Shown here: one piece after another, positions 1 through 64,000 of the stretch
How the letters are laid out: every line of letters begins with the position of its first letter
Position numbering within the stretch: the first letter of the stretch is position 1
Source of the DNA: Aurantiochytrium sp. KH105
Taxonomy: Eukaryota; Sar; Bigyra; Thraustochytrida; Thraustochytriidae
Length of the DNA stretch: 64,000 nucleotides
Direction of reading: 5' to 3'
Assembly: GCA_003116975.1 (NCBI GenBank)
Contig: BGKB01000058.1
Span: 248,001-312,000, forward strand
Translations under genes and position numbers: made by a program
Notes under the pieces: model-generated
Told to the model about the DNA's origin: nothing
The model's input: the letters and a program-made list of their open reading frames with translations, nothing else
Databases searched by the model: none

Positions 1-529
1 ACTCGCTCACAACTGCCCTGTGCGGCGTGTCCATGACGCCATACGAACCCATGTTGAGCTTGGAGACGCTGGCATCGTCGCGACGCGAGAGGAATCGTCG
101 CGACCGGGTTGACGCGTTGGTCCGTGAGGAGCTCGTCGCGACACGCTTGAGGGCCAGGATGCAAGTGACGACCTGGCCCATATCTTTGGCCTCATAGAGC
201 GCGACCGTGGTGAAGAGGTCCGACTCGGCGACGCCCAGTCGTCGAGCGGCGTTGATGAAGGCCGAGACATTCTCCATCTGCTTAAAGGGCTTGTCGCCGC
301 GGTACACGCGTCGCACGCTGTTCGCCTGCACCTTGTTGACCAGGTCGCAGAGGACGGACCCGTCCTTGAGCGTCTCCGCGAACCCCAACATGAACCTCGT
401 CCCCGTCAGCGAGGTGATCCACTCTCGCGCCTCGGTCTCCAGCGCCGGGTCATACTTGGCGTTCGCCTTGGCCGCCAGCTCCGCGTCCAGCCCGTAGTTG
501 TTCACCGCCACCACGTTCGGCCGCGGCAT
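1..529 (-). CDS. Calponin-homology (transgelin/calponin-like) protein, C-terminus beyond window
   Basis: The reading frame opens at an ATG at 527-529 and stays open for 176 codons to the left edge, so the C-terminus is missing. The product has a type-3 calponin-homology fold: an early segment YGLDAELAAKANAKYDP, then WITSLTG, LKDGSVLCDLVNKV, the conserved KPFKQMENVSAFINAARRLG at about residues 78-97, and LYEAKDMGQVVTCILAL closing the domain. It is followed by GSYGVMDTP, which resembles a calponin-like repeat. Transgelin and calponin family members bind and bundle actin filaments in the cytosol, so an actin-bundling role is the family inference. It is divergent with the dioxygenase gene to its right. 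Alternative: another single-CH-domain actin protein; the CH assignment itself is firm. Confidence 0.85.
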   Translation of the reverse strand, partial: MPRPNVVAVNNYGLDAELAAKANAKYDPALETEAREWITSLTGTRFMLGFAETLKDGSVLCDLVNKVQANSVRRVYRGDKPFKQMENVSAFINAARRLGVAESDLFTTVALYEAKDMGQVVTCILALKRVATSSSRTNASTRSRRFLSRRDDASVSKLNMGSYGVMDTPHRAVVSE

Positions 530-1041
530 CCTCCTGCGGCCGTCGCTGCCGTACAGTATAGTATCAGCTCTCCCTCCCTGCAGCGCCCAAGCTATCCCGC
601 CCGCGCCCGCGCCGGTCTCGCGCGCTGTCGCCCGCCACCTTGCGCACGCTGCACGTGCCGCGCGCTGCACGTGCCGCGCCTCCAGCCGTGCGGATACAGG
701 GATGCGCTCCTGCGCTTGCCACCCGCGACGGCGGCGTCCGAGCCCGCGAGCGAGGCCGAGCGAGGTCTGCCGCCGGGCGTCCGTCGTTGGCTGGCGCACG
801 TGCAAAAAGTGCCACGCTCTGCGCTGCTGCGGCCGTGACGGACGAGGCCACGGCCCTGGTGACCAACGAATGGCACTGCGCCACAGCGTCTGTAGTGTGT
901 AGCGAGCGACTCGCCACTTGCTTGCCCACTACTTCTATCAGTAAAACACTAACACCGCAAGCGCCGTGACGGCGGTGCACACCCCGATCGAGGTCTTCTT
1001 CTCCGCCTTGCAAGTTGGTCTGCACTTGTGCGGCGGCCTTG

Positions 1042-1082
<41 letters not shown>

Positions 1083-1720
1083 TGACAACGCCGCACATGG
1101 CCCGCGGGGCGAGGAGGCAGCGCCTGGCGTGCGCGTCTTGCGCGCGCGAGCAGTTCGGCGGCGGCGTTGCAAGAGCAGGCGGCGTCTGTGAGCGCACACC
1201 CTAAATAAGGGCAAGTGGGCTCGGGATGGATGGGGGGTTGCACGGCGTCTGCGAGGCGTCTTGTATAAGTGGGCAACAGACAGCAGACATGGCGGGGATT
1301 CTTCAAGTTTCTCGGGGCGCAAAATTCGAAGAGCGGCAAAAACACTTCTCGGTTGCGAGGATGGACACCAATCGTGTGTCCGTGACGAAAGAGCTAAGAA
1401 GAAAGGGGAGCAGTCATTACCGCATCTCCAAGTCGGATGCGCTCTCGAGTTCTCGTTTCATTTTGACCACGATCCGGGTCCCCGTTCAGCTTCGTATAGG
1501 CCTAGAGCTCGCATTCATTCCAAGTCGCTAGCCCATAAATTACATCTGACACTGGCAGTGACTGGTAGTTAGAACAAATGATGGCCAAGATTTTATTTAG
1601 GCTATGGCGAACCAGCAGATCAACGCAAACCACATAATCGATAGCTTCGGAGCCCTCATTCGCTGCAGACCGTCGAGCCGGTGGAGTCTCAAGCGGATAG
1701 AGCGGACGAGCACGAGCAGG
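530..1720. other. Divergent intergenic region with a GAC triplet repeat
   Basis: This stretch separates the calponin-like gene from the dioxygenase. It holds an uninterrupted GAC run of about 14 units at 1042-1084. Its left half is GC-rich. Frames that cross it in several phases are low-complexity (Ser, Arg or Val runs read from the triplet repeat) and show no domain, so I see no gene here apart from the possible N-terminal extension of the dioxygenase from 1604. Confidence 0.6.
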
Positions 1721-2911
1721 ATGTCGCTGCACGCAGACGCCGCGCCCTTCGTGCCGCCGGCGGCCGGCATGGCGCCGCTTACAGAGGCCATGGTGAACCT
1801 AACGACCGCACCCAAGGCGTCGCCGGTCCCGACGACGGCGAGCGGGACGACGGTCGAGTCCAAGACGCGCGAGGGCAGCGAGAGGAACAACACTCGTCGT
1901 AAGGACAGCCCCGCCACCGGCCGCAAGTCTCGAGGCGCTGCCGCAGGAAAGGCTCACCGACGCGGCGGCAGCAAAGGTGACAACAGCAGCGGCAACCAGG
2001 TTGGCGGCGCCAAGAATCGTGAAAACCGCGACAAGAACGGGCCCGAGGGCCGGCCTTCCAGCAGAAATGGACGCGACCGCAACGCATCCGTCCCTAGCCC
2101 CGTCGACGGAGAGAATGCCAATAACCCCAACAACAAGAGCAGCAACAAGGGCAGGAACAACAACAAGAACAGCAACAAACAGAGACTTCGCAAGCCCAAG
2201 AACACGACGGACTTTACGCCGCGCTTCGACAAACCCGACCTTCGTGTCAAGGTGCTCACGAATGGCCGCAAACTGCATAATCTTTCGGTGCACGATGTCG
2301 TCTTCGCCCCAGACCTCTTTTGTGCCGAGGAGGACATGTCCATCTTTGAGTCTCTCAAAGAGGAGATTCACCAGGCTCAGGGCAACGAGGACCTCTTTAC
2401 GCTCTGGCACGGCGACACGCACGAGATTGCAAACGACAAGTTCCAGCGAGGCGAATGGAAGAAAAAGTCACCAGCCTTTAATGCGGTGATTTGCAAGATC
2501 GAGGAGGCCTTCGACATGAAGATCAATGCGACTCGCTTCAATCTGTATCGCAAAGGATCCACAGACTGGAAACCCTTTCACCACGATCGGGCTGCATTCA
2601 CACCAGACTGCCCGCAAAACTTTACGGTTGCCGCTAGCTTTGGTCTCGGCCGTGAGGTGGGCTTTGAGCATGCGCGCAACAAGACCAAGGTCTTCCTCGA
2701 GGCTCCGAACGGGTCTGCGTACACATTTTCGAGGGACGTCAACATCGAGTTCAAGCACGGCGTCATTCCGCTCGAGGGGCCCGCACCGGAGGACCGCATC
2801 TCCATTATCGCATGGGGTTTGTCGTCAATGAGCGCAAAGGGCAGCCGCGTAACTGAGAACGACGTACCCTCGGCTGAAGATCTCGGACTCGTTAAAAAGT
2901 TCGGGCGTTGA
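1721..2911 (+). CDS. AlkB-type 2OG-Fe(II) dioxygenase with PAM2-like N-terminus
   Basis: The 396-residue product begins with SLHADAAPFVPP, which fits the spacing of a PAM2 motif (L-x3-A-x2-F-x-P), the peptide that docks on the MLLE domain of poly(A)-binding protein. A basic Asn/Arg/Lys-rich low-complexity stretch fills residues 50-165. The C-terminal half is an AlkB-like double-stranded beta helix: the iron ligands H287-x-D289 lie in PFHHDRAAF, the distal His in NIEFKHGV, and the 2-oxoglutarate Arg in DRISIIAWG. AlkB enzymes oxidatively demethylate nucleic acids; with an RNA-type basic linker and PAM2 motif, an mRNA substrate is my inference. An in-frame ATG at 1604 would add 39 residues. I prefer 1721 because it puts the PAM2-like motif at the very N-terminus. 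Confidence 0.8.
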   Translation: MSLHADAAPFVPPAAGMAPLTEAMVNLTTAPKASPVPTTASGTTVESKTREGSERNNTRRKDSPATGRKSRGAAAGKAHRRGGSKGDNSSGNQVGGAKNRENRDKNGPEGRPSSRNGRDRNASVPSPVDGENANNPNNKSSNKGRNNNKNSNKQRLRKPKNTTDFTPRFDKPDLRVKVLTNGRKLHNLSVHDVVFAPDLFCAEEDMSIFESLKEEIHQAQGNEDLFTLWHGDTHEIANDKFQRGEWKKKSPAFNAVICKIEEAFDMKINATRFNLYRKGSTDWKPFHHDRAAFTPDCPQNFTVAASFGLGREVGFEHARNKTKVFLEAPNGSAYTFSRDVNIEFKHGVIPLEGPAPEDRISIIAWGLSSMSAKGSRVTENDVPSAEDLGLVKKFGR

Positions 2912-3301
2912 AATTACTAAAGGAAAAGAAAGTTCATGTCATGTCCGTGGTGTGACGAACCAGAAACCATGAGCGCAAGCTTTTCAGTTCTTTTTGCAAA
3001 CAGCACTGAAAAGGAAAGAAAGCTTGCCTTGAATTTCATCAAAACATTCTTGTTGCAGAATAGGATGTACCGCGCTGATCTTCGTCGCAGGGTAGCTGAA
3101 GGTTGATAGTAATGAAGTTGGTCGAGCTTGTTGCTGAGTCCAGAACGCACGTTTTCCTTTGCGAAGCATTTCGCTGTCTCGTATTCTCATGTTGGCAAGA
3201 CAATCATTGTGCGATATGAAGTGTCTTTTTCTCCCTTGCCTTAGAAAAGGTCATACAAAAGCAGTGTCCATCTTACTTTCTTGTTAGAATCGCAGCCTTA
3301 G
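2912..3301. other. Intergenic, AT-richer spacer left of the small transposon
   Basis: No domain-bearing frame is visible. Base composition drops from the GC-rich coding level to a clearly AT-richer level, as in 3' regions elsewhere in the window. The right end abuts the TTAG target duplication of the small transposon. Confidence 0.5.
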
Positions 3302-4128
3302 CCCTGGCTAGCCACATAAAACGGGACGAAATTGGGACGAAATCTCTGCTCACGTTATCCGTCTGGGCATGATCAGATCTACACCGCGTGTTATGAAATT
3401 GAGCGCAAAGCTAGGTTTTCATGTCTAGATTACTATACTAAAGTTTGAGATTCTGAAAAGTGTTTTTGATTGAGATTTAGATGAAAGACTGACTTGGCGG
3501 CTGCGAGTATAAAGTGGTCTATTTGGTCAGAATAGGTCTCGTCCCGAAAAACGGGACGAAATTAATTAAGGCTAATATGACTAAGACCCTCTTACTGGAG
3601 TTTCGTGTAGTAAATTTAAGAATTGCGTTGCGCTCGGAGAATTTATTGCTGCGGCGCTCGCACGTCACCATCCTCAAAGGCGTGCGTCATGGCGTGGACG
3701 AACTTGCGCTGCCGACCACAGCGCGAAGAAGGATGATGCGAGAACAGCTGCGGCACGTCTGCTGGGTGATCTCGTCGTTGCGCGTCGCAACGCGACGCCA
3801 AGGTAAGGCTATGCAGCCGTCGCAGCTATCAACGAAGAGCGGTGGTTAGGCTCCCGCTACAATGCCAACAAGTACCCACTTTGCAGATCATGCTTGATCA
3901 TGTCTACCGGATGAATCTCCCCGAAAACTTGCATGGCGACGGAGGGGTATCGTGGGAATAACCATGCCAACGCGCGAGATTTAAATTTGATCTGGGGTAT
4001 TTCTTTCAATGACTTTTCTGATTTTTAGATATTTCGTCCCGTTTTTCGGGCCGAGACTACACCCCGTTTCGGCAAAACTATTTCGCCGATGATTTCGTCC
4101 CGAAAAACGGGACGAAATTTAGCCAGGG
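3302..4128. mobile_element. Non-autonomous DNA transposon (MITE-like, 827 bp) with hairpin repeats
   Basis: Both ends carry the 9-bp inverted repeat CCCTGGCTA (3302-3310 and its complement at 4120-4128), and both are flanked by TTAG (3298-3301 and 4129-4132), which reads as a target-site duplication of 3-4 bp. A TTA duplication would fit PIF/Harbinger elements. Inside, the motif GGGACGAAAT or its complement recurs near both ends and in the middle. At about 3539-3561 and 4093-4118 it forms inverted repeats around an AAAAA loop, and a weaker copy lies near 4030-4048. A 111-codon frame at 3514-3849 has no recognisable domain. The superfamily is uncertain because no transposase is present. Confidence 0.7.
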
Positions 4129-4256
4129 TTAGTAAAACTGTAATCTTATTTCTGTGATCCTTGTTGTCATGTAGTATACCTTGGCTCCGTCCAACTCTCA
4201 CCGACAGTCCGGTCCTGTACCGACCGGTTGGCAAATTCACAATGAGAGCTGGCTTC

Positions 4257-7163
4257 TCACTCGGGGTGACGTAAAATCGCTCGAGCCATCATTTTGAGTA
4301 TCAGTGTACCCAATTCGCATGACGCAAAGGGTTCGCCCGCATAATGCCAGGTGAAAATGACCTTGTGAATAGGCACGACCTCCTCCTTATATCGCGGGCC
4401 TTTTTCCGCGCGCTGGTCGTGCAGAGGATCAAACAAGAGCACCGGCCCGGAGGGCGTTGACATGTCGAGATTACGAGCTGCAAAGGTAATGACGCGCAAA
4501 GGCCGTCCAGCGGCGCCCCCCATGGTGACACGACCAACACCGAAACCTGTGCCGCGTGCAAGCCGATAAATTGCGAGAAAACCAGCACTGACGTGATCAG
4601 GTGTTCGCTGCGCGGTTTTAACTGTTGGAATGAACAATGGCTGCGGAACTGTGTCGGATGCCTCTTGACGAGTATTTTTCTCCTGACGCCAGTGACTTCG
4701 ATAGGACGACGATAATGACAACATGGTGTCGTGACAATCTCCGGAAGTAGACTTGCTTGCGGCGTCGCTGCCTCGACGCAATCCCGCTCTCGTTGTGGCT
4801 CTGCGTGTGTTGCCTAGGCAACTCAAAGTACTTGAGCTACTCGACTTGGAGCTTGACTTTGCAGCCTTTGTAGATTTCTTGAAAGGTTGCGCGATAACGC
4901 TGCGCGCGTACGTAATTTGCGCACTCACGTCGTGAAGTAGGCTCTCAGCGTCGAGAGAGCTCACCTTGAGGTCTTCCGACATCATTAAGGCGATTTCGTC
5001 CAGTCGAACAGATCGATGCTCGAGAATTTCTTCTGCCATCTCCACGTCATCGCGCAAGAACGCCTCCTGCAGCGTCGCATATCCGTCACGCGCGAGATCA
5101 ACCCCGGGAAAATCCATAAGCAACTTGAGCATCAAGAGTCCATCCTCGTCCTTTGCAGATCTCGCGAGCAAGCTCTGTTTGACATTACCTGAGAACCCTG
5201 TTTCGACAAGGAAGCGCACGACCTTGACCTGGTCTGCATTTACAGCAGAGGCAAGCACCAAGGGCTCGGCGACGCGCCTCTGCGTGCGACTGTCTGCGAG
5301 GAGCAGCTTAACGATAGAGACATGGCCGTTTTGGGCCGCAACTCGCAAGCTAGCATGGCCATCCTTGCTTGGATTGAGACGCGGCTGCTTCAGGATCTCT
5401 CGGACGACCACGTCTTGTCCTTCGGTGGCTGCCCAGAACAAAGCATAGTCAATTAGGTCGCAATCCACGAAGACGCCAACGTCATCTTTCCGACGACCAG
5501 TCTTGCCTTCTCGTTCTTGCTCGAGTTCTGGTTCTGTCTGGGTTCCTGTTGCAACATAAATTTTCTGTCGCGAGCGCTTGACGACGCTAGCTTCGTCGAC
5601 CCCAGAACGCTTGTCAGAATTGTGTCGACTCTGTGGGCCGCACCGTCGCGTTGGGGTATCATTTCTTGGTATGGGGCGCTTGTTTTTGTTTGCATCGCCA
5701 GGTTGACTTTGCGACAAGAAAGCATTACCTCTCGCTACCGGGGCGCTTGGTGGCGAAAGCGCGCCTGTTGACGCGTTTGTGCGATCCGTCGGGTCATCTT
5801 CTGCTTCTTCGTCCGACATGTCAAGCACAATAACGTCCGGGGCCACTTTCTGGACACTCTTGGGAATCGTTTTCTCTGATACCGGTGCAGGTGCAGGTGC
5901 CCTTGCAGTGTCGCTGTGCTTTTCGGTCTTTGAGCCTCGCTTGGCGTGCATGAGTGATGATGTTGATGCTGAAGAAGACGAAGACGAAGAGGATGATGAT
6001 GACGAAGAGGATGACGAGGACGAAAATGCGCAAGCAAATATGTCAGAGTCGATACGGAATTCATGCGTCTCTGGGAAATTTGGAGCCGAAGAAGAGCTCT
6101 CCAATGCGTTGCTGCTCCGATCGCGATCCGCCACCTTAGATTGCCCGGTTTCATGGCCATCGCCACGTGTTGATTCAATGTTATCATTGCCGCTCTTGCG
6201 CGAGGATATTGCCTCCTCACCATCGTTTTGGTTTGCTTTGAACGATGTCGAAGAGGTGGAGGCATTTTCGTCGCGATGCATGGGTGCAGGACTAAGATTT
6301 CCTGCATTATTGTCCTGTTCCTCTTTTGGTTCTCCTTTTCTTGGGCTGAGCTTTTCTGCAATTGCTTTATCAACAGCCTCTGCACCTTTGTCATGAGGCC
6401 CAGTTCTGAAAAAAGAGGCGACACCAGTCGCTCCCAGCTCTGTGCTTTGTACAGGCTCGCCTGTCATCTCCATATCAGACGCTTCGGGCCCTGAGTGTTG
6501 AGACGCAGCGCTTTTGCCTTGCGCATGAGATGCGTCGTCGGGTTTTGCCATGTTTGCAGTGTTTTCATCAACCTCAAAGTGTGCTTGAGATGATGAAGGG
6601 ACATTGTTCTGGGCCAAACTGGTGTCGTCCTTGCTATCGCCTTCTTCGCTGTCTGACTGGATTCGACGTTTCTTTGACACGGGCGATGACAAGAGTGGGA
6701 GGGCTGGGGACTGTGCCAAAGGTCCGGATTTGCTTTGCTCCCGAGATGCTTGAACAGGTACGGCTGGGGATTGAGAGGCTTTCAATAAAGGCGTGAATGG
6801 CGAGAGGTCCTGGGCTGAAGCTGATGAAGCTGCTGCGGGTCTCGTTTGCTTTGGAGAGGCTGAAGATTCTGAAAAAGCCCTATGTGGTGCCGACGGAGCT
6901 GCCGAAGGCGACGCGGATGGATACTCCAAAGAAATGGAGGAAGTCGAGGTCGAAACTTCCGTCTGTGACAAGTTTGAATGTGACGTGTTTTTCACAGACA
7001 GCGTTTGATCCTTTGCTCCCGATGGCCCTGCTGCAGGGGTAGTTACACTTGCTGTCGAAAACGTCGCGGAAGTTTCTGGGTTGGGGCTCTTGTTTTCCGT
7101 CGCCGCAGCGGATTGGTCCTGCTGAACCGGCGAAGGACCTGCACCACTTGCGCTTCTCTTCAT
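4257..7163 (-). CDS. Large Ser-rich protein with ankyrin repeats
   Basis: The 968-residue product starts at an ATG at 7161-7163. Residues 1-550 are low-complexity and rich in Ser, Ala, Asp and Glu, including a run of about 19 serines near residue 390 and a KKRRIQSDSEE segment that looks like a nuclear localisation signal. Residues about 570-735 hold degenerate ankyrin repeats, recognisable from DYALFWAATEGQDVVVREIL and ASLRVAAQNGHVSIVKLLLA. The last 110 residues (FLAIYRLARGTGFGVGRVTM onward) look folded but match no family I know. Ankyrin repeats mediate protein contacts; a nuclear scaffold is a guess. It is divergent with the small gene to its right, from which it is separated by 668 bp. Confidence 0.75.
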   Translation of the reverse strand: MKRSASGAGPSPVQQDQSAAATENKSPNPETSATFSTASVTTPAAGPSGAKDQTLSVKNTSHSNLSQTEVSTSTSSISLEYPSASPSAAPSAPHRAFSESSASPKQTRPAAASSASAQDLSPFTPLLKASQSPAVPVQASREQSKSGPLAQSPALPLLSSPVSKKRRIQSDSEEGDSKDDTSLAQNNVPSSSQAHFEVDENTANMAKPDDASHAQGKSAASQHSGPEASDMEMTGEPVQSTELGATGVASFFRTGPHDKGAEAVDKAIAEKLSPRKGEPKEEQDNNAGNLSPAPMHRDENASTSSTSFKANQNDGEEAISSRKSGNDNIESTRGDGHETGQSKVADRDRSSNALESSSSAPNFPETHEFRIDSDIFACAFSSSSSSSSSSSSSSSSSSASTSSLMHAKRGSKTEKHSDTARAPAPAPVSEKTIPKSVQKVAPDVIVLDMSDEEAEDDPTDRTNASTGALSPPSAPVARGNAFLSQSQPGDANKNKRPIPRNDTPTRRCGPQSRHNSDKRSGVDEASVVKRSRQKIYVATGTQTEPELEQEREGKTGRRKDDVGVFVDCDLIDYALFWAATEGQDVVVREILKQPRLNPSKDGHASLRVAAQNGHVSIVKLLLADSRTQRRVAEPLVLASAVNADQVKVVRFLVETGFSGNVKQSLLARSAKDEDGLLMLKLLMDFPGVDLARDGYATLQEAFLRDDVEMAEEILEHRSVRLDEIALMMSEDLKVSSLDAESLLHDVSAQITYARSVIAQPFKKSTKAAKSSSKSSSSSTLSCLGNTRRATTRAGLRRGSDAASKSTSGDCHDTMLSLSSSYRSHWRQEKNTRQEASDTVPQPLFIPTVKTAQRTPDHVSAGFLAIYRLARGTGFGVGRVTMGGAAGRPLRVITFAARNLDMSTPSGPVLLFDPLHDQRAEKGPRYKEEVVPIHKVIFTWHYAGEPFASCELGTLILKMMARAILRHPE

Positions 7164-7831
7164 GGTTGCTTCCTTACGCTGCAGACGGTCTGCAGCGTGA
7201 ATCGCACGGCCGAGCTTGGCACGAGATGCCGGTTGTCCTCACTGCAGCACCACGACCCACGCCTCTTTTGAAACTTGCGCGCGACGTTAGACCCAAGAAA
7301 AAGAATAAGAAGGGGCTCAGGAAGCAGAAGAGCGCGAGGCCACGGGCAGAGACGGCGCGATCGGAGCGCTGTCCGCCGCGCAGCCGCCTGCGCTGCGCGG
7401 CGCGTTTCCGCTGCGTTTGCTGAGCAGGCTTGACACTGTGAATGCTCTGGGCCCGTGTAACCGCCTTCTGCCGTTGTCGTTTCATAACTTATATACGCTA
7501 TGATGACAGAGTGATTCGGAGACATCCTCGATCGCCATGATCTCGATTTTCATTTTTCTTTCCCTATCCAGAAAGGTCTCTCTTTGTGTTGTGTCTTGGA
7601 GGACTCATTCAACGAAAGAAGAAGGTGGCAATTCTCCAAAAAGAGGGCAATTCTCTTTTTCTTTCTTTTTTTGGTAAGATGATCGTGCGAATCTCTCTTG
7701 TGAACGGAGGCGGATTGCAAAAGCCTGTGCAGCAAACTAGAACCACGCACGGCCTGTGTCACATAGCAGTACGAAGAACAACAACAATAACATGTTGTAG
7801 CAGTGCTAAGAGTCGGCCGACTCAATGACGA
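7164..7831. other. Divergent intergenic region between ankyrin gene and small ORFan
   Basis: No coding segment is supported. A TATA-like TATATAA on the minus strand at 7489-7495 lies about 325 nt upstream of the ankyrin start. A T-rich/A-rich stretch lies at 7550-7680. Confidence 0.5.
7489..7495 (-). promoter_or_regulatory. TATA-like box upstream of the ankyrin gene
   Basis: The minus strand reads TATATAA here, in an otherwise GC-rich leader. It is the only clear TATA-like match in this interval and has the orientation expected for the ankyrin gene. The implied leader of about 300 nt is plausible but untested. Confidence 0.3.
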
Positions 7832-8548
7832 ATGCATCTTGGTTACCCGATCAGATCGTCGACCTTGTTTTTGGTGGACACAATTGGCGACGATGTAGTG
7901 TCATCAACGCACAGAATTTCAAGCGTGCACGTGCCAGACCCTGCACAGCACACAGCTGGCATACCGGATCAAGGACCAGAAGGTGAGAAGATCCCGCCGC
8001 CACCTTTTTCGAACGATACATCATCAAGTCCTTTCCGCTCAAGCCAAGACCGCTTTGAGAGATGCATCGACTCTAGAACAAGTCTGCGTGACTTGAAGGT
8101 GCTTTTTGATTTGACGGATGGGGCTGTGAGCAACTTTCCATCACAAGAAAATCGTGACATTCCATACCCTGTGAAGATCACAAAGAGGCACAGATCTTCG
8201 ATGGCACAGGCGATGTTTTTAGCTACACGTGCCATTACATCTGCTCTGTATCCGGGGAACCCTGAATATTTGATACGAGAGCTTGCTAAGCGCATCGATG
8301 ACAAGGGAACCTGCAATTGCGACAATTTTGTCGCTTCTTGCCATGCAGTAGTAACCAATTCGCGACGTGGCTCCATCGAGTCTCGTATGAGCCGCGCGAT
8401 ATTGTCAAACAGCTTGCCCCGCAAGGTCCTTGAAGACCTGCAAGCAGCCGGTCAAGTAGAGATGGGCAGCGTGACGTGGCAGCGCGCACGCCGCGACAAC
8501 GCGGACCTGTTCAAGTTTGGCGTGCTCACAGACCCAGCGTTTCGTTAG
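7832..8548 (+). CDS. Hypothetical protein, 238 aa
   Basis: I do not recognise this protein. The frame runs from an ATG at 7832 to TAG at 8546. The N-terminal third is disordered, with a Pro stretch KIPPPPF. Residues 115-235 look helical and mixed in charge, with SSMAQAMFLATRAITSALYP and a Cys pair in TCNCDNF. No signal peptide or membrane segment is visible. Composition is less GC-rich than the neighbouring genes. It may be a lineage-specific gene or the relic of a mobile-element protein; the sequence alone does not decide. Confidence 0.45.
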   Translation: MHLGYPIRSSTLFLVDTIGDDVVSSTHRISSVHVPDPAQHTAGIPDQGPEGEKIPPPPFSNDTSSSPFRSSQDRFERCIDSRTSLRDLKVLFDLTDGAVSNFPSQENRDIPYPVKITKRHRSSMAQAMFLATRAITSALYPGNPEYLIRELAKRIDDKGTCNCDNFVASCHAVVTNSRRGSIESRMSRAILSNSLPRKVLEDLQAAGQVEMGSVTWQRARRDNADLFKFGVLTDPAFR

Positions 8549-9711
8549 CGCAAATGCAAAACTTCGGATGCTAACTTTGCGCTCCGTTTTGCTCTCACCC
8601 CAAAGCACATTGGCTTTCAATCTTGGGGCAGCCGTCGCGTCCGACTCACCAAGCGCGAGGCTTGGACACTTCCTCCGAGTCGTTTGCAGGTTGATGAAGC
8701 GATCCTCATTCGTCGGCAAAAAGAAGCTTGCGACAAGTCTGGCCGCGTTTTCAGCTGTCGCGCACAGACATGTATGGAAACCAAAAGGTGTCTCGGCGTC
8801 CGCCGAGCCCGCGAAATCCAAGAATAGTACTGGCGAATCGTCCCGCTGTGTGTGCGTGTAAATAAGTAAAGATCATTATTGTTGCAATTTTGATTCATTG
8901 ACTTCGCAGCTTTTCGGGGGGAAATGGAAATGACGTGAGAAAACAGCAGCGCCATAGAAGTGGTGAAGTCAATTTGGCACCCATAGGAAGTCTCTTGTAG
9001 ACTTGCCGCGCAACAGCCATTCGAACTCAGCAGCCACTAGTTCATGCGACATTAAGGTAGTAAGTTTAACATCGCGTAGAGCACGAACCAGCAACCAGCA
9101 TGGCCAGAGATCTGTGATCGTCAAGCTCTCTTCACGACATCCTCAAGCCTAGACGGCATTTTAGGTGGGAGAAGCATCGAGCTCTACCACGAGACCAATT
9201 CGTCGCAATAGCATTGGAACCATCAAAGCGATCTTAGCGTACGTGCCATGACAAAGTCGCCCCAAACAGCCATCGTAAAAGTGTCACCATGGCTATTGGG
9301 TCTGCATTTAATGTCACCGAGACGCTGCTCATCAGAATACGTATTCTGTAGAGGTCGGGTGGCGCCTTGGCCACACTATTGAGCATCGCACCTGCGCCCT
9401 CGACCGTTGCCGCAGTCGACCGACCTCACCGCGCCCCCCATTCCCTGCGCAGGCTACTCCTCACTGTATGCGTCCAGCCAGAGCTACGACATCTTCTTCC
9501 GCCGCGTCTCGTAAAGGTCGCCCGCTCCACTCCGCAGCTCCGCTCCGCCGCGCCCAGAAAGTACTGCGCCGCAACACAGTACCTCCCTCCGAAGCGCTCC
9601 GCCGCCGCGCGCGCAGGCTCGCCTCCCTCCCGCGCGGCGTCTCCGCTTCTTCGTTGCAGTTGCGCGTCTGATGTGCTCGTTCTCGTCCCACCTCCGAGCC
9701 TCTCGCCGCGC

Positions 9712-9813
9712 GGTTTGAACCCCTGCCTGTTTCGAATCCTGGTTTGAATACTGGTTTGAATTTGACAGTGAATTTGAATTTGACAATCCTGGTTTGAATC
9801 CGTCGTTTGAATC
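9712..9813. repeat. Interspersed GGTTTGAA repeats
   Basis: GGTTTGAA occurs at 9712, 9741, 9753 and 9791, with related GTTTGAAT and TTTGAATT copies between, all in the same orientation. The spacing is irregular, so this is a degraded or shuffled tandem array. Confidence 0.6.
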
Positions 9814-10657
9814 GCGCTTGGTGCAAAATCTGAATTCCAGCTAATCTGCAATGCGCGCACGCACGCACGCACAGCGCGTGCGCGCGTCCCTCCCGCCGCC
9901 GCCCGCTCTCGCTCCGCTCCGCGGCCGCGCGGCCGGCGCGGCGCGGGGAGGCGGGCTGCGCGTCGCAGGAGGCGGCGCGAAACGCCCCTGAGAGCCTGCG
10001 CAAGCGCCGCCGCCCGCGCCGTGCAGCGCGTACACCGCCTCGCTCTACAGTCTCTATCTGCCCGCGTGGAAAGCTGTCCATCCGCACCGCCGCCACGGCC
10101 TCCTGGCTTCGCGCGCGCCGCCCGCCGCTTTCTCTCCCGCCGCCCGCCGCGAAGTTGGCCGCGAAGCTAGGATGCCGCTTGGAGATTGGCCGATCGGGCG
10201 GCGAGCACGAGCAAGGATAACATCTCGAGCTCAGGGAGCACCACGACGAGGAGCAGGAAAAGAAGGCGCAGCTACAGCTGGCAAGCGCCGGGGCTAGCCA
10301 GCGAGCGGGTCGCAGGAAGGCATGCGTGCATGAATGGAACGAGTGCAGGCATTCATTCGCATTCGTGTAGAAGTAAACATTCGTCATTTCAGTCCATTCC
10401 GAGCCATGGTCTCTGACGAAGCCCAGTTGGGAGTCGAGCCGAGCGGTGACCAGGAGCCGAGCCCAAACGGGAGTCGAGCCACGCCAAGTCGAGCCGCGCC
10501 GTGAAGAGCCAGATGGGGCCCAATCTCGCACTACCAGAGCGCTCGCGGGCCCGGTGGGGCAAACAAGCGAAGCCAGCCAGCAAGCAAGCAAGCACGCAAG
10601 CAAACAAACTCTCAACTCGCGCGCCCGACAGGTCGCTGACAGGAATAGAGTAGTTCA

Positions 10658-10691
10658 GGGCAGGGCAGAGCAGAGCAGAGCAAAGCAAAGC
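10658..10691 (+). repeat. 5-nt-phased purine-rich repeat upstream of the RING gene
   Basis: GGGCA, GAGCA and AAGCA units follow one another in strict 5-nt register about 120-150 nt before the RING gene ATG. It belongs to the same class of leader repeat as those at 18391-18450, 25121-25195, 37614-37643 and 57611-57645. Confidence 0.65.
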
Positions 10692-10810
10692 TCTCGAGGC
10701 AGACGCGGAGACACAGAATTTGCCCCATCATCGTTGGAGTGCGTGCGGGCCGGCGTGCGTGGCGAATTCGGAGGGCAAGTCGCGCGCTGTTGTCTCCCGA
10801 GACGCGGTGA

Positions 10811-12394
10811 ATGACGAAGCGCGCAAGTCGTCTGGCGGGCGGGGCTTGCCTTGCGCCAGCCGTGAGTCGCTTGCAGAGCTTTAGAAGCAGCAGCGGGAGC
10901 ACAAGCAGCTGCTGCAGCGCCAAAAATGTAAAGAACAAAGCCTCGTCCATCTTTAGCCTTCTCAACAACTATGCCGGCAACAGCAGGGAGAGTCGACTCG
11001 CGGACGCAGTCACCGAGCGCGTCGTGAATAACGACAGATTCTACTATGGCGCAAGCTCGACCACGGCTGACATCAATGAGCACGCCGATCTCATGGACGA
11101 GCGTCACGAGGAAAAGGACCACAATGAAGACAACGGTGAAAACGGCGAGGAGCAGCAAGATGCCCTCGAGAGCCTCTACAAGCATATTCGCTTTCTCCAG
11201 CGATGCTCTTCGGACGGACGCATCTGCGCCGGCGAAGACCCCAGCGCAGAGCCCTCTGGCCTCCATCCTGGGCTCTTTGCCAAGTTGCCTGTTACATACG
11301 TGACGCTGGGCAGCGTCCAGCCCCCCGCCCCAGCAAAGCTCGCAGCCTCCGACAAGGTCACCACAGCAGCGAGAAAGCCCTTGGTCGCCGAGTCCAGTCG
11401 GGCCAGTGCGGAAAACATGGAGGATTGGCTCGCGGCGCGGTGCGCATCCTGTGAGTCCTTGCTGCACGATGTTACGGCCCAAGTTTTGCTCAAGCTGCCG
11501 TGCGGCCATCACCTGCACCACGAATGTGGGCGAAAATGGTTTGCGGCCAACAAGCACTGCCCTGTGCGCGGTTGCGGTCTCACGATTGAGACACATGCCA
11601 CGCTCGAGCGCGAGCAAGCAAAGGATGCGCGCGAGCAGCACGCTCGCGAACACACCGACATCGAGCACGCACTCCGGTGCGTGCTCTCGCAGCGCAACCC
11701 GACGGCCCGCGTCGAGTACGATGGCGTCGCTGTGGATGGAGCCACGGGTTCGCTTCGCACGTGCTCGGGGACTCTCAAAGTGGAGATGGATGCTGCGGGT
11801 CGACTTGCGTTTCCGGGCGAAATCGAGGCCGACCAGGTCGTCGCGCTCATCCACAGTTTGTACCAAGGCTCTGTCGTCGTCACGAGCTCCGTGGTGCCCA
11901 TTCGCCACGCCTGCCACTTGCCGTCACGCGATTCCGATGTCTCTGCGGCACCTCTCACTTCTTCGGGTGCACCGTCAAAGCCCACCCGTGTAGTCCCTGC
12001 ACCGGGTCCGATGCGAACGGCCTCGTGCGACGAGGCTGCAATCAGTAAGCTTGTTGCCGAGCGAAGCAGCGTCGCCGCGGAGGCGGCTTTCGTCGCTGCA
12101 GACTCTGCAGCTTCTCGCATTGCCGGTCGTTTCAGCATGACCGGATTCAAGCAGGGCATTTCCAAGGCCCTCCAATCCTCGCGAAATTTTCTTGCAAAGA
12201 ACGGCCAAGCCACTCCGCTCTTGGGCGAGCCCTGCGACTGTGCGATTGATACCTTTACGCAGGTGCACAGTTTCACTGTCAAGGGCGGGGCGCTTTTTCA
12301 GCGCTCTGCATTTGCCAATGCGGTCCACATGACGTCCTTGATGTCTGAAGACTCTGACTTTTCTCCTCTCCCGACTCGGGTATTGTACATGTGA
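10811..12394 (+). CDS. RING-type zinc finger protein, probable E3 ubiquitin ligase
   Basis: The 527-residue product has a RING-H2-like finger at about residues 212-260: CASCESLL, then LPCGHHLHHEC, then KHCPVRGCGL. This gives the C-x2-C, C-x-H-x2-H-x2-C and C-x2-x-C ligand pattern. The first 90 residues are Ser-rich. An acidic stretch (ADLMDERHEEKDHNEDNGE) follows at about residue 90. After the RING come a helical basic stretch, a region LRTCSGTLKVEMDAAGRL that may be a small beta domain, and an Ala/Ser-rich tail with an amphipathic FSMTGFKQGISKALQ. RING proteins recruit E2 enzymes; substrate and location cannot be read. The ATG at 10811 is the first in frame, but the disordered N-terminus means a later start is possible. 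Confidence 0.7.
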   Translation: MTKRASRLAGGACLAPAVSRLQSFRSSSGSTSSCCSAKNVKNKASSIFSLLNNYAGNSRESRLADAVTERVVNNDRFYYGASSTTADINEHADLMDERHEEKDHNEDNGENGEEQQDALESLYKHIRFLQRCSSDGRICAGEDPSAEPSGLHPGLFAKLPVTYVTLGSVQPPAPAKLAASDKVTTAARKPLVAESSRASAENMEDWLAARCASCESLLHDVTAQVLLKLPCGHHLHHECGRKWFAANKHCPVRGCGLTIETHATLEREQAKDAREQHAREHTDIEHALRCVLSQRNPTARVEYDGVAVDGATGSLRTCSGTLKVEMDAAGRLAFPGEIEADQVVALIHSLYQGSVVVTSSVVPIRHACHLPSRDSDVSAAPLTSSGAPSKPTRVVPAPGPMRTASCDEAAISKLVAERSSVAAEAAFVAADSAASRIAGRFSMTGFKQGISKALQSSRNFLAKNGQATPLLGEPCDCAIDTFTQVHSFTVKGGALFQRSAFANAVHMTSLMSEDSDFSPLPTRVLYM

Positions 12395-12849
12395 TGGCGA
12401 AGCCAGACCCAAACTTTTCGGTTCCAGGACCCCCCTTTTCCCATTTAAAAATAGGAGTTTATCCGTTTCCTGCACTTTCTTTCGTTGTTGCGTAGTTGCG
12501 TGTCCTACGGAAAAGGATGCATTTTGTGGCATCAAAAGAACAAAATGACGCAACCCTGGATGTCTCCCGATTTCTTTTTACTTCACCCGCAATTGTAAAG
12601 GTACATCACGAACGATTGACGACTGGGAGCGACAATCTCGCTGTGCATCTCAAGCCTCGTCCAACGCATGTCGGAGCAAAAGACATGTTGCGCCTCATCC
12701 ATCCCCTGCGTGATTTACCTATCTTTTGTGAAAAAGATAAAGCGCCACGTCCTCTGCGTGAATTTCTTCTGCTTTAAAAAGAAGTGCAAAGCACCTTGTC
12801 CTCCTCTGCGTCAACCTTTTGATTTGGTGCAAAAAGCTCAACGCCTACC
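12395..12849. other. Convergent 3' intergenic region
   Basis: This lies between the 3' ends of the RING and CobW-family genes. Composition is AT-richer and I see no gene. Short frames here are unsupported. Confidence 0.5.
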
Positions 12850-14253
12850 TCACGCTTTGTCCTTGGTGTTGTCGTCATCGGATCCGAAAATGTCTTGCAT
12901 TTCCGTGTCGCTCAAAAGACAGGCGTCTAAGGCAGCCTCGATGGCCTCAACGTCCAAATTAAGACCAATGAGAACAATCTCCTGCCTACGGTCGCCAAAT
13001 GTACCCTCAAAGTCGCGTCGGACATTGGCAGGCATGTTGTCGGACGGCCATTCTTCGCGAGGGATGGCGGCCCACCAAGCGCCAATGGGAACGAGTGTCG
13101 CCTGCAGGCCTGCTCGAGAATAGTACAAGGCCATGTCGTGCTGATTAGCGAGCCAGCAATATCCTTTTGCGCGCAAAATGGGATCGGCGAGACACGCCGG
13201 TCGTGCAGAAATCATTGTGCGGGCGAATTTTTGAGGCTCAAAGGGTCTTCTACGTCTATACACGTGCGTCTTGACGAGAACATCCGGGGCCTCTGCGGTC
13301 TCGGAGCGGCGCAGACGATCAAAGGCCTCAAGAAAGGTCCGGTGCTCCTCATCGACACTGAGCGCTGCATTTGATGAAGATGTGGCGACGTTTGGTGCTG
13401 GCATGGAAGGTTCTGGGCCCAAGAGCATGTCCAGAGCGACGTCTCCACGTACGGTCTCGTATAGCCTCGCGCTCGGGTTGATATGAGCGAGGATTGCGCG
13501 CAAGCGTGGTAGTTTAGAAGGGTCAACAAGATCTGTCTTGTTGAGAAGTAAAACGTCTGCACTTTCAATCTGCTCCGCAAGAAGGTCACAGGTGAAGCGC
13601 GCAGCGTCGGATTTCGACCATGGGTTGTCGGGAGCTTCTGCTGCCACCTTAGATCCAAGCTTGCCAAAGAGGCTTTCGAGCTCCGAGGCATCGACGAGCG
13701 TCACGAGCCGCGAGAGCCGCGCCTTGGCATCGGTGCCCTCCTCTTGCAGGGCGACCTGGAGACCGTGCCAGAGTCGTTTTGGCTCAGCGACGCCTGAGCA
13801 CTCGACAACAATGTGGTCGAATGGCCCAACTTGGAGAAGTTGGTCAAGTGAACGATATAAATCGTCGCTGGCGGAGCAGCACGCGCAGCCGTTTTGCAGC
13901 TGCACAGTTTCGATGCCATCCTCGCCTTGTGTCCTGCGCTGGACTTCGCGAGCATCAATGTTCACAGAGGCAACGTCATTGACAATGACACCCATGCGCA
14001 GTCCTCCACGGTTGGCCAGCATGTGATGCAGCAGCGTGCTCTTGCCTGCTCCCAGCATTCCTGAGAGCACGGTCACCTCAATGCGCTCAGTGCGCTGTCG
14101 CTTGTTATTGGTCTTGGCCTTGGGCATCGGAGCTTCGAATTTCGTCGTCCTTTTCCTAGCGTCCTCAGGCTTGTGCTCGATTTTCTCCTCTTCTTTCTCC
14201 GCCGCGAGACCTTGCGCGAGGAGGACCTCGGCGGCAGCCTCGAGGTCATCCAT
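12850..14253 (-). CDS. CobW/COG0523-family GTPase, putative zinc metallochaperone
   Basis: The 467-residue product has the G3E GTPase layout: Walker A GMLGAGKST at residues 65-73, the metal-binding CxCC in NGCACC (C123, C125, C126), VVECSGVAEP, and the base-specificity motif NKTDLVD. A CobW C-terminal domain follows, including KFARTMISARPACLADPI and QDIFGS at the end. The first 55 residues are charged and disordered and lack the CPELVPI-type motif that animal ZNG1 uses to bind methionine aminopeptidase. COG0523 proteins deliver zinc or other metals to client enzymes; the bacterial YciC/YeiR type is the closest by feel. It is head-to-head with the deacetylase gene, 1.1 kb apart. The family is secure; the metal and client are inference. 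Confidence 0.88.
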   Translation of the reverse strand: MDDLEAAAEVLLAQGLAAEKEEEKIEHKPEDARKRTTKFEAPMPKAKTNNKRQRTERIEVTVLSGMLGAGKSTLLHHMLANRGGLRMGVIVNDVASVNIDAREVQRRTQGEDGIETVQLQNGCACCSASDDLYRSLDQLLQVGPFDHIVVECSGVAEPKRLWHGLQVALQEEGTDAKARLSRLVTLVDASELESLFGKLGSKVAAEAPDNPWSKSDAARFTCDLLAEQIESADVLLLNKTDLVDPSKLPRLRAILAHINPSARLYETVRGDVALDMLLGPEPSMPAPNVATSSSNAALSVDEEHRTFLEAFDRLRRSETAEAPDVLVKTHVYRRRRPFEPQKFARTMISARPACLADPILRAKGYCWLANQHDMALYYSRAGLQATLVPIGAWWAAIPREEWPSDNMPANVRRDFEGTFGDRRQEIVLIGLNLDVEAIEAALDACLLSDTEMQDIFGSDDDNTKDKA

Positions 14254-15397
14254 GCTCTCCTCCCCCCAAGTTGATCAGCCTGCCTATAAATCGCAGCGAC
14301 GTCGCGCACGTTCTGGGCGCTTTTCGACGCCCTCGAGCGCTTTCTGTCCAGGCCGAGGAGCACCGGGCGCAGCTCAGCTTGCGTCGTGCGAGGCCAGGTC
14401 TCCGACGCCGCGGCAGGGCCTCCGCCGGTGGTTGGGATTTGATCTCCCCGCGCGGCCCGTCTCGGCCCCTCTGGGCGGGAATGGCCGACTTGCGCGGGGC
14501 GATGCTGCACTTGCGCGGGGCGGAGGCCCATTGTGGCGGGCTCGGGCGCAAGTGGCGTATCTTGCGAAAGGCCGACTTGCCGCCGCTCCTTTCTCGCTCT
14601 CCTCCCTCCCCCGCCTCGCTTCTTTCTCTCTCTCCTTCATTTCCCGCATTCTCTCGATCCGCCAGGGGCGCATCAGAGCCGCGCCGCCGCCGCCGCCGCC
14701 GCCGCCACCGCCGCCGCTGCCGCCGCGCCGCGCGCGCAGGACGCCGGGAGTCCCGCTCGCGCGCACGCAGCAGAGGCCGCCGCGGAGCCGCCGCGGGAGC
14801 CGCGGGAGCCGCGGGAGCCGCGGGCGAAAGTTCATCGATTTCATCGCCGCCGCCGCCGCCGCCGCCGCCAGGCCGCCGCGCCAGGCCGCCGCCGCCGAGC
14901 CCGCGCCGCCGCCGCGCGGAGAGCGGGGCGCCTGCGCGCGAGCGTCGCGCGCAAGAGGACGGCAGCGCGCCGCCGCCCCGCCCCCGCGCGAGGGCCCGGC
15001 CGCCCAGCCCGTGCCGCCGGGCGGCGTCGGGAAGGCGGCCCGGACGCGCGAGCCCGTCGTCTTCGTCTTCGTCGAGNCGCTCGCGCGCAAGAAGCCGGCA
15101 GCGCGCCGCCGCCCCGCCCCCGCGCGAGGGCCCGGCCGCCCAGCCCGTGCCGCCGGGCGGCGTCGGGAAGGCGGCCCGGACGCGCGAGCCCGTCGTCGTC
15201 GTCGTCGTCGTCGAGGAGGTGGACAAGGCCGCTGCTGACGGTGGTGGAGACGTACGAGGCGCGCGACGAGGCCGAGAAACAGAAAGTCCTCATCGTCGAG
15301 GAAAAGCGCCGAGAGGGCCCGAGACAAGTTGAAGCTCTTTGTGGCAAGCAGGCAGAGCAGCGGCCAGTAGGCATTCCGCGTCCAGAGGCTCGCGGAA
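14254..15397. other. GC-extreme divergent region between CobW-family and HDAC genes
   Basis: The interval is a CpG-island-like leader with GCC/GCG triplet runs (about 14680-14715 and 14845-14875), a tandem duplication with an ambiguous base, and a TCG run at 15190-15213. Frames cross it in all phases on both strands as Ala/Arg/Pro/Gly low complexity. I therefore call no gene. Confidence 0.6.
14943..15213. repeat. Two-copy tandem duplication (~135 bp unit) with an N at the junction
   Basis: A unit of roughly 130 bp at about 14943-15076 is repeated nearly exactly at about 15078-15213. The copies differ at a few bases near the left end (AAGAGGAC versus AAGAAGCC) and in the length of the TCG run at the right end. 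The single undetermined base, at 15077, falls exactly between the copies, so an assembly collapse or bridging artefact is possible. Confidence 0.75.
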
Positions 15398-17014
15398 ATG
15401 AGCTCGAGCATCGGCAGCAGCAACAGCAGCGGCGGTGGTGCTGGAAGACAGACCCCGACGCAGCAGGGCCAAACGTCAGATGGCGAGCTGGATCGCGCAA
15501 GTTGCGTAGGCTGCGGAAGCTCGGTCGTATCCGGAGACTCTTCCGCCGCCGGAAGGAGCCATTTTGCGGGCGTGGTGCCGGCGCACCCCTTACCCGTATT
15601 GTACCATCAGGACTTGCGAGGCCACTGCACGCGGCTGCACGGCACGCTGGAGGTGCACCAAGAGGGCCCAGAGCGCGTGCACAATATCTTTTTGAAACTC
15701 TTTGAGGAAGGCGTGCGCGGGAACCACGTTCTTCCGCTGGTATACGACCACGATGTGCCCCTTGCGACGCGTGAACAGCTACTCATGGTGCACGACGCGG
15801 CCTATGTTGATTTTTTGGAGGGTCTTTGCGTGCGATACAATCGCGATGGCGAGGACGTGCCATCAGATCAGGAAGTGCTGCGGTTTTCGCCGCTGGTGGT
15901 TTCGCGTCTCTTTTCCGAAGAGGAACAGCGGCGATTTTTTGGACGCAACAAACACTTGACGAGCGCAACGCGATTCTCGCAAGGCAGCTTCAAGGCGGCG
16001 ATGCGTGCCGCAGGATCCGTGGTTCGCGCTGTGGAAATTGTTTTGGGTAACAAGTACATTCAGAAGCGGTGCTTTTGCCTCGTGCGGCCGCCAGGCCACC
16101 ACGCCGGTCCTCGTGGCTATGATCCTGTCGCGGGTGGTTGCGGATTCTGTATCGTGAACAACGTGTGTGTGGGCGTGGCGGAGGCTTTGCGGATGCACCC
16201 GGGATGCCGCATTGCTATTGTGGATTTGGATGTGCATCATGGAAACGGCACGCAAACGATCGTGCAGGAGCGATTTGCGCACAGTCCTGTCATTTACTGC
16301 AGCATACACTTGCACGAGACTTTTCCTGGCGAGCCGGATATGGACTTTTTTCCTGGCACGGGCGCCGAGCAGGATGACTTGCGGTTCCTTAACATCCCGC
16401 TGGCGCCTCTGTGGAACAAGAACGGCGACGACAGCGACACGGAAATGGTGGTGAGCGGCCCGGGCTCTCCCAACTCTGCCGGTGCTTCAAGCGGCAGCGG
16501 CGAGACGAAGCGCGGAAGAACGCGCACTGGATTTGAGCGTGGCAACGGCCCGCATGCGGACAACAACAACAACAATAACAATGCCATGAAGACCGACAAG
16601 GACGATGGCATCAGTGGATCCGCCAGCGCGCAGAACGACGACCAACGTTTCGCGTTTCCGCAGCCCAAGTCATCAAAACGGGGTCGCGCCGCCTGGCGCC
16701 GCGCAGTCGAGCAGCGCATTTTGCCGCGCCTGAAAACTTTCCAGCCCGACCTTCTCTTTATTTCTGCCGGTTTTGATGGCAGTTTTGAGGATGAGGGATG
16801 CTCGTACGAGAACGTCTCGGGTCTGGATCTTACCGAGAGCGATTTTGCCTGGGCCACAGAAATGCTCGTTGACCACAGCGGCGTGGACCGGGTTGTTTCT
16901 GTGCTGGAAGGTGGCTACGGTCGCTGGATGGCCTGCCTTGACATGTACGAAACCTCTTCGCTGACCAGCTGCGTGCTCGCTCACATTGCTGCGCTCGTGG
17001 AAAAGGCCAAGTAA
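15398..17014 (+). CDS. Class II-type histone deacetylase
   Basis: The 538-residue product is a zinc-dependent (arginase-fold) deacetylase. The active-site segments are present in order: the tandem His of RPPGHHAGP, the zinc ligands in DLDVHHGNGTQ, the third ligand Asp in SAGFDGS, and the transition-state Tyr in LEGGYGR. The N-terminal 60 residues are Ser/Gly-rich. A low-complexity insert of about 75 residues with a run of asparagines splits the domain between FLNIPLAP and RAVEQRILPRLK. The family removes acetyl groups from lysines of histones or other proteins. Tyr, not the class IIa His, suggests an active enzyme. The layout is nearer to HDAC6/HDAC10 or fungal HDA1-like proteins than to class I. 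The ATG at 15398 is the first in frame after the GC-rich leader. Confidence 0.92.
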   Translation: MSSSIGSSNSSGGGAGRQTPTQQGQTSDGELDRASCVGCGSSVVSGDSSAAGRSHFAGVVPAHPLPVLYHQDLRGHCTRLHGTLEVHQEGPERVHNIFLKLFEEGVRGNHVLPLVYDHDVPLATREQLLMVHDAAYVDFLEGLCVRYNRDGEDVPSDQEVLRFSPLVVSRLFSEEEQRRFFGRNKHLTSATRFSQGSFKAAMRAAGSVVRAVEIVLGNKYIQKRCFCLVRPPGHHAGPRGYDPVAGGCGFCIVNNVCVGVAEALRMHPGCRIAIVDLDVHHGNGTQTIVQERFAHSPVIYCSIHLHETFPGEPDMDFFPGTGAEQDDLRFLNIPLAPLWNKNGDDSDTEMVVSGPGSPNSAGASSGSGETKRGRTRTGFERGNGPHADNNNNNNNAMKTDKDDGISGSASAQNDDQRFAFPQPKSSKRGRAAWRRAVEQRILPRLKTFQPDLLFISAGFDGSFEDEGCSYENVSGLDLTESDFAWATEMLVDHSGVDRVVSVLEGGYGRWMACLDMYETSSLTSCVLAHIAALVEKAK

Positions 17015-18631
17015 ATTGCTCTTTTCTTTTGTTCCGAAAGTCGCGACGAGGGAAAGGGGGAAAGAGGGTCTCAAGTGCGCCAAAAGATGCAAGTGTGTCA
17101 ATGGATGCAGGAGAGCAAATGGAAAGAAATGGACGCGTGCATGAGCTTGTCCGCAATCTTGCGTCATCGCAAGGAAGCTGTTTTCACTTTTGCGTACCGT
17201 GTTTGCTTGTTTGCTTACCTATCTGCTCACGAACAAGCTCGCATACAAGCTCACGTAGGGATGCGTCTGCCCTTTTGCCTGCCTGCCTGCCTACCTGCCT
17301 GACCACACGCGTTGTAGCATGTTCTCTTTTTACATGATTCTTTCACGCAGAGCTGGATTATAGCATTGACATTGAGCTGAAAATGTTGATGTTGATGATT
17401 CAAGAGCTTTGGCGCTAACCTTTCAGCGTAAAAGGAACGGGCGGCGATGACGAGGCGACGTGCACAATGCATGCATGACTTTCTTTTTCTCTCTCACGCT
17501 CTCCCTGATTTGGGGAAGTTCTCTTTGGAGAGAGAGAAAAAAAAAGTGACCCACGCCCCATCGTCCTCATGCGGCCTTTTGTTGTCCTTGGCAGCTCGTT
17601 CCGTCTGCTACTATCCAACTCAGTAGGACAAGGAAGTTTTGCAACAAAAGTACATTGCTCTCTTTTTGTGAATCGACTGATCGTGCGTGCTCTCAATCCC
17701 AGCAATGATGATGCAATGCAAGCTCTGTCTCGAGTCGGTGTCATCCGAGTTTGCGTTTGCCTTTACCTTTACACCCTACCAAGCAACCTATCCAAAGTAT
17801 TTCTGACGTGTGCAATTTCTGCTCTCTCCTTTCGTCGACGACGACAACGACGATCGGACTCTTCTCGTGTGACGGTGTTTCTCCCTCCCGTTTTTTTTTT
17901 TTAAGTTTTTTTCCTGGGCATCTCGTCTTCCATTCTAGCAATCAATCGCTCCGCGAAAAAGACCAACGATGCAGCCCCTCTCCGCTGCCTCGCCGCACCC
18001 AACCTTGCCTTGACCGCGAACCGCAGCGACCACGTGTCTCGCGCTCTTCGCCGTGCCAGCTACAGCCCGCCGGCCATGCGAGCCACTGTATGCCTGCCTG
18101 CCGCGGGATGCCGCCCCTGCCGCGCGTGTTTTGCGTCAGTATCTATCCTCCCCTCTCTTTTCTCTTCCCCTTTGCGCAAACAGCGCGGCCGCGTCCCGTC
18201 CCGACCCGCGCCCTCCGCGCCTCCTGCGCCCGCGGCGCGCGCGCGCGGGCGCCCGCCGCGCGAGCTCCCGCCCCGCCCGCGCCGGCGCCCCCGCGCGCTC
18301 GCGCGGGGGCGGGGCGCGCCGGCTCGAGGCGGAGCGCGCGGGAGATAGATGATGCGGCGCGGCCGCCCCGTGTCGCCGAAGGGCGTCGCAAGCAGGGCAG
18401 CAAAGAGCAGAGCAGGAAAGAGCAGAGCAGAGCAGGAAAGAGCAGAAGCGCGAGAGGTAGAGCAGCAGAATCCAGACGCGGGGCCTGCACGCGGACGCGG
18501 AGCAGAGCGGCGGCAGCCGAGCGGCGGCAGCCGAGCGGCGGCGAGGGCGGCAGCGAGGGCGGCCGCGGCAGCAAGAGGGAGCTCGAGGCTGCGATCGGCG
18601 CGGGTCCAAGTCCGGCGGATCGAGAGAGACC
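17015..18631. other. 1.6-kb intergenic region between HDAC and MAPEG genes
   Basis: No supported gene. The left half is AT-richer and contains a run of 13 Ts near 17890. 18190-18350 is extremely GC-rich, and 18391-18450 is a 5-nt-phased purine repeat. Arg/Ala/Ser-rich frames in several phases are artefacts of this composition. Confidence 0.5.
18391..18450 (+). repeat. 5-nt-phased AGAGC/AGGAA repeat upstream of the MAPEG gene
   Basis: About ten pentamers of the type AGAGC, AGCAA and AGGAA follow each other in register, ending about 180 nt before the MAPEG ATG. Purines are on the coding strand. Confidence 0.65.
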
Positions 18632-19138
18632 ATGTCCGTCCCGGGGTGGGCGCTCGAGGCGGCGCAGAAGCTGCCGGCGCCGATGCAGGAGAAGCTGCAG
18701 GAGGTGCTGATGAAGAGCATGGAGGACCCGTACTTTTTGTCGATGTCCACGATCCCCGTGGCGTGGGCGATGTGCATGATCCCGCACGGCCTGGCGCTCG
18801 CGATCAAGCTGGGCAACAAGGGCCTCAAGTACAACAATGACACCCCGCGCAGCGAGGACTACGACAAGTACACCTTGGGAAAGAGCATCGCGCGGTGCTC
18901 GGGCGCGCACTACAACACGCTCGAGATGTTCCCGCTCTTCGCCGGGGCCGTGCTCGTGGCCCGCTCGCGCGAGGTCAAGCCCTCGGTTCTCTTTTCGCAG
19001 TGCGTCACTTACCTTCGCCTGCGTCTGCTCTACATTGTGCTGTACTGCTTTGGCGTCAACCGCATCATCAACGCAGGCCGCACGCTGGTCTGGGGCAAGA
19101 TGCTGCAGCACCTCTTTGCCATTTGCGAGCTGGCGTAG
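18632..19138 (+). CDS. MAPEG-family membrane protein (microsomal glutathione transferase-like)
   Basis: The 168-residue product has the size and four-helix layout of the MAPEG family: a first hydrophobic segment IPVAWAMCMIPHGLALAI, the loop signature RCSGAHYNTLEMFPLFAGAV at about residues 89-108 (R-x4-H-x-N-x2-E-x2-P), and two C-terminal helices around LRLLYIVLYCFGVNRI. MAPEG proteins sit in the ER or outer mitochondrial membrane and use glutathione in detoxification or eicosanoid metabolism. The sequence does not tell MGST from a non-enzymatic member. The ATG at 18632 follows a GC-rich leader with phased purine repeats. Confidence 0.85.
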   Translation: MSVPGWALEAAQKLPAPMQEKLQEVLMKSMEDPYFLSMSTIPVAWAMCMIPHGLALAIKLGNKGLKYNNDTPRSEDYDKYTLGKSIARCSGAHYNTLEMFPLFAGAVLVARSREVKPSVLFSQCVTYLRLRLLYIVLYCFGVNRIINAGRTLVWGKMLQHLFAICELA

Positions 19139-19584
19139 ACACCTTGTTTGGATTTCAAAACAAAGTGGCGGGGGAGGGCAGATGGCCTTTTCTGGGGCGA
19201 AAGAATGGTCGGGGGTTTCTTGTGCGTGAACCTCCGCAGATTTGAGCCCAACGCGGATGTCAGCACGTAATTGCGTACGAATCTCGAATAATGCATAAAA
19301 TGAGAAAAGATAATTTCGAAGGGATTGTCGATGATGATGCTAGTGCTCTCTGCAGATGGGAGGATGCAATCAAGGTCGAGTATCCTCCGCTTACTTGATT
19401 TGGTAAAAGTTGGGAAAGAAAGGATGGGTACGGGGAAGAGGAAAGGAGATATGGGCCGAAAAGGCATGCATGCGCCTGCGCACGAGAGAGCAGAGAACGG
19501 GAGCGCGGGCGCAAGCATACGCGACTGAAAAAGACGAAAAATCGAACAAACTCAGGCAAAGTACGCTTTAATGTGAACGCGTAT
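19139..19584. other. Convergent 3' intergenic region
   Basis: This lies between the MAPEG and V-ATPase subunit B 3' ends. It is AT-richer and I see no gene or clear structural RNA. Confidence 0.5.
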
Positions 19585-21108
19585 TTACTCCTCCTCCTTG
19601 GGTGGTGCCGGGGCAGCGGCCGAGGCGCCCTCGGCGCCACCACCCTGGGCCTTGCGGGGCCAGTACGTGTCGCGGAGCTTGGCGGGGATCTTCTTGAGGG
19701 CGTCCTTGGGGAAGAGACGCAGAAGGTCCCAGGCGAGATCGAGAGACTCGTAAATGTCGCGAGACTCGTACGAGCCCTGCGCGAGGAACTTGCGCTCAAA
19801 GTTGTCAGTGAACTGAAGGTACTTGAGATCCTCGCTGCTCAGGGCATCCTCACCGACGACAGCCTTCATTGCGAGCACATCCTTGCCCATGGCGTAGTTG
19901 GCGTAAAGCTGGTTGGCCACGGACCAGTGGTCAGCGCGAGTCATGCCCTCACCGACGGCGGACTTCATCAGACGCGAAAGCGAGGGGAGAAGGTTGATGG
20001 GAGGGTAGACCTGGGCGTTCTGGAGCGCGCGGTCGACGTAAATCTGACCCTCCGTAATGTATCCCGTAAGATCGGGAATCGGGTGGGTGATGTCGTCGTT
20101 GGGCATGGTAAGCACGGGCAGCTGGGTAATGGAACCGTTGCGGCCCTCAACACGGCCAGCGCGCTCGTAGAGGCAGGCCAAATCGGTGTACATGTAACCG
20201 GGGTAACCACGGCGACCGGGCACCTCCTCACGGGCAGCCGAGACCTCACGGAGCGAGTCGGCGTACGAACTCATGTCGGTAAGAATGACGAGCACGTGGA
20301 GCTCGCGCTCGTAGGCGAGGTACTCAGCGGTGGTGAGGGCGAGACGCGGGGTAATGATGCGCTCAATGGTGGGATCGTTGGCCAAGTTCAGGAAGAGGGC
20401 CGTGCGCGAAATGGCGCCACTCTCGGTGAAATCGTTGCGGAAGTACCGGGCAGTTTCCATGTTGACACCCATGGCGCCGAAGACGACGGCAAAGTTGTCG
20501 TCGTGGTGGTCAGTGACGTCCTTGCCCTGCACGAGACCGGCCTGGCGAGCGATCTGGGCGGCGATCTCGTTGTGGGGGAGACCGGCGGCGGAGAAGAGGG
20601 GAATCTTCTGGCCACGGGCGATACTGTTCATGGTATCGACGGCGCTGATGCCGGTCTGGATCATCTCCTTGGGGTAGGTGCGCGCGTAGGGGTTGATGGC
20701 CTTACCCATGATGTCGAGGTAGTTCTCGGCGAGGACGGGCGGGGCGTTGTCGATAGCCTTGCCGGATCCGTTAAAAGCGCGGCCAAGCATCTCCTCACTG
20801 ATGGGCATCTTCTGGGTCTCGCCCGTGAACTCGGCGTGGGTCGCGCGGTTATCAATGCCGGAGGTACCCTCGAAGACCTGGACGACGGCGCGCGAGCCGT
20901 AGATCTCGAGCACCTGGCCCTGGCGCTGCTCGCCGTTGCCGAGGGTGAGGGTGACAATCTCATTGTACTGGGGGCTCTTGACGTTCTCGAGCACCACGAG
21001 CGGGCCGTTCACGGCGCTGATGGTGCTGTAGTCCACGCGAGGGTTCACGTGGTAGTTCCGCACAGCCGCGCTGGCGTTCACATTGGCGAGGCCTGCGTCC
21101 GAAGCCAT
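19585..21108 (-). CDS. VMA2: V-type H+-ATPase subunit B
   Basis: The 507-residue product is the non-catalytic nucleotide-binding B subunit of the V1 sector, which with subunit A forms the ATP-hydrolysing hexamer that acidifies vacuoles and endosomes. It is near-identical in length to known B subunits. Diagnostic segments include [32 protein letters not shown] (in place of a P-loop), [40 protein letters not shown] and [14 protein letters not shown]. The frame is open 46 codons further upstream, but I start at the ATG at 21106-21108 because MASDAGLAN begins where conserved B subunits begin and the ATG has an ACC-ATG-G context. Highly expressed codon bias and high GC are evident. Confidence 0.97.
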
Positions 21109-22939
21109 GGTTGCTTGCTGCTGATCCGACGCAAGGGCTCTCTCTCGCTGCTTGCTTCCTGCTGCTGAGTGGCGCGTCCTCCTCGAGGATTTGCTGCTGC
21201 TGCTGCTGCTGCTGGCTGTACCAACAAGCCTCCCAATCAATTGCAATCGCCTTGCGCGTTCGCTCCCTCGGCGCGTGCGCGTGCGGCCGACGCCGACGAG
21301 CGAGCGCGCGGGCGGGGGCGCGGCCGGGCGGCCGGGCGGCGCTGCTCCTCCGCTGCTGCGGCGCGGGCTGTGCGGGGCGCGCGGGCGGCGGCTGCTGCTG
21401 CGGCTGCTCCTGCTGCGGCGGCGGCGGTGAAGCGGACTGCCCGAGGTTTCTCGCCCGCCTTGTGCATTTCAATCCAAGCAGCCACCGCGCTCCCGCCTTA
21501 ATCGCCGCCCCGTGCCCCCCTCGCCGCCCCCGTGCACCCCCCGCTTTTAAGGCGCCCCGCATAGATACGCTGCTGGGTCCATTCCGCGGCTGCCGGGTCG
21601 GGCCTCGCCCTCGCGCGCCCGCGCCCAAGGCCGGCCGGCCGCGCGTCCATCCATCCATCCATCCATCCGTCCACCCATCCGTCCGGCCGAGAGGCCGCGC
21701 GCGCGCGGGGGGGGGAAGGGGACAGCGAGGGGCCGGGAGGAAGAGGGGGCGCTCGGCCCCGGCCCCGGCCGCGCGCGGCGCGGCGCGGCGCTCGGGCGCG
21801 CGGCAGGACCAAATTGCGCGCGGGCGCGGAGATCTTGTGCCGACCAAAGTCGCAAGAAGGCAGCGCGCACGCTGCTGGGCGGGGACGGGGACGCCGCCGC
21901 AGGGGCCCAAGGGCGAGGGGGTTGAGTGGGCTGCGCCTGCAGAGTCACTCGGGAGAGAGGGACTTGCCCTGGCAGGGAAGGGAGGAACGCCAGGTTGCTT
22001 GCGTGCGTGTGAGCGAAAGCGTGAATACGTGCGTGTTTGCGTGAGAGGTGGGATAGTCGCCTGATAGAGGCAGAAAGGAGGAGCGAAGGTGGAGGAGAAG
22101 AGAAAAAAGCGCTGCGTTGGTTTTTGAGAGAGCGGTGACGGTATGACTCGACTTCAGGTGCCTCTGACAGAAGCAGAGGCACGCCGTCTTTTCTTTTCTC
22201 TCCTTCCCCACCCTTTCATGGTGCCGTGCATGCTCGAGGCGATTCGCTCAACATGAAGAAGCAACAAGACCTGCGAGGGACAGCAAATGACTCTTGCGTT
22301 GAGCCGTCCGGAACACAGGCCCTGAACGCTACTGGTCACCCCATCGTGTTCATTCTCACCCTTGGCATTCCGATGGACAAGGAAGAACTGTCTCTTGCTC
22401 ACAAAATCTTGGTGGCTCAATCGACAAGGTCTCAGAGCCAGTAATTAGGCTTCTTAAAAGCCGCGAATGATTGGGCAAACGCTGGCCGGCCGGGAGACCT
22501 TGATCGGCAAATCTACTAAACAGCGCCAGAATTGTGGCCTTCAGGACAAAGCCTGTTGTCTCGTCCCCCTCCGAGACATACATGAGGTATTTCTTGCATT
22601 CGACAAAAAACGACATCGCACGTGCTTCGCAGCCAGCCCTGAATTTCTCCAGTTCTGACTCCTTGCGGTAAGCAGCAGACGTCTGACCGCGTCAGCTCGC
22701 CGAGATGCATCTTTTGCTCTGCTGATCGCAAACTGATCGTTGCTGTTTTCAGTCGCCAAGTTGCACGGACAGTCTTGACTCGTAGGCCTATCATCACGCG
22801 AAGGGTGCCCCGCAAGTGATTCGATTTGCTCCTAGATGCGAAGTCCGCCTCATGGCCTTTTCGACGTTCCTTACGAACGCCAAGTGTATGCTTGCAAGCG
22901 CGATGCGTGCTGTTGGCCATGCGAACACCTGGAGGTTTA

Positions 22940-22965
22940 CGCAGCTGCAGCTGCAGCTGCAGCTG
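22940..22965. repeat. (GCAGCT)n self-complementary repeat
   Basis: Four consecutive GCAGCT hexamers form a self-complementary run. Similar CTGCAG/GCAGCT motifs are dense again at 23960-24010 and 24230-24300. Confidence 0.7.
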
Positions 22966-23707
22966 GGGTGGCGCATGGCTTCCCCGTGTTTGGGGTGGTC
23001 CTGCGAGAGATGCGTGGCCCACTTGTTTTTTTTGTAAAAACGATTGTACGAGTCCGTCGCCGCTCCACTCGGCCGAAGCTGTCCACCACGCAAGATTAGG
23101 CGTGCGTTGGCTCGTCTCGGCGTTGACAGAGCAGCAGCAGCAGCTAGCAAGCTAGCTATACTGCCTACTTCAAGATACGCATCACTATCCGCTCTGCTAT
23201 TTTTAGCTAGGCCGCGCAGCCCCCTCCCTCCCCCTCCCCCACTAACGACTCGACCGGCCACGCGGCGACCGTGGGTCAGACGAGCAGCAGCTTGGACGGA
23301 CGAAGCGTTTGCAATTCAGACGGCCAGCTAGATGCGCCGGTCGTGCGCTGCGATTGCGCGGACCCATTTCAGCCTCGACTAGGTGCGCTGCCGCAGAGCG
23401 TGCGTCCGCGTCATTGATCTTCATGTCACTTCACTTCACGCCGCAGTGGCCACTCTCAAATTTGCTGCATTCCCGGCGCAGACGCAACCATCCTCAGCTG
23501 CTCCTGCACACCTCGAGCACCTCTGGCATCTCGACCACCTTCTACAGCAAAAGACGTCTCAAACAAACAAGGCGCGCTTTGCGATCTTGCGCCTTGCTCT
23601 CGTGGTAGGGTGCGCTTCCTAATGATTTACGTAGTCAGATGCTAGGGCCCATCCGGACGAAGACACTGAACTCGAATAAGCCCGCGCCACTGCGGTAGTA
23701 CTACGCA

Positions 23708-23733
23708 CCGCCGCCGCCGCCGCCGCCGCCGCC
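23708..23733. repeat. GCC triplet run
   Basis: About eight uninterrupted CCG/GCC triplets lie in the gene-free interval. No open frame with a domain uses them. Confidence 0.8.
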
Positions 23734-25120
23734 ACTACGCGTCAAGCAGCCCAGAGAGCGAGCGACAACGGGAATCTGGTTGATGCCGCAGTGCTGGCTG
23801 CAGTTGCACGCGGGACGGCGAGCTCGCAGAACGCGACCTACTTCGCGTGCCACGATCGCGACTGGCACGCTCCGGAGTTTAGACGGGACGAGTCGAGACA
23901 AAGAATACTCAGAGCCAGGCAGAGCGAAGATCAAAGTTAGAAGAGAACAAAGACAAACAATGCTGGCTGCAGCTGCAGCTGCTGCAGCAGCAGCTCGTCG
24001 CGTCCGTCGCTGCGCCGCGGAGGCTGTTCAACCGCAGCAGCGAGCGAGCAAGCGTCCTTACTTTCCCTTTTCCCCTTTTCCTGCACGCGTTCCTTCGTCT
24101 GCGTCGGCAATAGCAAGTTCCAGCGGCCCGTCTCAGCCGCAGCCGCTGCCAACTGCAGCTACAGCACGTCGGCCAGGCTTCTGGCGGCGGACGCAGCCCG
24201 CCGCTGCGCCTTCGCGGTAAGAGTGCTCTTCTCTTCCTTCCGGCGCACGACGCAACGCTGCAGCCTGGCAGCTGCACTGCTGCAGCATCAGCACCAGTGG
24301 CAGCAGCCCGGCCCTCTCAAGAGCAGCGCAGGCGGCAGCTACCAGCCAGCCGCTCACCGCATGCCAGCTGCCCTGAGCGAGGCCCGCCACCCTACGCAGA
24401 GCAGCTGCGAGCGGCAGTAGCGGCGGCCTTGCGCGTCCACCCTGCGCTGCTGCCGCGAGCGACCATGTATACGTACGTAGTACCCCAGAGCGAGGCAAGG
24501 GCGGCCAAGATTCGATTTTCCAACCTCTGCGATGAGTCGATCTATCATCCTCGGCATTCATTCCTGCAGCGGCGGAGGGGCTACGGCAGCGGGGCTGAAG
24601 GAATGGGTGGCGGCACGGCCGCGCCGAGGAAGCCGCCCCTCCGACTCGCGACCGACGTCCGCACCGTCCGCGCCAGCGCCGCTGCCAGCGCTGCTGCTTG
24701 CTGCGCTGCAGACTGTCGTGCATCGTCTGCCCAAGCTGCCGCGTGGCGTCGCGCTGCGCAGGCGTGGGGGCTTCGAGGGCAGGCCTTGCATGCGGTGACA
24801 GCGGCGGGCCGGCGGGCGAGGCGCGGCCTTTCTCGTCCCTTGACTGATCGATCGCCATCGATCTCGCGAGGCGAGGCGCGTCGGGCGGTTCATTCACTGA
24901 ATTAACGTGGTCTGAATTGACGGTTCAGAGGCGAGGGTGACGCACGCGGTCCTCTGGGTCCGGTGCGCGCTATATCGCTTATTTTGATATGGAATGGACA
25001 AGAGGCAAACGTGTGAGTAGCGCAGCGGACCCGGGGAAGAGGAAGTGACGCAGACCCGCAGCGTGGAGCAGGGTGTGGGGGGCCGAGAAGGGTGGCGGCG
25101 TGGGAGCCATGGACAATGAG

Positions 25121-25195
25121 GCAACGCAAAGCCAAGCGAGGCGAAGCAAAGCAACGCAAAGCGAAGCAAAGCAACGAGAACCAAAGCAGGGCGGG
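25121..25195 (+). repeat. 5-nt-phased GCRRR repeat upstream of the phosphate transporter
   Basis: Fifteen pentamers run in perfect register from 25121. The first eleven all begin with GC (GCAAC, GCAAA, GCCAA, GCGAG, GCGAA and so on to 25175). The sequence varies while the 5-nt phase is kept, ending about 450 nt before the transporter ATG. Confidence 0.7.
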
Positions 25196-25643
25196 GAGGT
25201 TCGCCTCGAGGTAGATTCGGGCCTCCTCACGGCGCGAATCTGGCTCCAGCGGCAGGAAGCGAGGCGTGCACCCCGCCCGAGCCGTGTCGTGCCGTCATTG
25301 GCCGTCCGCCGCCATCCGTGCTGTCGCAAAGAAGGGCGAAATAGCCTGGCCGTCTGGGCCGGTAGTGTCGCTGTAAGTTGGATGTGTCGAGCGCCGAGAG
25401 GGGAAAAAAGGGTGAATCGAAGGAGGGAAGCCTTCGCTCGTCCGAGAGAGCGAGCAGCAGCCACCAAAGAATAAACCGGCCGTAACCAGAAACACTTGGC
25501 CCTTGGACGTTGGCCGAGAAGGCGGGACGACAGCGCCTCGAGAAGCAAAACCCAAACCTGCCAAGCTTGGCAAGCTCGGAACAAACCTGCCTGACATCAG
25601 TCAAAGGCGGTGAATAAGACCAACTTATCCCAGCGCAGCAACC

Positions 25644-27365
25644 ATGATGACAGATCAGCAGCAACAGCAGCAGGCGGTCCACGAGGATTCGCAGTATGCT
25701 TACGAGAATGAGCGTCCTGCCTTCGGATCGGAGATCAACATGGGCGGCGGCGGCGGCGTCATCATTCAAGAGAATATCGACAACCGCAGCCTGGCGCAAC
25801 GTGCTCATGCCAATGCCAAGCTGTGCGGCATGGGTATGCTGGCAGGTGCAGGCATGTTCTCCGAGGCCTACTTTCTCTTTGCCATCGGCAACGTTAAAAA
25901 CATCTGGAAACAGCTCTACCCTGAGTGCTACGATGGCGACGCCAGCTGCAGCGAGAACCTTGTCAGCAGTCTGACCTACATTGAAGTCATTGGCGTGATC
26001 ATTGGTATGCTCACCTTTGGCTACTTTGCCGACACCTTTGGCCGCCGCATCGGCTCGTGCAGCACGGCGATCATCATGTGTGTCGGCGGCATCCTCACGG
26101 CTGCCTCGGACGCCAGCTACCTGACTGGCCAGTGGATTTTCTTTGCCGTTGCGCTCTTCTTCTTCTCGTACGGAGTTGGCGGTGAGTACCCGCTCGCTTC
26201 GGCGTCTGCGGCTGAGCGGGCCGAAGAGGCCAAGAAGCGTCACTCTTACGCGCACCACATTCGCGGCAAGAGCGTCGTGCTGACCTTTGCCATGCAGGGT
26301 GTGGGCAACTTTGTCAACACCCTCATTATCATCTTTATCCTCCTCGGCCAAGGTTGCGATGGCGCCAGCGAGGATTGCTCAGATCGCTCTCTCGAGCTCA
26401 CCTGGCGTCTCCAGTACGCCATTGGCGCTCTCTTTCTCGTTGCTCTCGCCATTGGCCGTGTCATCTTCCTCAAGGAATCCAAGGTTTGGCAGACGAACCG
26501 TACCAAGTCGGATGAAATCGCGAGCAGTGCCAAGAGCGGCAACCACCGAAGCCTCATGTTCAAGCACTATTGGCATCGTCTTGTCGGTACTGCGGTCGGC
26601 TGGTTTGTTTGGGATATCGTCTTTTATGGCAACAAGCTCTTTCAGGGCACCATCATCAAGGTGATCATTGGCTCCGATGCCACCATTTACCAGACGCTCG
26701 AGTACACTCTTCTCAACTCTGGAGTTGCTCTCGTCGGCTACTACGTGGCTGCATTCACCATTGACAAGCCTTGGATGGGTCGTCGCCGCCTGCAGACCAT
26801 TGGTTTCTTCTGGATCTTTGCCCTCTTTCTCATTTGCGGCTGCGCCTACGAGGACCTCTCCAAGCCTGAGAACATTTCTTGGTTCCAGGCTCTTTACTAC
26901 CTGAGCTCCTTCTTTGGTCAGTTCGGCCCGAACTCCACCACCTGGCTTCTTCCCTCGGAACTCTTTCCCACGGACGTCCGCAGCCAGGCTCACGGTATCT
27001 CTGCCGCCTCTGGCAAGCTTGGTGCCCTCTTTTCGTCCTTGCTCTTCACCTACGGTTCTGGTGGTGAAGCGCTTGATGCCAAGATCATCTTCATCGTCTG
27101 CGCCGTCTGCGGTATTGTTGGTCTTGTCGTGACCGAGCTTTTTGTTCCAGATGTCACCAGCATGGACCTTTCCCACGCCGACGAGCGCTGGGAGCTTATT
27201 TTGGAAGATCGCGAGAATGAGTACTCTGGCGATGCTGTCAACGCCGAGTACCTCTCCCGCTTTGAGCGCATGATTGGCATCAAGCCTGCGCTCAAGTCTG
27301 CCTCTAAGGCCCGCGAGGACGTTAGCAAGGCTTCTTCGATTGAGAAGAACCCGGCTCTCGCTTAG
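25644..27365 (+). CDS. PHT1/PHO84-type phosphate:H+ symporter (MFS)
   Basis: The 573-residue product has about twelve membrane segments and the major-facilitator signature GYFADTFGRRIG between helices 2 and 3. The phosphate-transporter signature appears as GVGGEYPLASASAAE (GGDYPLSA in fungi and plants), and FYGNKLFQ lies in helix 7. FFGQFGPNSTTWLLPSELFP followed by TDVRSQAHGISAASGKLGA is nearly invariant in the PHO84/PHT1 family. A cytosolic loop of about 60 residues separates the halves, and both tails are hydrophilic. The role is plasma-membrane inorganic phosphate uptake. The first of two tandem ATGs (25644) follows AACC. An N-terminal Gln run and a Gly run are low-complexity additions. 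The substrate is strongly suggested by the family; close relatives of other specificity exist. Confidence 0.92.
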   Translation: MMTDQQQQQQAVHEDSQYAYENERPAFGSEINMGGGGGVIIQENIDNRSLAQRAHANAKLCGMGMLAGAGMFSEAYFLFAIGNVKNIWKQLYPECYDGDASCSENLVSSLTYIEVIGVIIGMLTFGYFADTFGRRIGSCSTAIIMCVGGILTAASDASYLTGQWIFFAVALFFFSYGVGGEYPLASASAAERAEEAKKRHSYAHHIRGKSVVLTFAMQGVGNFVNTLIIIFILLGQGCDGASEDCSDRSLELTWRLQYAIGALFLVALAIGRVIFLKESKVWQTNRTKSDEIASSAKSGNHRSLMFKHYWHRLVGTAVGWFVWDIVFYGNKLFQGTIIKVIIGSDATIYQTLEYTLLNSGVALVGYYVAAFTIDKPWMGRRRLQTIGFFWIFALFLICGCAYEDLSKPENISWFQALYYLSSFFGQFGPNSTTWLLPSELFPTDVRSQAHGISAASGKLGALFSSLLFTYGSGGEALDAKIIFIVCAVCGIVGLVVTELFVPDVTSMDLSHADERWELILEDRENEYSGDAVNAEYLSRFERMIGIKPALKSASKAREDVSKASSIEKNPALA

Positions 27366-27575
27366 ATTGGCATTTCTCCTTCCCTTTCTTCGTAGTTTTT
27401 TTTCTTGTAGATTATATCAAACACCTTCGTCTCCTTTTACTTCGTTTTCTATTTTTTCTGCTCTCTTTTGCGTCAGTCATTCATGATACTGCTGGCAACA
27501 TGTCGTGTGTTGTGCGCTGACCTGACTGTAGACCCCTTTTACCTGCCTTTCTAATAAAAAAATCGTCCCAAAATA

Positions 27576-27587
27576 GACGATATGCAT
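27576..27587 (+). repeat. Candidate left terminal inverted repeat of the ISL2EU-like element
   Basis: GACGATATGCAT, preceded by TA, pairs with the right end at 32631-32642 with one mismatch. A 16-17-base near-match in inverted orientation that brackets both genes is unlikely by chance, but there is no second copy in the window to confirm the boundary. Confidence 0.45.
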
Positions 27588-27821
27588 TGGTGCTCTGAAA
27601 CGCCTAAAAACGTGCAATTTCTCCTTAATCTACCCCCCACCTGTCAGATTAACTACTGGTAAGCAGGGAGAGGGCCTTGCGCGAAAAGAGATCAGAGCTG
27701 CAACTTAACCGTAGCAGACTGTCTGCGCGCTGGAGGCGCGTGCGCGGGTGCTTGCGCGCGCAAAAGCAGCGAGCGCGTGGGACTCGGAGCGAAGAAGCCA
27801 GAAGCGTGATCTCGTGTCGTC

Positions 27822-30281
27822 ATGGGTGTTACGGAGCTGCTCAAACAACTACGTTCGAAGCGACACAACGTCCAGCTCTACGAACTCTTGCGCGACAAGG
27901 ATGTTGGGATTGACGCCTCAGTCTGGCTGCACATGTACGTGAGCGTGCAGCATGAAGAGGTCTCAAAGGGCAACTTCACTAGCATCGTGCAAGGTTTTAT
28001 TGGGCGGCTTAAGAAGCTCAAAACATGGGGCGCTCGCCCTATCGTCGTCTTCGATGGCGTTTCAAACGAAATAAAGGCAAGCACGAACTCTGCAAGAAGC
28101 AACAAACGCGATAAAATTGTCCAAGGTTTGATGGAAGACCTACAAGCTTGCCTCAACGCCGGCGAGGAGCCTTCGACCGCGCTCATGGAAAAGATCTCAA
28201 AGGCAAACGCTGGCGTCACCCGTGATCTTGTTTACGCAGTTATCAGGCAGTTGCGAGTGGAGGGATACCCCTATGTGGTGGCACCCTACGAGGCAGATCA
28301 CACGCTTGTGGCGTTGCTCCATGAAGGTTCCATCCAATACATTATCTCAGTTGACTCAGACATGCTCGTTCACCGCGGCGGAAATGTCGTTGTCATCCCA
28401 CCGGGCTTCTGGCAGGACGGTTTGGGCATTCTCTACGACCCAGCGGCAAATACTGCGCCAGAAGATGAATCAAACGCGCTCTGCGACCGTCCACGTGACT
28501 TGGGTCTTATCATTGACAGAGTTGTAGGACACCACGCATGCGAGCCGCGTGAAGCGGCGGCCGCTGTGTGCCTTGCGTACGCGTTACTCGTGGATTCGGA
28601 CTATCACAACCTTAAAGGCGTTGGGGCAAAAACGGCACTGTCCGTCATGGAGCTGCTCTTGCATCGCGGAGTCACGCTGGAAAGCTGGAAAGACCCTGAT
28701 CAGCTCGCGGACATTCTCTGCAACAATTACGCGAAGCAACTACGCAAAGAGGATGTTGTCTCGGACATGAAAAGGGCGAAGGGCGGTCTTCTTGGGGGCA
28801 TCGCGCTGCACCTTGCAAAGCGCGAGATCAATTATCTCGATGAGAAGGTGGCGATTGACTCGGGATGCATTGTACGTTTCGGCAAAACAAGCTTCGACCG
28901 CGAGCAAGTGGACCTCATCTCCCTGGGTCTGCTTTGCATGCGTGATGGATGTGGATGCCAGAGGGAGAAGCCGAAACACCATGACGTTGGTCGGGGCTAT
29001 TCTGTGATTCAGCCTCAGGACACAGTCCAGCCTGTGCAGCTCACAGAAGACCTTATTATCGGGGCCAAGATGCGTGAGGAACATGTTGACACAGCATCGC
29101 TTGCCCAGTTGGCCCGCTGGCTCCGCACTCGCGGGCAATTTGCGTCTGGCAAGAAAAAGCATGAGCTTCGCGCGAGCGTGCGTGCCCAAATGGCTGCTGA
29201 AGCAGCAGCAAAGAAAGAGAATCGCCAGCTTACCAATCTGCGTTGCCCAGAGGGCCTCAGCGTCCTGCAGCTGTTGAGAAACTGCGGGCGGAATGTAGAC
29301 CTTCCACTGATAGACAACTCCGAAGCCAAGGCTGCACTTGCCGCCATCCCGTCAGACCGCTGGATCACCTATATCGGCGAAATGCAAGAGCGAGCGCCGC
29401 TGGTCTCGGAACAGTTGTTGCAGAAACATTTCAAGGACGTATGTACGAAGAAAGGTGTTTTTCGAAAAGGTTACAAGCGCATTTGCTTCCGCACACATCT
29501 TCGCGGATTCGCAGCCTACTTTGTACCGAATGGAGACAAGCCTGCCAAAGAGTGCTGGTTCAGGCTTCACTGCCCAAGGTCAATGGTCAATGCCACCTAT
29601 CCTGTCTTTGTGCGTTGTTCCATCGAATGGCATGAAGCGATGGACGGACGGCCTCCGTACGTGACAAAAGTCTGTGACCAGATGTGCGCCTGCCCCGCCG
29701 CCCGAGTTGATCAGGGATGCGTGCACGTGTGTGCTTTGCTACAAGCCGTGCAGAATCTTCGTCGCCGAGACCCGCGCGACAGCTGTCCAACGAGTATGCG
29801 CTGTGAATGGAACACGGCACGTGCTAAAGTCGAGGAGGACCTGGTGAACAATGAGATCTCTTATCTCGTCTTTGAGAAGGCTGATCCTTCCCAACAAGAA
29901 CAGAGAAAGAAGCACAACCCAGTGTGCATGTCAAATGATCTTGGTCGTGGAGCCTACGACCCCTGCCCTCCTGCTGTAGTCAATTCCGTCCTGCGGGATT
30001 TGCAAATGCGAGAGAAGTCGACATTGATTCCTAAAATCTTCAAGCTTATTGAAGTATGCGCGCAAGGTACTGAGGAAGGTGAAACGGGCATGTCGGTTAT
30101 GTACACGAAAGAACATGCGGCGAAAACTCGCTATGATCTCTGGTACAACTACGCGACTGCCGAGCTACAACGGACAGGTCTCGACAAAATCTCTCCTGAG
30201 CTCTCTGAGGCTTGGGAGTCGGAACTCTGCGCTGATGATACGGAGGCTGATCCTAATCAAGAGAATGACGGAAGCTTTTGA
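27822..30281 (+). CDS. XPG/FEN1-like nuclease fused to SAP-like and SWIM zinc-finger segments (transposon accessory protein)
   Basis: The 819-residue product opens with an XPG N-domain (MGVTELLKQL, GIDASVWLHMY, ARPIVVFDG) and an XPG I-domain (VAPYEADHTLVALL, IISVDSDMLV), then a helix-hairpin segment DSDYHNLKGVGAKTAL. The metal-binding acids are all present: D31, D78, E157, D159, D178, D180, D260, spaced almost as in FEN1. Residues about 420-460 (LAQLARWLRTRGQFASGKKK) look like a SAP DNA-binding motif. Residues about 620-645 carry a SWIM zinc finger (CACPAARVDQGCVHVC), followed by SCPTSMRCEWN, both typical of ISL2EU second proteins. The YqaJ nuclease usual there is absent. A structure-specific nuclease acting during transposition is my inference. 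Its stop codon lies 18 bp from that of the convergent transposase. Confidence 0.85.
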   Translation: MGVTELLKQLRSKRHNVQLYELLRDKDVGIDASVWLHMYVSVQHEEVSKGNFTSIVQGFIGRLKKLKTWGARPIVVFDGVSNEIKASTNSARSNKRDKIVQGLMEDLQACLNAGEEPSTALMEKISKANAGVTRDLVYAVIRQLRVEGYPYVVAPYEADHTLVALLHEGSIQYIISVDSDMLVHRGGNVVVIPPGFWQDGLGILYDPAANTAPEDESNALCDRPRDLGLIIDRVVGHHACEPREAAAAVCLAYALLVDSDYHNLKGVGAKTALSVMELLLHRGVTLESWKDPDQLADILCNNYAKQLRKEDVVSDMKRAKGGLLGGIALHLAKREINYLDEKVAIDSGCIVRFGKTSFDREQVDLISLGLLCMRDGCGCQREKPKHHDVGRGYSVIQPQDTVQPVQLTEDLIIGAKMREEHVDTASLAQLARWLRTRGQFASGKKKHELRASVRAQMAAEAAAKKENRQLTNLRCPEGLSVLQLLRNCGRNVDLPLIDNSEAKAALAAIPSDRWITYIGEMQERAPLVSEQLLQKHFKDVCTKKGVFRKGYKRICFRTHLRGFAAYFVPNGDKPAKECWFRLHCPRSMVNATYPVFVRCSIEWHEAMDGRPPYVTKVCDQMCACPAARVDQGCVHVCALLQAVQNLRRRDPRDSCPTSMRCEWNTARAKVEEDLVNNEISYLVFEKADPSQQEQRKKHNPVCMSNDLGRGAYDPCPPAVVNSVLRDLQMREKSTLIPKIFKLIEVCAQGTEEGETGMSVMYTKEHAAKTRYDLWYNYATAELQRTGLDKISPELSEAWESELCADDTEADPNQENDGSF

Positions 30282-30299
30282 AATAAGAAGATTCAGTGC

Positions 30300-32339
30300 T
30301 TACTTTTTTGCAGGTACCGTGATGGGCGGGCCATTAAGACTCACTAGGCAGCACGCGACCTTGAAAGCCGCAGTTATCATATCCACCTGGTGGATTGGGA
30401 CCTTTTGGGTGAGCCAATGGTAGTCTTTGACACGATTTATTGCTCTCTCTACGTGAATCCGAAAGTTTGCGATTTTCCGTGTGTCATTTGCCTCCTCTCG
30501 TGTAAGCGTGTGCTGCCCCTTGAATCGTTTTGGTGGCATGTACAGATATGCACCCTTTCGCTTGGCCAGCTCATCGAAGATTACGAAACCTTTGTCAGCC
30601 ATGATGCTTTGACCCGGGTGAGCGCAGACCTCGTAGAAACCCGATCGCTCTGTCAGTTTGGGGTCTGATATACGTCCTGGATAGGCAGCAGACTGCCATG
30701 CAATAGTACCACAAGCACTCAGACCAATCAGCAACTTGGCTGTATTGCGCGCCTTGTATTCGCTCCAAGTTGCACTCTGAGCCATTGGGTTGTCTGGTAC
30801 TTGAATTTCGAGCTCAGTGGCATCAAGAATCCAGCTGATCGTGTGGTGACCAAATCGCTCAGAGACGTCTGTGGGGCACGTAACATCCAGCATACACGGC
30901 AACGGAGTTGGAAACATGCGTGAGAAAGTACGATGCAGAAGATGGATGCCGAATTCAAAGGTTCGCGATATCGTGGATTGGTGAACATCAAACAACGAAC
31001 CCATCACGATCTGACTCAAATTAAGGCGCAGGATCATCAGCGTAATGAGAAGTTTGTCCTCAAGCAAAAGAGGAGCCTTTCGGTGAGAGGGCGATCTGCT
31101 TGACGGAGTTGAAAGACTGTCCGAGGCTTCGGACCTATTGAGCTTTTTTTTCAGTCCTTGTTCAGACTTCGCGAACCCCTTGTCCTCACGAAAGCTCTGC
31201 CACTTGGCGGTAGCTGCACTGCGCTGCTTCGCGTGACAGCCACCGAAATCATGGACTGCAGACACTATTTCGTCGAAAGCAGGTACGCCGCTGACGCCAG
31301 TGTAAAATCGAAGTATTCTGGCGAAGCGCGGAATCGACTTGAAAGATGCCCACCTTAGAGGAACTTGAGAAGAAGAAGTTTTTGTGACCGCTTCTCGCAA
31401 AATGGCGTAATAATCTTTCGCTTCTTTGGCCTTCGCCCGCGCTTCTTTCTTGGCCTGTTTGGAATCGCTGACGGCAGCGTCTCGTTCTTCACGGAGCTTT
31501 TGGAGTTCAGCTTGAAGCTCTTTGTTCTCTGTTGTCAGTTTCTGATTATACACTGTCAGCTTTTCTTTGTCGCTTTGGAGTTCATGAATCGTGAAATCCG
31601 TAAGAGTTGCCAATCTCTCTGAGAGAGTATTAGCACGAGCGTCAGCTTGGCTTGCATTCGAGGTCTTGACAAGGAGAGCCTGCGCACGTTTCTTAGCAGA
31701 GCTGGCCTCATGTGACAGTCGCCTGATTTCATTCTTTGCCTCATCACTCCTTTGGTTCGCAACTTCAAGCTTCGCGTCAAGCTTTCGCGCCTTCTGGGTG
31801 CGCTCATGATCAGCGTCACTCTCTGCATAGCGGGCACGCGATGTTCGACGGCGTTTTGCCTGACTGCGCTCAGGCGAAGCGATGTGACTTGTGAGTCTGC
31901 GCTCCGCTATCGACTTTGGTGTGAGCTTATCGCTCGCCAGTACCCATTTGCTAGTCTTCCACACAGCCCTCTCACCAGCCGGTGGAGGAGACATTGCCGT
32001 TTCGGCAGCTATCACTTGGGTTATATCAGACTTCAAGACCCAATCGTTCGTCTTACGTGTGTCGAACTCAAAAGAGTTTGGGTTAAAATGATGCCAGCGG
32101 AAGCGGCTTCTTGCTCTTGTCCCTGTAGCAACATTCTGCCGCAATCTGTTGAATATTACATCTCGCGCCTTGCTCTCGCGAAGTGCTGCTGCATCTGTTC
32201 TCGTGTGACGGTTGCTTCTGTAAATCTCGGAAGTGCGGAAAGGACCTTGTTTATTCTGGCACCATTTCAGTGTGCATGAACATTTCGTATTGCTAGGCGA
32301 TTTCACAGCCGACATTTGCTCTGCAAGCGCGCCCGACAT
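30300..32339 (-). CDS. ISL2EU/Harbinger-type DDE transposase
   Basis: The first in-frame ATG is at 32337-32339, giving 679 residues; the frame is open slightly further but only with GTG. The N-terminus has a Cys pair (KCSCTLKWC) that may be part of a zinc finger. A long charged coiled coil follows at about residues 180-330. Next comes a helix-turn-helix, LLITLMILRLNLSQIVMGSL then HQSTISRTF. The DDE_4 catalytic core is complete: D506 in WILDATELEI, D582 in IMADKGF and E631 in FRIHVERAINRVK, with SDPKLTERSG between. These motifs are the hallmark of ISL2EU transposases. It cuts and pastes the element DNA in the nucleus. No stop or frameshift interrupts it. Confidence 0.92.
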   Translation of the reverse strand: MSGALAEQMSAVKSPSNTKCSCTLKWCQNKQGPFRTSEIYRSNRHTRTDAAALRESKARDVIFNRLRQNVATGTRARSRFRWHHFNPNSFEFDTRKTNDWVLKSDITQVIAAETAMSPPPAGERAVWKTSKWVLASDKLTPKSIAERRLTSHIASPERSQAKRRRTSRARYAESDADHERTQKARKLDAKLEVANQRSDEAKNEIRRLSHEASSAKKRAQALLVKTSNASQADARANTLSERLATLTDFTIHELQSDKEKLTVYNQKLTTENKELQAELQKLREERDAAVSDSKQAKKEARAKAKEAKDYYAILREAVTKTSSSQVPLRWASFKSIPRFARILRFYTGVSGVPAFDEIVSAVHDFGGCHAKQRSAATAKWQSFREDKGFAKSEQGLKKKLNRSEASDSLSTPSSRSPSHRKAPLLLEDKLLITLMILRLNLSQIVMGSLFDVHQSTISRTFEFGIHLLHRTFSRMFPTPLPCMLDVTCPTDVSERFGHHTISWILDATELEIQVPDNPMAQSATWSEYKARNTAKLLIGLSACGTIAWQSAAYPGRISDPKLTERSGFYEVCAHPGQSIMADKGFVIFDELAKRKGAYLYMPPKRFKGQHTLTREEANDTRKIANFRIHVERAINRVKDYHWLTQKVPIHQVDMITAAFKVACCLVSLNGPPITVPAKK

Positions 32340-32630
32340 CAGGCCCACGACGTGCGGACAACCTAACCACCACCACGGAGACCGAGCTCGTCGAACGTCA
32401 AAAACGTTGTATATACGCTTGGGGCAGCTGTGAGAGCTCGCGAGGCACTAGCCTGACCAATGTGCTTTCCAACTCGCGACACTCCCACCAGCGCGCAGAC
32501 CACGACGGGTCGACTTCGCACGAGGGAATTGATAATGCACAAGGTGAACGAGGACCCCAAAATCGCGCAAGGTAAATAGGCCACTTTGGCCGAAGAGGTA
32601 GGTTTGGAGCGAAATAGGGCTCTTTCGACG

Positions 32631-32642
32631 ATGCATATTGTC
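32631..32642 (-). repeat. Candidate right terminal inverted repeat of the ISL2EU-like element
   Basis: ATGCATATTGTC followed by TA is the inverted partner of the left end at 27576-27587. Confidence 0.45.
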
Positions 32643-32698
32643 TATTGCCTATCCGTTACAAAAATCTAGGTTTTTCAAGTCTGAATGAAGGTCAGTCC

Positions 32699-32726
32699 GA
32701 GTTCAAGTTCGAGTTCGAGTTGAGTC
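32699..32726 (+). repeat. GAGTTC hexamer repeat upstream of the WDR31-like gene
   Basis: GAGTTC, AAGTTC, GAGTTC and GAGTTG follow in 6-nt register, ending about 115 nt before the ATG at 32842. Like the pentamer leaders it keeps phase while the units vary. Confidence 0.6.
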
Positions 32727-32841
32727 ACGTCAAGTAGAAGCTGTCTTATGGCCACCAAGACAGAGTGGCAGACCCTAAATAGCTCTGATTCCTCAAGAGA
32801 CAGAACGAGACGAGCGAAGCACGTGCAAGGCCGTGCGCGCG

Positions 32842-33990
32842 ATGCGCCGCTCGCGACCGAGCGAAGAAATCGCAGCACCCAGTGTCGTTGACAAGGCGCG
32901 AAACGCCTTGCGCCGTGCGCGATTTCCCTGGGTCAGCCTGCCTCGTTCTGCATCGAAACGCGCTCCAGCATCCTACGTGGTAAACGCGGGGCAAAGTGCC
33001 TCTAAATCCACACAGGAGCAGGGTCAAAAGGACGCTACCACTTGCGAGCCATTTGCAGACCTTGGGACGATTACGCTTTGCGCAGCATCCGGTCCAAGTC
33101 AAGATGAGGTGGTCGTCCTGTCTGACGAAGGACATGCCTTTGTCGTTAATACGCAAGGCACAACGACAGCGCAATGGCAAGCTCACGCTCGCAGCATCTC
33201 AAGCGCACACAGCCAGAACTATGGGTCATCTGCAACCTATGCGCTCGCAACTGGATCAAGAGACTGTAGCGTGAAGTGCTGGGATGCATCGCGAAATTGC
33301 ACCATGCATGTACAAGACGCACACGACATGAACGTTTCAGCCGTGTGTCTGCACCCTTCGCGCCAAGGACTCCTTGCCTCTGGTTCGAGAGACACCTCGG
33401 TCAAGATTTGGGATGCGCACGGCACTCGAATTGCCCGAATGCAAGTCGCAAGAAACATTGTCACATGCATGACTTTTAGTGGAAACGAGGACACAGAGGC
33501 TGGTCTTCTCTGGCAAGGTAGTGAGGATCTTGCTGTGCGCGCATGGGACTGGCAGCGTTCGCCTTGCTCACAATCACCAAGCATCACTCTCTCCAAATAT
33601 GTCTACTTTCCAACCTCGATTGCAGTTTCTGGCCACATGCTTATGACCGGTTGCAAAGGCTTTCAGCAAGGGGAAGGTTGCGAGGTGTTTTTCTGGGATC
33701 TACGAAACACAAGCGAACCTCTGGCCGTTCTTGGCGGTCATGGCCAGGATGTTATTTCCTGTTTAATCTTAAAAGAGGGTCGCACAGCTGCAACGCTGTC
33801 AAAGGACTCGACAATACGTAGCTGGGAGATGGGGGCTGATTCCCCACGTTCTCTCGAGAGTCTGTCCATTGAGGGAGCGAGCCCGCCTGTTGCCATGGTC
33901 AATTTGGGGGACCAGTCTGGACACGTTGCGACGTTGAACTTTTCTGGGCAGGTGCGCAAGCACGAGCTCGCACATAATGGACAGAAATAG
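32842..33990 (+). CDS. WDR31: WD40 protein, WDR31-like
   Basis: The first in-frame ATG is at 32842, giving 382 residues. After a basic N-terminal stretch of about 60 residues comes a WD40 propeller with blades marked by ATGSRDCSVKCWD, LASGSRDTSVKIWD, WQGSEDLAVRAWD, EVFFWDLR and LSKDSTIRSWE. Two features match animal WDR31 better than WD40 proteins in general: VARNIVTCMTF after the second blade, and MTGCKGFQQGEGCEVFFWDL, which parallels the GFGGEGCEATLWDLR of human WDR31. WDR31 is a ciliary protein that works with GTPase regulators in ciliary traffic. The orthology is from remembered motifs and the ciliary role is inferred from it. It is convergent with the kinase gene. Confidence 0.75.
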   Translation: MRRSRPSEEIAAPSVVDKARNALRRARFPWVSLPRSASKRAPASYVVNAGQSASKSTQEQGQKDATTCEPFADLGTITLCAASGPSQDEVVVLSDEGHAFVVNTQGTTTAQWQAHARSISSAHSQNYGSSATYALATGSRDCSVKCWDASRNCTMHVQDAHDMNVSAVCLHPSRQGLLASGSRDTSVKIWDAHGTRIARMQVARNIVTCMTFSGNEDTEAGLLWQGSEDLAVRAWDWQRSPCSQSPSITLSKYVYFPTSIAVSGHMLMTGCKGFQQGEGCEVFFWDLRNTSEPLAVLGGHGQDVISCLILKEGRTAATLSKDSTIRSWEMGADSPRSLESLSIEGASPPVAMVNLGDQSGHVATLNFSGQVRKHELAHNGQK

Positions 33991-34435
33991 GGTTACCAGC
34001 GCATAATTTCAAATTTAGCAATGTACCCTTTTTGCAAAGAAAACTTGAGCAAAAGCAAAGTCTTTCTATTCGTTCCCGCCCCGAAAAATAGTGCAACTGT
34101 GAAGTTTCAGCAAAAACAATGTTCCTGATCACGGAAGCGCACCAGACGCGATGAGCAATGACACATCGCACTCTACTTCACCCATTGTAAAGAAAAGATG
34201 CAGAAAAGGAAGAAGAAAAAAAAAGAATAATCTTTCATGTTAGAAATACTTGCAGTCACATTATTATTGTACAAGCGTGCGAGCGTGCACGCTGCCTTCG
34301 CTCTTCGTGTCTGCTGCTATTTCATGGTGTCCTTGCCTCATTGGTAAAAGACGATTTACAGAAAATAAAGAAGATCTCTCCACTTTGGAAGAAGAACTCT
34401 CCACTTTGGCGAACATTTGCAGCGTCAGGTTTTTA
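33991..34435. other. Convergent 3' region containing an inverted copy of the kinase gene end
   Basis: This AT-rich interval lies between the WDR31-like and kinase genes. It contains the inverted partial duplicate at 34100-34186 and otherwise no gene. Confidence 0.6.
34100..34186 (+). repeat. Inverted duplicate of the 3' end of the kinase gene
   Basis: The plus strand here encodes PDHGSAPDAMSNDTSHS, while the kinase on the opposite strand ends SDHGSAPDAMSNDPSHS before its stop. A core of about 35 bp is nearly identical and the similarity extends to roughly 80 bp at lower identity. The copies are about 270 bp apart in opposite orientation and could fold into a hairpin in any transcript that spans both. 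Confidence 0.75.
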
Positions 34436-35968
34436 TCATACAATGGCGACAGAGTGCGAAGGATCGTTGCTCATCGCGTCTGGTGCGCTTCCGTGATCAG
34501 AAGCATTGTCTTTCGCGTGTGAAGTTTCGGAGGCAGGCACTTTGATGCTGGTGTTGCTATCCCCCTGCAAGGAAGTTTCCACATTCTGAACAATCGTCCT
34601 TTCTGCCTGTGGCGCCAAAACATCGGGTTCAAGCTCCCGAACCAAAACAATGTTGCGGCCATCGACATTGTCCAGAGGAGGCTGACCATCCTCAAACTCG
34701 ATAAAGAGGCAGCCATTGGGTTGTTGTGCATGAAAGAGTGCGTCGCCAAGAAATGTACGCGCTTCCGGGTCCCAGACACAAAAGGCCTCGGCATCGGACG
34801 GATCTGCCTCACGATGCGTGGTGACAAGTCTTGGGACCTCGTCTGGGACGAGGGCTTCGAGAGCTGCCAAGAGCTGTTGTGTGGTAGGTCGCTCATCAGG
34901 GTTTTCGTGCCAGCAGCGTTGCAGCAAGACCTGGAAACCTTGAGGAATATCTGGCTCGATCGCGGGTCGCATCTTGTTGCCAGCCACCTCTCGAAAGAGC
35001 TCCGGGAGGGTCCAGTCAGGATGTGGCCGATCTCGATGAAGCACCTCCCAGAGGAGAATTGCAAAGGAGTAAACATCGACACGATTGGAAATTCGCGAAA
35101 TGTCTCCACGCAAGAGCTCCGGGGCCATGTAGCTTGGCGTTCCGATGCGCAAATCATTGTGGAATGTGAGCGAGGATGGCGTGGAGAGTTTGGTCTGACG
35201 CGCAATGCCAAGGTCTGCGACCTTGGCGCGACCGCCCATGTCAATAAGCACGTTTGCAGGCTTGATGTCAAAGTGAATGAGGCCGTGCGAGTGGACCGAA
35301 AGCAAACCAGCAGCGACTTGTCGCGCCCAGGAGAGAGCAGTGGCCATTGGCACGATTGCATTTGTGTCACGAAGCATGTCACGCATGCTACAAGCACATA
35401 GCTCCATGACGAGGAGTCGTCGGAAAGAGTGTGTAACGTCATTTTCGATGATGGCCGTCCCGTACATGTCGACGATGTTGGGGTGCCGGAGTTTGCGCAG
35501 GTTGTTGAATTCACGCGCGAATTCTTGGTTGAACTTTTCGTCGCGCGCACGCTCGCGTTCCTCGAAGGTGGCTCCTCGCAGAGACGCCTGCAGGTCTGCC
35601 TCTTCAGCCTCCGAAAAGCGGACATCGCTCAGCATTTCCTTGACTGCGACTGGGTACCCGTAGTAGGAGCCCACAAAGACACAGCCGTTGCCGCCCTGGC
35701 CGAGCAGCTTGCCGAGCGAGAGCTTGTCCGGGTCTACGTGGTAGTTCTCCTCGCTCGACTCATCGCGGAGCTGCGCAGTCTGGCTCGTGTCAAAGAGCCC
35801 CCCCTCTTTGTCGTCGTCGTCGTCGTCGTCGTCGTGTAGCCACACGCACGTACAGAGTCCGCAGCACGAAGTTGAGATGACCTCCCGCTTGGAGCCGACG
35901 CCAAGGCTTTCCAAGATGGCGCGGTGCTCTTCCAGCTTGCGCCGTCGCGCGCGCCGGACAGCCTTCAT
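34436..35968 (-). CDS. Protein kinase, TKL/dual-specificity-like
   Basis: The first in-frame ATG is at 35966-35968 (510 residues); the frame is open 22 codons upstream but without ATG. The leader has a Cys cluster (STSCCGLCTCVW), which might be palmitoylated, then a run of eight aspartates coded by a GAC repeat. The kinase domain spans about residues 85-375: glycine loop GQGGNGCVFVG, VAIK-like AVKE (K110), the catalytic loop HFDIKPANVL (D234, with HFD in place of HRD), DLG in place of DFG (D252), and GTPSYMAPELL. Catalytic Lys and both Asp are present, so activity is expected. A polar C-tail of 130 residues follows. The sequence style (HPNIVDMYG, HENPDERPT) is tyrosine-kinase-like (TKL). The substrate is unknown. 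Confidence 0.88.
   Translation of the reverse strand: MKAVRRARRRKLEEHRAILESLGVGSKREVISTSCCGLCTCVWLHDDDDDDDDKEGGLFDTSQTAQLRDESSEENYHVDPDKLSLGKLLGQGGNGCVFVGSYYGYPVAVKEMLSDVRFSEAEEADLQASLRGATFEERERARDEKFNQEFAREFNNLRKLRHPNIVDMYGTAIIENDVTHSFRRLLVMELCACSMRDMLRDTNAIVPMATALSWARQVAAGLLSVHSHGLIHFDIKPANVLIDMGGRAKVADLGIARQTKLSTPSSLTFHNDLRIGTPSYMAPELLRGDISRISNRVDVYSFAILLWEVLHRDRPHPDWTLPELFREVAGNKMRPAIEPDIPQGFQVLLQRCWHENPDERPTTQQLLAALEALVPDEVPRLVTTHREADPSDAEAFCVWDPEARTFLGDALFHAQQPNGCLFIEFEDGQPPLDNVDGRNIVLVRELEPDVLAPQAERTIVQNVETSLQGDSNTSIKVPASETSHAKDNASDHGSAPDAMSNDPSHSVAIV
35805..35836. repeat. GTC/GAC triplet run inside the kinase gene
   Basis: An uninterrupted GTC run on the plus strand encodes the poly-Asp stretch of the kinase N-terminal region. 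It is an in-frame coding microsatellite. Confidence 0.8.
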
Positions 35969-36285
35969 GCTCTTGTGTCGTCTCGCGACGTGCCGCGGCC
36001 TGGCCAGGGAGGCGGGGAGGTGGCCGTCGAACAACTTGTTTGCTTATGAAATCGAAAATCACTCGCTCGATCACTGATCGAATGAAGAGAGTCAATCACG
36101 TTCACACTCATGTAAACATAAAGAAATTACGCGCGGGAGAAGAGCCGAAAAAGGTGGACCTGGACACGCATGATTTGCGTTACTTGTTTGAAATCAAATG
36201 ATGATGATTAGAATCTTAATTAAGACCTCGGTCTGCACTCATACTTTTACCCGATGCGGTTGACAAACAAACGCACATGGAGACC

Positions 36286-37485
36286 TCACTGCACAAAATC
36301 TTTGGCAAGACTCACTTCAGTCTCCGGGACAAGCGGCTCGCCGACGCCGGCAGACTCGGGAGCAAGATTACCTCTGCCGTTGTTGCCAGCGCTCCTCCTC
36401 GTCACATATCTTCCGCTGTTTCTTCTGCGGCTGTGATGGTGGGTGTTGGTGTCAAGGTCACCATCATCCTCGTCGTCCACGACATGGTCACCCTGATCGA
36501 GTGCTTGGTTCGATTCTTGAGACGGGTCGCGAGCGATATCGTCATTGTTTTCTTCATTCTCCTCCTCCTCCGATTGGTCCTCGTCATGTACCAAGGGCGC
36601 GATGTTGGCATTCCGGTGCGTGTCGTTCATGTGCTGCAAGAGTGCAGTCTCGTCGGTAAAGGTCATGTTGCAAATTGAGCAATCGACCTTGCGAAAATGA
36701 GAAGCCTGGACATGATTTTGAAGGAGATCATCCGTGGGAAAGCTTTTAGGACACACAGAGCATTGGAAACGAATCGTTGGGTGCACAGCCTTGATGTGAG
36801 CGTCGAGGACGCCGCGAAGTGGGAATTTTTCCGAGCAATGCTGGCACGTGAACGAGCCCTTGTGCGTCCATTTCATGTGATCTGTGAGCGTCCCCTTGTA
36901 CGCAAAGCTTTTGGTGCAGTCTGGGCACGCATACTTGCGACCGTTGTGTTTTTTGTCGACGTGGGCGCGAAGAATGCGTCGATTGTGGAACTCCATGCTG
37001 CAGTCCTCGTAAGGACACTGGAAAGTGACGGGATCGTGCATGCTGCGGACATGGCGTTGCACGTCACTCTTACGCGTAAAGACGCGTTTGCAGATTTCGC
37101 ACGCGAAGCGCTGGCCTTCATGCGTGGTTCGTACGTGTGTGTCGAGGTGAAATTTCCTCGTGAACGATTTGCCGCAAGTTTTGCACGTAAAACGAACGCC
37201 ATTGTGCACTACCTCCCAGTGCAGTCGGAGCTCGTTGGCGTGCCGGAAGGCCTTGCCGCACGTCGAGCACACGTTGTCCTTGATTTTGCTCGAGCGGCGG
37301 TTCCTGGACAGCACGAGCGACTGTTGCGACTGGTACGCCCCCGGCCCCGCCGAGGCCGCGGATTCGGCCCCTACATCTTGCACGCCTTGGTCTCCCGGGT
37401 TATCGGCGTGGGGCTCGCCATCTTCCTCCGCGGCCACCGCGCCGCCCCCGTACCCGGCGTCGCGCCTCGCGCGGGTCCTCTTCAT
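36286..37485 (-). CDS. C2H2 zinc finger protein with eight fingers
   Basis: I start at the ATG at 37483-37485 (399 residues), because the open frame upstream is Arg/Ser low complexity from the GC-rich leader. Residues about 70-290 hold eight consecutive C2H2 fingers, beginning CSTCGKAFRHANELRLHWEVVH and ending CSICNMTFTDETALLQHM. Finger 4 is the CPYEDC variant with four residues between cysteines, typical of TFIIIA-like fingers. An acidic stretch (EDQSEEEENEENNDD) and a basic region with a His run follow. Tandem C2H2 arrays usually bind DNA, sometimes RNA; a transcription regulator is likely. The target is not readable. Confidence 0.88.
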   Translation of the reverse strand: MKRTRARRDAGYGGGAVAAEEDGEPHADNPGDQGVQDVGAESAASAGPGAYQSQQSLVLSRNRRSSKIKDNVCSTCGKAFRHANELRLHWEVVHNGVRFTCKTCGKSFTRKFHLDTHVRTTHEGQRFACEICKRVFTRKSDVQRHVRSMHDPVTFQCPYEDCSMEFHNRRILRAHVDKKHNGRKYACPDCTKSFAYKGTLTDHMKWTHKGSFTCQHCSEKFPLRGVLDAHIKAVHPTIRFQCSVCPKSFPTDDLLQNHVQASHFRKVDCSICNMTFTDETALLQHMNDTHRNANIAPLVHDEDQSEEEENEENNDDIARDPSQESNQALDQGDHVVDDEDDGDLDTNTHHHSRRRNSGRYVTRRSAGNNGRGNLAPESAGVGEPLVPETEVSLAKDFVQ

Positions 37486-38039
37486 GGGCTGCCGCCTTGG
37501 ATTGTTTTCACCCCGCCGACTGATCGATCGATGCGGCGGGCCGCGGACAGGGCCACGCGCGGAGGGGCCGCGGAGCGCGCAGCGGGAGCGGGCGAGCGAG
37601 CGGCGCGACGCCTGCCCTCGCCCCGCCTCGCCCCGCCTCGCGAGACGATGCGAGGAGTGCGAGCGGACTGCGGACTCCTTCTCCTTCGTCTTCTTCTGCT
37701 TTTGCCTCGCCGCGCAGAACAACTCCCAATCCGCGCGCCGCGCAAGTGGGATATCGAGGTCGCTTGCAAGTGGGATACCGCCGGCGCAAGTAGCGATGGA
37801 AAAACCTGCAAAGTGGAAGAAATCGCTCAAGACGAGAATGCGCGTCCGCGTTGTCCACGCCGCGGCCAGTCATGTTGTTGGGTTTCCAGGGAAAAAGGTT
37901 CAGGTCAGCTCAGGCCAGCAGCATGGGACCAAGCCGCGGCAAATGTCACGGTGCAAAGAGACCGTCACACAAAGAGTGTCCCTGCCGGCCATTGTGTCGA
38001 GGCAAAATAATTTCAACTTTCATTCTTATGGCGGTCGTG
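37486..38039. other. Leader region of the zinc finger gene
   Basis: No gene is supported. It contains GACTGATCGATCG at 37518-37530 and a minus-strand 5-nt-phased repeat at 37614-37643. The rest is GC-rich on the left and AT-richer on the right. Confidence 0.5.
37614..37643 (-). repeat. 5-nt-phased GCGAG/GCGGG repeat upstream of the zinc finger gene
   Basis: On the minus strand, which codes the zinc finger protein, GCGAG and GCGGG alternate in strict 5-nt register about 130-160 nt before the ATG. The purine strand is again the coding strand, although this gene points the other way from the other examples. Confidence 0.65.
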
Positions 38040-38699
38040 TCAACTAGCTGAACGGCCCTGATGCGCTTGATAAACTCCTTGTAAGAAGCCTCTGCCAAAT
38101 ACATGCGACGCCGGAAAGGCATGGACTTTTTCCCGTCGAAAAGATGATTGGTCTATGCGGGAGCAGCGGCAATATTTTCGGAGAAAGGGGCAAATCCGAT
38201 GCGGCTTGAATCGCTCTCGTACACGACCAGAATAAGTGTCTCCTCCTTTGGGAAGGCCAAGTGCCGTTTGCAGCTTCATTTTCACGGCGCCCTCAAACAC
38301 CGTCTTGGAAAGGAAGAGCATATAGCACTTGGACTCGCGGACGCCTCACTTCATTGCATCCTCTGCGAGGTTTCCCTCGATCTCTTGTTCAACCCAAATC
38401 TTGAGTCCACGGTTGCGTAGCTTTTCCGCTATGAGGTTGCAAGCGTCGCCTGCGTCAACATGACGATGACTCAGAAAGACATGGTATTCAAGCCCAGCAA
38501 AGAGCGGAGTGTTCGCTTCTTTTACGCTTCCCGTGTCCTTTTCATCTTCAATCAATGATTTGGCTGCTGGACTAGCACCAGCGCATACGCTGGCAGCCGA
38601 GGGCGCGCGCTGTGCTGGCTCAGTCTGGGCCCGAGAACTCTCCAGAGGCCAGCCTGCGATCTTCCCGGGCCGATGGGTATCAACGCGACCACTAGACAA
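38040..38699 (-). pseudogene. TIR-domain protein gene, broken
   Basis: Minus-strand segments together spell a TIR (Toll/interleukin-1 receptor) domain: EYHVFLSHRHVDAGDACNLI, then KLRNRGLKIWVEQEIEGN, then CYMLFLSKTVFEGAVKMKLQ. The C-terminal part is recognisable as SMPFRRRMYLAEASYKEFI. The reading frame is interrupted at least twice and has no ATG at its left end, so I call it a decayed gene. TIR domains act in innate-immune signalling and NAD+ cleavage. Unannotated introns are the alternative explanation for some of the breaks, but no clean GT-AG pair stood out. Confidence 0.7.
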
Positions 38700-39050
38700 G
38701 CGAACAATGGTGCGAAATCAGAGATGCCAAACCCTTCTTGCTTGTATGTATCCTTCCGAGTAGTGGCAGGTAAAAACATCTTGACGATGGTCAAAAAGGG
38801 GTGTGCATCTCTCGTCAGAAGTTTACGTTTGTTGGTTAGTAGGCCTACGAGTTAGGTAAAGCAGCTCTTTGACATGAAGCAGCCAGCAATTTACAGTCAC
38901 TGCAGAAGAACGACAACGCGCTTCGTCAAACAAAAGACGAGCACGCCAAGCTTGTAGAAACTCAGAAAGACGCGCCCTTTGTTCGCTAGCCAGTTTTTTT
39001 CTCTACCTCTTTTCCTTTCCTTTCCTTTCCTTTCCTTTCCTTTCAATAGG
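38700..39050. other. Short intergenic region with a CTTTC repeat
   Basis: I see no gene. 39010-39044 holds seven CTTTC/CCTTT units directly after the 3' end of the downstream WD40 gene on the minus strand. Confidence 0.6.
39010..39044. repeat. (TTTCC)n microsatellite
   Basis: Seven exact tandem pentamers lie just beyond the WD40 stop codon. On the minus strand it reads GGAAA and would fall in the 3' untranslated region. Confidence 0.85.
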
Positions 39051-40016
39051 TTACAAAATTGAACAGAATGGGCGCGACTCTGCCGGGTTCTCATTTGCCT
39101 GTCCCGTCTTCACATCCGATTCCGTTTCCGTTGCAAATATTTCTGAAATGGGCATCTCGGCCTCTGTGCCATCGAGTACGCGCGTCAATGCGCCCATTTC
39201 CGTGTCCCAGACGCGCACGCTCTGGTCCCAGGATCCGCTCACGATCTCTTGCCCTGCGAGAGAGACCGAGAGCACAGTGTCAGCGTGTCCTTGCAAGACA
39301 TGCAGCAGGTCTCCGCTGCGCGCGTCCCAAACTCTGATCGTATTGTCGTCAGAACCGCTCACGATGCGAAATTTGTCGAGCGAGACTGAGCGCACCGAGT
39401 AGTTGTGTCCTTCGAGCACGTGGACAAGCTCGAAGGAAGGCACGGCATAGACTCTCACCTTGCAGTCCCAGGACCCACTCACCATGTGCTGCGCATCGAT
39501 CGCGACCGCGGTGACCTCGTTAGTCGCCTCCGTGAGGACGTGGCGTGGGTCGCCGCTAGCCCGGTCGAAGACGCGCACGGTGTTGTCTTTCAACCCGGCC
39601 ACAAGCAAGTCCTCGTGAATTGCAACGCCGTAAACCCTTTGCCCGACGTCGATCCTCGATCTCATTTGGCCGCTGACCGTCTCCCAGACACAGATGGTCT
39701 CGTCGTACGATCCAGAAATAACATCGTTTCCGTCGAAGACGACGCTGTAGACACCGCCGGTGTGGCCTTCCAGAGCGTGCAGAACGGAGACGGTGGCCAG
39801 GTCCATGAGGAAGAGGCCGCCGCCGTCAGTTCCCAATACGGCCAGCTTGCCCTGCACGGCCACTGCGTTGGCCGCCTTGTTGTTGGGCGTCTTCATCTCC
39901 AAGACCAAGACGCCGTCCTTCTTTCTCCACACGCGCAAGAAGCCGTCAACGCTGGCGGCCAGCACGAGGTCAGCGGACTGCGCCACGCCGCGCACCCAGT
40001 GTTGGATGCGGCCCAT
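39051..40016 (-). CDS. WD40 propeller protein ending in a CaaX prenylation box
   Basis: The first in-frame ATG is at 40014-40016, giving 321 residues. Seven WD repeats of about 40 residues fill almost the whole protein, with blades such as VISGSYDETICVWE, MVSGSWDCKVRVYA, IVSGSDDNTIRVWD and IVSGSWDQSVRVWD, in the style of F-box/WD proteins but without an F-box. The last four residues are C-S-I-L, preceded by a polar tail (AESRPF). That is a CaaX box whose terminal Leu predicts geranylgeranylation, and hence membrane attachment. The interaction partner is unknown. It shares a 344-bp divergent promoter with DPH1. Confidence 0.82.
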   Translation of the reverse strand: MGRIQHWVRGVAQSADLVLAASVDGFLRVWRKKDGVLVLEMKTPNNKAANAVAVQGKLAVLGTDGGGLFLMDLATVSVLHALEGHTGGVYSVVFDGNDVISGSYDETICVWETVSGQMRSRIDVGQRVYGVAIHEDLLVAGLKDNTVRVFDRASGDPRHVLTEATNEVTAVAIDAQHMVSGSWDCKVRVYAVPSFELVHVLEGHNYSVRSVSLDKFRIVSGSDDNTIRVWDARSGDLLHVLQGHADTVLSVSLAGQEIVSGSWDQSVRVWDTEMGALTRVLDGTEAEMPISEIFATETESDVKTGQANENPAESRPFCSIL

Positions 40017-40360
40017 GGCGACGGTACGTGGGGCGACGAAACGACGAGAAGACAAAGGTATAGGTAGCGGAGGAGCTCTTTGCGCCTTGCGCTCCTCCCG
40101 GCCTGCCGCGCGATCGCGCGATCGCGCGAGGGCGAGATCGAAGATGGATTGGGGTTTGGCCTCACTGTCAGGCGCAGCACGTGTCCCGGGCTGTACATAA
40201 GAGCGATCCTCACATAGTTCTCAAGATTCCAAAAGAGGCAAAGGAGCGACTCGAGTGGTGGCCCGTGTGGACGGCAAGCACAGCACAGGGCAGACGAAGA
40301 CTCGCCTTCGGTGGTCTCGACGCAGAGGCCAGACCTGGGCAGCCGTCGCGAGCATCGAGG
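40017..40360. promoter_or_regulatory. Compact bidirectional promoter between WD40 and DPH1 genes
   Basis: Only 344 bp separate the two start codons, which point away from each other, so both genes must draw on this interval. It holds a 22-bp perfect palindrome at 40107-40128 built from two overlapping GCGATCGC octamers. Confidence 0.5.
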
Positions 40361-41722
40361 ATGGGCGACGCTGCGGCCGCAGCCAGCGAGGCGCCTCGCC
40401 CGCGAAGGTTCGTGGGCCGGAGACGCAAAGATGCAGCCACTGCCGCACCTGGCGAGGCGCCTGCGAGCAGCAGGACCGAGCTTGCCAGGAGGGCCCGCGC
40501 GGGAGCTGGCAAGAGCCGCAGCCTGGCCCTGAGCCAGGTCCCGGACGAGATCGCCAACGACCCGGAGCTCAAACACGCCATGTCGCAGCTCCCGGCCAAT
40601 TACAATTTTCAGGTTGCCAAAACGGTCTGGAGACTCAAGCGCGCCGGCGCGCGCCGCGTGGCCCTCCAGCTGCCCGAGGGCCTTCTCCTCTTTGCCTGTG
40701 TGCTAGCAGACATCTTTGAGCAGTGCGCAGGCGTTGAGGAAACTCTTGTCATGGCCGACGTCACCTATGGGGCCTGCTGCATCGACGACTACTCGGCGCG
40801 TGCGCTTGGCTGCGATTTCATGGTCCATTATGGCCACTCCTGTCTGGTCCCAATCGACATCACCGCCAAGGAGAATGCCTTTGGAGAAAAGCTTCAGGTC
40901 ATGTACGTCTTTGTTGATATTGATATTGACGTCGAACACTTGGTCGAGTGCGTCAAGCTCACCTTTCCGGACCGCGAAAACACCCGACTTGCTCTGATGG
41001 GCACGATCCAGTTTGCAGCTGCCATGCACCGTGCCAAGACGCTTCTAGACGCTCATTACCCGCGTGGAAGTCACGTTCCTCAAGCCAAACCACTCTCGCG
41101 CGGTGAGGTGCTTGGGTGCACTTCACCCTCGCTCGCCGGCGAGGCTGTCGACGCCTTTGTTTTCGTTGCAGATGGACGTTTCCACCTCGAGTCCGCCATG
41201 ATTGCCAACCCAGAGATTCCCGCCTACCGGTACAACCCTTATGACCGCGTTCTCACGCATGAGGCTTACGACACTCCCTTGATGAGAAAGGTGCGACGTG
41301 GCGAAATTGAAAAGGCGCAAGGCGCAAAGCGCTGGGCCATTGTGCTTGGCACCTTGGGTCGTCAGGGCAACCCGGCAATCCTGCGCCGCATCGAGGCTCT
41401 ATTAAAAAAGCACGGCCGCGAACACTTTGTCCTGCTCATGTCAGAGGTTTTCCCGGCCAAGCTGGCCTTGTTAGAGTCTTCAGTCGACGCCTGGGTGCAA
41501 ATTGCTTGTCCTCGTCTGTCTATTGACTGGGGTGAGGCATTCTCCAAGCCTCTCTTGACACCTTACGAATGCTTTGTTGCTTTTGGCGAAGCAGAGTGGC
41601 GCGAGGTGTACCCGCAAGATTTTTACAGTAAGGGCTCTGGCCCCTGGACGAACTTTCACGAGGAAAAGTACGACGATGATAAATCCGAGCAAGTGGCCAC
41701 AAAACAGGAGCCTGCCATGTAA
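40361..41722 (+). CDS. DPH1: 2-(3-amino-3-carboxypropyl)histidine synthase subunit 1 (diphthamide synthesis)
   Basis: The 453-residue product is DPH1, the iron-sulfur subunit that with DPH2 transfers the 3-amino-3-carboxypropyl group of SAM to a histidine of elongation factor 2, the first step of diphthamide synthesis. The three cluster cysteines lie in TYGACCIDD (C139/C140), LGCTSP (C253) and IACPRLSIDWG (C383), with spacing as in the family. Other signatures are LQLPEGLLLFACVLADI, VHYGHSCLVPID and ILGTLGRQGNP-like VLGTLGRQGNPAI. I use the ATG at 40361; the frame upstream has only GTG. The N-terminal 70 residues are Ala/Arg-rich. Distinguished from DPH2 by the full cysteine set. Confidence 0.95.
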   Translation: MGDAAAAASEAPRPRRFVGRRRKDAATAAPGEAPASSRTELARRARAGAGKSRSLALSQVPDEIANDPELKHAMSQLPANYNFQVAKTVWRLKRAGARRVALQLPEGLLLFACVLADIFEQCAGVEETLVMADVTYGACCIDDYSARALGCDFMVHYGHSCLVPIDITAKENAFGEKLQVMYVFVDIDIDVEHLVECVKLTFPDRENTRLALMGTIQFAAAMHRAKTLLDAHYPRGSHVPQAKPLSRGEVLGCTSPSLAGEAVDAFVFVADGRFHLESAMIANPEIPAYRYNPYDRVLTHEAYDTPLMRKVRRGEIEKAQGAKRWAIVLGTLGRQGNPAILRRIEALLKKHGREHFVLLMSEVFPAKLALLESSVDAWVQIACPRLSIDWGEAFSKPLLTPYECFVAFGEAEWREVYPQDFYSKGSGPWTNFHEEKYDDDKSEQVATKQEPAM

Positions 41723-41870
41723 GCATGAATCATTGGAAAAACTACCCTTCTGATTTGCCAAGCTCCCACCCAAAGGAAGAGACAAGCTAGTCACAGCAAG
41801 CTCTTGCCGCCACTTCGTTTCACCTTGACCTTTTTCTAGCAGAATTTCTTTATGATTATCCACCAACTTG

Positions 41871-43059
41871 TCATGTCTCCTTTGTTTCTTCTTTGGAATT
41901 CTCGTCTCCGTTTTCGGAGACAGACTCCTTATCCTCGAACGCGTCGCCTTCTGCAATTGCCTCTTTGCCTTCATCGTCCTTTTGGGAGTTCTTGTCGTCC
42001 ACAATGATCGAGTCCTCGTCGAAAGAAGAAGTAGTCTTATTCTCACTGTCGCCAAGCTTTTGCTCACCATGGCTGTCGTCGACCTTGCTGGTTTCGCCAA
42101 TATTGACATCGATCTTGCTAGCGCCATTGATACTATTGTTCAGTGCCTCATTATCAACGTCGTTAGATTGTTCATGCCCATTGGCCTCTTCTTGATTCGT
42201 TTCCTCTTCAGGCAGGTCGCCACGATTCGCAGCAAGGCCACGTTGTCGAGCAGAACAAACTCGTGCGAGGCCACCGCGGATGACGGCCTGAATCTGAATT
42301 GCGGCCTCTTGGCGAGCTTCCTTTTCCATTAGCAAATGTTCCTGCTGTGCAGCCTTAGTTGCAAGTACCTCGGGTGGGACAACAGGAAGGCGCAAGTGTC
42401 GCTGCTGTTCCTTGCGGCGTTGTGCAAGCATTTCTCTTCGCGCGAGACCCCGTTTTGCAAATGCGGCAAGACGCTTCTTGTGGCCTTCGCGGCGTGCCTC
42501 GAGCTTGGCCTCTTGCTCGCGACGCATTTCCGCAATTCGCTGCGTGGCTTCAGTCCTGCGTTCTGCGCGCGTCTTGCCGCCATGATAGTAGTAGTGCCAC
42601 AATGTTTTCGATGGCAATGAGGCTTCAGCTTCGGCATCCTTGGGACCCGAATGCTTGGCACGCACCCGTTTCACAGCCTCTTCGTTTTTCGGAGCTGGTC
42701 CCCATGTCGCTCGTTTATCTGAAATTTCGCGCGCACAAAAGAAAGCAATCGTTAGTGCAAGGCAACTATGTCAAGAGAGAGAGAGAGAGAGAGAGAGCTC
42801 GCAACTCACAAAAGTGCTCAATTCTGTCTCTCCACGCCTCCAATTTCTCCGCGTCGCGGTGATGAGCCTGCTGCATTTGCTTGGCGCGCATCACCCGCCA
42901 CATGCGTCCCTTTTTGCTTTGCAAGTCCATGCACTCGTCGACGGTTCTTGGGTCCAGACAGAGACCGAGCTTGAGCGATGTCGCACTCTTCATCTTGAGT
43001 TTCTTGCGCCATTCTGGGTCCTCCTCGCGCGGGGCGCGTGCTTGCGCGTTGGCGCTCAT
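41871..43059 (-). CDS. Two-exon coiled-coil protein with an IQ motif
   Basis: Exon 1 runs from an ATG at 43057-43059 to 42810 and exon 2 from 42718 to 41871, joined across a 91-bp intron (42719-42809) with GTGAGT donor and TTTCAG acceptor. The frame continues cleanly as RDRIEHF then YKRATWGPAPKNEE, for 365 residues. The N-terminal half is basic and strongly helical (TRAERRTEATQRIAEMRREQ). An IQ motif (AAIQIQAVIRGGLARV) lies near residue 215 and should bind calmodulin or a related EF-hand protein. The last 120 residues are acidic and disordered. The intron contains a GA/CT microsatellite. I do not recognise the family; flagellar and cytoskeletal IQ proteins look similar. It is head-to-head with the next gene. 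Confidence 0.72.
42719..42809 (-). other. GT-AG intron with a CT microsatellite
   Basis: On the minus strand the interval starts GTGAGT and ends TTTCAG, with a CT run of about 12 units between. Removing it joins two open frames in phase. The last exon-1 base and the first two exon-2 bases make a Tyr codon. Confidence 0.75.
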
Positions 43060-43429
43060 CGCGTTGGCAAGCAAACTCTGCGCGCGCCTCCTGGCGCACG
43101 CGCGCTGATTTGTCTCTGTCTGTATTGCCCCTTGGTCTCATGCAATCTGCAGCAAACAGGCATGCACCCTTGTCTTGAGTGAAAATGAAATATATCCGGT
43201 GACATGGACTTACTCACGTCAGGCTGTCGGGCCGTCTTGCCGGGCCAAGAGGACCATGTTTTGAGACCTTGGAGCGAGAACTCGGGCCGTATCTCGAGTC
43301 GTTGCATTCGCTGCGTTCCCGAACTTTGGGTCTCTGCGCAAATGCCCAAGGCTTCGAGATCAAAGGTTCATCAGTGCAAGACGTGAGATTGGCAGATATT
43401 CTTGTGCTTGTGCTGATCCTGCAAAGAAC
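43060..43429. other. Divergent intergenic region, 370 bp
   Basis: This lies between the IQ gene and the helical ORFan. I see no repeat or further gene; both start codons probably use this interval. Confidence 0.5.
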
Positions 43430-44599
43430 ATGTCCAGGTCTAGGTCAAGGCCTAGCCTAGCTCAAGAATGTTGCGCACTTCTCGGGCTCGAACATGACGC
43501 CTTTAGGCGTGCATTCTCTCACCTTGAACACGAACTCCTCGCTGGAGACCCAAATGCGGCAGAAAGTAAAGGAGATGAAGGCCAAACTCACGATGAGCTT
43601 GCTTGGGCTCTTTTGGTTCTCATCAGGGCGCATGGGGACGCGCTCGGAGGCGAAGACCTCTTAGAGCTCACCGGCCAGGACAGCCGACGGGCGCTGATCC
43701 TCGCGCGCGACGCACTGCGACTTCTGCACACCTCGTGCTCTGGATTCCATTGGCCAACCAGACGACAAGCCCCAGCCACGCTTGTGCGTTTGGCTCTCGA
43801 ACTTGGCTATGCCAGCACTTTGTTTTTGTCAAGTAATGACGAAGCAAAGTCCGAAACAAAAGAGGGTACCTTGACAGGACGGAAAGGAGCTCATGCCTGC
43901 ATCGACGGTCGGACCCCGATCAAGCAATGCTCGACGTTATTTGCGCAACACCTACGCGTTCTTCATGGAGCTTGTGCTCGCGAAGGCTTTTTGGAAAATG
44001 CCCATGCGCTACTTGTGTCATGGTGGAAGGAAGAGCTCGCCTATGATGAACCAACGCGCAAGGTACAAGATTCTCTTGATGATTTTTTTCAGCTCGCTCG
44101 TGCCTGTCAGGCATCAGCAAGTACCTTTGAGCAAGCGACAAGTCGTGCACGTGCGCTCGCTCCGCTTATGGGGCAAGCTGTACCCTATTCACGATTCCTT
44201 TTGCAAAGTACGAAAGCCTCGAGGTCTCCGAGACGATTGCGAGAAGCTTTGTGGGCTGCAAATTTGTTTTCATCATCGGAATCCGCCACGCTCGCGCCGC
44301 AGGCCATGCGCTTTGCTGTCAAGTATGAGCACGCAGAAGTTTTGGATCTCGCCCTCCGTTTGATTGCAAACGCAAAGCCACCGATCAAGGATACCTTGTT
44401 CACCTCTTCGCTCGAAATTGTCTCCCGGCAAGACGCAGCATTGCGAAGATTGGCGCTGCAAAAGCTCCGTAGTTCATCGCGGGGCATGAATTCACCCGTC
44501 TGTTCGCAAAGTGCACTATTCGCTCGTGTTGTTGCTGCCCTGGAAAGCACCAGTACTGATGACGGTATTGACGAGGTTCAACTCGAGATTGAAATATGA
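43430..44599 (+). CDS. Hypothetical all-helical protein, 389 aa
   Basis: I do not recognise this protein. It starts at an ATG at 43430 and runs 389 residues without low complexity, apart from a short Arg-Ser start (MSRSRSRPS). It is rich in Leu, Ala and Arg, with repeating helical pairs (DSRRALILARDALRLLH, QDAALRRLALQKLRSSS), suggesting an alpha-solenoid scaffold. No signal peptide or membrane segment is visible. The C-terminus is acidic (DGIDEVQLEIEI). Codon use matches neighbouring genes, so it looks like a real gene. It is divergent with the IQ gene, 370 bp away. Confidence 0.6.
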   Translation: MSRSRSRPSLAQECCALLGLEHDAFRRAFSHLEHELLAGDPNAAESKGDEGQTHDELAWALLVLIRAHGDALGGEDLLELTGQDSRRALILARDALRLLHTSCSGFHWPTRRQAPATLVRLALELGYASTLFLSSNDEAKSETKEGTLTGRKGAHACIDGRTPIKQCSTLFAQHLRVLHGACAREGFLENAHALLVSWWKEELAYDEPTRKVQDSLDDFFQLARACQASASTFEQATSRARALAPLMGQAVPYSRFLLQSTKASRSPRRLREALWAANLFSSSESATLAPQAMRFAVKYEHAEVLDLALRLIANAKPPIKDTLFTSSLEIVSRQDAALRRLALQKLRSSSRGMNSPVCSQSALFARVVAALESTSTDDGIDEVQLEIEI

Positions 44600-44832
44600 T
44601 TTTGCCATTACTGTCCCTTTGGTGCTCGCTGTTGAGGTCTAAAAGAAGACATCTTTCGACGCGATTTATGTTTCGACGCCCCTGCTTCCCCGTATTCTAA
44701 TTTTATAAGAGCAAAAGCTGCAAGATCAGTTGTCACCATCTTCTTCTTTTTTTGTGTGATCATTGCGATCAAGCGAGCTCGTCCTCCAAAATCGGATGAG
44801 TTGCATAAAGTAAAATTTGAATTTCAGTTTTC

Positions 44833-45345
44833 TTACACCCAGCCTTCGCCATCACCACCGCCCATATCACCGCCGCTACCATCATCGCCACCGCCGCCAC
44901 CGCCGAAAAAGGATCCAAAAAGAGATCGTCCCATACCGGCGCCGACACCAAAGGCGGCACCTTCGGCCATTGTGCGGCCGAGGCTCGGCTGCTGATACTG
45001 GCCAACCTGCTGTTGCTGTTGCATCATGAGCTGGCGCTCGGCTTCGGAACCGGGCTTGGGCACCCCGACTGCCGTAGTCTCGTTCGTTTCCGTGTTCCAC
45101 CAGTACACGAGACCCGTCTGCTTGTCCGTGACCGGTTGCCACGGGTCCTCCTCCGCGGTTGCAGGTGGCGGTGCCGAGTTCGTCGTAGCAAGAGCGTCTT
45201 CCTCCTGGTGCTTCTTGCCTCCGCCGCGTCTACGCGCCATGCCTCGAGCGGGCTCCAGACGGGCTGGGGTTCCTACGCACAACGGCGCGGCCATCATCCT
45301 TCGCGCCGCGCTCCGAGTCGCGCTTTTGCCTGCGATCTGCAGCAT
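44833..45345 (-). CDS. WW-domain protein with glycine-rich C-terminus, possibly mitochondrial
   Basis: The first ATG is at 45343-45345 (170 residues). The start MLQIAGKSATRSAARRMMAA is rich in Arg, Ser and Ala without acids, like a mitochondrial presequence. A WW domain spans about residues 72-105 (PWQPVTDKQTGLVYWWN then TNETTAV), a fold that binds Pro-rich peptides. After a Gln run comes GRTMAEGAAFGVGAGMGRS, a glycine-zipper-like segment reminiscent of the central helix of CHCHD2/Mix17 proteins, then a poly-Gly/Asp tail. The WW call is good; the location and the CHCHD2-like comparison are inference. It is divergent with the MYBBP1A-like gene. Confidence 0.72.
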   Translation of the reverse strand: MLQIAGKSATRSAARRMMAAPLCVGTPARLEPARGMARRRGGGKKHQEEDALATTNSAPPPATAEEDPWQPVTDKQTGLVYWWNTETNETTAVGVPKPGSEAERQLMMQQQQQVGQYQQPSLGRTMAEGAAFGVGAGMGRSLFGSFFGGGGGGDDGSGGDMGGGDGEGWV

Positions 45346-45950
45346 CTTGGACGGGCAAAAAAGCAAGCCTTCTCAACTCCCGCGCTCCGACGATGACGAA
45401 GCCGTCTCGCTCTCAGCTGGCAACTGCAGCTGCTGGCTGCTTCTAAGATCGCCGCCACTGCTCGCTGCCACAACCTCGCCCAACTCTTGCGCGGCGCCGA
45501 GGCGAGGGTTCCTCGGCAGCTCGTCGCGAGCGACCTCCGAGGCCGATCTCAGCCTCTCCTGCACGCGCGCGGGCCAAGACCGCGCGCAAAACGCGGCCGT
45601 CGGCTGCGCGAAGTCTCCTCGTCGCGCCCCGCGTCCTCCCCGGCGCCTTTCCGCGCGCCGTCGCCGTCGCCGTCGCCGTCCTCGTCGGGCACCGCGTCGC
45701 GCGTGTTCGAGGTCTGCAGGCTCACTCTCAGAGTCCGTCTGTCTGCCTCACGGCGCCGCCGGAAATCCGGCACGGTCGCCGCATCGGGGGCGGGAGGCCC
45801 GGAAATCCGGGGCGCGACTTGGGTGGTCTCGCGCGGCAGACCCAGTCAGTTCTGGCGCAGGCCGGAATCGCTCGACCGCCAACTCGCGCAGGCGCGACGC
45901 CGGCGCAGGAGAGGAGCCGAGGGAGAGACGAAACGACCTGGTCCGCCAGC
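45346..45950. other. Divergent leader region between WW and MYBBP1A-like genes
   Basis: GC-rich, with a GTCGCC run at about 45658-45690. Open frames on both strands are Arg/Ser low complexity. I see no gene. Confidence 0.5.
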
Positions 45951-48900
45951 ATGGGCCGCGCGCAAACGCCCCGGAAGAAGGCCGCGAAGAGCGCCGGAAA
46001 GGCCGCCATGAAGAAGCCCCAAGAACTCGACGGCGACCTCGAGATGGAGGACCGCCGCGCCGCCGAGCAGGAGCAAGAGCCCGAGGAGGAGGCGGAGGAG
46101 GAGCAAGAGCAGCAGAAAGACGAGGCCATGAAGGAGAGCGCCGAGGACATGGACGCCGAAAAACGCGAGACGAGTCTGCTGGCGACGTTCTGGAAAATGA
46201 GCGACCTCGACGAGGACAAGCGACTCGAGGGCCTCAAGGACTTGGAGAGTATTCCCTCGGTGGTCGACGTAAAGAGCGAGGATCACGAATATACGATGAA
46301 ACGCCTCTTGAACGGTCTTTGCAGTAGCAATGGTGCTGCGCGCTTTGGCTTTGCCGTGGCCTTGACGCGGATTCTGCGGAGCGTCGGTGACAAGATCAAT
46401 GTCGCAGCCTTTGTGGAGCGCGTCAAGCGCGTTACCGAGGTCAGCGCCACCATGAAAAATGTGGAACAAAAGGACAAGTATCTCGGCCGCATGCTTGCTC
46501 TGTCTGCTGTGGCGCGCGCTGGGCGTCTCATCGACGCGCCAGCTGATCTCGGCATTGTGGTCGAAGCCCTGCTCGAAATCGTCGAGTGGCGCTCCTGGGC
46601 CGGCGAATTCTGCATGGCCGCCGTCTGCGACGCCTTCGAGGCCTGTACCGAGGCCTGTGTCGTGACCTTTCTTGAAGAGCATGTACGCACGCTGTTCCCC
46701 CGCCAGTACATTCGCAAGTACTCTGCGTCCAAGCTCGCAGCGCTGGCCACTATCGAACTGCGTGCGCGAAAGTCGCCTAAAATTCGAGAGGCCCTCGACA
46801 AGTCGCCAGTGCGATTTCCTTCCTTCGCCGCTGAGGGTTCGACGCGCGTGGAGCTTCAAGACATGAGCGAAACCCTCAAGGATGCCACTTCCTTTCCGCG
46901 ACTGCATCTCGCGTGGGTCAAGATCCTCGATGTCGCGCTGAGCGAGGGTGAGGCTTCGATTCTGTCACTTTGGGAAAACTGCGTCATGAACACGCTTCTC
47001 GATCTCGAGGACCACAACCCGACTCCGCAACAGCGGTATTGCGCCCTCCAAGTCTTTGCCTTGCTTGCCGTCAAGGCTGTCCGCGCGGACCTCGCTGCGG
47101 CCGTGCAAACGATTCTCACCAAGTACGAAGCTTTCGTGAAAATGCTGGTGAGGAGCATTTCCGTGTCCTCGGACTTGCTCAATCAGCACGCCATGTCCGC
47201 CTTCAACGAGCTTTGTTCTGCCCTCAACGAGGCCGGGGCCCCGCTGTCGGTGCGTTTGGCTATTTCTGAGCCGTTGCGCAAGCATGGCTTGGACGCGAGG
47301 CTTTTGCAGTCAAGGCTCATTAAGATGGGTGTCAGCGACGACGCAGACAAGCTCACCAAACTCATGGAGGTCTGTGACGACCTCGTACGCAAGGAGGCTC
47401 GCATCAACATGATCCTTGCAGAGATCCAGGCGCAGGCGATTCTGAAGGCCCCGGACACTGCAAACACGGAGAGCTTGCTTGAGGTGGTCAACTATCTTTT
47501 GCGTCGCGCCTGCGTCACGTCCAAAGACGCGCCGCAGCTTGACGAAGAGGACGCCAGTCTTGCCGCCATGTCGGCCATGAAACTTGTTGCCACCCTGAGC
47601 CACCATGAACAGCTGCGGCTTCGCAAGGCGCGTGCGCACGCGGATACGCTCTCGTCATTCTGGAAGGAGTCCCCGGCGCATACGCTCCCTGGCGCGAGCT
47701 TGCGTCGAGCGGTCGAGATGATCATGGCTCTCGAGAGCGACAAGGCCTGCAACTTTTGGGTTGACATCGATGACGATGTCGCCGAAGGCCGCGCTGATGC
47801 TGCCAAGCTTGTCAAAAAGCTCAAGACGGCCATGTCCAAGGCAAAAGACGAGACGCACCGCCAATTTTTGCTTTCGTGCCAAGTCATGCTCGATACCCTC
47901 AACGTCTGCAGCGTCCTTGCTGAGGTATGCGGTCTTGAGGAGCTCGACATCAACTTTGCCGAGCTTCTCGAGGAGGTCGGCGAGTGCGCCAAGCGTGTTA
48001 TTTCCGGCGCGAAGGCAGGTTCCGACGACGATGCCGAAGAGGAAGCGCCTGTGGTGGTCTTGACGGATATTATGATGGCTGTTCTGGCTGCTCCTTCCAA
48101 TGACCTTCGTCGCTTCGTCAACACCGCCTTTCGGCTCATGGTGCCGAGCATGGATGCCGCCGCGCTCAACGTCATTTGCGAGGCCGTGGGTACTTCGAAT
48201 CTCTTGCAGCGCGAGGATCAGGACGACGAGGAGGAGGATGGCGACGACGAGGACGCCATTGCTAACGAGGAGAACGCAAACAAGGGCAGCGGTAACAGCA
48301 GCAGCAGTGACAGCGACAGTGAAAGTGGAGACGACGAGGAGAAGAAGGAGAAGAATACCCAAGACAAGAGCAAAGAGCAAGCACGCGCGTCAAACACCGA
48401 GACTCCCGCATCGAGCATCCCCGAAGACGTGCAGGGTCTAACGATGATGTTCGACGCTGGCCGTGTCGTGGAAGAGAGCGATGACGAGGAAGAAGACAGT
48501 GGCGACGAGAACGACGAGGAGGCTGCGAGGAAAAAGGCCGAACATCGTGCGGCGACCGACGCTGCGCTTGCGCGCTTCATTTCGGAAAAGCTCGACGCCA
48601 AGCGCGTGCTGCGCGCTCAGCGAAAGTCCGAAAAGACGATGCAAAAGGCAAGCTTTCAAATGAAGCAGCGTATTCTCGATCTCGTCGAAATCTTTCTCCA
48701 AGATGCAGACAATGCTTCGGACCTCGTTGTCCTCGTTGTGCTTCCCCTCGTAGCCGCCGTCTTGCAGGGTTCCAGTAACACGCTGTCTGAAGCCGAAACA
48801 TGCGGCAAGCGCTGTCTTTCCATTCTTCAATTGCTGAAATCGCGTAAGCGGACCTTTGATGCCGAGACCGCATCGCTGGTACTCGTATCTTCGTGGTTTG

Positions 48901-49868
48901 TCACGAAAGCCCTCAACGGCGAGTTGAAGGAGAAGACCAAGGAAAAGAAGGACGCTGAAGAAGAAGAAGAAGAAGAAAAGGAGTCCGAAGGCGAGGACGA
49001 AGAAGACGAGGAAGCGGTGGAAATGCCGGTTGCTGAAGCGCTTTTGAGGATCTTCAAGGTGTCCATGGGCCTGACGCGTCGCAAGGCGCTAAACTCTCTT
49101 GTGCACGATGCTTCCTTTAGCGCCATGAGCTTTGTCATGGGCACAAACTCGCTTTCTAGCGAGCTGGTCCCCTCTGAGCAGGTTCGTGCGGAACTGCGTC
49201 CTGTTTTGAGTTCGTTGGCAAGGTCAGGCTCTGCGAAGCCATGGGACAAGGCCACTTTTCAGGAGGTTGCACGTGCACAGGCCTTTCGCTGGCCTCTTAT
49301 TTGTGAGCTCTGTGAGTGTGTGCGTTCCCAAGAGAATCCTAAGGCGTTTGGCAAGCTTGCCGGCCTCGAAGTGGTCGAGTATGCTCTCAAGGTCAGCAAT
49401 ATGGAGTCTGACAAGGCGGCTCTCGAGCAATATCTTCCAGACATTCTCGCTTGCTCCCTTGCCACGCTCGACAATCTTCCAGTGGAGACACGGGATAAGG
49501 ATGTCCGCGATGTGATGAAGAAGGTCGGTGTTTTCGCCCGCAAGATCAGAAAAGCGCTGCCCGCAGAGGCGGCCGACAAGTTGATTGATGACTTTGAGAC
49601 TTCTTTTAGCGCGATTATCTCCAAGGACTTTATCAAGCCGGGCGCGCGTACCCTGGCTGAGAATGTTTTGCGAAGTGTGAGTGCCTCGGGCGGGGAGACC
49701 AAGGCTAGCAAGAAGCGCAAGAGCCCCGAGACGCCTGCAAAAGCAGCTGACAAAGAGGCAGAGGAGGACGAGGGCGAGGAGGCATCGTCTCCTTCGCCTG
49801 CGAAGAAACTCAAGTCTGCCAAGAAGCCCAAGTCTGTCAAGAAGCCCAAATCGGCTGCCAAAAAGTAA
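45951..49868 (+). CDS. MYBBP1A/POL5-like nucleolar protein (DNA polymerase phi family)
   Basis: The 1,305-residue product starts at the ATG at 45951, inside a longer open frame. After a Lys-rich, Glu-rich leader, the family opening appears as LLATFWKMSDLDEDKRLEGL and YTMKRLLNGLCSSNGAARFG, typical of yeast Pol5 and animal MYBBP1A. A long alpha-solenoid of HEAT-like helices fills residues 100-760. An acidic stretch (about 760-900) contains MMFDAGRVVEESDDEEED. A second helical part and a Lys-rich tail (KKLKSAKKPKS repeated) follow, as expected of a nucleolar targeting signal. Despite the name these proteins are not polymerases; they act in rRNA transcription and ribosome assembly. No intron is visible. 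Confidence 0.88.
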   Translation: MGRAQTPRKKAAKSAGKAAMKKPQELDGDLEMEDRRAAEQEQEPEEEAEEEQEQQKDEAMKESAEDMDAEKRETSLLATFWKMSDLDEDKRLEGLKDLESIPSVVDVKSEDHEYTMKRLLNGLCSSNGAARFGFAVALTRILRSVGDKINVAAFVERVKRVTEVSATMKNVEQKDKYLGRMLALSAVARAGRLIDAPADLGIVVEALLEIVEWRSWAGEFCMAAVCDAFEACTEACVVTFLEEHVRTLFPRQYIRKYSASKLAALATIELRARKSPKIREALDKSPVRFPSFAAEGSTRVELQDMSETLKDATSFPRLHLAWVKILDVALSEGEASILSLWENCVMNTLLDLEDHNPTPQQRYCALQVFALLAVKAVRADLAAAVQTILTKYEAFVKMLVRSISVSSDLLNQHAMSAFNELCSALNEAGAPLSVRLAISEPLRKHGLDARLLQSRLIKMGVSDDADKLTKLMEVCDDLVRKEARINMILAEIQAQAILKAPDTANTESLLEVVNYLLRRACVTSKDAPQLDEEDASLAAMSAMKLVATLSHHEQLRLRKARAHADTLSSFWKESPAHTLPGASLRRAVEMIMALESDKACNFWVDIDDDVAEGRADAAKLVKKLKTAMSKAKDETHRQFLLSCQVMLDTLNVCSVLAEVCGLEELDINFAELLEEVGECAKRVISGAKAGSDDDAEEEAPVVVLTDIMMAVLAAPSNDLRRFVNTAFRLMVPSMDAAALNVICEAVGTSNLLQREDQDDEEEDGDDEDAIANEENANKGSGNSSSSDSDSESGDDEEKKEKNTQDKSKEQARASNTETPASSIPEDVQGLTMMFDAGRVVEESDDEEEDSGDENDEEAARKKAEHRAATDAALARFISEKLDAKRVLRAQRKSEKTMQKASFQMKQRILDLVEIFLQDADNASDLVVLVVLPLVAAVLQGSSNTLSEAETCGKRCLSILQLLKSRKRTFDAETASLVLVSSWFVTKALNGELKEKTKEKKDAEEEEEEEKESEGEDEEDEEAVEMPVAEALLRIFKVSMGLTRRKALNSLVHDASFSAMSFVMGTNSLSSELVPSEQVRAELRPVLSSLARSGSAKPWDKATFQEVARAQAFRWPLICELCECVRSQENPKAFGKLAGLEVVEYALKVSNMESDKAALEQYLPDILACSLATLDNLPVETRDKDVRDVMKKVGVFARKIRKALPAEAADKLIDDFETSFSAIISKDFIKPGARTLAENVLRSVSASGGETKASKKRKSPETPAKAADKEAEEDEGEEASSPSPAKKLKSAKKPKSVKKPKSAAKK

Positions 49869-50089
49869 GACTTGTTACCTTGTTGATTGTAGATGCCGCC
49901 AGTCCTGGTTCTGTCATGTGGCCGTTGAACTGCTTCCCTACTAGTAACTACTACTACTAGCCTAGAGTAATACTAAAAAGAAAAGAAAAGAAAAAGAAAT
50001 GAAAAGAATGAATGAATGAATGAAGGAGCAAAAGAAAACCTTGCAGAGAAAAAAGCAGAAACCAAGGGCTACTACATCGAATCGCCACG

Positions 50090-51718
50090 ATGGCGCATCG
50101 GGTTCACGCTCAATCCGGTGCTACCGACCCCGAGGAGGGGAGAGTGCGCCAAATCGAATCTGGGCCATGTCGTGGCACTGGAAACGCCGAAGCGAAGAGT
50201 CCCAACAAGCAAAAGCCCTTCTCGTGTTCACCCAAAAGAAGCGCTTGCAGGAGCTCAAAGCGAAGGGGCTCCAGCAGCAGTCCCAAACGAAGCCGTGAGA
50301 GACATCATCATCATCGTCACAAATCAGCAAAGCGACGACGAGCCAAAGATCCCTTTAAAGGTCGAGATCGACGTCGAAAGCATAAACACGGTAAAAAACG
50401 CGGTAGCAACAATCGATCAAAGCAAGGGAGAGAACGAACCTGTCGAAGGCGAGACCGACGCAAGCGTCATCATCACCACGAAACTTCAACCTCCTCGAAT
50501 TCGTCTTCTTCTTTTTCTTCTTCTTCTTCTTGCGAATCATTGTCATCTCTGTCCTCGTCATCCTACTCATTTTCATCTTCTTCCTCACAAGGGGGTTACT
50601 CTTCGTCGGGGCAGTCTCGATCTTCTCGGTCAACACTCGCCACGGTATCACATTCGCGCCGGCGGCGTCGTACGCGTGAGGATAAACGCGGACGGAAGGG
50701 CGAATCGACCACCGCCAGTGCAACATGCCGGCGCGACCAGCACTACTACGCAACCAAGATCCAAAGCCGCGTGCGTGGATTTCTTACGATGCAACGCAGC
50801 CTGACAAGCGATGACATGAAACGCGTTTACGCAAGTATCGTTGATGAGCTTGTCGACGAGTACTTGAGTGGAGAATTCATTCCTGATTTGCTAATCGATG
50901 TTCTCACAAATGCAAAACATGAGTACGACCCAGTGAGCGAGGACGAACGAATGGCCTATACAATGCTCGAGAATGTATTGAACAAAGTTGTATCGCAGGA
51001 GATCGAGCGAGCCGTGCGTGGCGTTGTGCGCGTATTCATGGACGATTTCCTGCACCAGCAAACAAGACGTGATCATGACCCGATCACGGCCAACGTCCAA
51101 CGCATTGTCGACGAATGCACAGCGCAAATGACAGACGAGGTTGTTCGCGAGGCGCTTCAAGACATGGTGGACGCCTACCTCTTTCAGCAGCAGTTCGATG
51201 TCCTTCTTGACAAGTACTTAGCTTCTCTCGTTCGCGAAGTCGTGGTGACCGCCCTCACCGAAGTGGAGGTGGAACAGATGTGCACGTCCATGCTGGACGA
51301 TACCATGGATGCAATCACACGAGAGGTTGTGACTGAATCTCTTCAAGAAGCAGAGACAAGTATCAAACGCCAACGTCAGCGCGAGGATTTTGCGCTGGTA
51401 AACAAAATGATGGATCGTGTCCTGAATCGAGCTTTGGCCAGGCACCTGTTGGAGACGATCGCGTCAAACGGCGACGATGTTGTTTTTCGCGAGCAAATGC
51501 AGGTATACATGCGTCAAAAGCTCGGAGATGCGCTGCTCCGACGTGTTCTGATGCACAGCACACCAGAGGAGCGCTTGCGTCAGTCCCGCATTTCGCGAGG
51601 TGCACTGGAGATGATCACGTCTCGTGCATTACAGACAACGATTCGGGCAAATTTTATCGAAACCCTTGACGAATACGAGGCGGAACTTGACCGCAAGGAA
51701 GCCAACCTTGGTTCATGA
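50090..51718 (+). CDS. Protein with Arg/Ser-rich N-terminus, IQ motif and helical C-terminus
   Basis: The 542-residue product starts at an ATG at 50090. Residues 1-215 are basic and low-complexity: RRRKHKHGKKRG, His runs, a Ser tract of about 45 residues and further Arg clusters. At about residue 222 an IQ motif (ATKIQSRVRGFLTMQR) should bind calmodulin-like proteins. Residues 235-530 are regular helices with recurring acidic-hydrophobic units (VDELVDEYLSG, VREALQDMVDAYLFQQQFD, REVVVTALTEVEVEQM) that look like internal repeats of about 50 residues. I know no family for this arrangement; a cytoskeletal or flagellar scaffold is a guess. The C-terminal half is clearly coding by composition. Confidence 0.65.
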   Translation: MAHRVHAQSGATDPEEGRVRQIESGPCRGTGNAEAKSPNKQKPFSCSPKRSACRSSKRRGSSSSPKRSRERHHHHRHKSAKRRRAKDPFKGRDRRRKHKHGKKRGSNNRSKQGRERTCRRRDRRKRHHHHETSTSSNSSSSFSSSSSCESLSSLSSSSYSFSSSSSQGGYSSSGQSRSSRSTLATVSHSRRRRRTREDKRGRKGESTTASATCRRDQHYYATKIQSRVRGFLTMQRSLTSDDMKRVYASIVDELVDEYLSGEFIPDLLIDVLTNAKHEYDPVSEDERMAYTMLENVLNKVVSQEIERAVRGVVRVFMDDFLHQQTRRDHDPITANVQRIVDECTAQMTDEVVREALQDMVDAYLFQQQFDVLLDKYLASLVREVVVTALTEVEVEQMCTSMLDDTMDAITREVVTESLQEAETSIKRQRQREDFALVNKMMDRVLNRALARHLLETIASNGDDVVFREQMQVYMRQKLGDALLRRVLMHSTPEERLRQSRISRGALEMITSRALQTTIRANFIETLDEYEAELDRKEANLGS

Positions 51719-52166
51719 GGTCGAAACCTTTTCTTCTTATATAAAAAAAAAAGAAAGCGACTGTCTTTGTCAGTTCGATGAGTGACTAGGCTTTTGGACG
51801 GCACTTTATGAGGTCTCAACTTGCAAGTTGAGTGAAACGGCAAAGCTTGACCAGGTCACCAAGCTTGATCAACTCAAGCTTGATCAACTCAACTCTTGAT
51901 GGCAGTCGCGGCACTAGCCCTTGAATAATCAACAATATGTTCGGAGTTCTTCTCCTAGGAAAAGGGCATATGGGTTTTCATTTGCTTTCGTTTATAAGTT
52001 TGTTAGTATATCTGCTTGCTCGTATGTGTGTGTTTGTTTGTGAGTTTGTTTGTTTTATCCTTCGTGCCGCACGTGCTACTATTTGTGTGAGCAATGTCGA
52101 GACTACGTGAGAAGACTTTGATTATGCATTCAAAGCCTCATGCTTCCTCTCTCTCTCTCTTTCTCT
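51719..52166. other. Convergent 3' intergenic region
   Basis: AT-richer; it contains a two-copy 15-bp direct repeat at 51861-51890 and a TTTG-rich stretch at 52000-52060. I see no gene. Confidence 0.5.
51861..51890. repeat. 15-bp tandem duplicate AAGCTTGATCAACTC
   Basis: Two exact adjacent copies of AAGCTTGATCAACTC, with partial copies on both sides (AAGCTTGACC and AACTCTTGAT). Confidence 0.85.
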
Positions 52167-53630
52167 CTATGGCGAGAATGCCTCGCGCTGACGCACGCAC
52201 GGTTCGCAAATACGCTGAGGCTTGGAGTAGCCAAGACAACGCGCCTTGGTGGCGTTGCAGGCGCGGCAACAAAGGACGCCGCAGTTACGGCAATGACTGC
52301 GACGCGTTGTGAATGAGAATGCCTTGTCGCAAAGAAGACATACATCAGAAAATGCGTCAGGTACCCAGAAGGCACCCTTGAGTTGCATCTCCAAAAGACT
52401 GGGATCCGGACGTTCCACAGCCAGGTCCTCGGGACGCATACCCAGGGCCGCAAGCGCCCGCGGCTGGACAGGGAGAGGGCGGACCTTGCGGTGGTTGCTC
52501 GCACGACATGTGCGCGAGAGGAGGACGAGGCATCCAATGATGCGCTTCAAATTACGATCACCACGAGTGATTGTGTACTGTTCCGGAATGCCAATGTCCT
52601 TGCAAATAGCGCGAAACATGCTGATATTTGCGGCAATGGGATCTTCTGCCGAAGAGGAGGACCCTTCTTGGGCTGATGTCTGCTGCAGCGCAGAGCAGCT
52701 CACACTGCTGCGTCGCAAAAGGGCGACGAGGGCGTCACCCGGGTCAAGGAGCCGAAAAAGCTGCTGCGCCGTGGACTCGCGCGTGTCAGCAACGGCGGCG
52801 GCGCCTTCAGCTTCGCTCGGAGTAACGCGAACACCAGAGGCGTCTTGGAGCCAGTGAAGAATGTCGGCGAGGATACCGTCCACTTGGAGTGAGAGCGCTG
52901 ACGATGCAGCGATGGCGGCCGTTCGCGGCGAAGTTCTGGGCGGGAGCGCTTTGCCAGCGTGCGGCTGGTACGAGTGATGCGAGACGGACGAGAGTGCATC
53001 GTCGTCGTCAATGTCGACAAAGGTATATCTGCTTCTGAACGATTTCGTTGCCGCTGTGGAGACACTTGCTGCGTCGCCCTGCATTACACTTGCATTTTCC
53101 TTGTCGTCAAAGGGCGAGACGAACGAGGCACTGTCGCCTTGGTGCTGGAGGTCGCTGCCACCGAGTCGGATACTGTTATATCCAGTGCCTACCGAGAGTC
53201 CGAGGCCGTTGCCCTCCTCGCCGGCGACGGTCCAGCGCTTTTGCCACTCGAGAGCACGCGCCATTGGGCCTTGGCGCTTGGTCTTTTGTCTGCCCTTTGC
53301 TTTTGCCTTTTGCTTTTGTGCTGCTGAGACTCGCCTTGCTTTTTTGCCTGCCTTTGGGGCGCGCCCCTTTCCCGCCTCGCCGTCGCGGTTCGAGACCCGA
53401 CTGGCCTCGCGCGGCGCTCGAGACGGGCTCTGCTCGCGAAAGCAGCGCAGGCCGGACGTCCGCTCTGCTGCTGGTCGGCCTGCGCGGGCAAGCGCGGCGA
53501 GCGCAGCACGAGGCTGTGCCGTCGCCGTTGTCGGTTTGCCACTCCTGTCTTTCCAAATGGACAGCGCGATAAGGAGGCAAGGAAGAAGCAGGCGACATTT
53601 TGACATGTTATGACACGACTCACTGACCAT
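52167..53630 (-). CDS. FYVE-type zinc finger protein with hydrophobic N-terminus
   Basis: The 487-residue product starts at the ATG at 53628-53630 (a second ATG at 53606 is equally possible). The C-terminal 65 residues are a FYVE-type finger: FWVPDAFSDVC, then CDKAFSFTTRRSHCRNCG, then VLCCRACNATKARCLG and ICEPCV, giving eight Cys ligands. The basic loop reads RRSHCR instead of R+HHCR, which may weaken PI3P binding. The middle is Ser/Ala-rich and disordered, with an Arg/Lys-rich stretch near residue 100. Residues 11-25 (CRLLLPCLLIALSIW) are hydrophobic and could be a signal anchor, odd for this family. FYVE proteins act on endosomal membranes. Confidence 0.82.
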   Translation of the reverse strand: MVSESCHNMSKCRLLLPCLLIALSIWKDRSGKPTTATAQPRAALAALARAGRPAAERTSGLRCFREQSPSRAPREASRVSNRDGEAGKGRAPKAGKKARRVSAAQKQKAKAKGRQKTKRQGPMARALEWQKRWTVAGEEGNGLGLSVGTGYNSIRLGGSDLQHQGDSASFVSPFDDKENASVMQGDAASVSTAATKSFRSRYTFVDIDDDDALSSVSHHSYQPHAGKALPPRTSPRTAAIAASSALSLQVDGILADILHWLQDASGVRVTPSEAEGAAAVADTRESTAQQLFRLLDPGDALVALLRRSSVSCSALQQTSAQEGSSSSAEDPIAANISMFRAICKDIGIPEQYTITRGDRNLKRIIGCLVLLSRTCRASNHRKVRPLPVQPRALAALGMRPEDLAVERPDPSLLEMQLKGAFWVPDAFSDVCLLCDKAFSFTTRRSHCRNCGVLCCRACNATKARCLGYSKPQRICEPCVRQREAFSP

Positions 53631-54066
53631 GGCTTGGCATGAAAGGCTTGTTGCGACGATCGATGGGCGTCGCCGCGTCTCATAAACGCTGCGCTCCTGG
53701 GCGCAATGATTTTGCGATGCAGCGAGCAGCCTCTAATTTTGGCCATAGTCTCCGCTCTGAGGAGAATACAAACAAGCAAGCCCTTGATTCTTTAGGTGGT
53801 CGCGACTCCTCCTGTGAGTGCCAAGTCTGGTATGCGACGAGCTTTGCGTTCGAAGATGATGCTTACGATTACCGTCGTCTACGAAAAAATTGGCGTACGT
53901 ACGTCTATGTTCTTTGGATCGGACAAATGCTGTGACGAGGACGGTGTATACTCGAGACTTGATCTGCCCAGGGCGGACAGCGTAAGAGAAGAAGAGACCC
54001 TGTGTACCGAAAAAAAAAAGGGGGGGAAAGGGGATGTGTTCGCTGTTGCTGTATAGACGAGTGGAA
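53631..54066. other. Intergenic region between FYVE and CPT genes
   Basis: I see no supported gene. A homopolymer pair A10-G7 lies near 54010-54030. A 98-codon frame at 53639-53935 has no domain. Confidence 0.5.
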
Positions 54067-55394
54067 TTACTGCGCCTTGACAATGGAGAAGCAGCGAATC
54101 TTGAGGAGCTTGCAAATTGCGTTGGTGACCCAAATGATAAAGTGAGCGAATTGCACACAAATTGCCACAGCATGGGCGAGAAGCGCAGCCTCGATGGCGG
54201 TGTCCAGGTCCGGATGGCTCTCCTCGGTCGTGTCGGCGTGGTAGAGCAAGGCAATGATAATGGGGATGGGAAAGAGAATGGAGTGAAAGAGAGGAGACTC
54301 AATGTGGCAGACCGAGGCGACAATGATGCGGTTCGACAGATGCGAGTGCAGCATGCCTAGGATGATGACAAATGGAATTGGGTACGCATGAAAAAGCTCC
54401 TTGGCAGGGGACAGGGCATAAATGGAGATCTGATACGCCTGTGCCAGCCAAAGGGGAAGCGTGAGGATGAGCGCGCGGCTAAAGTTGCCTGGTGACTTGG
54501 CAACATTGATGATGCTGGTCACGGCCAGAATGATGGGGAAGACGGCCGCAATGGCGAGTGCTACCGTGCGAACCTCCAAAACATCGAGGACGCCGACGGG
54601 AACACGCGCGTCGACAAGATGGGCGAGGAGCTCGTTGATGGAAAGCTTCCAGAAGGCAGAGCCAAAGATGGCCGTGACGAGATTGAGCGCAATGGAGAGA
54701 TACTGGCCCTCAGTGACGCCAAAATTTGCCACCTGGGCACGGAGAACGTGCACGTGGTTCTCCTCCCACTGGCAGAGAAAGAACGGGATTTGGAGCGTTC
54801 CGAGAGAAATGATAGTGCTGATCGTGGGGCCGTAGCCCATGAGACTGCAAAGCCCGAGGCCGATGAAGTTTGTTCCGAGCGAGTCGCATCCGTGGTCAAA
54901 GAGCTGTCCCAGCGGCGAGGATGACTGCGTGCGTCGCGCTTGCTTGCCGTCCATTGCATCAAAAGTCTGTGTCAAACAATCGTCGAGAGTGCGAGAGAGA
55001 GAGGCGATTAAAGGCAAGTGAAAAATTCCGTCAGTAAGTGAATTCGTGTGCATGAGTGCATCAGGTCGGGCAGAGATGTAAACAAAGCAAGGTGCAGCGG
55101 CGAACGTACCTGGTACATGAAGAGACAGTAAGCGTTGATAAAGTAGACCCAGGAAGGGCTCTCGCCCTGGAGACGCGGATCGTAGATGAGGGCCAGAATA
55201 CCAATGGCAAAGAGGTGGCCAAGACCTATCAAGGTGACGACGTTGGGCGCCATGGTGTCGGGCAGAAGCTCGGCGCACTTGGCCCAAAACGGGTTAAGCT
55301 TGTTGTCCAGCCACGAGTACTCGCCCCCCTTGTACTTGTAGTTGAGCAATGCGCTTAGGCCGCGGTGGGGAATGTACCCATCGTCGGAAGCCAT
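54067..55394 (-). CDS. CDP-alcohol phosphotransferase (choline/ethanolamine type), two exons
   Basis: Exon 1 is 55110-55394 (95 codons from an ATG at 55392-55394) and exon 2 is 54067-54966, joined in phase 0 across a 143-bp GT-AG intron (54967-55109), so AYCLFMYQ continues into TFDAMDGKQARR. The 394-residue product has about ten membrane segments and the complete CDP-alcohol phosphotransferase signature DG-x2-AR-x8-G-x3-D-x3-D in DGKQARRTQSSSPLGQLFDH, with the last Asp in GCD. Such enzymes make phosphatidylcholine or phosphatidylethanolamine from diacylglycerol in the ER. Length and N-terminus (GLSALLNYKYKGGEYSWLDN) match CEPT1/EPT1. Headgroup choice cannot be read. It is divergent with the cyclase gene. 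Confidence 0.93.
54967..55109 (-). other. GT-AG intron in the CDP-alcohol phosphotransferase gene
   Basis: On the minus strand it starts GTACGT after CAG and ends ACACAG. Splicing places the catalytic DG motif directly after the membrane segment of exon 1, as in CEPT1/EPT1 proteins. Confidence 0.88.
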
Positions 55395-55457
55395 GATTTC
55401 CTCGTGCTCTGCAATCCTCGCACACGTTAGGCGTCCAGAAACCTCTCCGCTCTGACT

Positions 55458-55513
55458 TTAGCTCTGGCTCTGGCTTTAGCTCTAGCTCTAGCTCTAGCTC
55501 TAGCTCTAGCTCT
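55458..55513 (-). repeat. (AGCTCT)n hexamer repeat upstream of the CPT gene
   Basis: Nine AGCTCT/GGCTCT hexamers (GAGCTA on the coding strand) lie 64-119 nt before the CPT ATG, followed outward by three CGATCG palindromes. Confidence 0.8.
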
Positions 55514-57376
55514 CCGATCGTCCCTTCCTTCGATCGTTCGATGGCTCGATCGTCCGGGCGTCCACGCGCTCGTCCGCGCTCGCTTGGCTTCGACGGGTGA
55601 GCGTCAGAAAATGAATTGCGCCCTAGGCCTGCAAGGCGCCGCGACGGCTGCGCCTACTTCCCGCGGCCGCAGCAGCAGCAGGCAGGCGCGGGCGCCTCCG
55701 GACGCGCGCGCGCGCCTTCCCTTTCTCCCTGCCCTTTCTCCCCGCCGCGCAGCCGGCCTTCCCTCCGCCGCGCGCAAGCCCGCCCGCGCGCGCCGTCCAC
55801 TCGGCTCTGCCGCCGCCGCGCCGTCGCTGCAGCGCCCTTCTCGCCCTCTCTCTCTCTCTCTCGAGTCCGGCGCCAGGGTGGCGCAAGAGGGCGCCCCGCC
55901 TCTGGCGCGCCCGCGGCGCGCGCTACCTCCACCCCGCGGTACACATGCGTCCCCGGGGATGGGGTGTGCGCTACGGTGTGCGCGCTTGGCGGCGACTAGC
56001 GCAGCAGGGCAGCGCGGGGCAGCGCAGCAGCGCGAGGCAGCGCAGCAGCGCGGCGCGCGCGCGCGGAGTAGGGTGGCGGCGCGTAGAGAGGGCGAGCGGG
56101 GGCGAGCGCGGGACGGCCGGAGACGGCGCGGAGGTATGGGAAGTAGGGTGGCGGCGGAGGCGGCGGCGCGCGCGCTCGCTCGGCCCGCGCTCCGTGGGCC
56201 ATTTCCGCCCTCCTTGTTTTTTCGCTTCTTCCTTTTTTTTTCTTTTTTTTCATTCTTTCCCTTTTTAGGTTTCCTTTCCATAAACACCGATGAGCACTGT
56301 CGGCGTGCTTGCTCGCCATTGCTTGCTTGCAAACTTGCGTGCCATCGGATCCATGCCAGTGCTTTGCCATGTTTCTGCCGACGACAGCATGCTGCAGCTG
56401 GCTGTGGCTGGCCGACGATCGTCCCTGTCTTGAAAAGAGAGTTGCAGAGCCTAGCTAGGCCTCGCTCGCGACGACGATGATTGGAACTCGGTGCTCGAAA
56501 TGAATGGCACGTAGAGAACGCCCACACTTTCGTTCGACCACCCAAACCACGAGCGAGCAGAAGCATGCACCGCAAGCACCTGCAAGGACCTGCAAGCAAC
56601 CTCATGCAAGAACAAGCAAATGCAAGCGATACACCGATCACGGCCTCCACAGAGGCGTGATCGCGATCATTAGGCTGGTCGTTTCGGCAAGGACCCCCTG
56701 CCGTCCACCGTGGCCGCTGGCCAGGCCAGGCCTTGATTTTTTACTTATCTTTGCCAGAGACTCGGCTTGATCGACCTACGTCGTTGACGTCGTTGACATC
56801 GCCGTCGCTCGTTGGTGCCTAACCTCCGTTCTTTGATTCGCGCAACCGTCTCGCAAGATCGATCGCTCGTCCGCGCAGAGGAACCCATACTACATATCCT
56901 GCACGCACGCGGCCGCAACCCGCAACCCGCAACCCGCCCTCGCTGGCCAGCCTCCGCGCAATCAGGCCGGCACTCTGTGCGTCCCCATCGAGCTCATGGG
57001 ACCAAGAAAGCAGAAAGCAAGAAAGCAAGGAAGAAAGAAAGCAAGAAAGCAGAGCAAAGCCGGAAAAGAAAAAGAAAAAACTTTTTCGCACGGCGCTCGG
57101 GCCCCCATCCTGGGGGTGGTGCGCAAGTCTCTGCGCCTACCGGCGCGGGGCCCGCGGCGGAACTCCCGTTTGTGCCCCCCTCTCGGCTCCGCCCGCACCG
57201 TCAGTATGGTGGAAGGGGAGCCCGGAAAGGGCGGCGGGGCGCGAGTCTGCGCAGAGTCCCGTGCACGTGCTGCAAAAAGACGTGCGGCGTGCCCCCTCGC
57301 GCGCCCGCAGCGCGGGAGCTGCTCGAGCTCGCGCTGCAGAAACAGAATCGAGCGGCGCGCCGGCAGGGACGCGCGC

Positions 57377-57480
57377 GCGAGGCGAGCCCAGGCGAGGCGA
57401 GGCGAGGCGAAGCCAGGCGCGGAGAGCCCAAGCGAGGCCAGGCGAAGCGACGCCAGGCGCGGAGATCCCAGGCGCAGAGA
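57377..57480 (+). repeat. Purine-rich pentamer-like repeat upstream of the cyclase gene
   Basis: GGCGA, GGCGA, GGCGA, AGCCA, GGCGC and similar units recur, partly in 5-nt register and partly shifted by 1 nt. Confidence 0.55.
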
Positions 57481-57610
57481 AAGGGCCCGCGCGGAGAGCG
57501 AACGAAGCAGGGAGAGGAGTCGGAGCGCCAGCGCGTGCCGCGAGCAGTTTTTGGGGTAAAACACCAACAACTACATTTGGAGCGAGGCTTCCTTTGGAGG
57601 TGGAGACTTC

Positions 57611-57645
57611 GCTTGGCGAGGCGAAGCGAGGCGAGGTGAAGCGAG
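57611..57645 (+). repeat. 5-nt-phased GCGAG/GCGAA repeat upstream of the cyclase gene
   Basis: GCTTG, GCGAG, GCGAA, GCGAG, GCGAG, GTGAA, GCGAG run in strict 5-nt register about 185-220 nt before the ATG at 57831. Confidence 0.65.
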
Positions 57646-57830
57646 AAGTCGTGCGCGCAGCGCGGCGCGGCGAGGAAGACCAGCGCAGACGCTGGAGCTC
57701 CCGACCGTCAGTCTGTCCGTCTGTCAGTCTGTCATACAGACTCTCTGTCGGTAAAGTGTAGATAGGGTAAGGTGAAGAATCATCTGCACACGGCGGAAAC
57801 ACACCGACAAAAGAAGCAAAGGAAAGCACG

Positions 57831-60800
57831 ATGCTTTCCAAGCTACGCAAGACCGGCGCCGCAGCGCGGAAACGCAGAAGCATCGGATCGCAAGCTTCGG
57901 AAAAGTCCCGAGGGATGGACCCCAAACAGCTCGCCAAACTCGAACACACCTTTGAAAGCCAAGGCGACGATGACTCGACCGACGATGCGAACGTGAAAAG
58001 CTTTGTCAGCACCATGTCGCAGCCGCTCACACAGGGCGAAGTCGCCTTCCTCTGCAAGTCGGCGCGGCTCTACGTGCAAAGATACGCCAACGACGAAGGT
58101 CCGCGCGTCAATGCTCGGCAGGGCGTCGTCCTCTTTGTTGATATTAGCGGATTCACACGCATGGGCATCACGCTGCGAGACAAACTTAGCCCCGTCACCG
58201 CCGTCGAGCGCTTCTCACGGAACGCAGTCGACATCATCACATCGTGGACAAGCATCGTCGAGCGCTACGGAGGCGACGTCGTCAAATACGCTGGCGATGC
58301 CCTTCTGTGCACCTGGCTCGTCCCCTCCGCCGAGGATCGCAGAGCCGCCGAGTTCGCGCGGTCCAAAGCGCAGCGCCTCGCCGAATCGGAAGGCCGCGCC
58401 GCGAGCCTTCAGAGCGACCCGGAGCAAGCCGCAACCTTGGAACAGCTCATGCGGCTCGCCAATCGCGCCGCCCTCGACATGCTCAAGCACCCGCAAAACG
58501 AAAATCTCAAAATTACCTTGCACGGAGGCATTGGCGTGGGCACCTTACAAAACATTTTCCTTTGCGACGGCACTGGCAGTCTCCGGTGGAATCTCGTCAC
58601 CGGTCAGGCCGTCAACGACGCCTCTGCGCTCATGGAAATCTCGGCACGCGGCGAAGTCTCCGTCGCCAACGACGCTGCCTTTGCAGAAAACGGCGAGTGC
58701 TGGACTATTACTGCTCAATCCGTGCACTCAAAGGACGTCATGCACTTTGCGCAAAGCCCAGAGGACTACTCGAGCCTTCGTCCGCAGTCTTTTATGCCAA
58801 TCTTCTTTGGTGCCTCCCCCGTCGCCCCGCCAAGCCTCCCCATGCGCCCCCGCGGCACCCGGGCGCGTCACATTCCCAAGGAAATCAACGCCACGCTGGC
58901 CCACAACCGTGCCGTCGCGGTCTCGGCTGCGGTCGCTGCCGCCGTGCAGCGAGGACCCAGCCTGGACCCGCGCGCCGTGCGCGCCTTCATTCCGCTGGCC
59001 CTCAGAGGTCGCATCAATCGCTACGCCTTCCAAGGAGGCGAGCTCCGCTGGTGCGCCACCATGTTTGTTTCTATTCCAGATGTCAAGGTTGGCCCCGAGC
59101 AGGACGAGGTGGGAGACCTCGTCGGTCTCCACAATTTCAACGACATCTTCCTCAACGTCTCTCGTCTCATCCACAACTCGAACGGCGAGGTGCGTGATCT
59201 CTTGTATGACGACAAGGGCATCGTCTTTATTGCCGTCTTTGGCGCCTACCGCCGTCTGGAAAACAGCGAGCTCTGGCTCATGCGCGCAGCTCGAGCAATT
59301 CGCCGCCAGATTCCCAAGTGCGCAATTGGGGCCGCCGCCGGCTTGTGCTTCGCCGGTCTTTGCGGATCGAACCGTCGACACGACTTCATGGTCATGGGCA
59401 GCTCAGTCAACGAGGCTGCCCGCCTCATGGGAGGGGCGGTCGGCCGGAGCAGCGAGACCGAAGGCTGCATCATCGTTGATGATAAAATCCATGACAGCAC
59501 GGACCGCTATTATGTCTACGAAACCTGCGTCGTGCACAAAGAAAAGGCGACCTACACGGAAAAATTTGTGGGCAATATTCTCAGAAAAAGGCGCCACAAC
59601 ACGCGTCGCGGAACCCTGACCGACATGCCTCACTCAACGCAGGTCGGTCGCTCGGTGTGCGAAGGCCTTATTCAGAACTTTGTCGAAATCAACTCGGATT
59701 CCTTGGCGCTCATGACCATTGAAGGCGGCCCGGGACTAGGCAAGACAACAATGGCCAACTGGATGCGGAAAACGTTGCAGTACCCGCTTCTCTTCACCCA
59801 TGCCAACGCCGGGACCATGGACGAGCCTTTTGCTGCCTTGCGTCGCCTTGTTGAGCGGGCCCTCGAAATCAATCGAGACATGGAAAACTCTGGCGATCTC
59901 TTCGCACGCCTCGACGAGATCGAAGCCGACTTTGATATTTCCAGAGAGCGACTCGCTTTCCTTCTCCCCTTTGTTGCACGAGCGATCGGGGTGGAGGACG
60001 AAGCGGACGCTGCCGAAGGCGACGCGACCGCCGCCACCAACAACGCCAAGGCGAAGTCCAGGGGCACGCTGCGGCGCACATCGAGTTGGGCAAGCTTCTC
60101 CAGTCTTCAGAGCAACAACAACATTGACATGGAGGACCTGCATCGCGTTTACGAGCTCTTGTTGGATGTGTTTCGCATCATGCGAGGCGAGGAAAAGACT
60201 CTGCTCGTCATCATCGAGGACGCCGTATGGCTCGACCCGGCCTCACGGCGTCTCCTCCTGGAAATGTGCGAGCGCAAGGACGAAACCGGTAGCCTGGTTC
60301 TGGCCATGACCTTTCGCTCGGACTCTGATGCGGACAAAGTCTCTGGCGAGTGGCAGGCTTGCGTTGCTGAAATGTGCAAGGCTGTGGGCAAACAGACCAA
60401 GATCAAACTCGAACCGTTTTCGCGCGATGCGACACGGGCGCTGATCACGCAGATCCTGGAACAGCGCGGCCTGGAACCCAGCATCGGGCCCTTGCGGCGC
60501 GCCTCGGTCTTCATGACGAAGTCCAGCTCCCCCTCCACGAGCAAGATCTTTAGCATTCACGACGACGTCGCTGATTTGGTGTACCGCAAGACCGAGGGCA
60601 ACCCAGGTGCCATTGTGGAAAAAACAAACATGCTTTTTGACAAGGCTTGTGTGACGTTGAACAAAAATCGAGAGGTCGTCTTTAGCTCTGAAAAGAAGCG
60701 CGAACTCGCGGAGCAGAGCTCGGCCCAATCTGTGCTGGAGCTCTTTCTCGACCGCTTTGATCAGCTCGATGAGGAGGAACAGGCGGTTATCAAGGTCGCG

Positions 60801-61175
60801 GCCTGCATTGGAATGGCGCAAGGCCATTCGGATGCCATTCAATTTGATTCCAAGGTTGTACGCCGAATTTTCGAAGTAGAGGCTCGCAGCAATCCTCGAC
60901 GCGCGCTCGGAAGGCAGCAAATCGAACTCATCCTTACGGAGCTTGCAAAAAAGGGATTTTTGCAGCACAAGGAAGAAGCAAGATCGCGAAAGTCGAAGCG
61001 ACGAATGTGGGAATTCGTATCGCCTTCAGCTTTGCGAGCCGTCTTAGACATCGTTCCTCATGACCGTCGTCGTAAAATCCAGATGCTTGTCGAAAAGAAC
61101 GAGCGCACGACATACCCTTATGAGCCAATCCCGTACGACCCCATTGAACGCCTCGATGCAGCTGGTCTTTCCTAG
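57831..61175 (+). CDS. Soluble adenylyl cyclase (ADCY10)-like protein
   Basis: The 1,114-residue product has the soluble adenylyl cyclase order: C1 cyclase domain (about 95-300), C2 cyclase-like domain (about 395-570) and a P-loop NTPase domain. In C1 the two metal-binding acids are D104 in LFVDISGFTRMG and D156 in VVKYAGDALLC, with the purine-selecting K152 (K95/D99 in the human enzyme). C2 carries LLYDDKGIVFIAVFG and GSNRRHDFMVMGSSVNEAARL. Walker A is GGPGLGKTT near residue 632 and Walker B-like LLVIIEDAVW near 780. It makes cAMP; in animals this class is stimulated by bicarbonate and calcium. No membrane segment is visible. It is about 500 residues shorter than human ADCY10, lacking the C-terminal helical repeats. 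Confidence 0.88.
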   Translation: MLSKLRKTGAAARKRRSIGSQASEKSRGMDPKQLAKLEHTFESQGDDDSTDDANVKSFVSTMSQPLTQGEVAFLCKSARLYVQRYANDEGPRVNARQGVVLFVDISGFTRMGITLRDKLSPVTAVERFSRNAVDIITSWTSIVERYGGDVVKYAGDALLCTWLVPSAEDRRAAEFARSKAQRLAESEGRAASLQSDPEQAATLEQLMRLANRAALDMLKHPQNENLKITLHGGIGVGTLQNIFLCDGTGSLRWNLVTGQAVNDASALMEISARGEVSVANDAAFAENGECWTITAQSVHSKDVMHFAQSPEDYSSLRPQSFMPIFFGASPVAPPSLPMRPRGTRARHIPKEINATLAHNRAVAVSAAVAAAVQRGPSLDPRAVRAFIPLALRGRINRYAFQGGELRWCATMFVSIPDVKVGPEQDEVGDLVGLHNFNDIFLNVSRLIHNSNGEVRDLLYDDKGIVFIAVFGAYRRLENSELWLMRAARAIRRQIPKCAIGAAAGLCFAGLCGSNRRHDFMVMGSSVNEAARLMGGAVGRSSETEGCIIVDDKIHDSTDRYYVYETCVVHKEKATYTEKFVGNILRKRRHNTRRGTLTDMPHSTQVGRSVCEGLIQNFVEINSDSLALMTIEGGPGLGKTTMANWMRKTLQYPLLFTHANAGTMDEPFAALRRLVERALEINRDMENSGDLFARLDEIEADFDISRERLAFLLPFVARAIGVEDEADAAEGDATAATNNAKAKSRGTLRRTSSWASFSSLQSNNNIDMEDLHRVYELLLDVFRIMRGEEKTLLVIIEDAVWLDPASRRLLLEMCERKDETGSLVLAMTFRSDSDADKVSGEWQACVAEMCKAVGKQTKIKLEPFSRDATRALITQILEQRGLEPSIGPLRRASVFMTKSSSPSTSKIFSIHDDVADLVYRKTEGNPGAIVEKTNMLFDKACVTLNKNREVVFSSEKKRELAEQSSAQSVLELFLDRFDQLDEEEQAVIKVAACIGMAQGHSDAIQFDSKVVRRIFEVEARSNPRRALGRQQIELILTELAKKGFLQHKEEARSRKSKRRMWEFVSPSALRAVLDIVPHDRRRKIQMLVEKNERTTYPYEPIPYDPIERLDAAGLS

Positions 61176-61442
61176 ATTCATGTTTCCAACCGAAATGCGT
61201 GGCTGGGCGCACCACATCTATTTCCAAAAATCTCCCCGCATCGTCTCCTGGGGTTGGTTTTCTTCCCCTTTTTCTTCCCTTTGCCGGGGATGATTATTGA
61301 TTGAACAGTATAGTTACGCTGATTATATACTCACGTTTCTTTGGGGGTGCGATTTGGGGCACCACGAGGAGAAGTAAGCTGAGTGCACGTGTCTCTTGGT
61401 CTTTTTTTTCGGGCTTATTCAGCAAAAGTGCTTTACTCGGGC

Positions 61443-63999
61443 TTAGGCAAGGTCCATGCTGAGGCTCTTCGACAGCTCGGCCTCATTCCCCGCACTTGCA
61501 GCAGCGACGCGGGCGCCAGAGGCACTCGCGTTCTTGGGTTCACGTTTCTTGTCCCCTTCGTCATCTTCATCGTCCTCGTCCTCATCGTCGCCATCATTCT
61601 CCTCGACGGAAAGACCCGTGTCTCCTCCCGTCGTCATTGGGCCTTCTCCCGGGAGGGTAGCGGCGCGCGAGCGTGACTTTTTCGTTGCTGGTGGTGGAAG
61701 CGCGGTGAGATCGTCCGTGGTTCGCATATCCTGCGTGATATCGCCCGTCAAGTTGGTCATGTCGCCCGTCTGAGTGCCTGTGCGTGGCGCCGTCGTGGCT
61801 CCCGGAGCCGACGTCTGCCGTGACCCGCTGCCAATCTTTTTCTTCACCGCACGAGACACGCTCGCGAACTCGGGGGCCGTCACAAAGTAAACCTTGGGGC
61901 CGATTACGAGCAAGATGAGAATCAACGAGGTGAAGACCAGCGTTGAAGAAATGAGAAAGGTCTGCGACTTGACCTCAAGCGGCAGTCCCGCAACGAGAAT
62001 CATCGTCAGGAAAATGATCATGGTCGTGACGTAGCTCGCCATCATGATACTGCGACTCTCCATGTACTTTGCATCACTGTTGCGGCCCTGGTACGAAAGA
62101 AAAGTAGTGTAAAGCAAAATCAAGACCACATAGACGACCCCAAGGACGGGAAAAACAATGTACTCGTTGTGGCTATCTGCGTTGCTCCCTCCAAAGTAAA
62201 CGCACACATTGGCGCTAAAGGTCACATGCAGGCCTGTAATCTGGTACAGGTGCACATCTGCATTTGTCAGCGACGCCTCCATGGCCTGCGGTGCGTCCAC
62301 CGCGAACCACACAATCAGCAGCAATGTCATGCCGAACATGATGCCCATCAAAATTTTGAACATGAAGAAGGCCGAGATGGAGATGCGACGCATTGTCGAG
62401 TTGTTCCAAATCCGCCAGATACGGTACACCTTGACTGTGAGCGATCCGACCAAGAGCGTGAGGCTTAGCGCCAAGTTGGCAATTCGAGTACGGCACTTGT
62501 TGGTTTGATTCGGTCCGAGGAACGACATGGCAGCCACGTTGCACCAAATGCCCGCAAAGCACATGAGCACCAGGAACTCGCGCTGCCCAGCCTTCATGGC
62601 CACGCTAGAGTAGTGACGGAGGACAACAAAGAGAAAGATGTAGCAAATGATGGCGCCGATGCTCGAAAGCGAAATTAGAATCCGGCCTGTCAGAGACTTG
62701 TACGGCACGTACGGACATTGCAGAGATCCTGTTGTAGGGAGCTCGATTTGGGCAAACGTGTTGTCGCACGCGCATGGCTCGTTCGGGTCAGGGCATTGTC
62801 TCCCTTCGCGGTCTGCCCAAAAGTAGATGACCTCACGAGAGTCGTCTTCGCAAGAGGTTGCTACCGCTTGCACAAAGCCAACCATGGTGCAGTTGCTTGG
62901 TTCTGCACCAAAAATGAGCGAAGACGTGAGCTCACCCGTTTTTTCAGCGGGCGGGTAGAGATTTCGCACGCTCAGCTCAACGTTTGTCTCATCCTCATCA
63001 AGAATTGTGATGTCAGCCTGTACGAGAGTCATCTCATACTCGGCTTGGCCATTCGCATTAAACTTGATGGTGCCACCGGGAATGATGCTGTTTGTAAAGG
63101 AGGTCTTCTGCATGTAGCTCCGAACAGACTTTGTTGACGCCGAGTTCGCATTCTCCAGACTTTGCACGAGAACGCGTGCCGACTCGTACGCGAGTGCTGC
63201 GTACCATTCAACTGCAAGCTGGTTTTCGGGCAGCGTAAACATGGTGGTCGAAGCTGCGCCGCCGCTTGTCGAGCTGGCGTCCTCCTCGAAAGCCTCGTCT
63301 GCCCAGGCATACGCCTCGAAGAGTCTCCATCGCTGGGCCCAGTTGCGCGAGATTTCAGGCTTTTGGGACACACTCCACCACAAAGCCGCCACGAGATCTT
63401 GCACAAAAGCTGGATGTTCGAGCTCATGGATGTCCTCAATGTCCACGCCTCTCGCGCCGAATGTTGCAAAATCAAACTTGACGTTTGTTGTGGAAAAGGT
63501 GTCGAGGAGTATGCGGAACTCGGTCGAGTGGGTGTCTGCCATGAGGGCGTGGCAGCGCGAAGAATTCCGAGTCGTGTTGCGGGCAATCTCCATATCCGTT
63601 TCAAGGTGCTTAAAGACATCCTCATCCGTGGTGTCGATCGGGTACGGAAAATTGGTCGCGTAGTATAGGTGAAAGTAGTCTGGATATAAAAGGGTGTAGC
63701 GCGACACCTCTTCGCGAAAAGCATCACCGTGCGTCCCGTTTTCCCACACGAGAGCAATATCACACGGCTTGGCGAGGACACCATTGTCCATCGAGGTCTT
63801 CATGAATTCAAGGACAGTGTCCGTGAGGAACTCGACTGGAGATAGCAGGCCAAACGCCCATTTGCCGTCATTCTTTCCGTAAAGTGGATTTTCCGAGCTC
63901 GTTTCGTACATGGCCGCAGTTGCGCCGCCGCCGTTCACATAGGGCACGTTGTGCTTATTGGCAACTTCGATTTGGGTTGTGATACGGGTGGAGCTGTAG
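61443..63999 (-). CDS. Class C (GABA-B-like) G-protein-coupled receptor, N-terminus beyond window
   Basis: The frame is open to the right edge (at least 852 codons), so the N-terminus with any signal peptide is outside. The visible N-terminal 460 residues are a periplasmic-binding-protein-like ligand domain (VPYVNGGGATAAMYETSSEN, VLAKPCDIALVWENGTHGDA, NGQAEYEMTLVQADI), with several N-glycosylation sites. A Cys-rich linker (CPDPNEPCACDN) precedes seven membrane helices from ILISLSSIGAIICYIFLFVV to SLILILLVIGPKVYFV, with the class C loop NKCRTRIANLALSLTLLVGS and KVYRIWRIWNN. The acidic C-tail of about 130 residues is disordered. Expected role: plasma-membrane sensing of a small ligand. The ligand is unknown. 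It is convergent with the cyclase gene. Confidence 0.88.
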   Translation of the reverse strand, partial: YSSTRITTQIEVANKHNVPYVNGGGATAAMYETSSENPLYGKNDGKWAFGLLSPVEFLTDTVLEFMKTSMDNGVLAKPCDIALVWENGTHGDAFREEVSRYTLLYPDYFHLYYATNFPYPIDTTDEDVFKHLETDMEIARNTTRNSSRCHALMADTHSTEFRILLDTFSTTNVKFDFATFGARGVDIEDIHELEHPAFVQDLVAALWWSVSQKPEISRNWAQRWRLFEAYAWADEAFEEDASSTSGGAASTTMFTLPENQLAVEWYAALAYESARVLVQSLENANSASTKSVRSYMQKTSFTNSIIPGGTIKFNANGQAEYEMTLVQADITILDEDETNVELSVRNLYPPAEKTGELTSSLIFGAEPSNCTMVGFVQAVATSCEDDSREVIYFWADREGRQCPDPNEPCACDNTFAQIELPTTGSLQCPYVPYKSLTGRILISLSSIGAIICYIFLFVVLRHYSSVAMKAGQREFLVLMCFAGIWCNVAAMSFLGPNQTNKCRTRIANLALSLTLLVGSLTVKVYRIWRIWNNSTMRRISISAFFMFKILMGIMFGMTLLLIVWFAVDAPQAMEASLTNADVHLYQITGLHVTFSANVCVYFGGSNADSHNEYIVFPVLGVVYVVLILLYTTFLSYQGRNSDAKYMESRSIMMASYVTTMIIFLTMILVAGLPLEVKSQTFLISSTLVFTSLILILLVIGPKVYFVTAPEFASVSRAVKKKIGSGSRQTSAPGATTAPRTGTQTGDMTNLTGDITQDMRTTDDLTALPPPATKKSRSRAATLPGEGPMTTGGDTGLSVEENDGDDEDEDDEDDEGDKKREPKNASASGARVAAASAGNEAELSKSLSMDLA

Positions 64000-64000
64000 C

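Follow-up and report, generated by a model that had tools for sequence, protein, structure and literature searches.

The locus described here raises the question whether a transposase gene and a nuclease gene lying tail-to-tail in the DNA of Aurantiochytrium sp. KH105 belong to one transposon and, if they do, to what kind of transposon a nuclease of the XPG/FEN1 type would belong. An initial annotation of the 64-kb stretch of DNA analysed (hereafter the window) had proposed such a pairing, as a replacement of nuclease class within a two-gene ISL2EU system. According to Han et al. (2015, PMC4482050), most autonomous ISL2EU candidates encode a YqaJ protein besides a transposase with DDE, HTH and THAP domains, the target is an AT duplicated in the context A|AT|T, and the element ends usually start with GG; all 25 families treated there come from animals. 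A fish survey likewise describes two ISL2EU genes, with either HTH or THAP in the transposase (PMC9179366).

Results

Layout and boundaries of the element

The segment in question, 5.07 kb long, is filled by two intact convergent genes whose stop codons are 18 bp apart (Table 1). Its longest stop-to-stop frame has 823 codons, whereas none of 500 shuffles of the element gave more than 334. Both frames are open throughout, as had been claimed (819 aa on the plus strand, 679 or 682 aa on the minus strand, depending on the start codon). The element measures about 5069 bp and is inserted between a sugar-transporter gene, which ends at 27365, and a WD40 gene, which starts at 32842, both of them members of ordinary eukaryotic gene families. 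A tRNA scan and an Rfam scan of the whole window both came back empty.

Table 1. Coordinates of the features of the element in the window (TSD, target-site duplication)
Feature	Position	Strand	Basis
Left TSD copy AT, preceded by A (A|AT)	27573..27574	.	sequence
Left terminal inverted repeat AGACGATATGCAT	27575..27587	+	sequence, mismatch search
Left subterminal inverted repeat GTCTGCGCGCTGGAGG, offset 146 from left end	27721..27736	+	repeat search
Accessory gene, 819 aa: N-terminal XPG/FEN1-type nuclease (~340 residues), middle segment, SWIM-like motif, SCPTSMRCEWN	27822..30281	+	ORF, Pfam, PDB, profile alignment
Segment coding for SWIM-like CxCx8CxH (residues 622-635)	29685..29726	+	motif match; no Pfam SWIM
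18-bp spacer between stop codons, genes tail-to-tail	30282..30299	.	ORF map, sequence
Transposase gene, 679 aa from ATG: coiled-coil-like middle, HTH_Tnp_4, DDE_Tnp_4	30300..32339	-	ORF, Pfam
Right subterminal inverted repeat, offset 143 from right end	32485..32500	-	repeat search
Right terminal inverted repeat (ATGCATATTGTCT on + strand)	32631..32643	-	sequence, mismatch search
Right TSD copy AT, then T (AT|T)	32644..32645	.	sequence

The two terminal inverted repeats (AGACGATATGCAT and ATGCATATTGTCT) differ at one of 13 positions. Within the window, AGACRATATGCAT occurs without mismatch at the two element ends only, one further site with 2 mismatches being found at 61156. The ends begin with AG (or GA or TA), not with the GG usual for ISL2EU. 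In the single copy observed, they are flanked by AT on both sides in the context A|AT|T, which is the published ISL2EU target. As this target is palindromic, the same letters also fit a duplication of TA (27574-27575) or a Spy-like insertion that left no duplication; a 3-bp duplication is ruled out by the mismatch between AAT and ATT. The ends given in the initial annotation coincide with the outer ends of the inverted repeat if the TSD is TA; with AT as the TSD, the repeat would reach one base beyond them on either side.

Inside the termini, a 16-bp inverted pair (GTCTGCGCGCTGGWGG) occupies mirror positions, 146 and 143 bp from the respective ends. In shuffled sequence, a 14-mer in mirror placement, with one mismatch allowed, was obtained in 2 of 2000 cases. 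Between the outer spacers, two 16-bp inverted pairs with at most one mismatch were observed; 58 of 60 shuffles had none and the remaining two had one each. Counting against the repeats, the best local alignment score between the two flanks was equalled in 8 of 1000 shuffles. A repeat search of the surrounding 6.6-kb region gave 27 inverted pairs, the subterminal pair included; of the 25 that were listed, none is the terminal pair. Each end feature is modest when taken singly, but not so the whole set once flanks and gene content are added.

The transposase

The minus-strand open reading frame (30300-32348) encodes 682 aa when counted from a GTG at 32348, and 679 aa from its first ATG at 32339. 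Pfam profiles match it above their curated cut-offs, DDE_Tnp_4 at residues 508-669 (E = 1e-35) and HTH_Tnp_4 at residues 427-475 (E = 1.4e-11). The four motifs named in the initial annotation, which had recognized an ISL2EU/Harbinger-type DDE transposase here, are all in place, starting at residues 444 (LSQIVMGSL), 507 (ILDATE), 584 (ADKGF) and 632 (HVERAI) in the 682-aa reading. By these Pfam matches the protein has the PHIS-type DDE and HTH domains called for in an ISL2EU transposase; neither Pfam family is known to be confined to ISL2EU inside PHIS. No THAP domain was matched by Pfam in the N-terminus (residues 4-160, 157 aa from the ATG), and such a domain is therefore not part of our description; by eye, a C-x4-C-x-N and an HHFNPNSF in this region resemble a decayed THAP. 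Along the coiled-coil stretch, PADLOC reports a match to LmuB (2e-4) together with weaker ones. Four PHROGs matches to the transposase are weaker than the two (0.013 and 0.027) that fall on the XPG part of the accessory protein, which are themselves weak and lead to families of unknown function.

The accessory protein

The plus-strand gene begins with a nuclease. Pfam places XPG_N at residues 1-98 (E = 1.9e-15) and XPG_I at residues 148-189 (E = 1.9e-7), both above their curated cut-offs. In a search of PDB sequences the best matches are EXO1 chains (4e-13), followed by RAD2 (3.3e-12) and FEN1 (5.1e-8 and worse). Profile matches to FEN1/RAD2 were also obtained with NCBIfam, whose archaeal FEN1 model matches at 2e-17, far below its own cut-off. 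We built a FEN1 profile from archaeal genomes of one phylum, where a match was present in 51 of 60 genomes; 31 loci were taken and 30 of them entered the profile. These 30 sequences align to accessory residues 14-276 (E = 2.2e-13), including the helix-hairpin GVGAKTA, so that the alignment extends past the I region through the H3TH to DYHNLKGVGAKTAL. Searched alone, the helix-hairpin part has no Pfam match and just two PDB matches, both to other proteins (0.0031 and 0.047).

All seven metal-binding positions are acidic (D31, D78, E157, D159, D178, D180 and D260), as the initial annotation had listed them in calling this N-terminus catalytically complete. When the protein is aligned with 7 archaeal FEN1 proteins, six of the seven residues show no variation, the exception being residue 159, which is D here and in EXO1 (PDB alignment) and E in the 7 archaeal proteins. 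On the strength of its N and I regions, seven acidic residues and H3TH, the accessory protein is, as judged from its sequence, a member of the XPG/FEN1 5'-nuclease superfamily. The reported lack of a YqaJ domain was borne out, no YqaJ appearing in the Pfam listing of the protein up to an E-value of 10, a range in which HMMER filters discard most matches above about 0.1.

The remainder of the protein is less readily classified. Its C-terminal half has a single CxCx8CxH motif followed by SCPTSMRCEWN. This exact spacing arose in 13 of 20000 composition shuffles, and a spacing of 6-25 in 279 of 20000. For the SWIM segment previously proposed here the motif is present, but no SWIM profile of Pfam matches the protein, whole or in parts. 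The SAP-like segment proposed for the middle of the protein was not recognized by Pfam, which lists no SAP there, its top match being Phage_Mu_Gp27 at 0.006, below cut-off. Single-sequence AlphaFold models are of low confidence (mean pLDDT 34.9 and 38.5); the latter would put a strand, a strand and a helix around the CxCx8CxH, which may fit a SWIM fold and proves nothing. Weak PDB matches of this half (best E = 0.056) were put down to chance among Cys-rich chains. The YqaJ proteins of ISL2EU elements have a SWIM segment and then a motif of the CTS..C.WN type, and the layout of the accessory protein may resemble theirs.

Searches for relatives

Scanning a set of viral contigs (viral_contigs) with the accessory protein, the transposase, the SWIM half and the DDE core confirmed no relative, and the accessory protein had no match among phages at E 0.01. 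The DNA pattern for RIHVERAI was found at 11 loci of the same set, the lowest tblastn E-value of either element protein being 0.48. In a prokaryotic set (genome_contigs), the accessory protein yielded 10 pattern matches, none confirmed as a relative. An alignment-guided XPG scan gave 600 pattern matches, none confirmed against the accessory protein. The pattern CTSxxCxWNxP occurs at 3 viral and 65 genome loci, none matching the accessory protein or the transposase at E 0.01; an in-frame CxCx4-25CxH lay within 80 codons upstream in 0 of these 68 matches. Record titles name Pseudomonas for 43 of the 65 genome loci.

Discussion

Classification and comparison with known transposons

What the sequence itself shows at this locus is a transposase with DDE and HTH domains, a nuclease gene of the XPG/FEN1 type in an intact frame, and inverted ends with target-site letters on their flanks. 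That one transposon unites both genes, as first proposed from gene content, is also backed by the inverted ends and A|AT|T flanks, which had not entered that proposal. We consider it probable that the segment is a cut-and-paste DNA transposon of the PHIS (Harbinger/ISL2EU) superfamily, complete and with two genes. Within PHIS we class it, as far as sequence can assign it, as an ISL2EU-like element whose accessory nuclease is a different one. We keep it apart from ISL2EU as defined, since YqaJ and the GG start are absent and THAP was not detected.

As ISL2EU is described in PMC4482050, the likeness extends to a transposase with DDE and HTH domains, two intact genes, short inverted ends, a nuclease as the second gene, an AT duplication in A|AT|T and a similar length (5069 bp here, a mean of about 4840 bp there). 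The differences are an XPG/FEN1-type nuclease with YqaJ undetected, the lack of a THAP domain detectable by Pfam and of a GG start, and the host, the families of that paper being from animals only. The Spy group of PHIS shares the DDE and HTH transposase and an AT-rich target, and the flanks described here can be read in the Spy manner, without duplication (PMC4482050; PMC9179366). Most Spy elements, however, have one gene in the account of PMC9179366, and the present element has two.

The nuclease part shares with EXO1, FEN1 and RAD2 the helix-hairpin motif and an acidic residue at each of the seven metal-binding positions, and differs from these enzymes in being joined to a C-terminal half with a SWIM-like motif and in sitting in a transposon. 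The nuclease of AcademX is of the XPG type. AcademX is a comparable case of a DNA transposon encoding a nuclease, but it is an Academ element with duplications of 3-4 bp, as opposed to the DDE_Tnp_4 and 2-bp duplication found here (PMC10045372). Membership in Academ, a group taken here by description only (an Academ transposase and duplications of 3-4 or 9-10 bp), was rejected on the same two features.

An exchange of accessory enzymes within one transposase superfamily has been described for lineages D, E, P and H of Kolobok, which carry DEDDh, lambda-exonuclease-like or His-Me nucleases or a RecQ helicase (PMC9587614). The likeness lies in lineage-specific accessory nucleases or helicases accompanying one transposase superfamily; the superfamily is another one, and XPG is absent from the text of PMC9587614 that was covered. 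For Academ, an exchange of the accessory enzyme, helicase or nuclease, is mentioned in PMC10045372. Given these precedents, the exchange of an accessory enzyme is not a new kind of event. What sets this case apart is an accessory nuclease of the XPG/FEN1 type in an ISL2EU-like element.

Within the literature searched, the claim that such a replacement was undescribed holds for the combination and not for the exchange as such. No paper was found that treats ISL2EU and XPG together, Repbase entries and most subscription papers being outside the coverage of the search, nor one that treats Academ and XPG together. Judging by titles and the starts of abstracts, papers on transposons with XPG, SWIM or flap endonuclease describe no such element, and XPG itself is absent among the matches listed for XPG with transposon terms. 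Among the matches listed for Harbinger-type elements no thraustochytrid or labyrinthulomycete term occurs, and the covered text of a 2025 study of PHIS transposons that bear TET/JBP has neither XPG nor SWIM.

Alternative explanations

Three other readings of the locus have to be weighed. A host XPG gene could have come to lie beside a transposase gene by chance, with an accidental inverted repeat around them. The two shuffles in sixty in which a 16-bp pair arose with no more than one mismatch, and the 27 inverted pairs of the 6.6-kb region, lend this some room. However, two inverted pairs at mirror positions, AT flanks matching the published target context and the position of both genes within the ends all speak for a single element, and because of these ends and flanks we reject chance adjacency as highly improbable. 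The initial annotation had read the intact frames as a sign of recent mobility or domestication; with a single copy in view, either would be conjectural. An old insertion kept by the host, with both genes now in host function, would agree with the intact frames and with the lack of a second copy within the 64-kb window, but against it stand inverted ends that differ at just 1 of 13 positions and AT flanks that are still legible; domestication of the pair appears improbable, if somewhat less so than chance adjacency.

The strongest of the three readings, though in our view still unlikely, is that the transposon has captured a host gene, an EXO1/FEN1 paralogue with a SWIM-like segment, which travels as a passenger and has no role in movement. 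XPG nucleases are ordinary enzymes of host repair, and the relative codon usage of the accessory gene correlates more closely with that of nine pooled open reading frames of the window (0.94) than does the usage of the transposase gene (0.83). Against a passenger stand the position of the accessory gene, which occupies the slot of the nuclease gene in ISL2EU elements, its single uninterrupted frame 18 bp from the transposase gene, and a SWIM and SCPTSM..CEWN layout presumably like that of ISL2EU accessory proteins.

Possible role of the nuclease and implications

If the accessory nuclease does belong to the transposition system, the following course of events may be envisaged. The transposase would cut at the inverted ends with a 2-bp stagger at A|AT|T, excision and integration being assigned to the DDE protein because of its transposase family. 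The accessory protein would bind DNA through its SWIM-like segment, and its XPG domain, a predicted 5'-nuclease, would trim 5' flaps on the overhangs left after strand transfer; alternatively, it could resect the 5' strands at the donor-site break in the 5'-to-3' direction. We put forward only tentatively that the XPG protein acts on 5' ends in one of these two ways, as its predicted role in transposition. EXO1 and the lambda-exonuclease-type (YqaJ) enzymes both degrade DNA from 5' to 3'. Because of this shared direction, an exchange between them would keep the polarity of the nuclease and change its fold.

The element may possibly represent a distinct protist lineage of ISL2EU-like transposons, in which an ancestral 5'-to-3' exonuclease of the YqaJ/lambda type gave way to a nuclease of the EXO1/FEN1 type, with the DNA-binding SWIM half carried over. 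Homology of the SWIM part to the YqaJ proteins of ISL2EU would mean that the swap took place within one lineage, as opposed to an independent pairing. If true, the replacement would show that such transposons need a 5'-nuclease, of whatever fold, and that this nuclease takes part in transposition itself. A second nuclease class, taken up independently in place of the first, would amount to an experiment of nature and would point to the processing of 5' ends as the activity required. The element offers a defined two-gene system in which this can be tested, and it suggests that the helper nuclease of a transposon can be exchanged for another.

Transposase N-terminus and other features of the window

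The N-terminus of the transposase of the candidate ISL2EU-like transposon contains C-x4-C-x-N and HHFNPNSF..W.LKSDITQVI. Judged by eye from its motif, this segment resembles a decayed form of THAP, a domain of published ISL2EU transposases; no THAP was detected in it by Pfam.

A protein kinase gene carries the 63-bp inverted repeat at its 3' end. Elsewhere, the product of an ORF contains 7tm_3 (1.3e-28), the seven-transmembrane domain of class C GPCRs, with an additional periplasmic-binding-like match (1e-5) under the cut-off.

Features and their positions in the window
Feature	Position	Details
Short repeats	3536-4119	25-27 bp sequence, direct and inverted copies inside 600 bp
GC-rich stretch, tandem duplication	14700-15210	
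Tandem repeat	14939-15210	136-bp unit, 2.0 copies, 95% matches
Paired segments	14700-15074 / 14845-15210	blastn, 75%
Transposase N-terminus	31869-32339	
Inverted repeat	34112-34174 / 34451-34513	63 bp, 89% identity
GPCR-like ORF	61443-63911	822 aa
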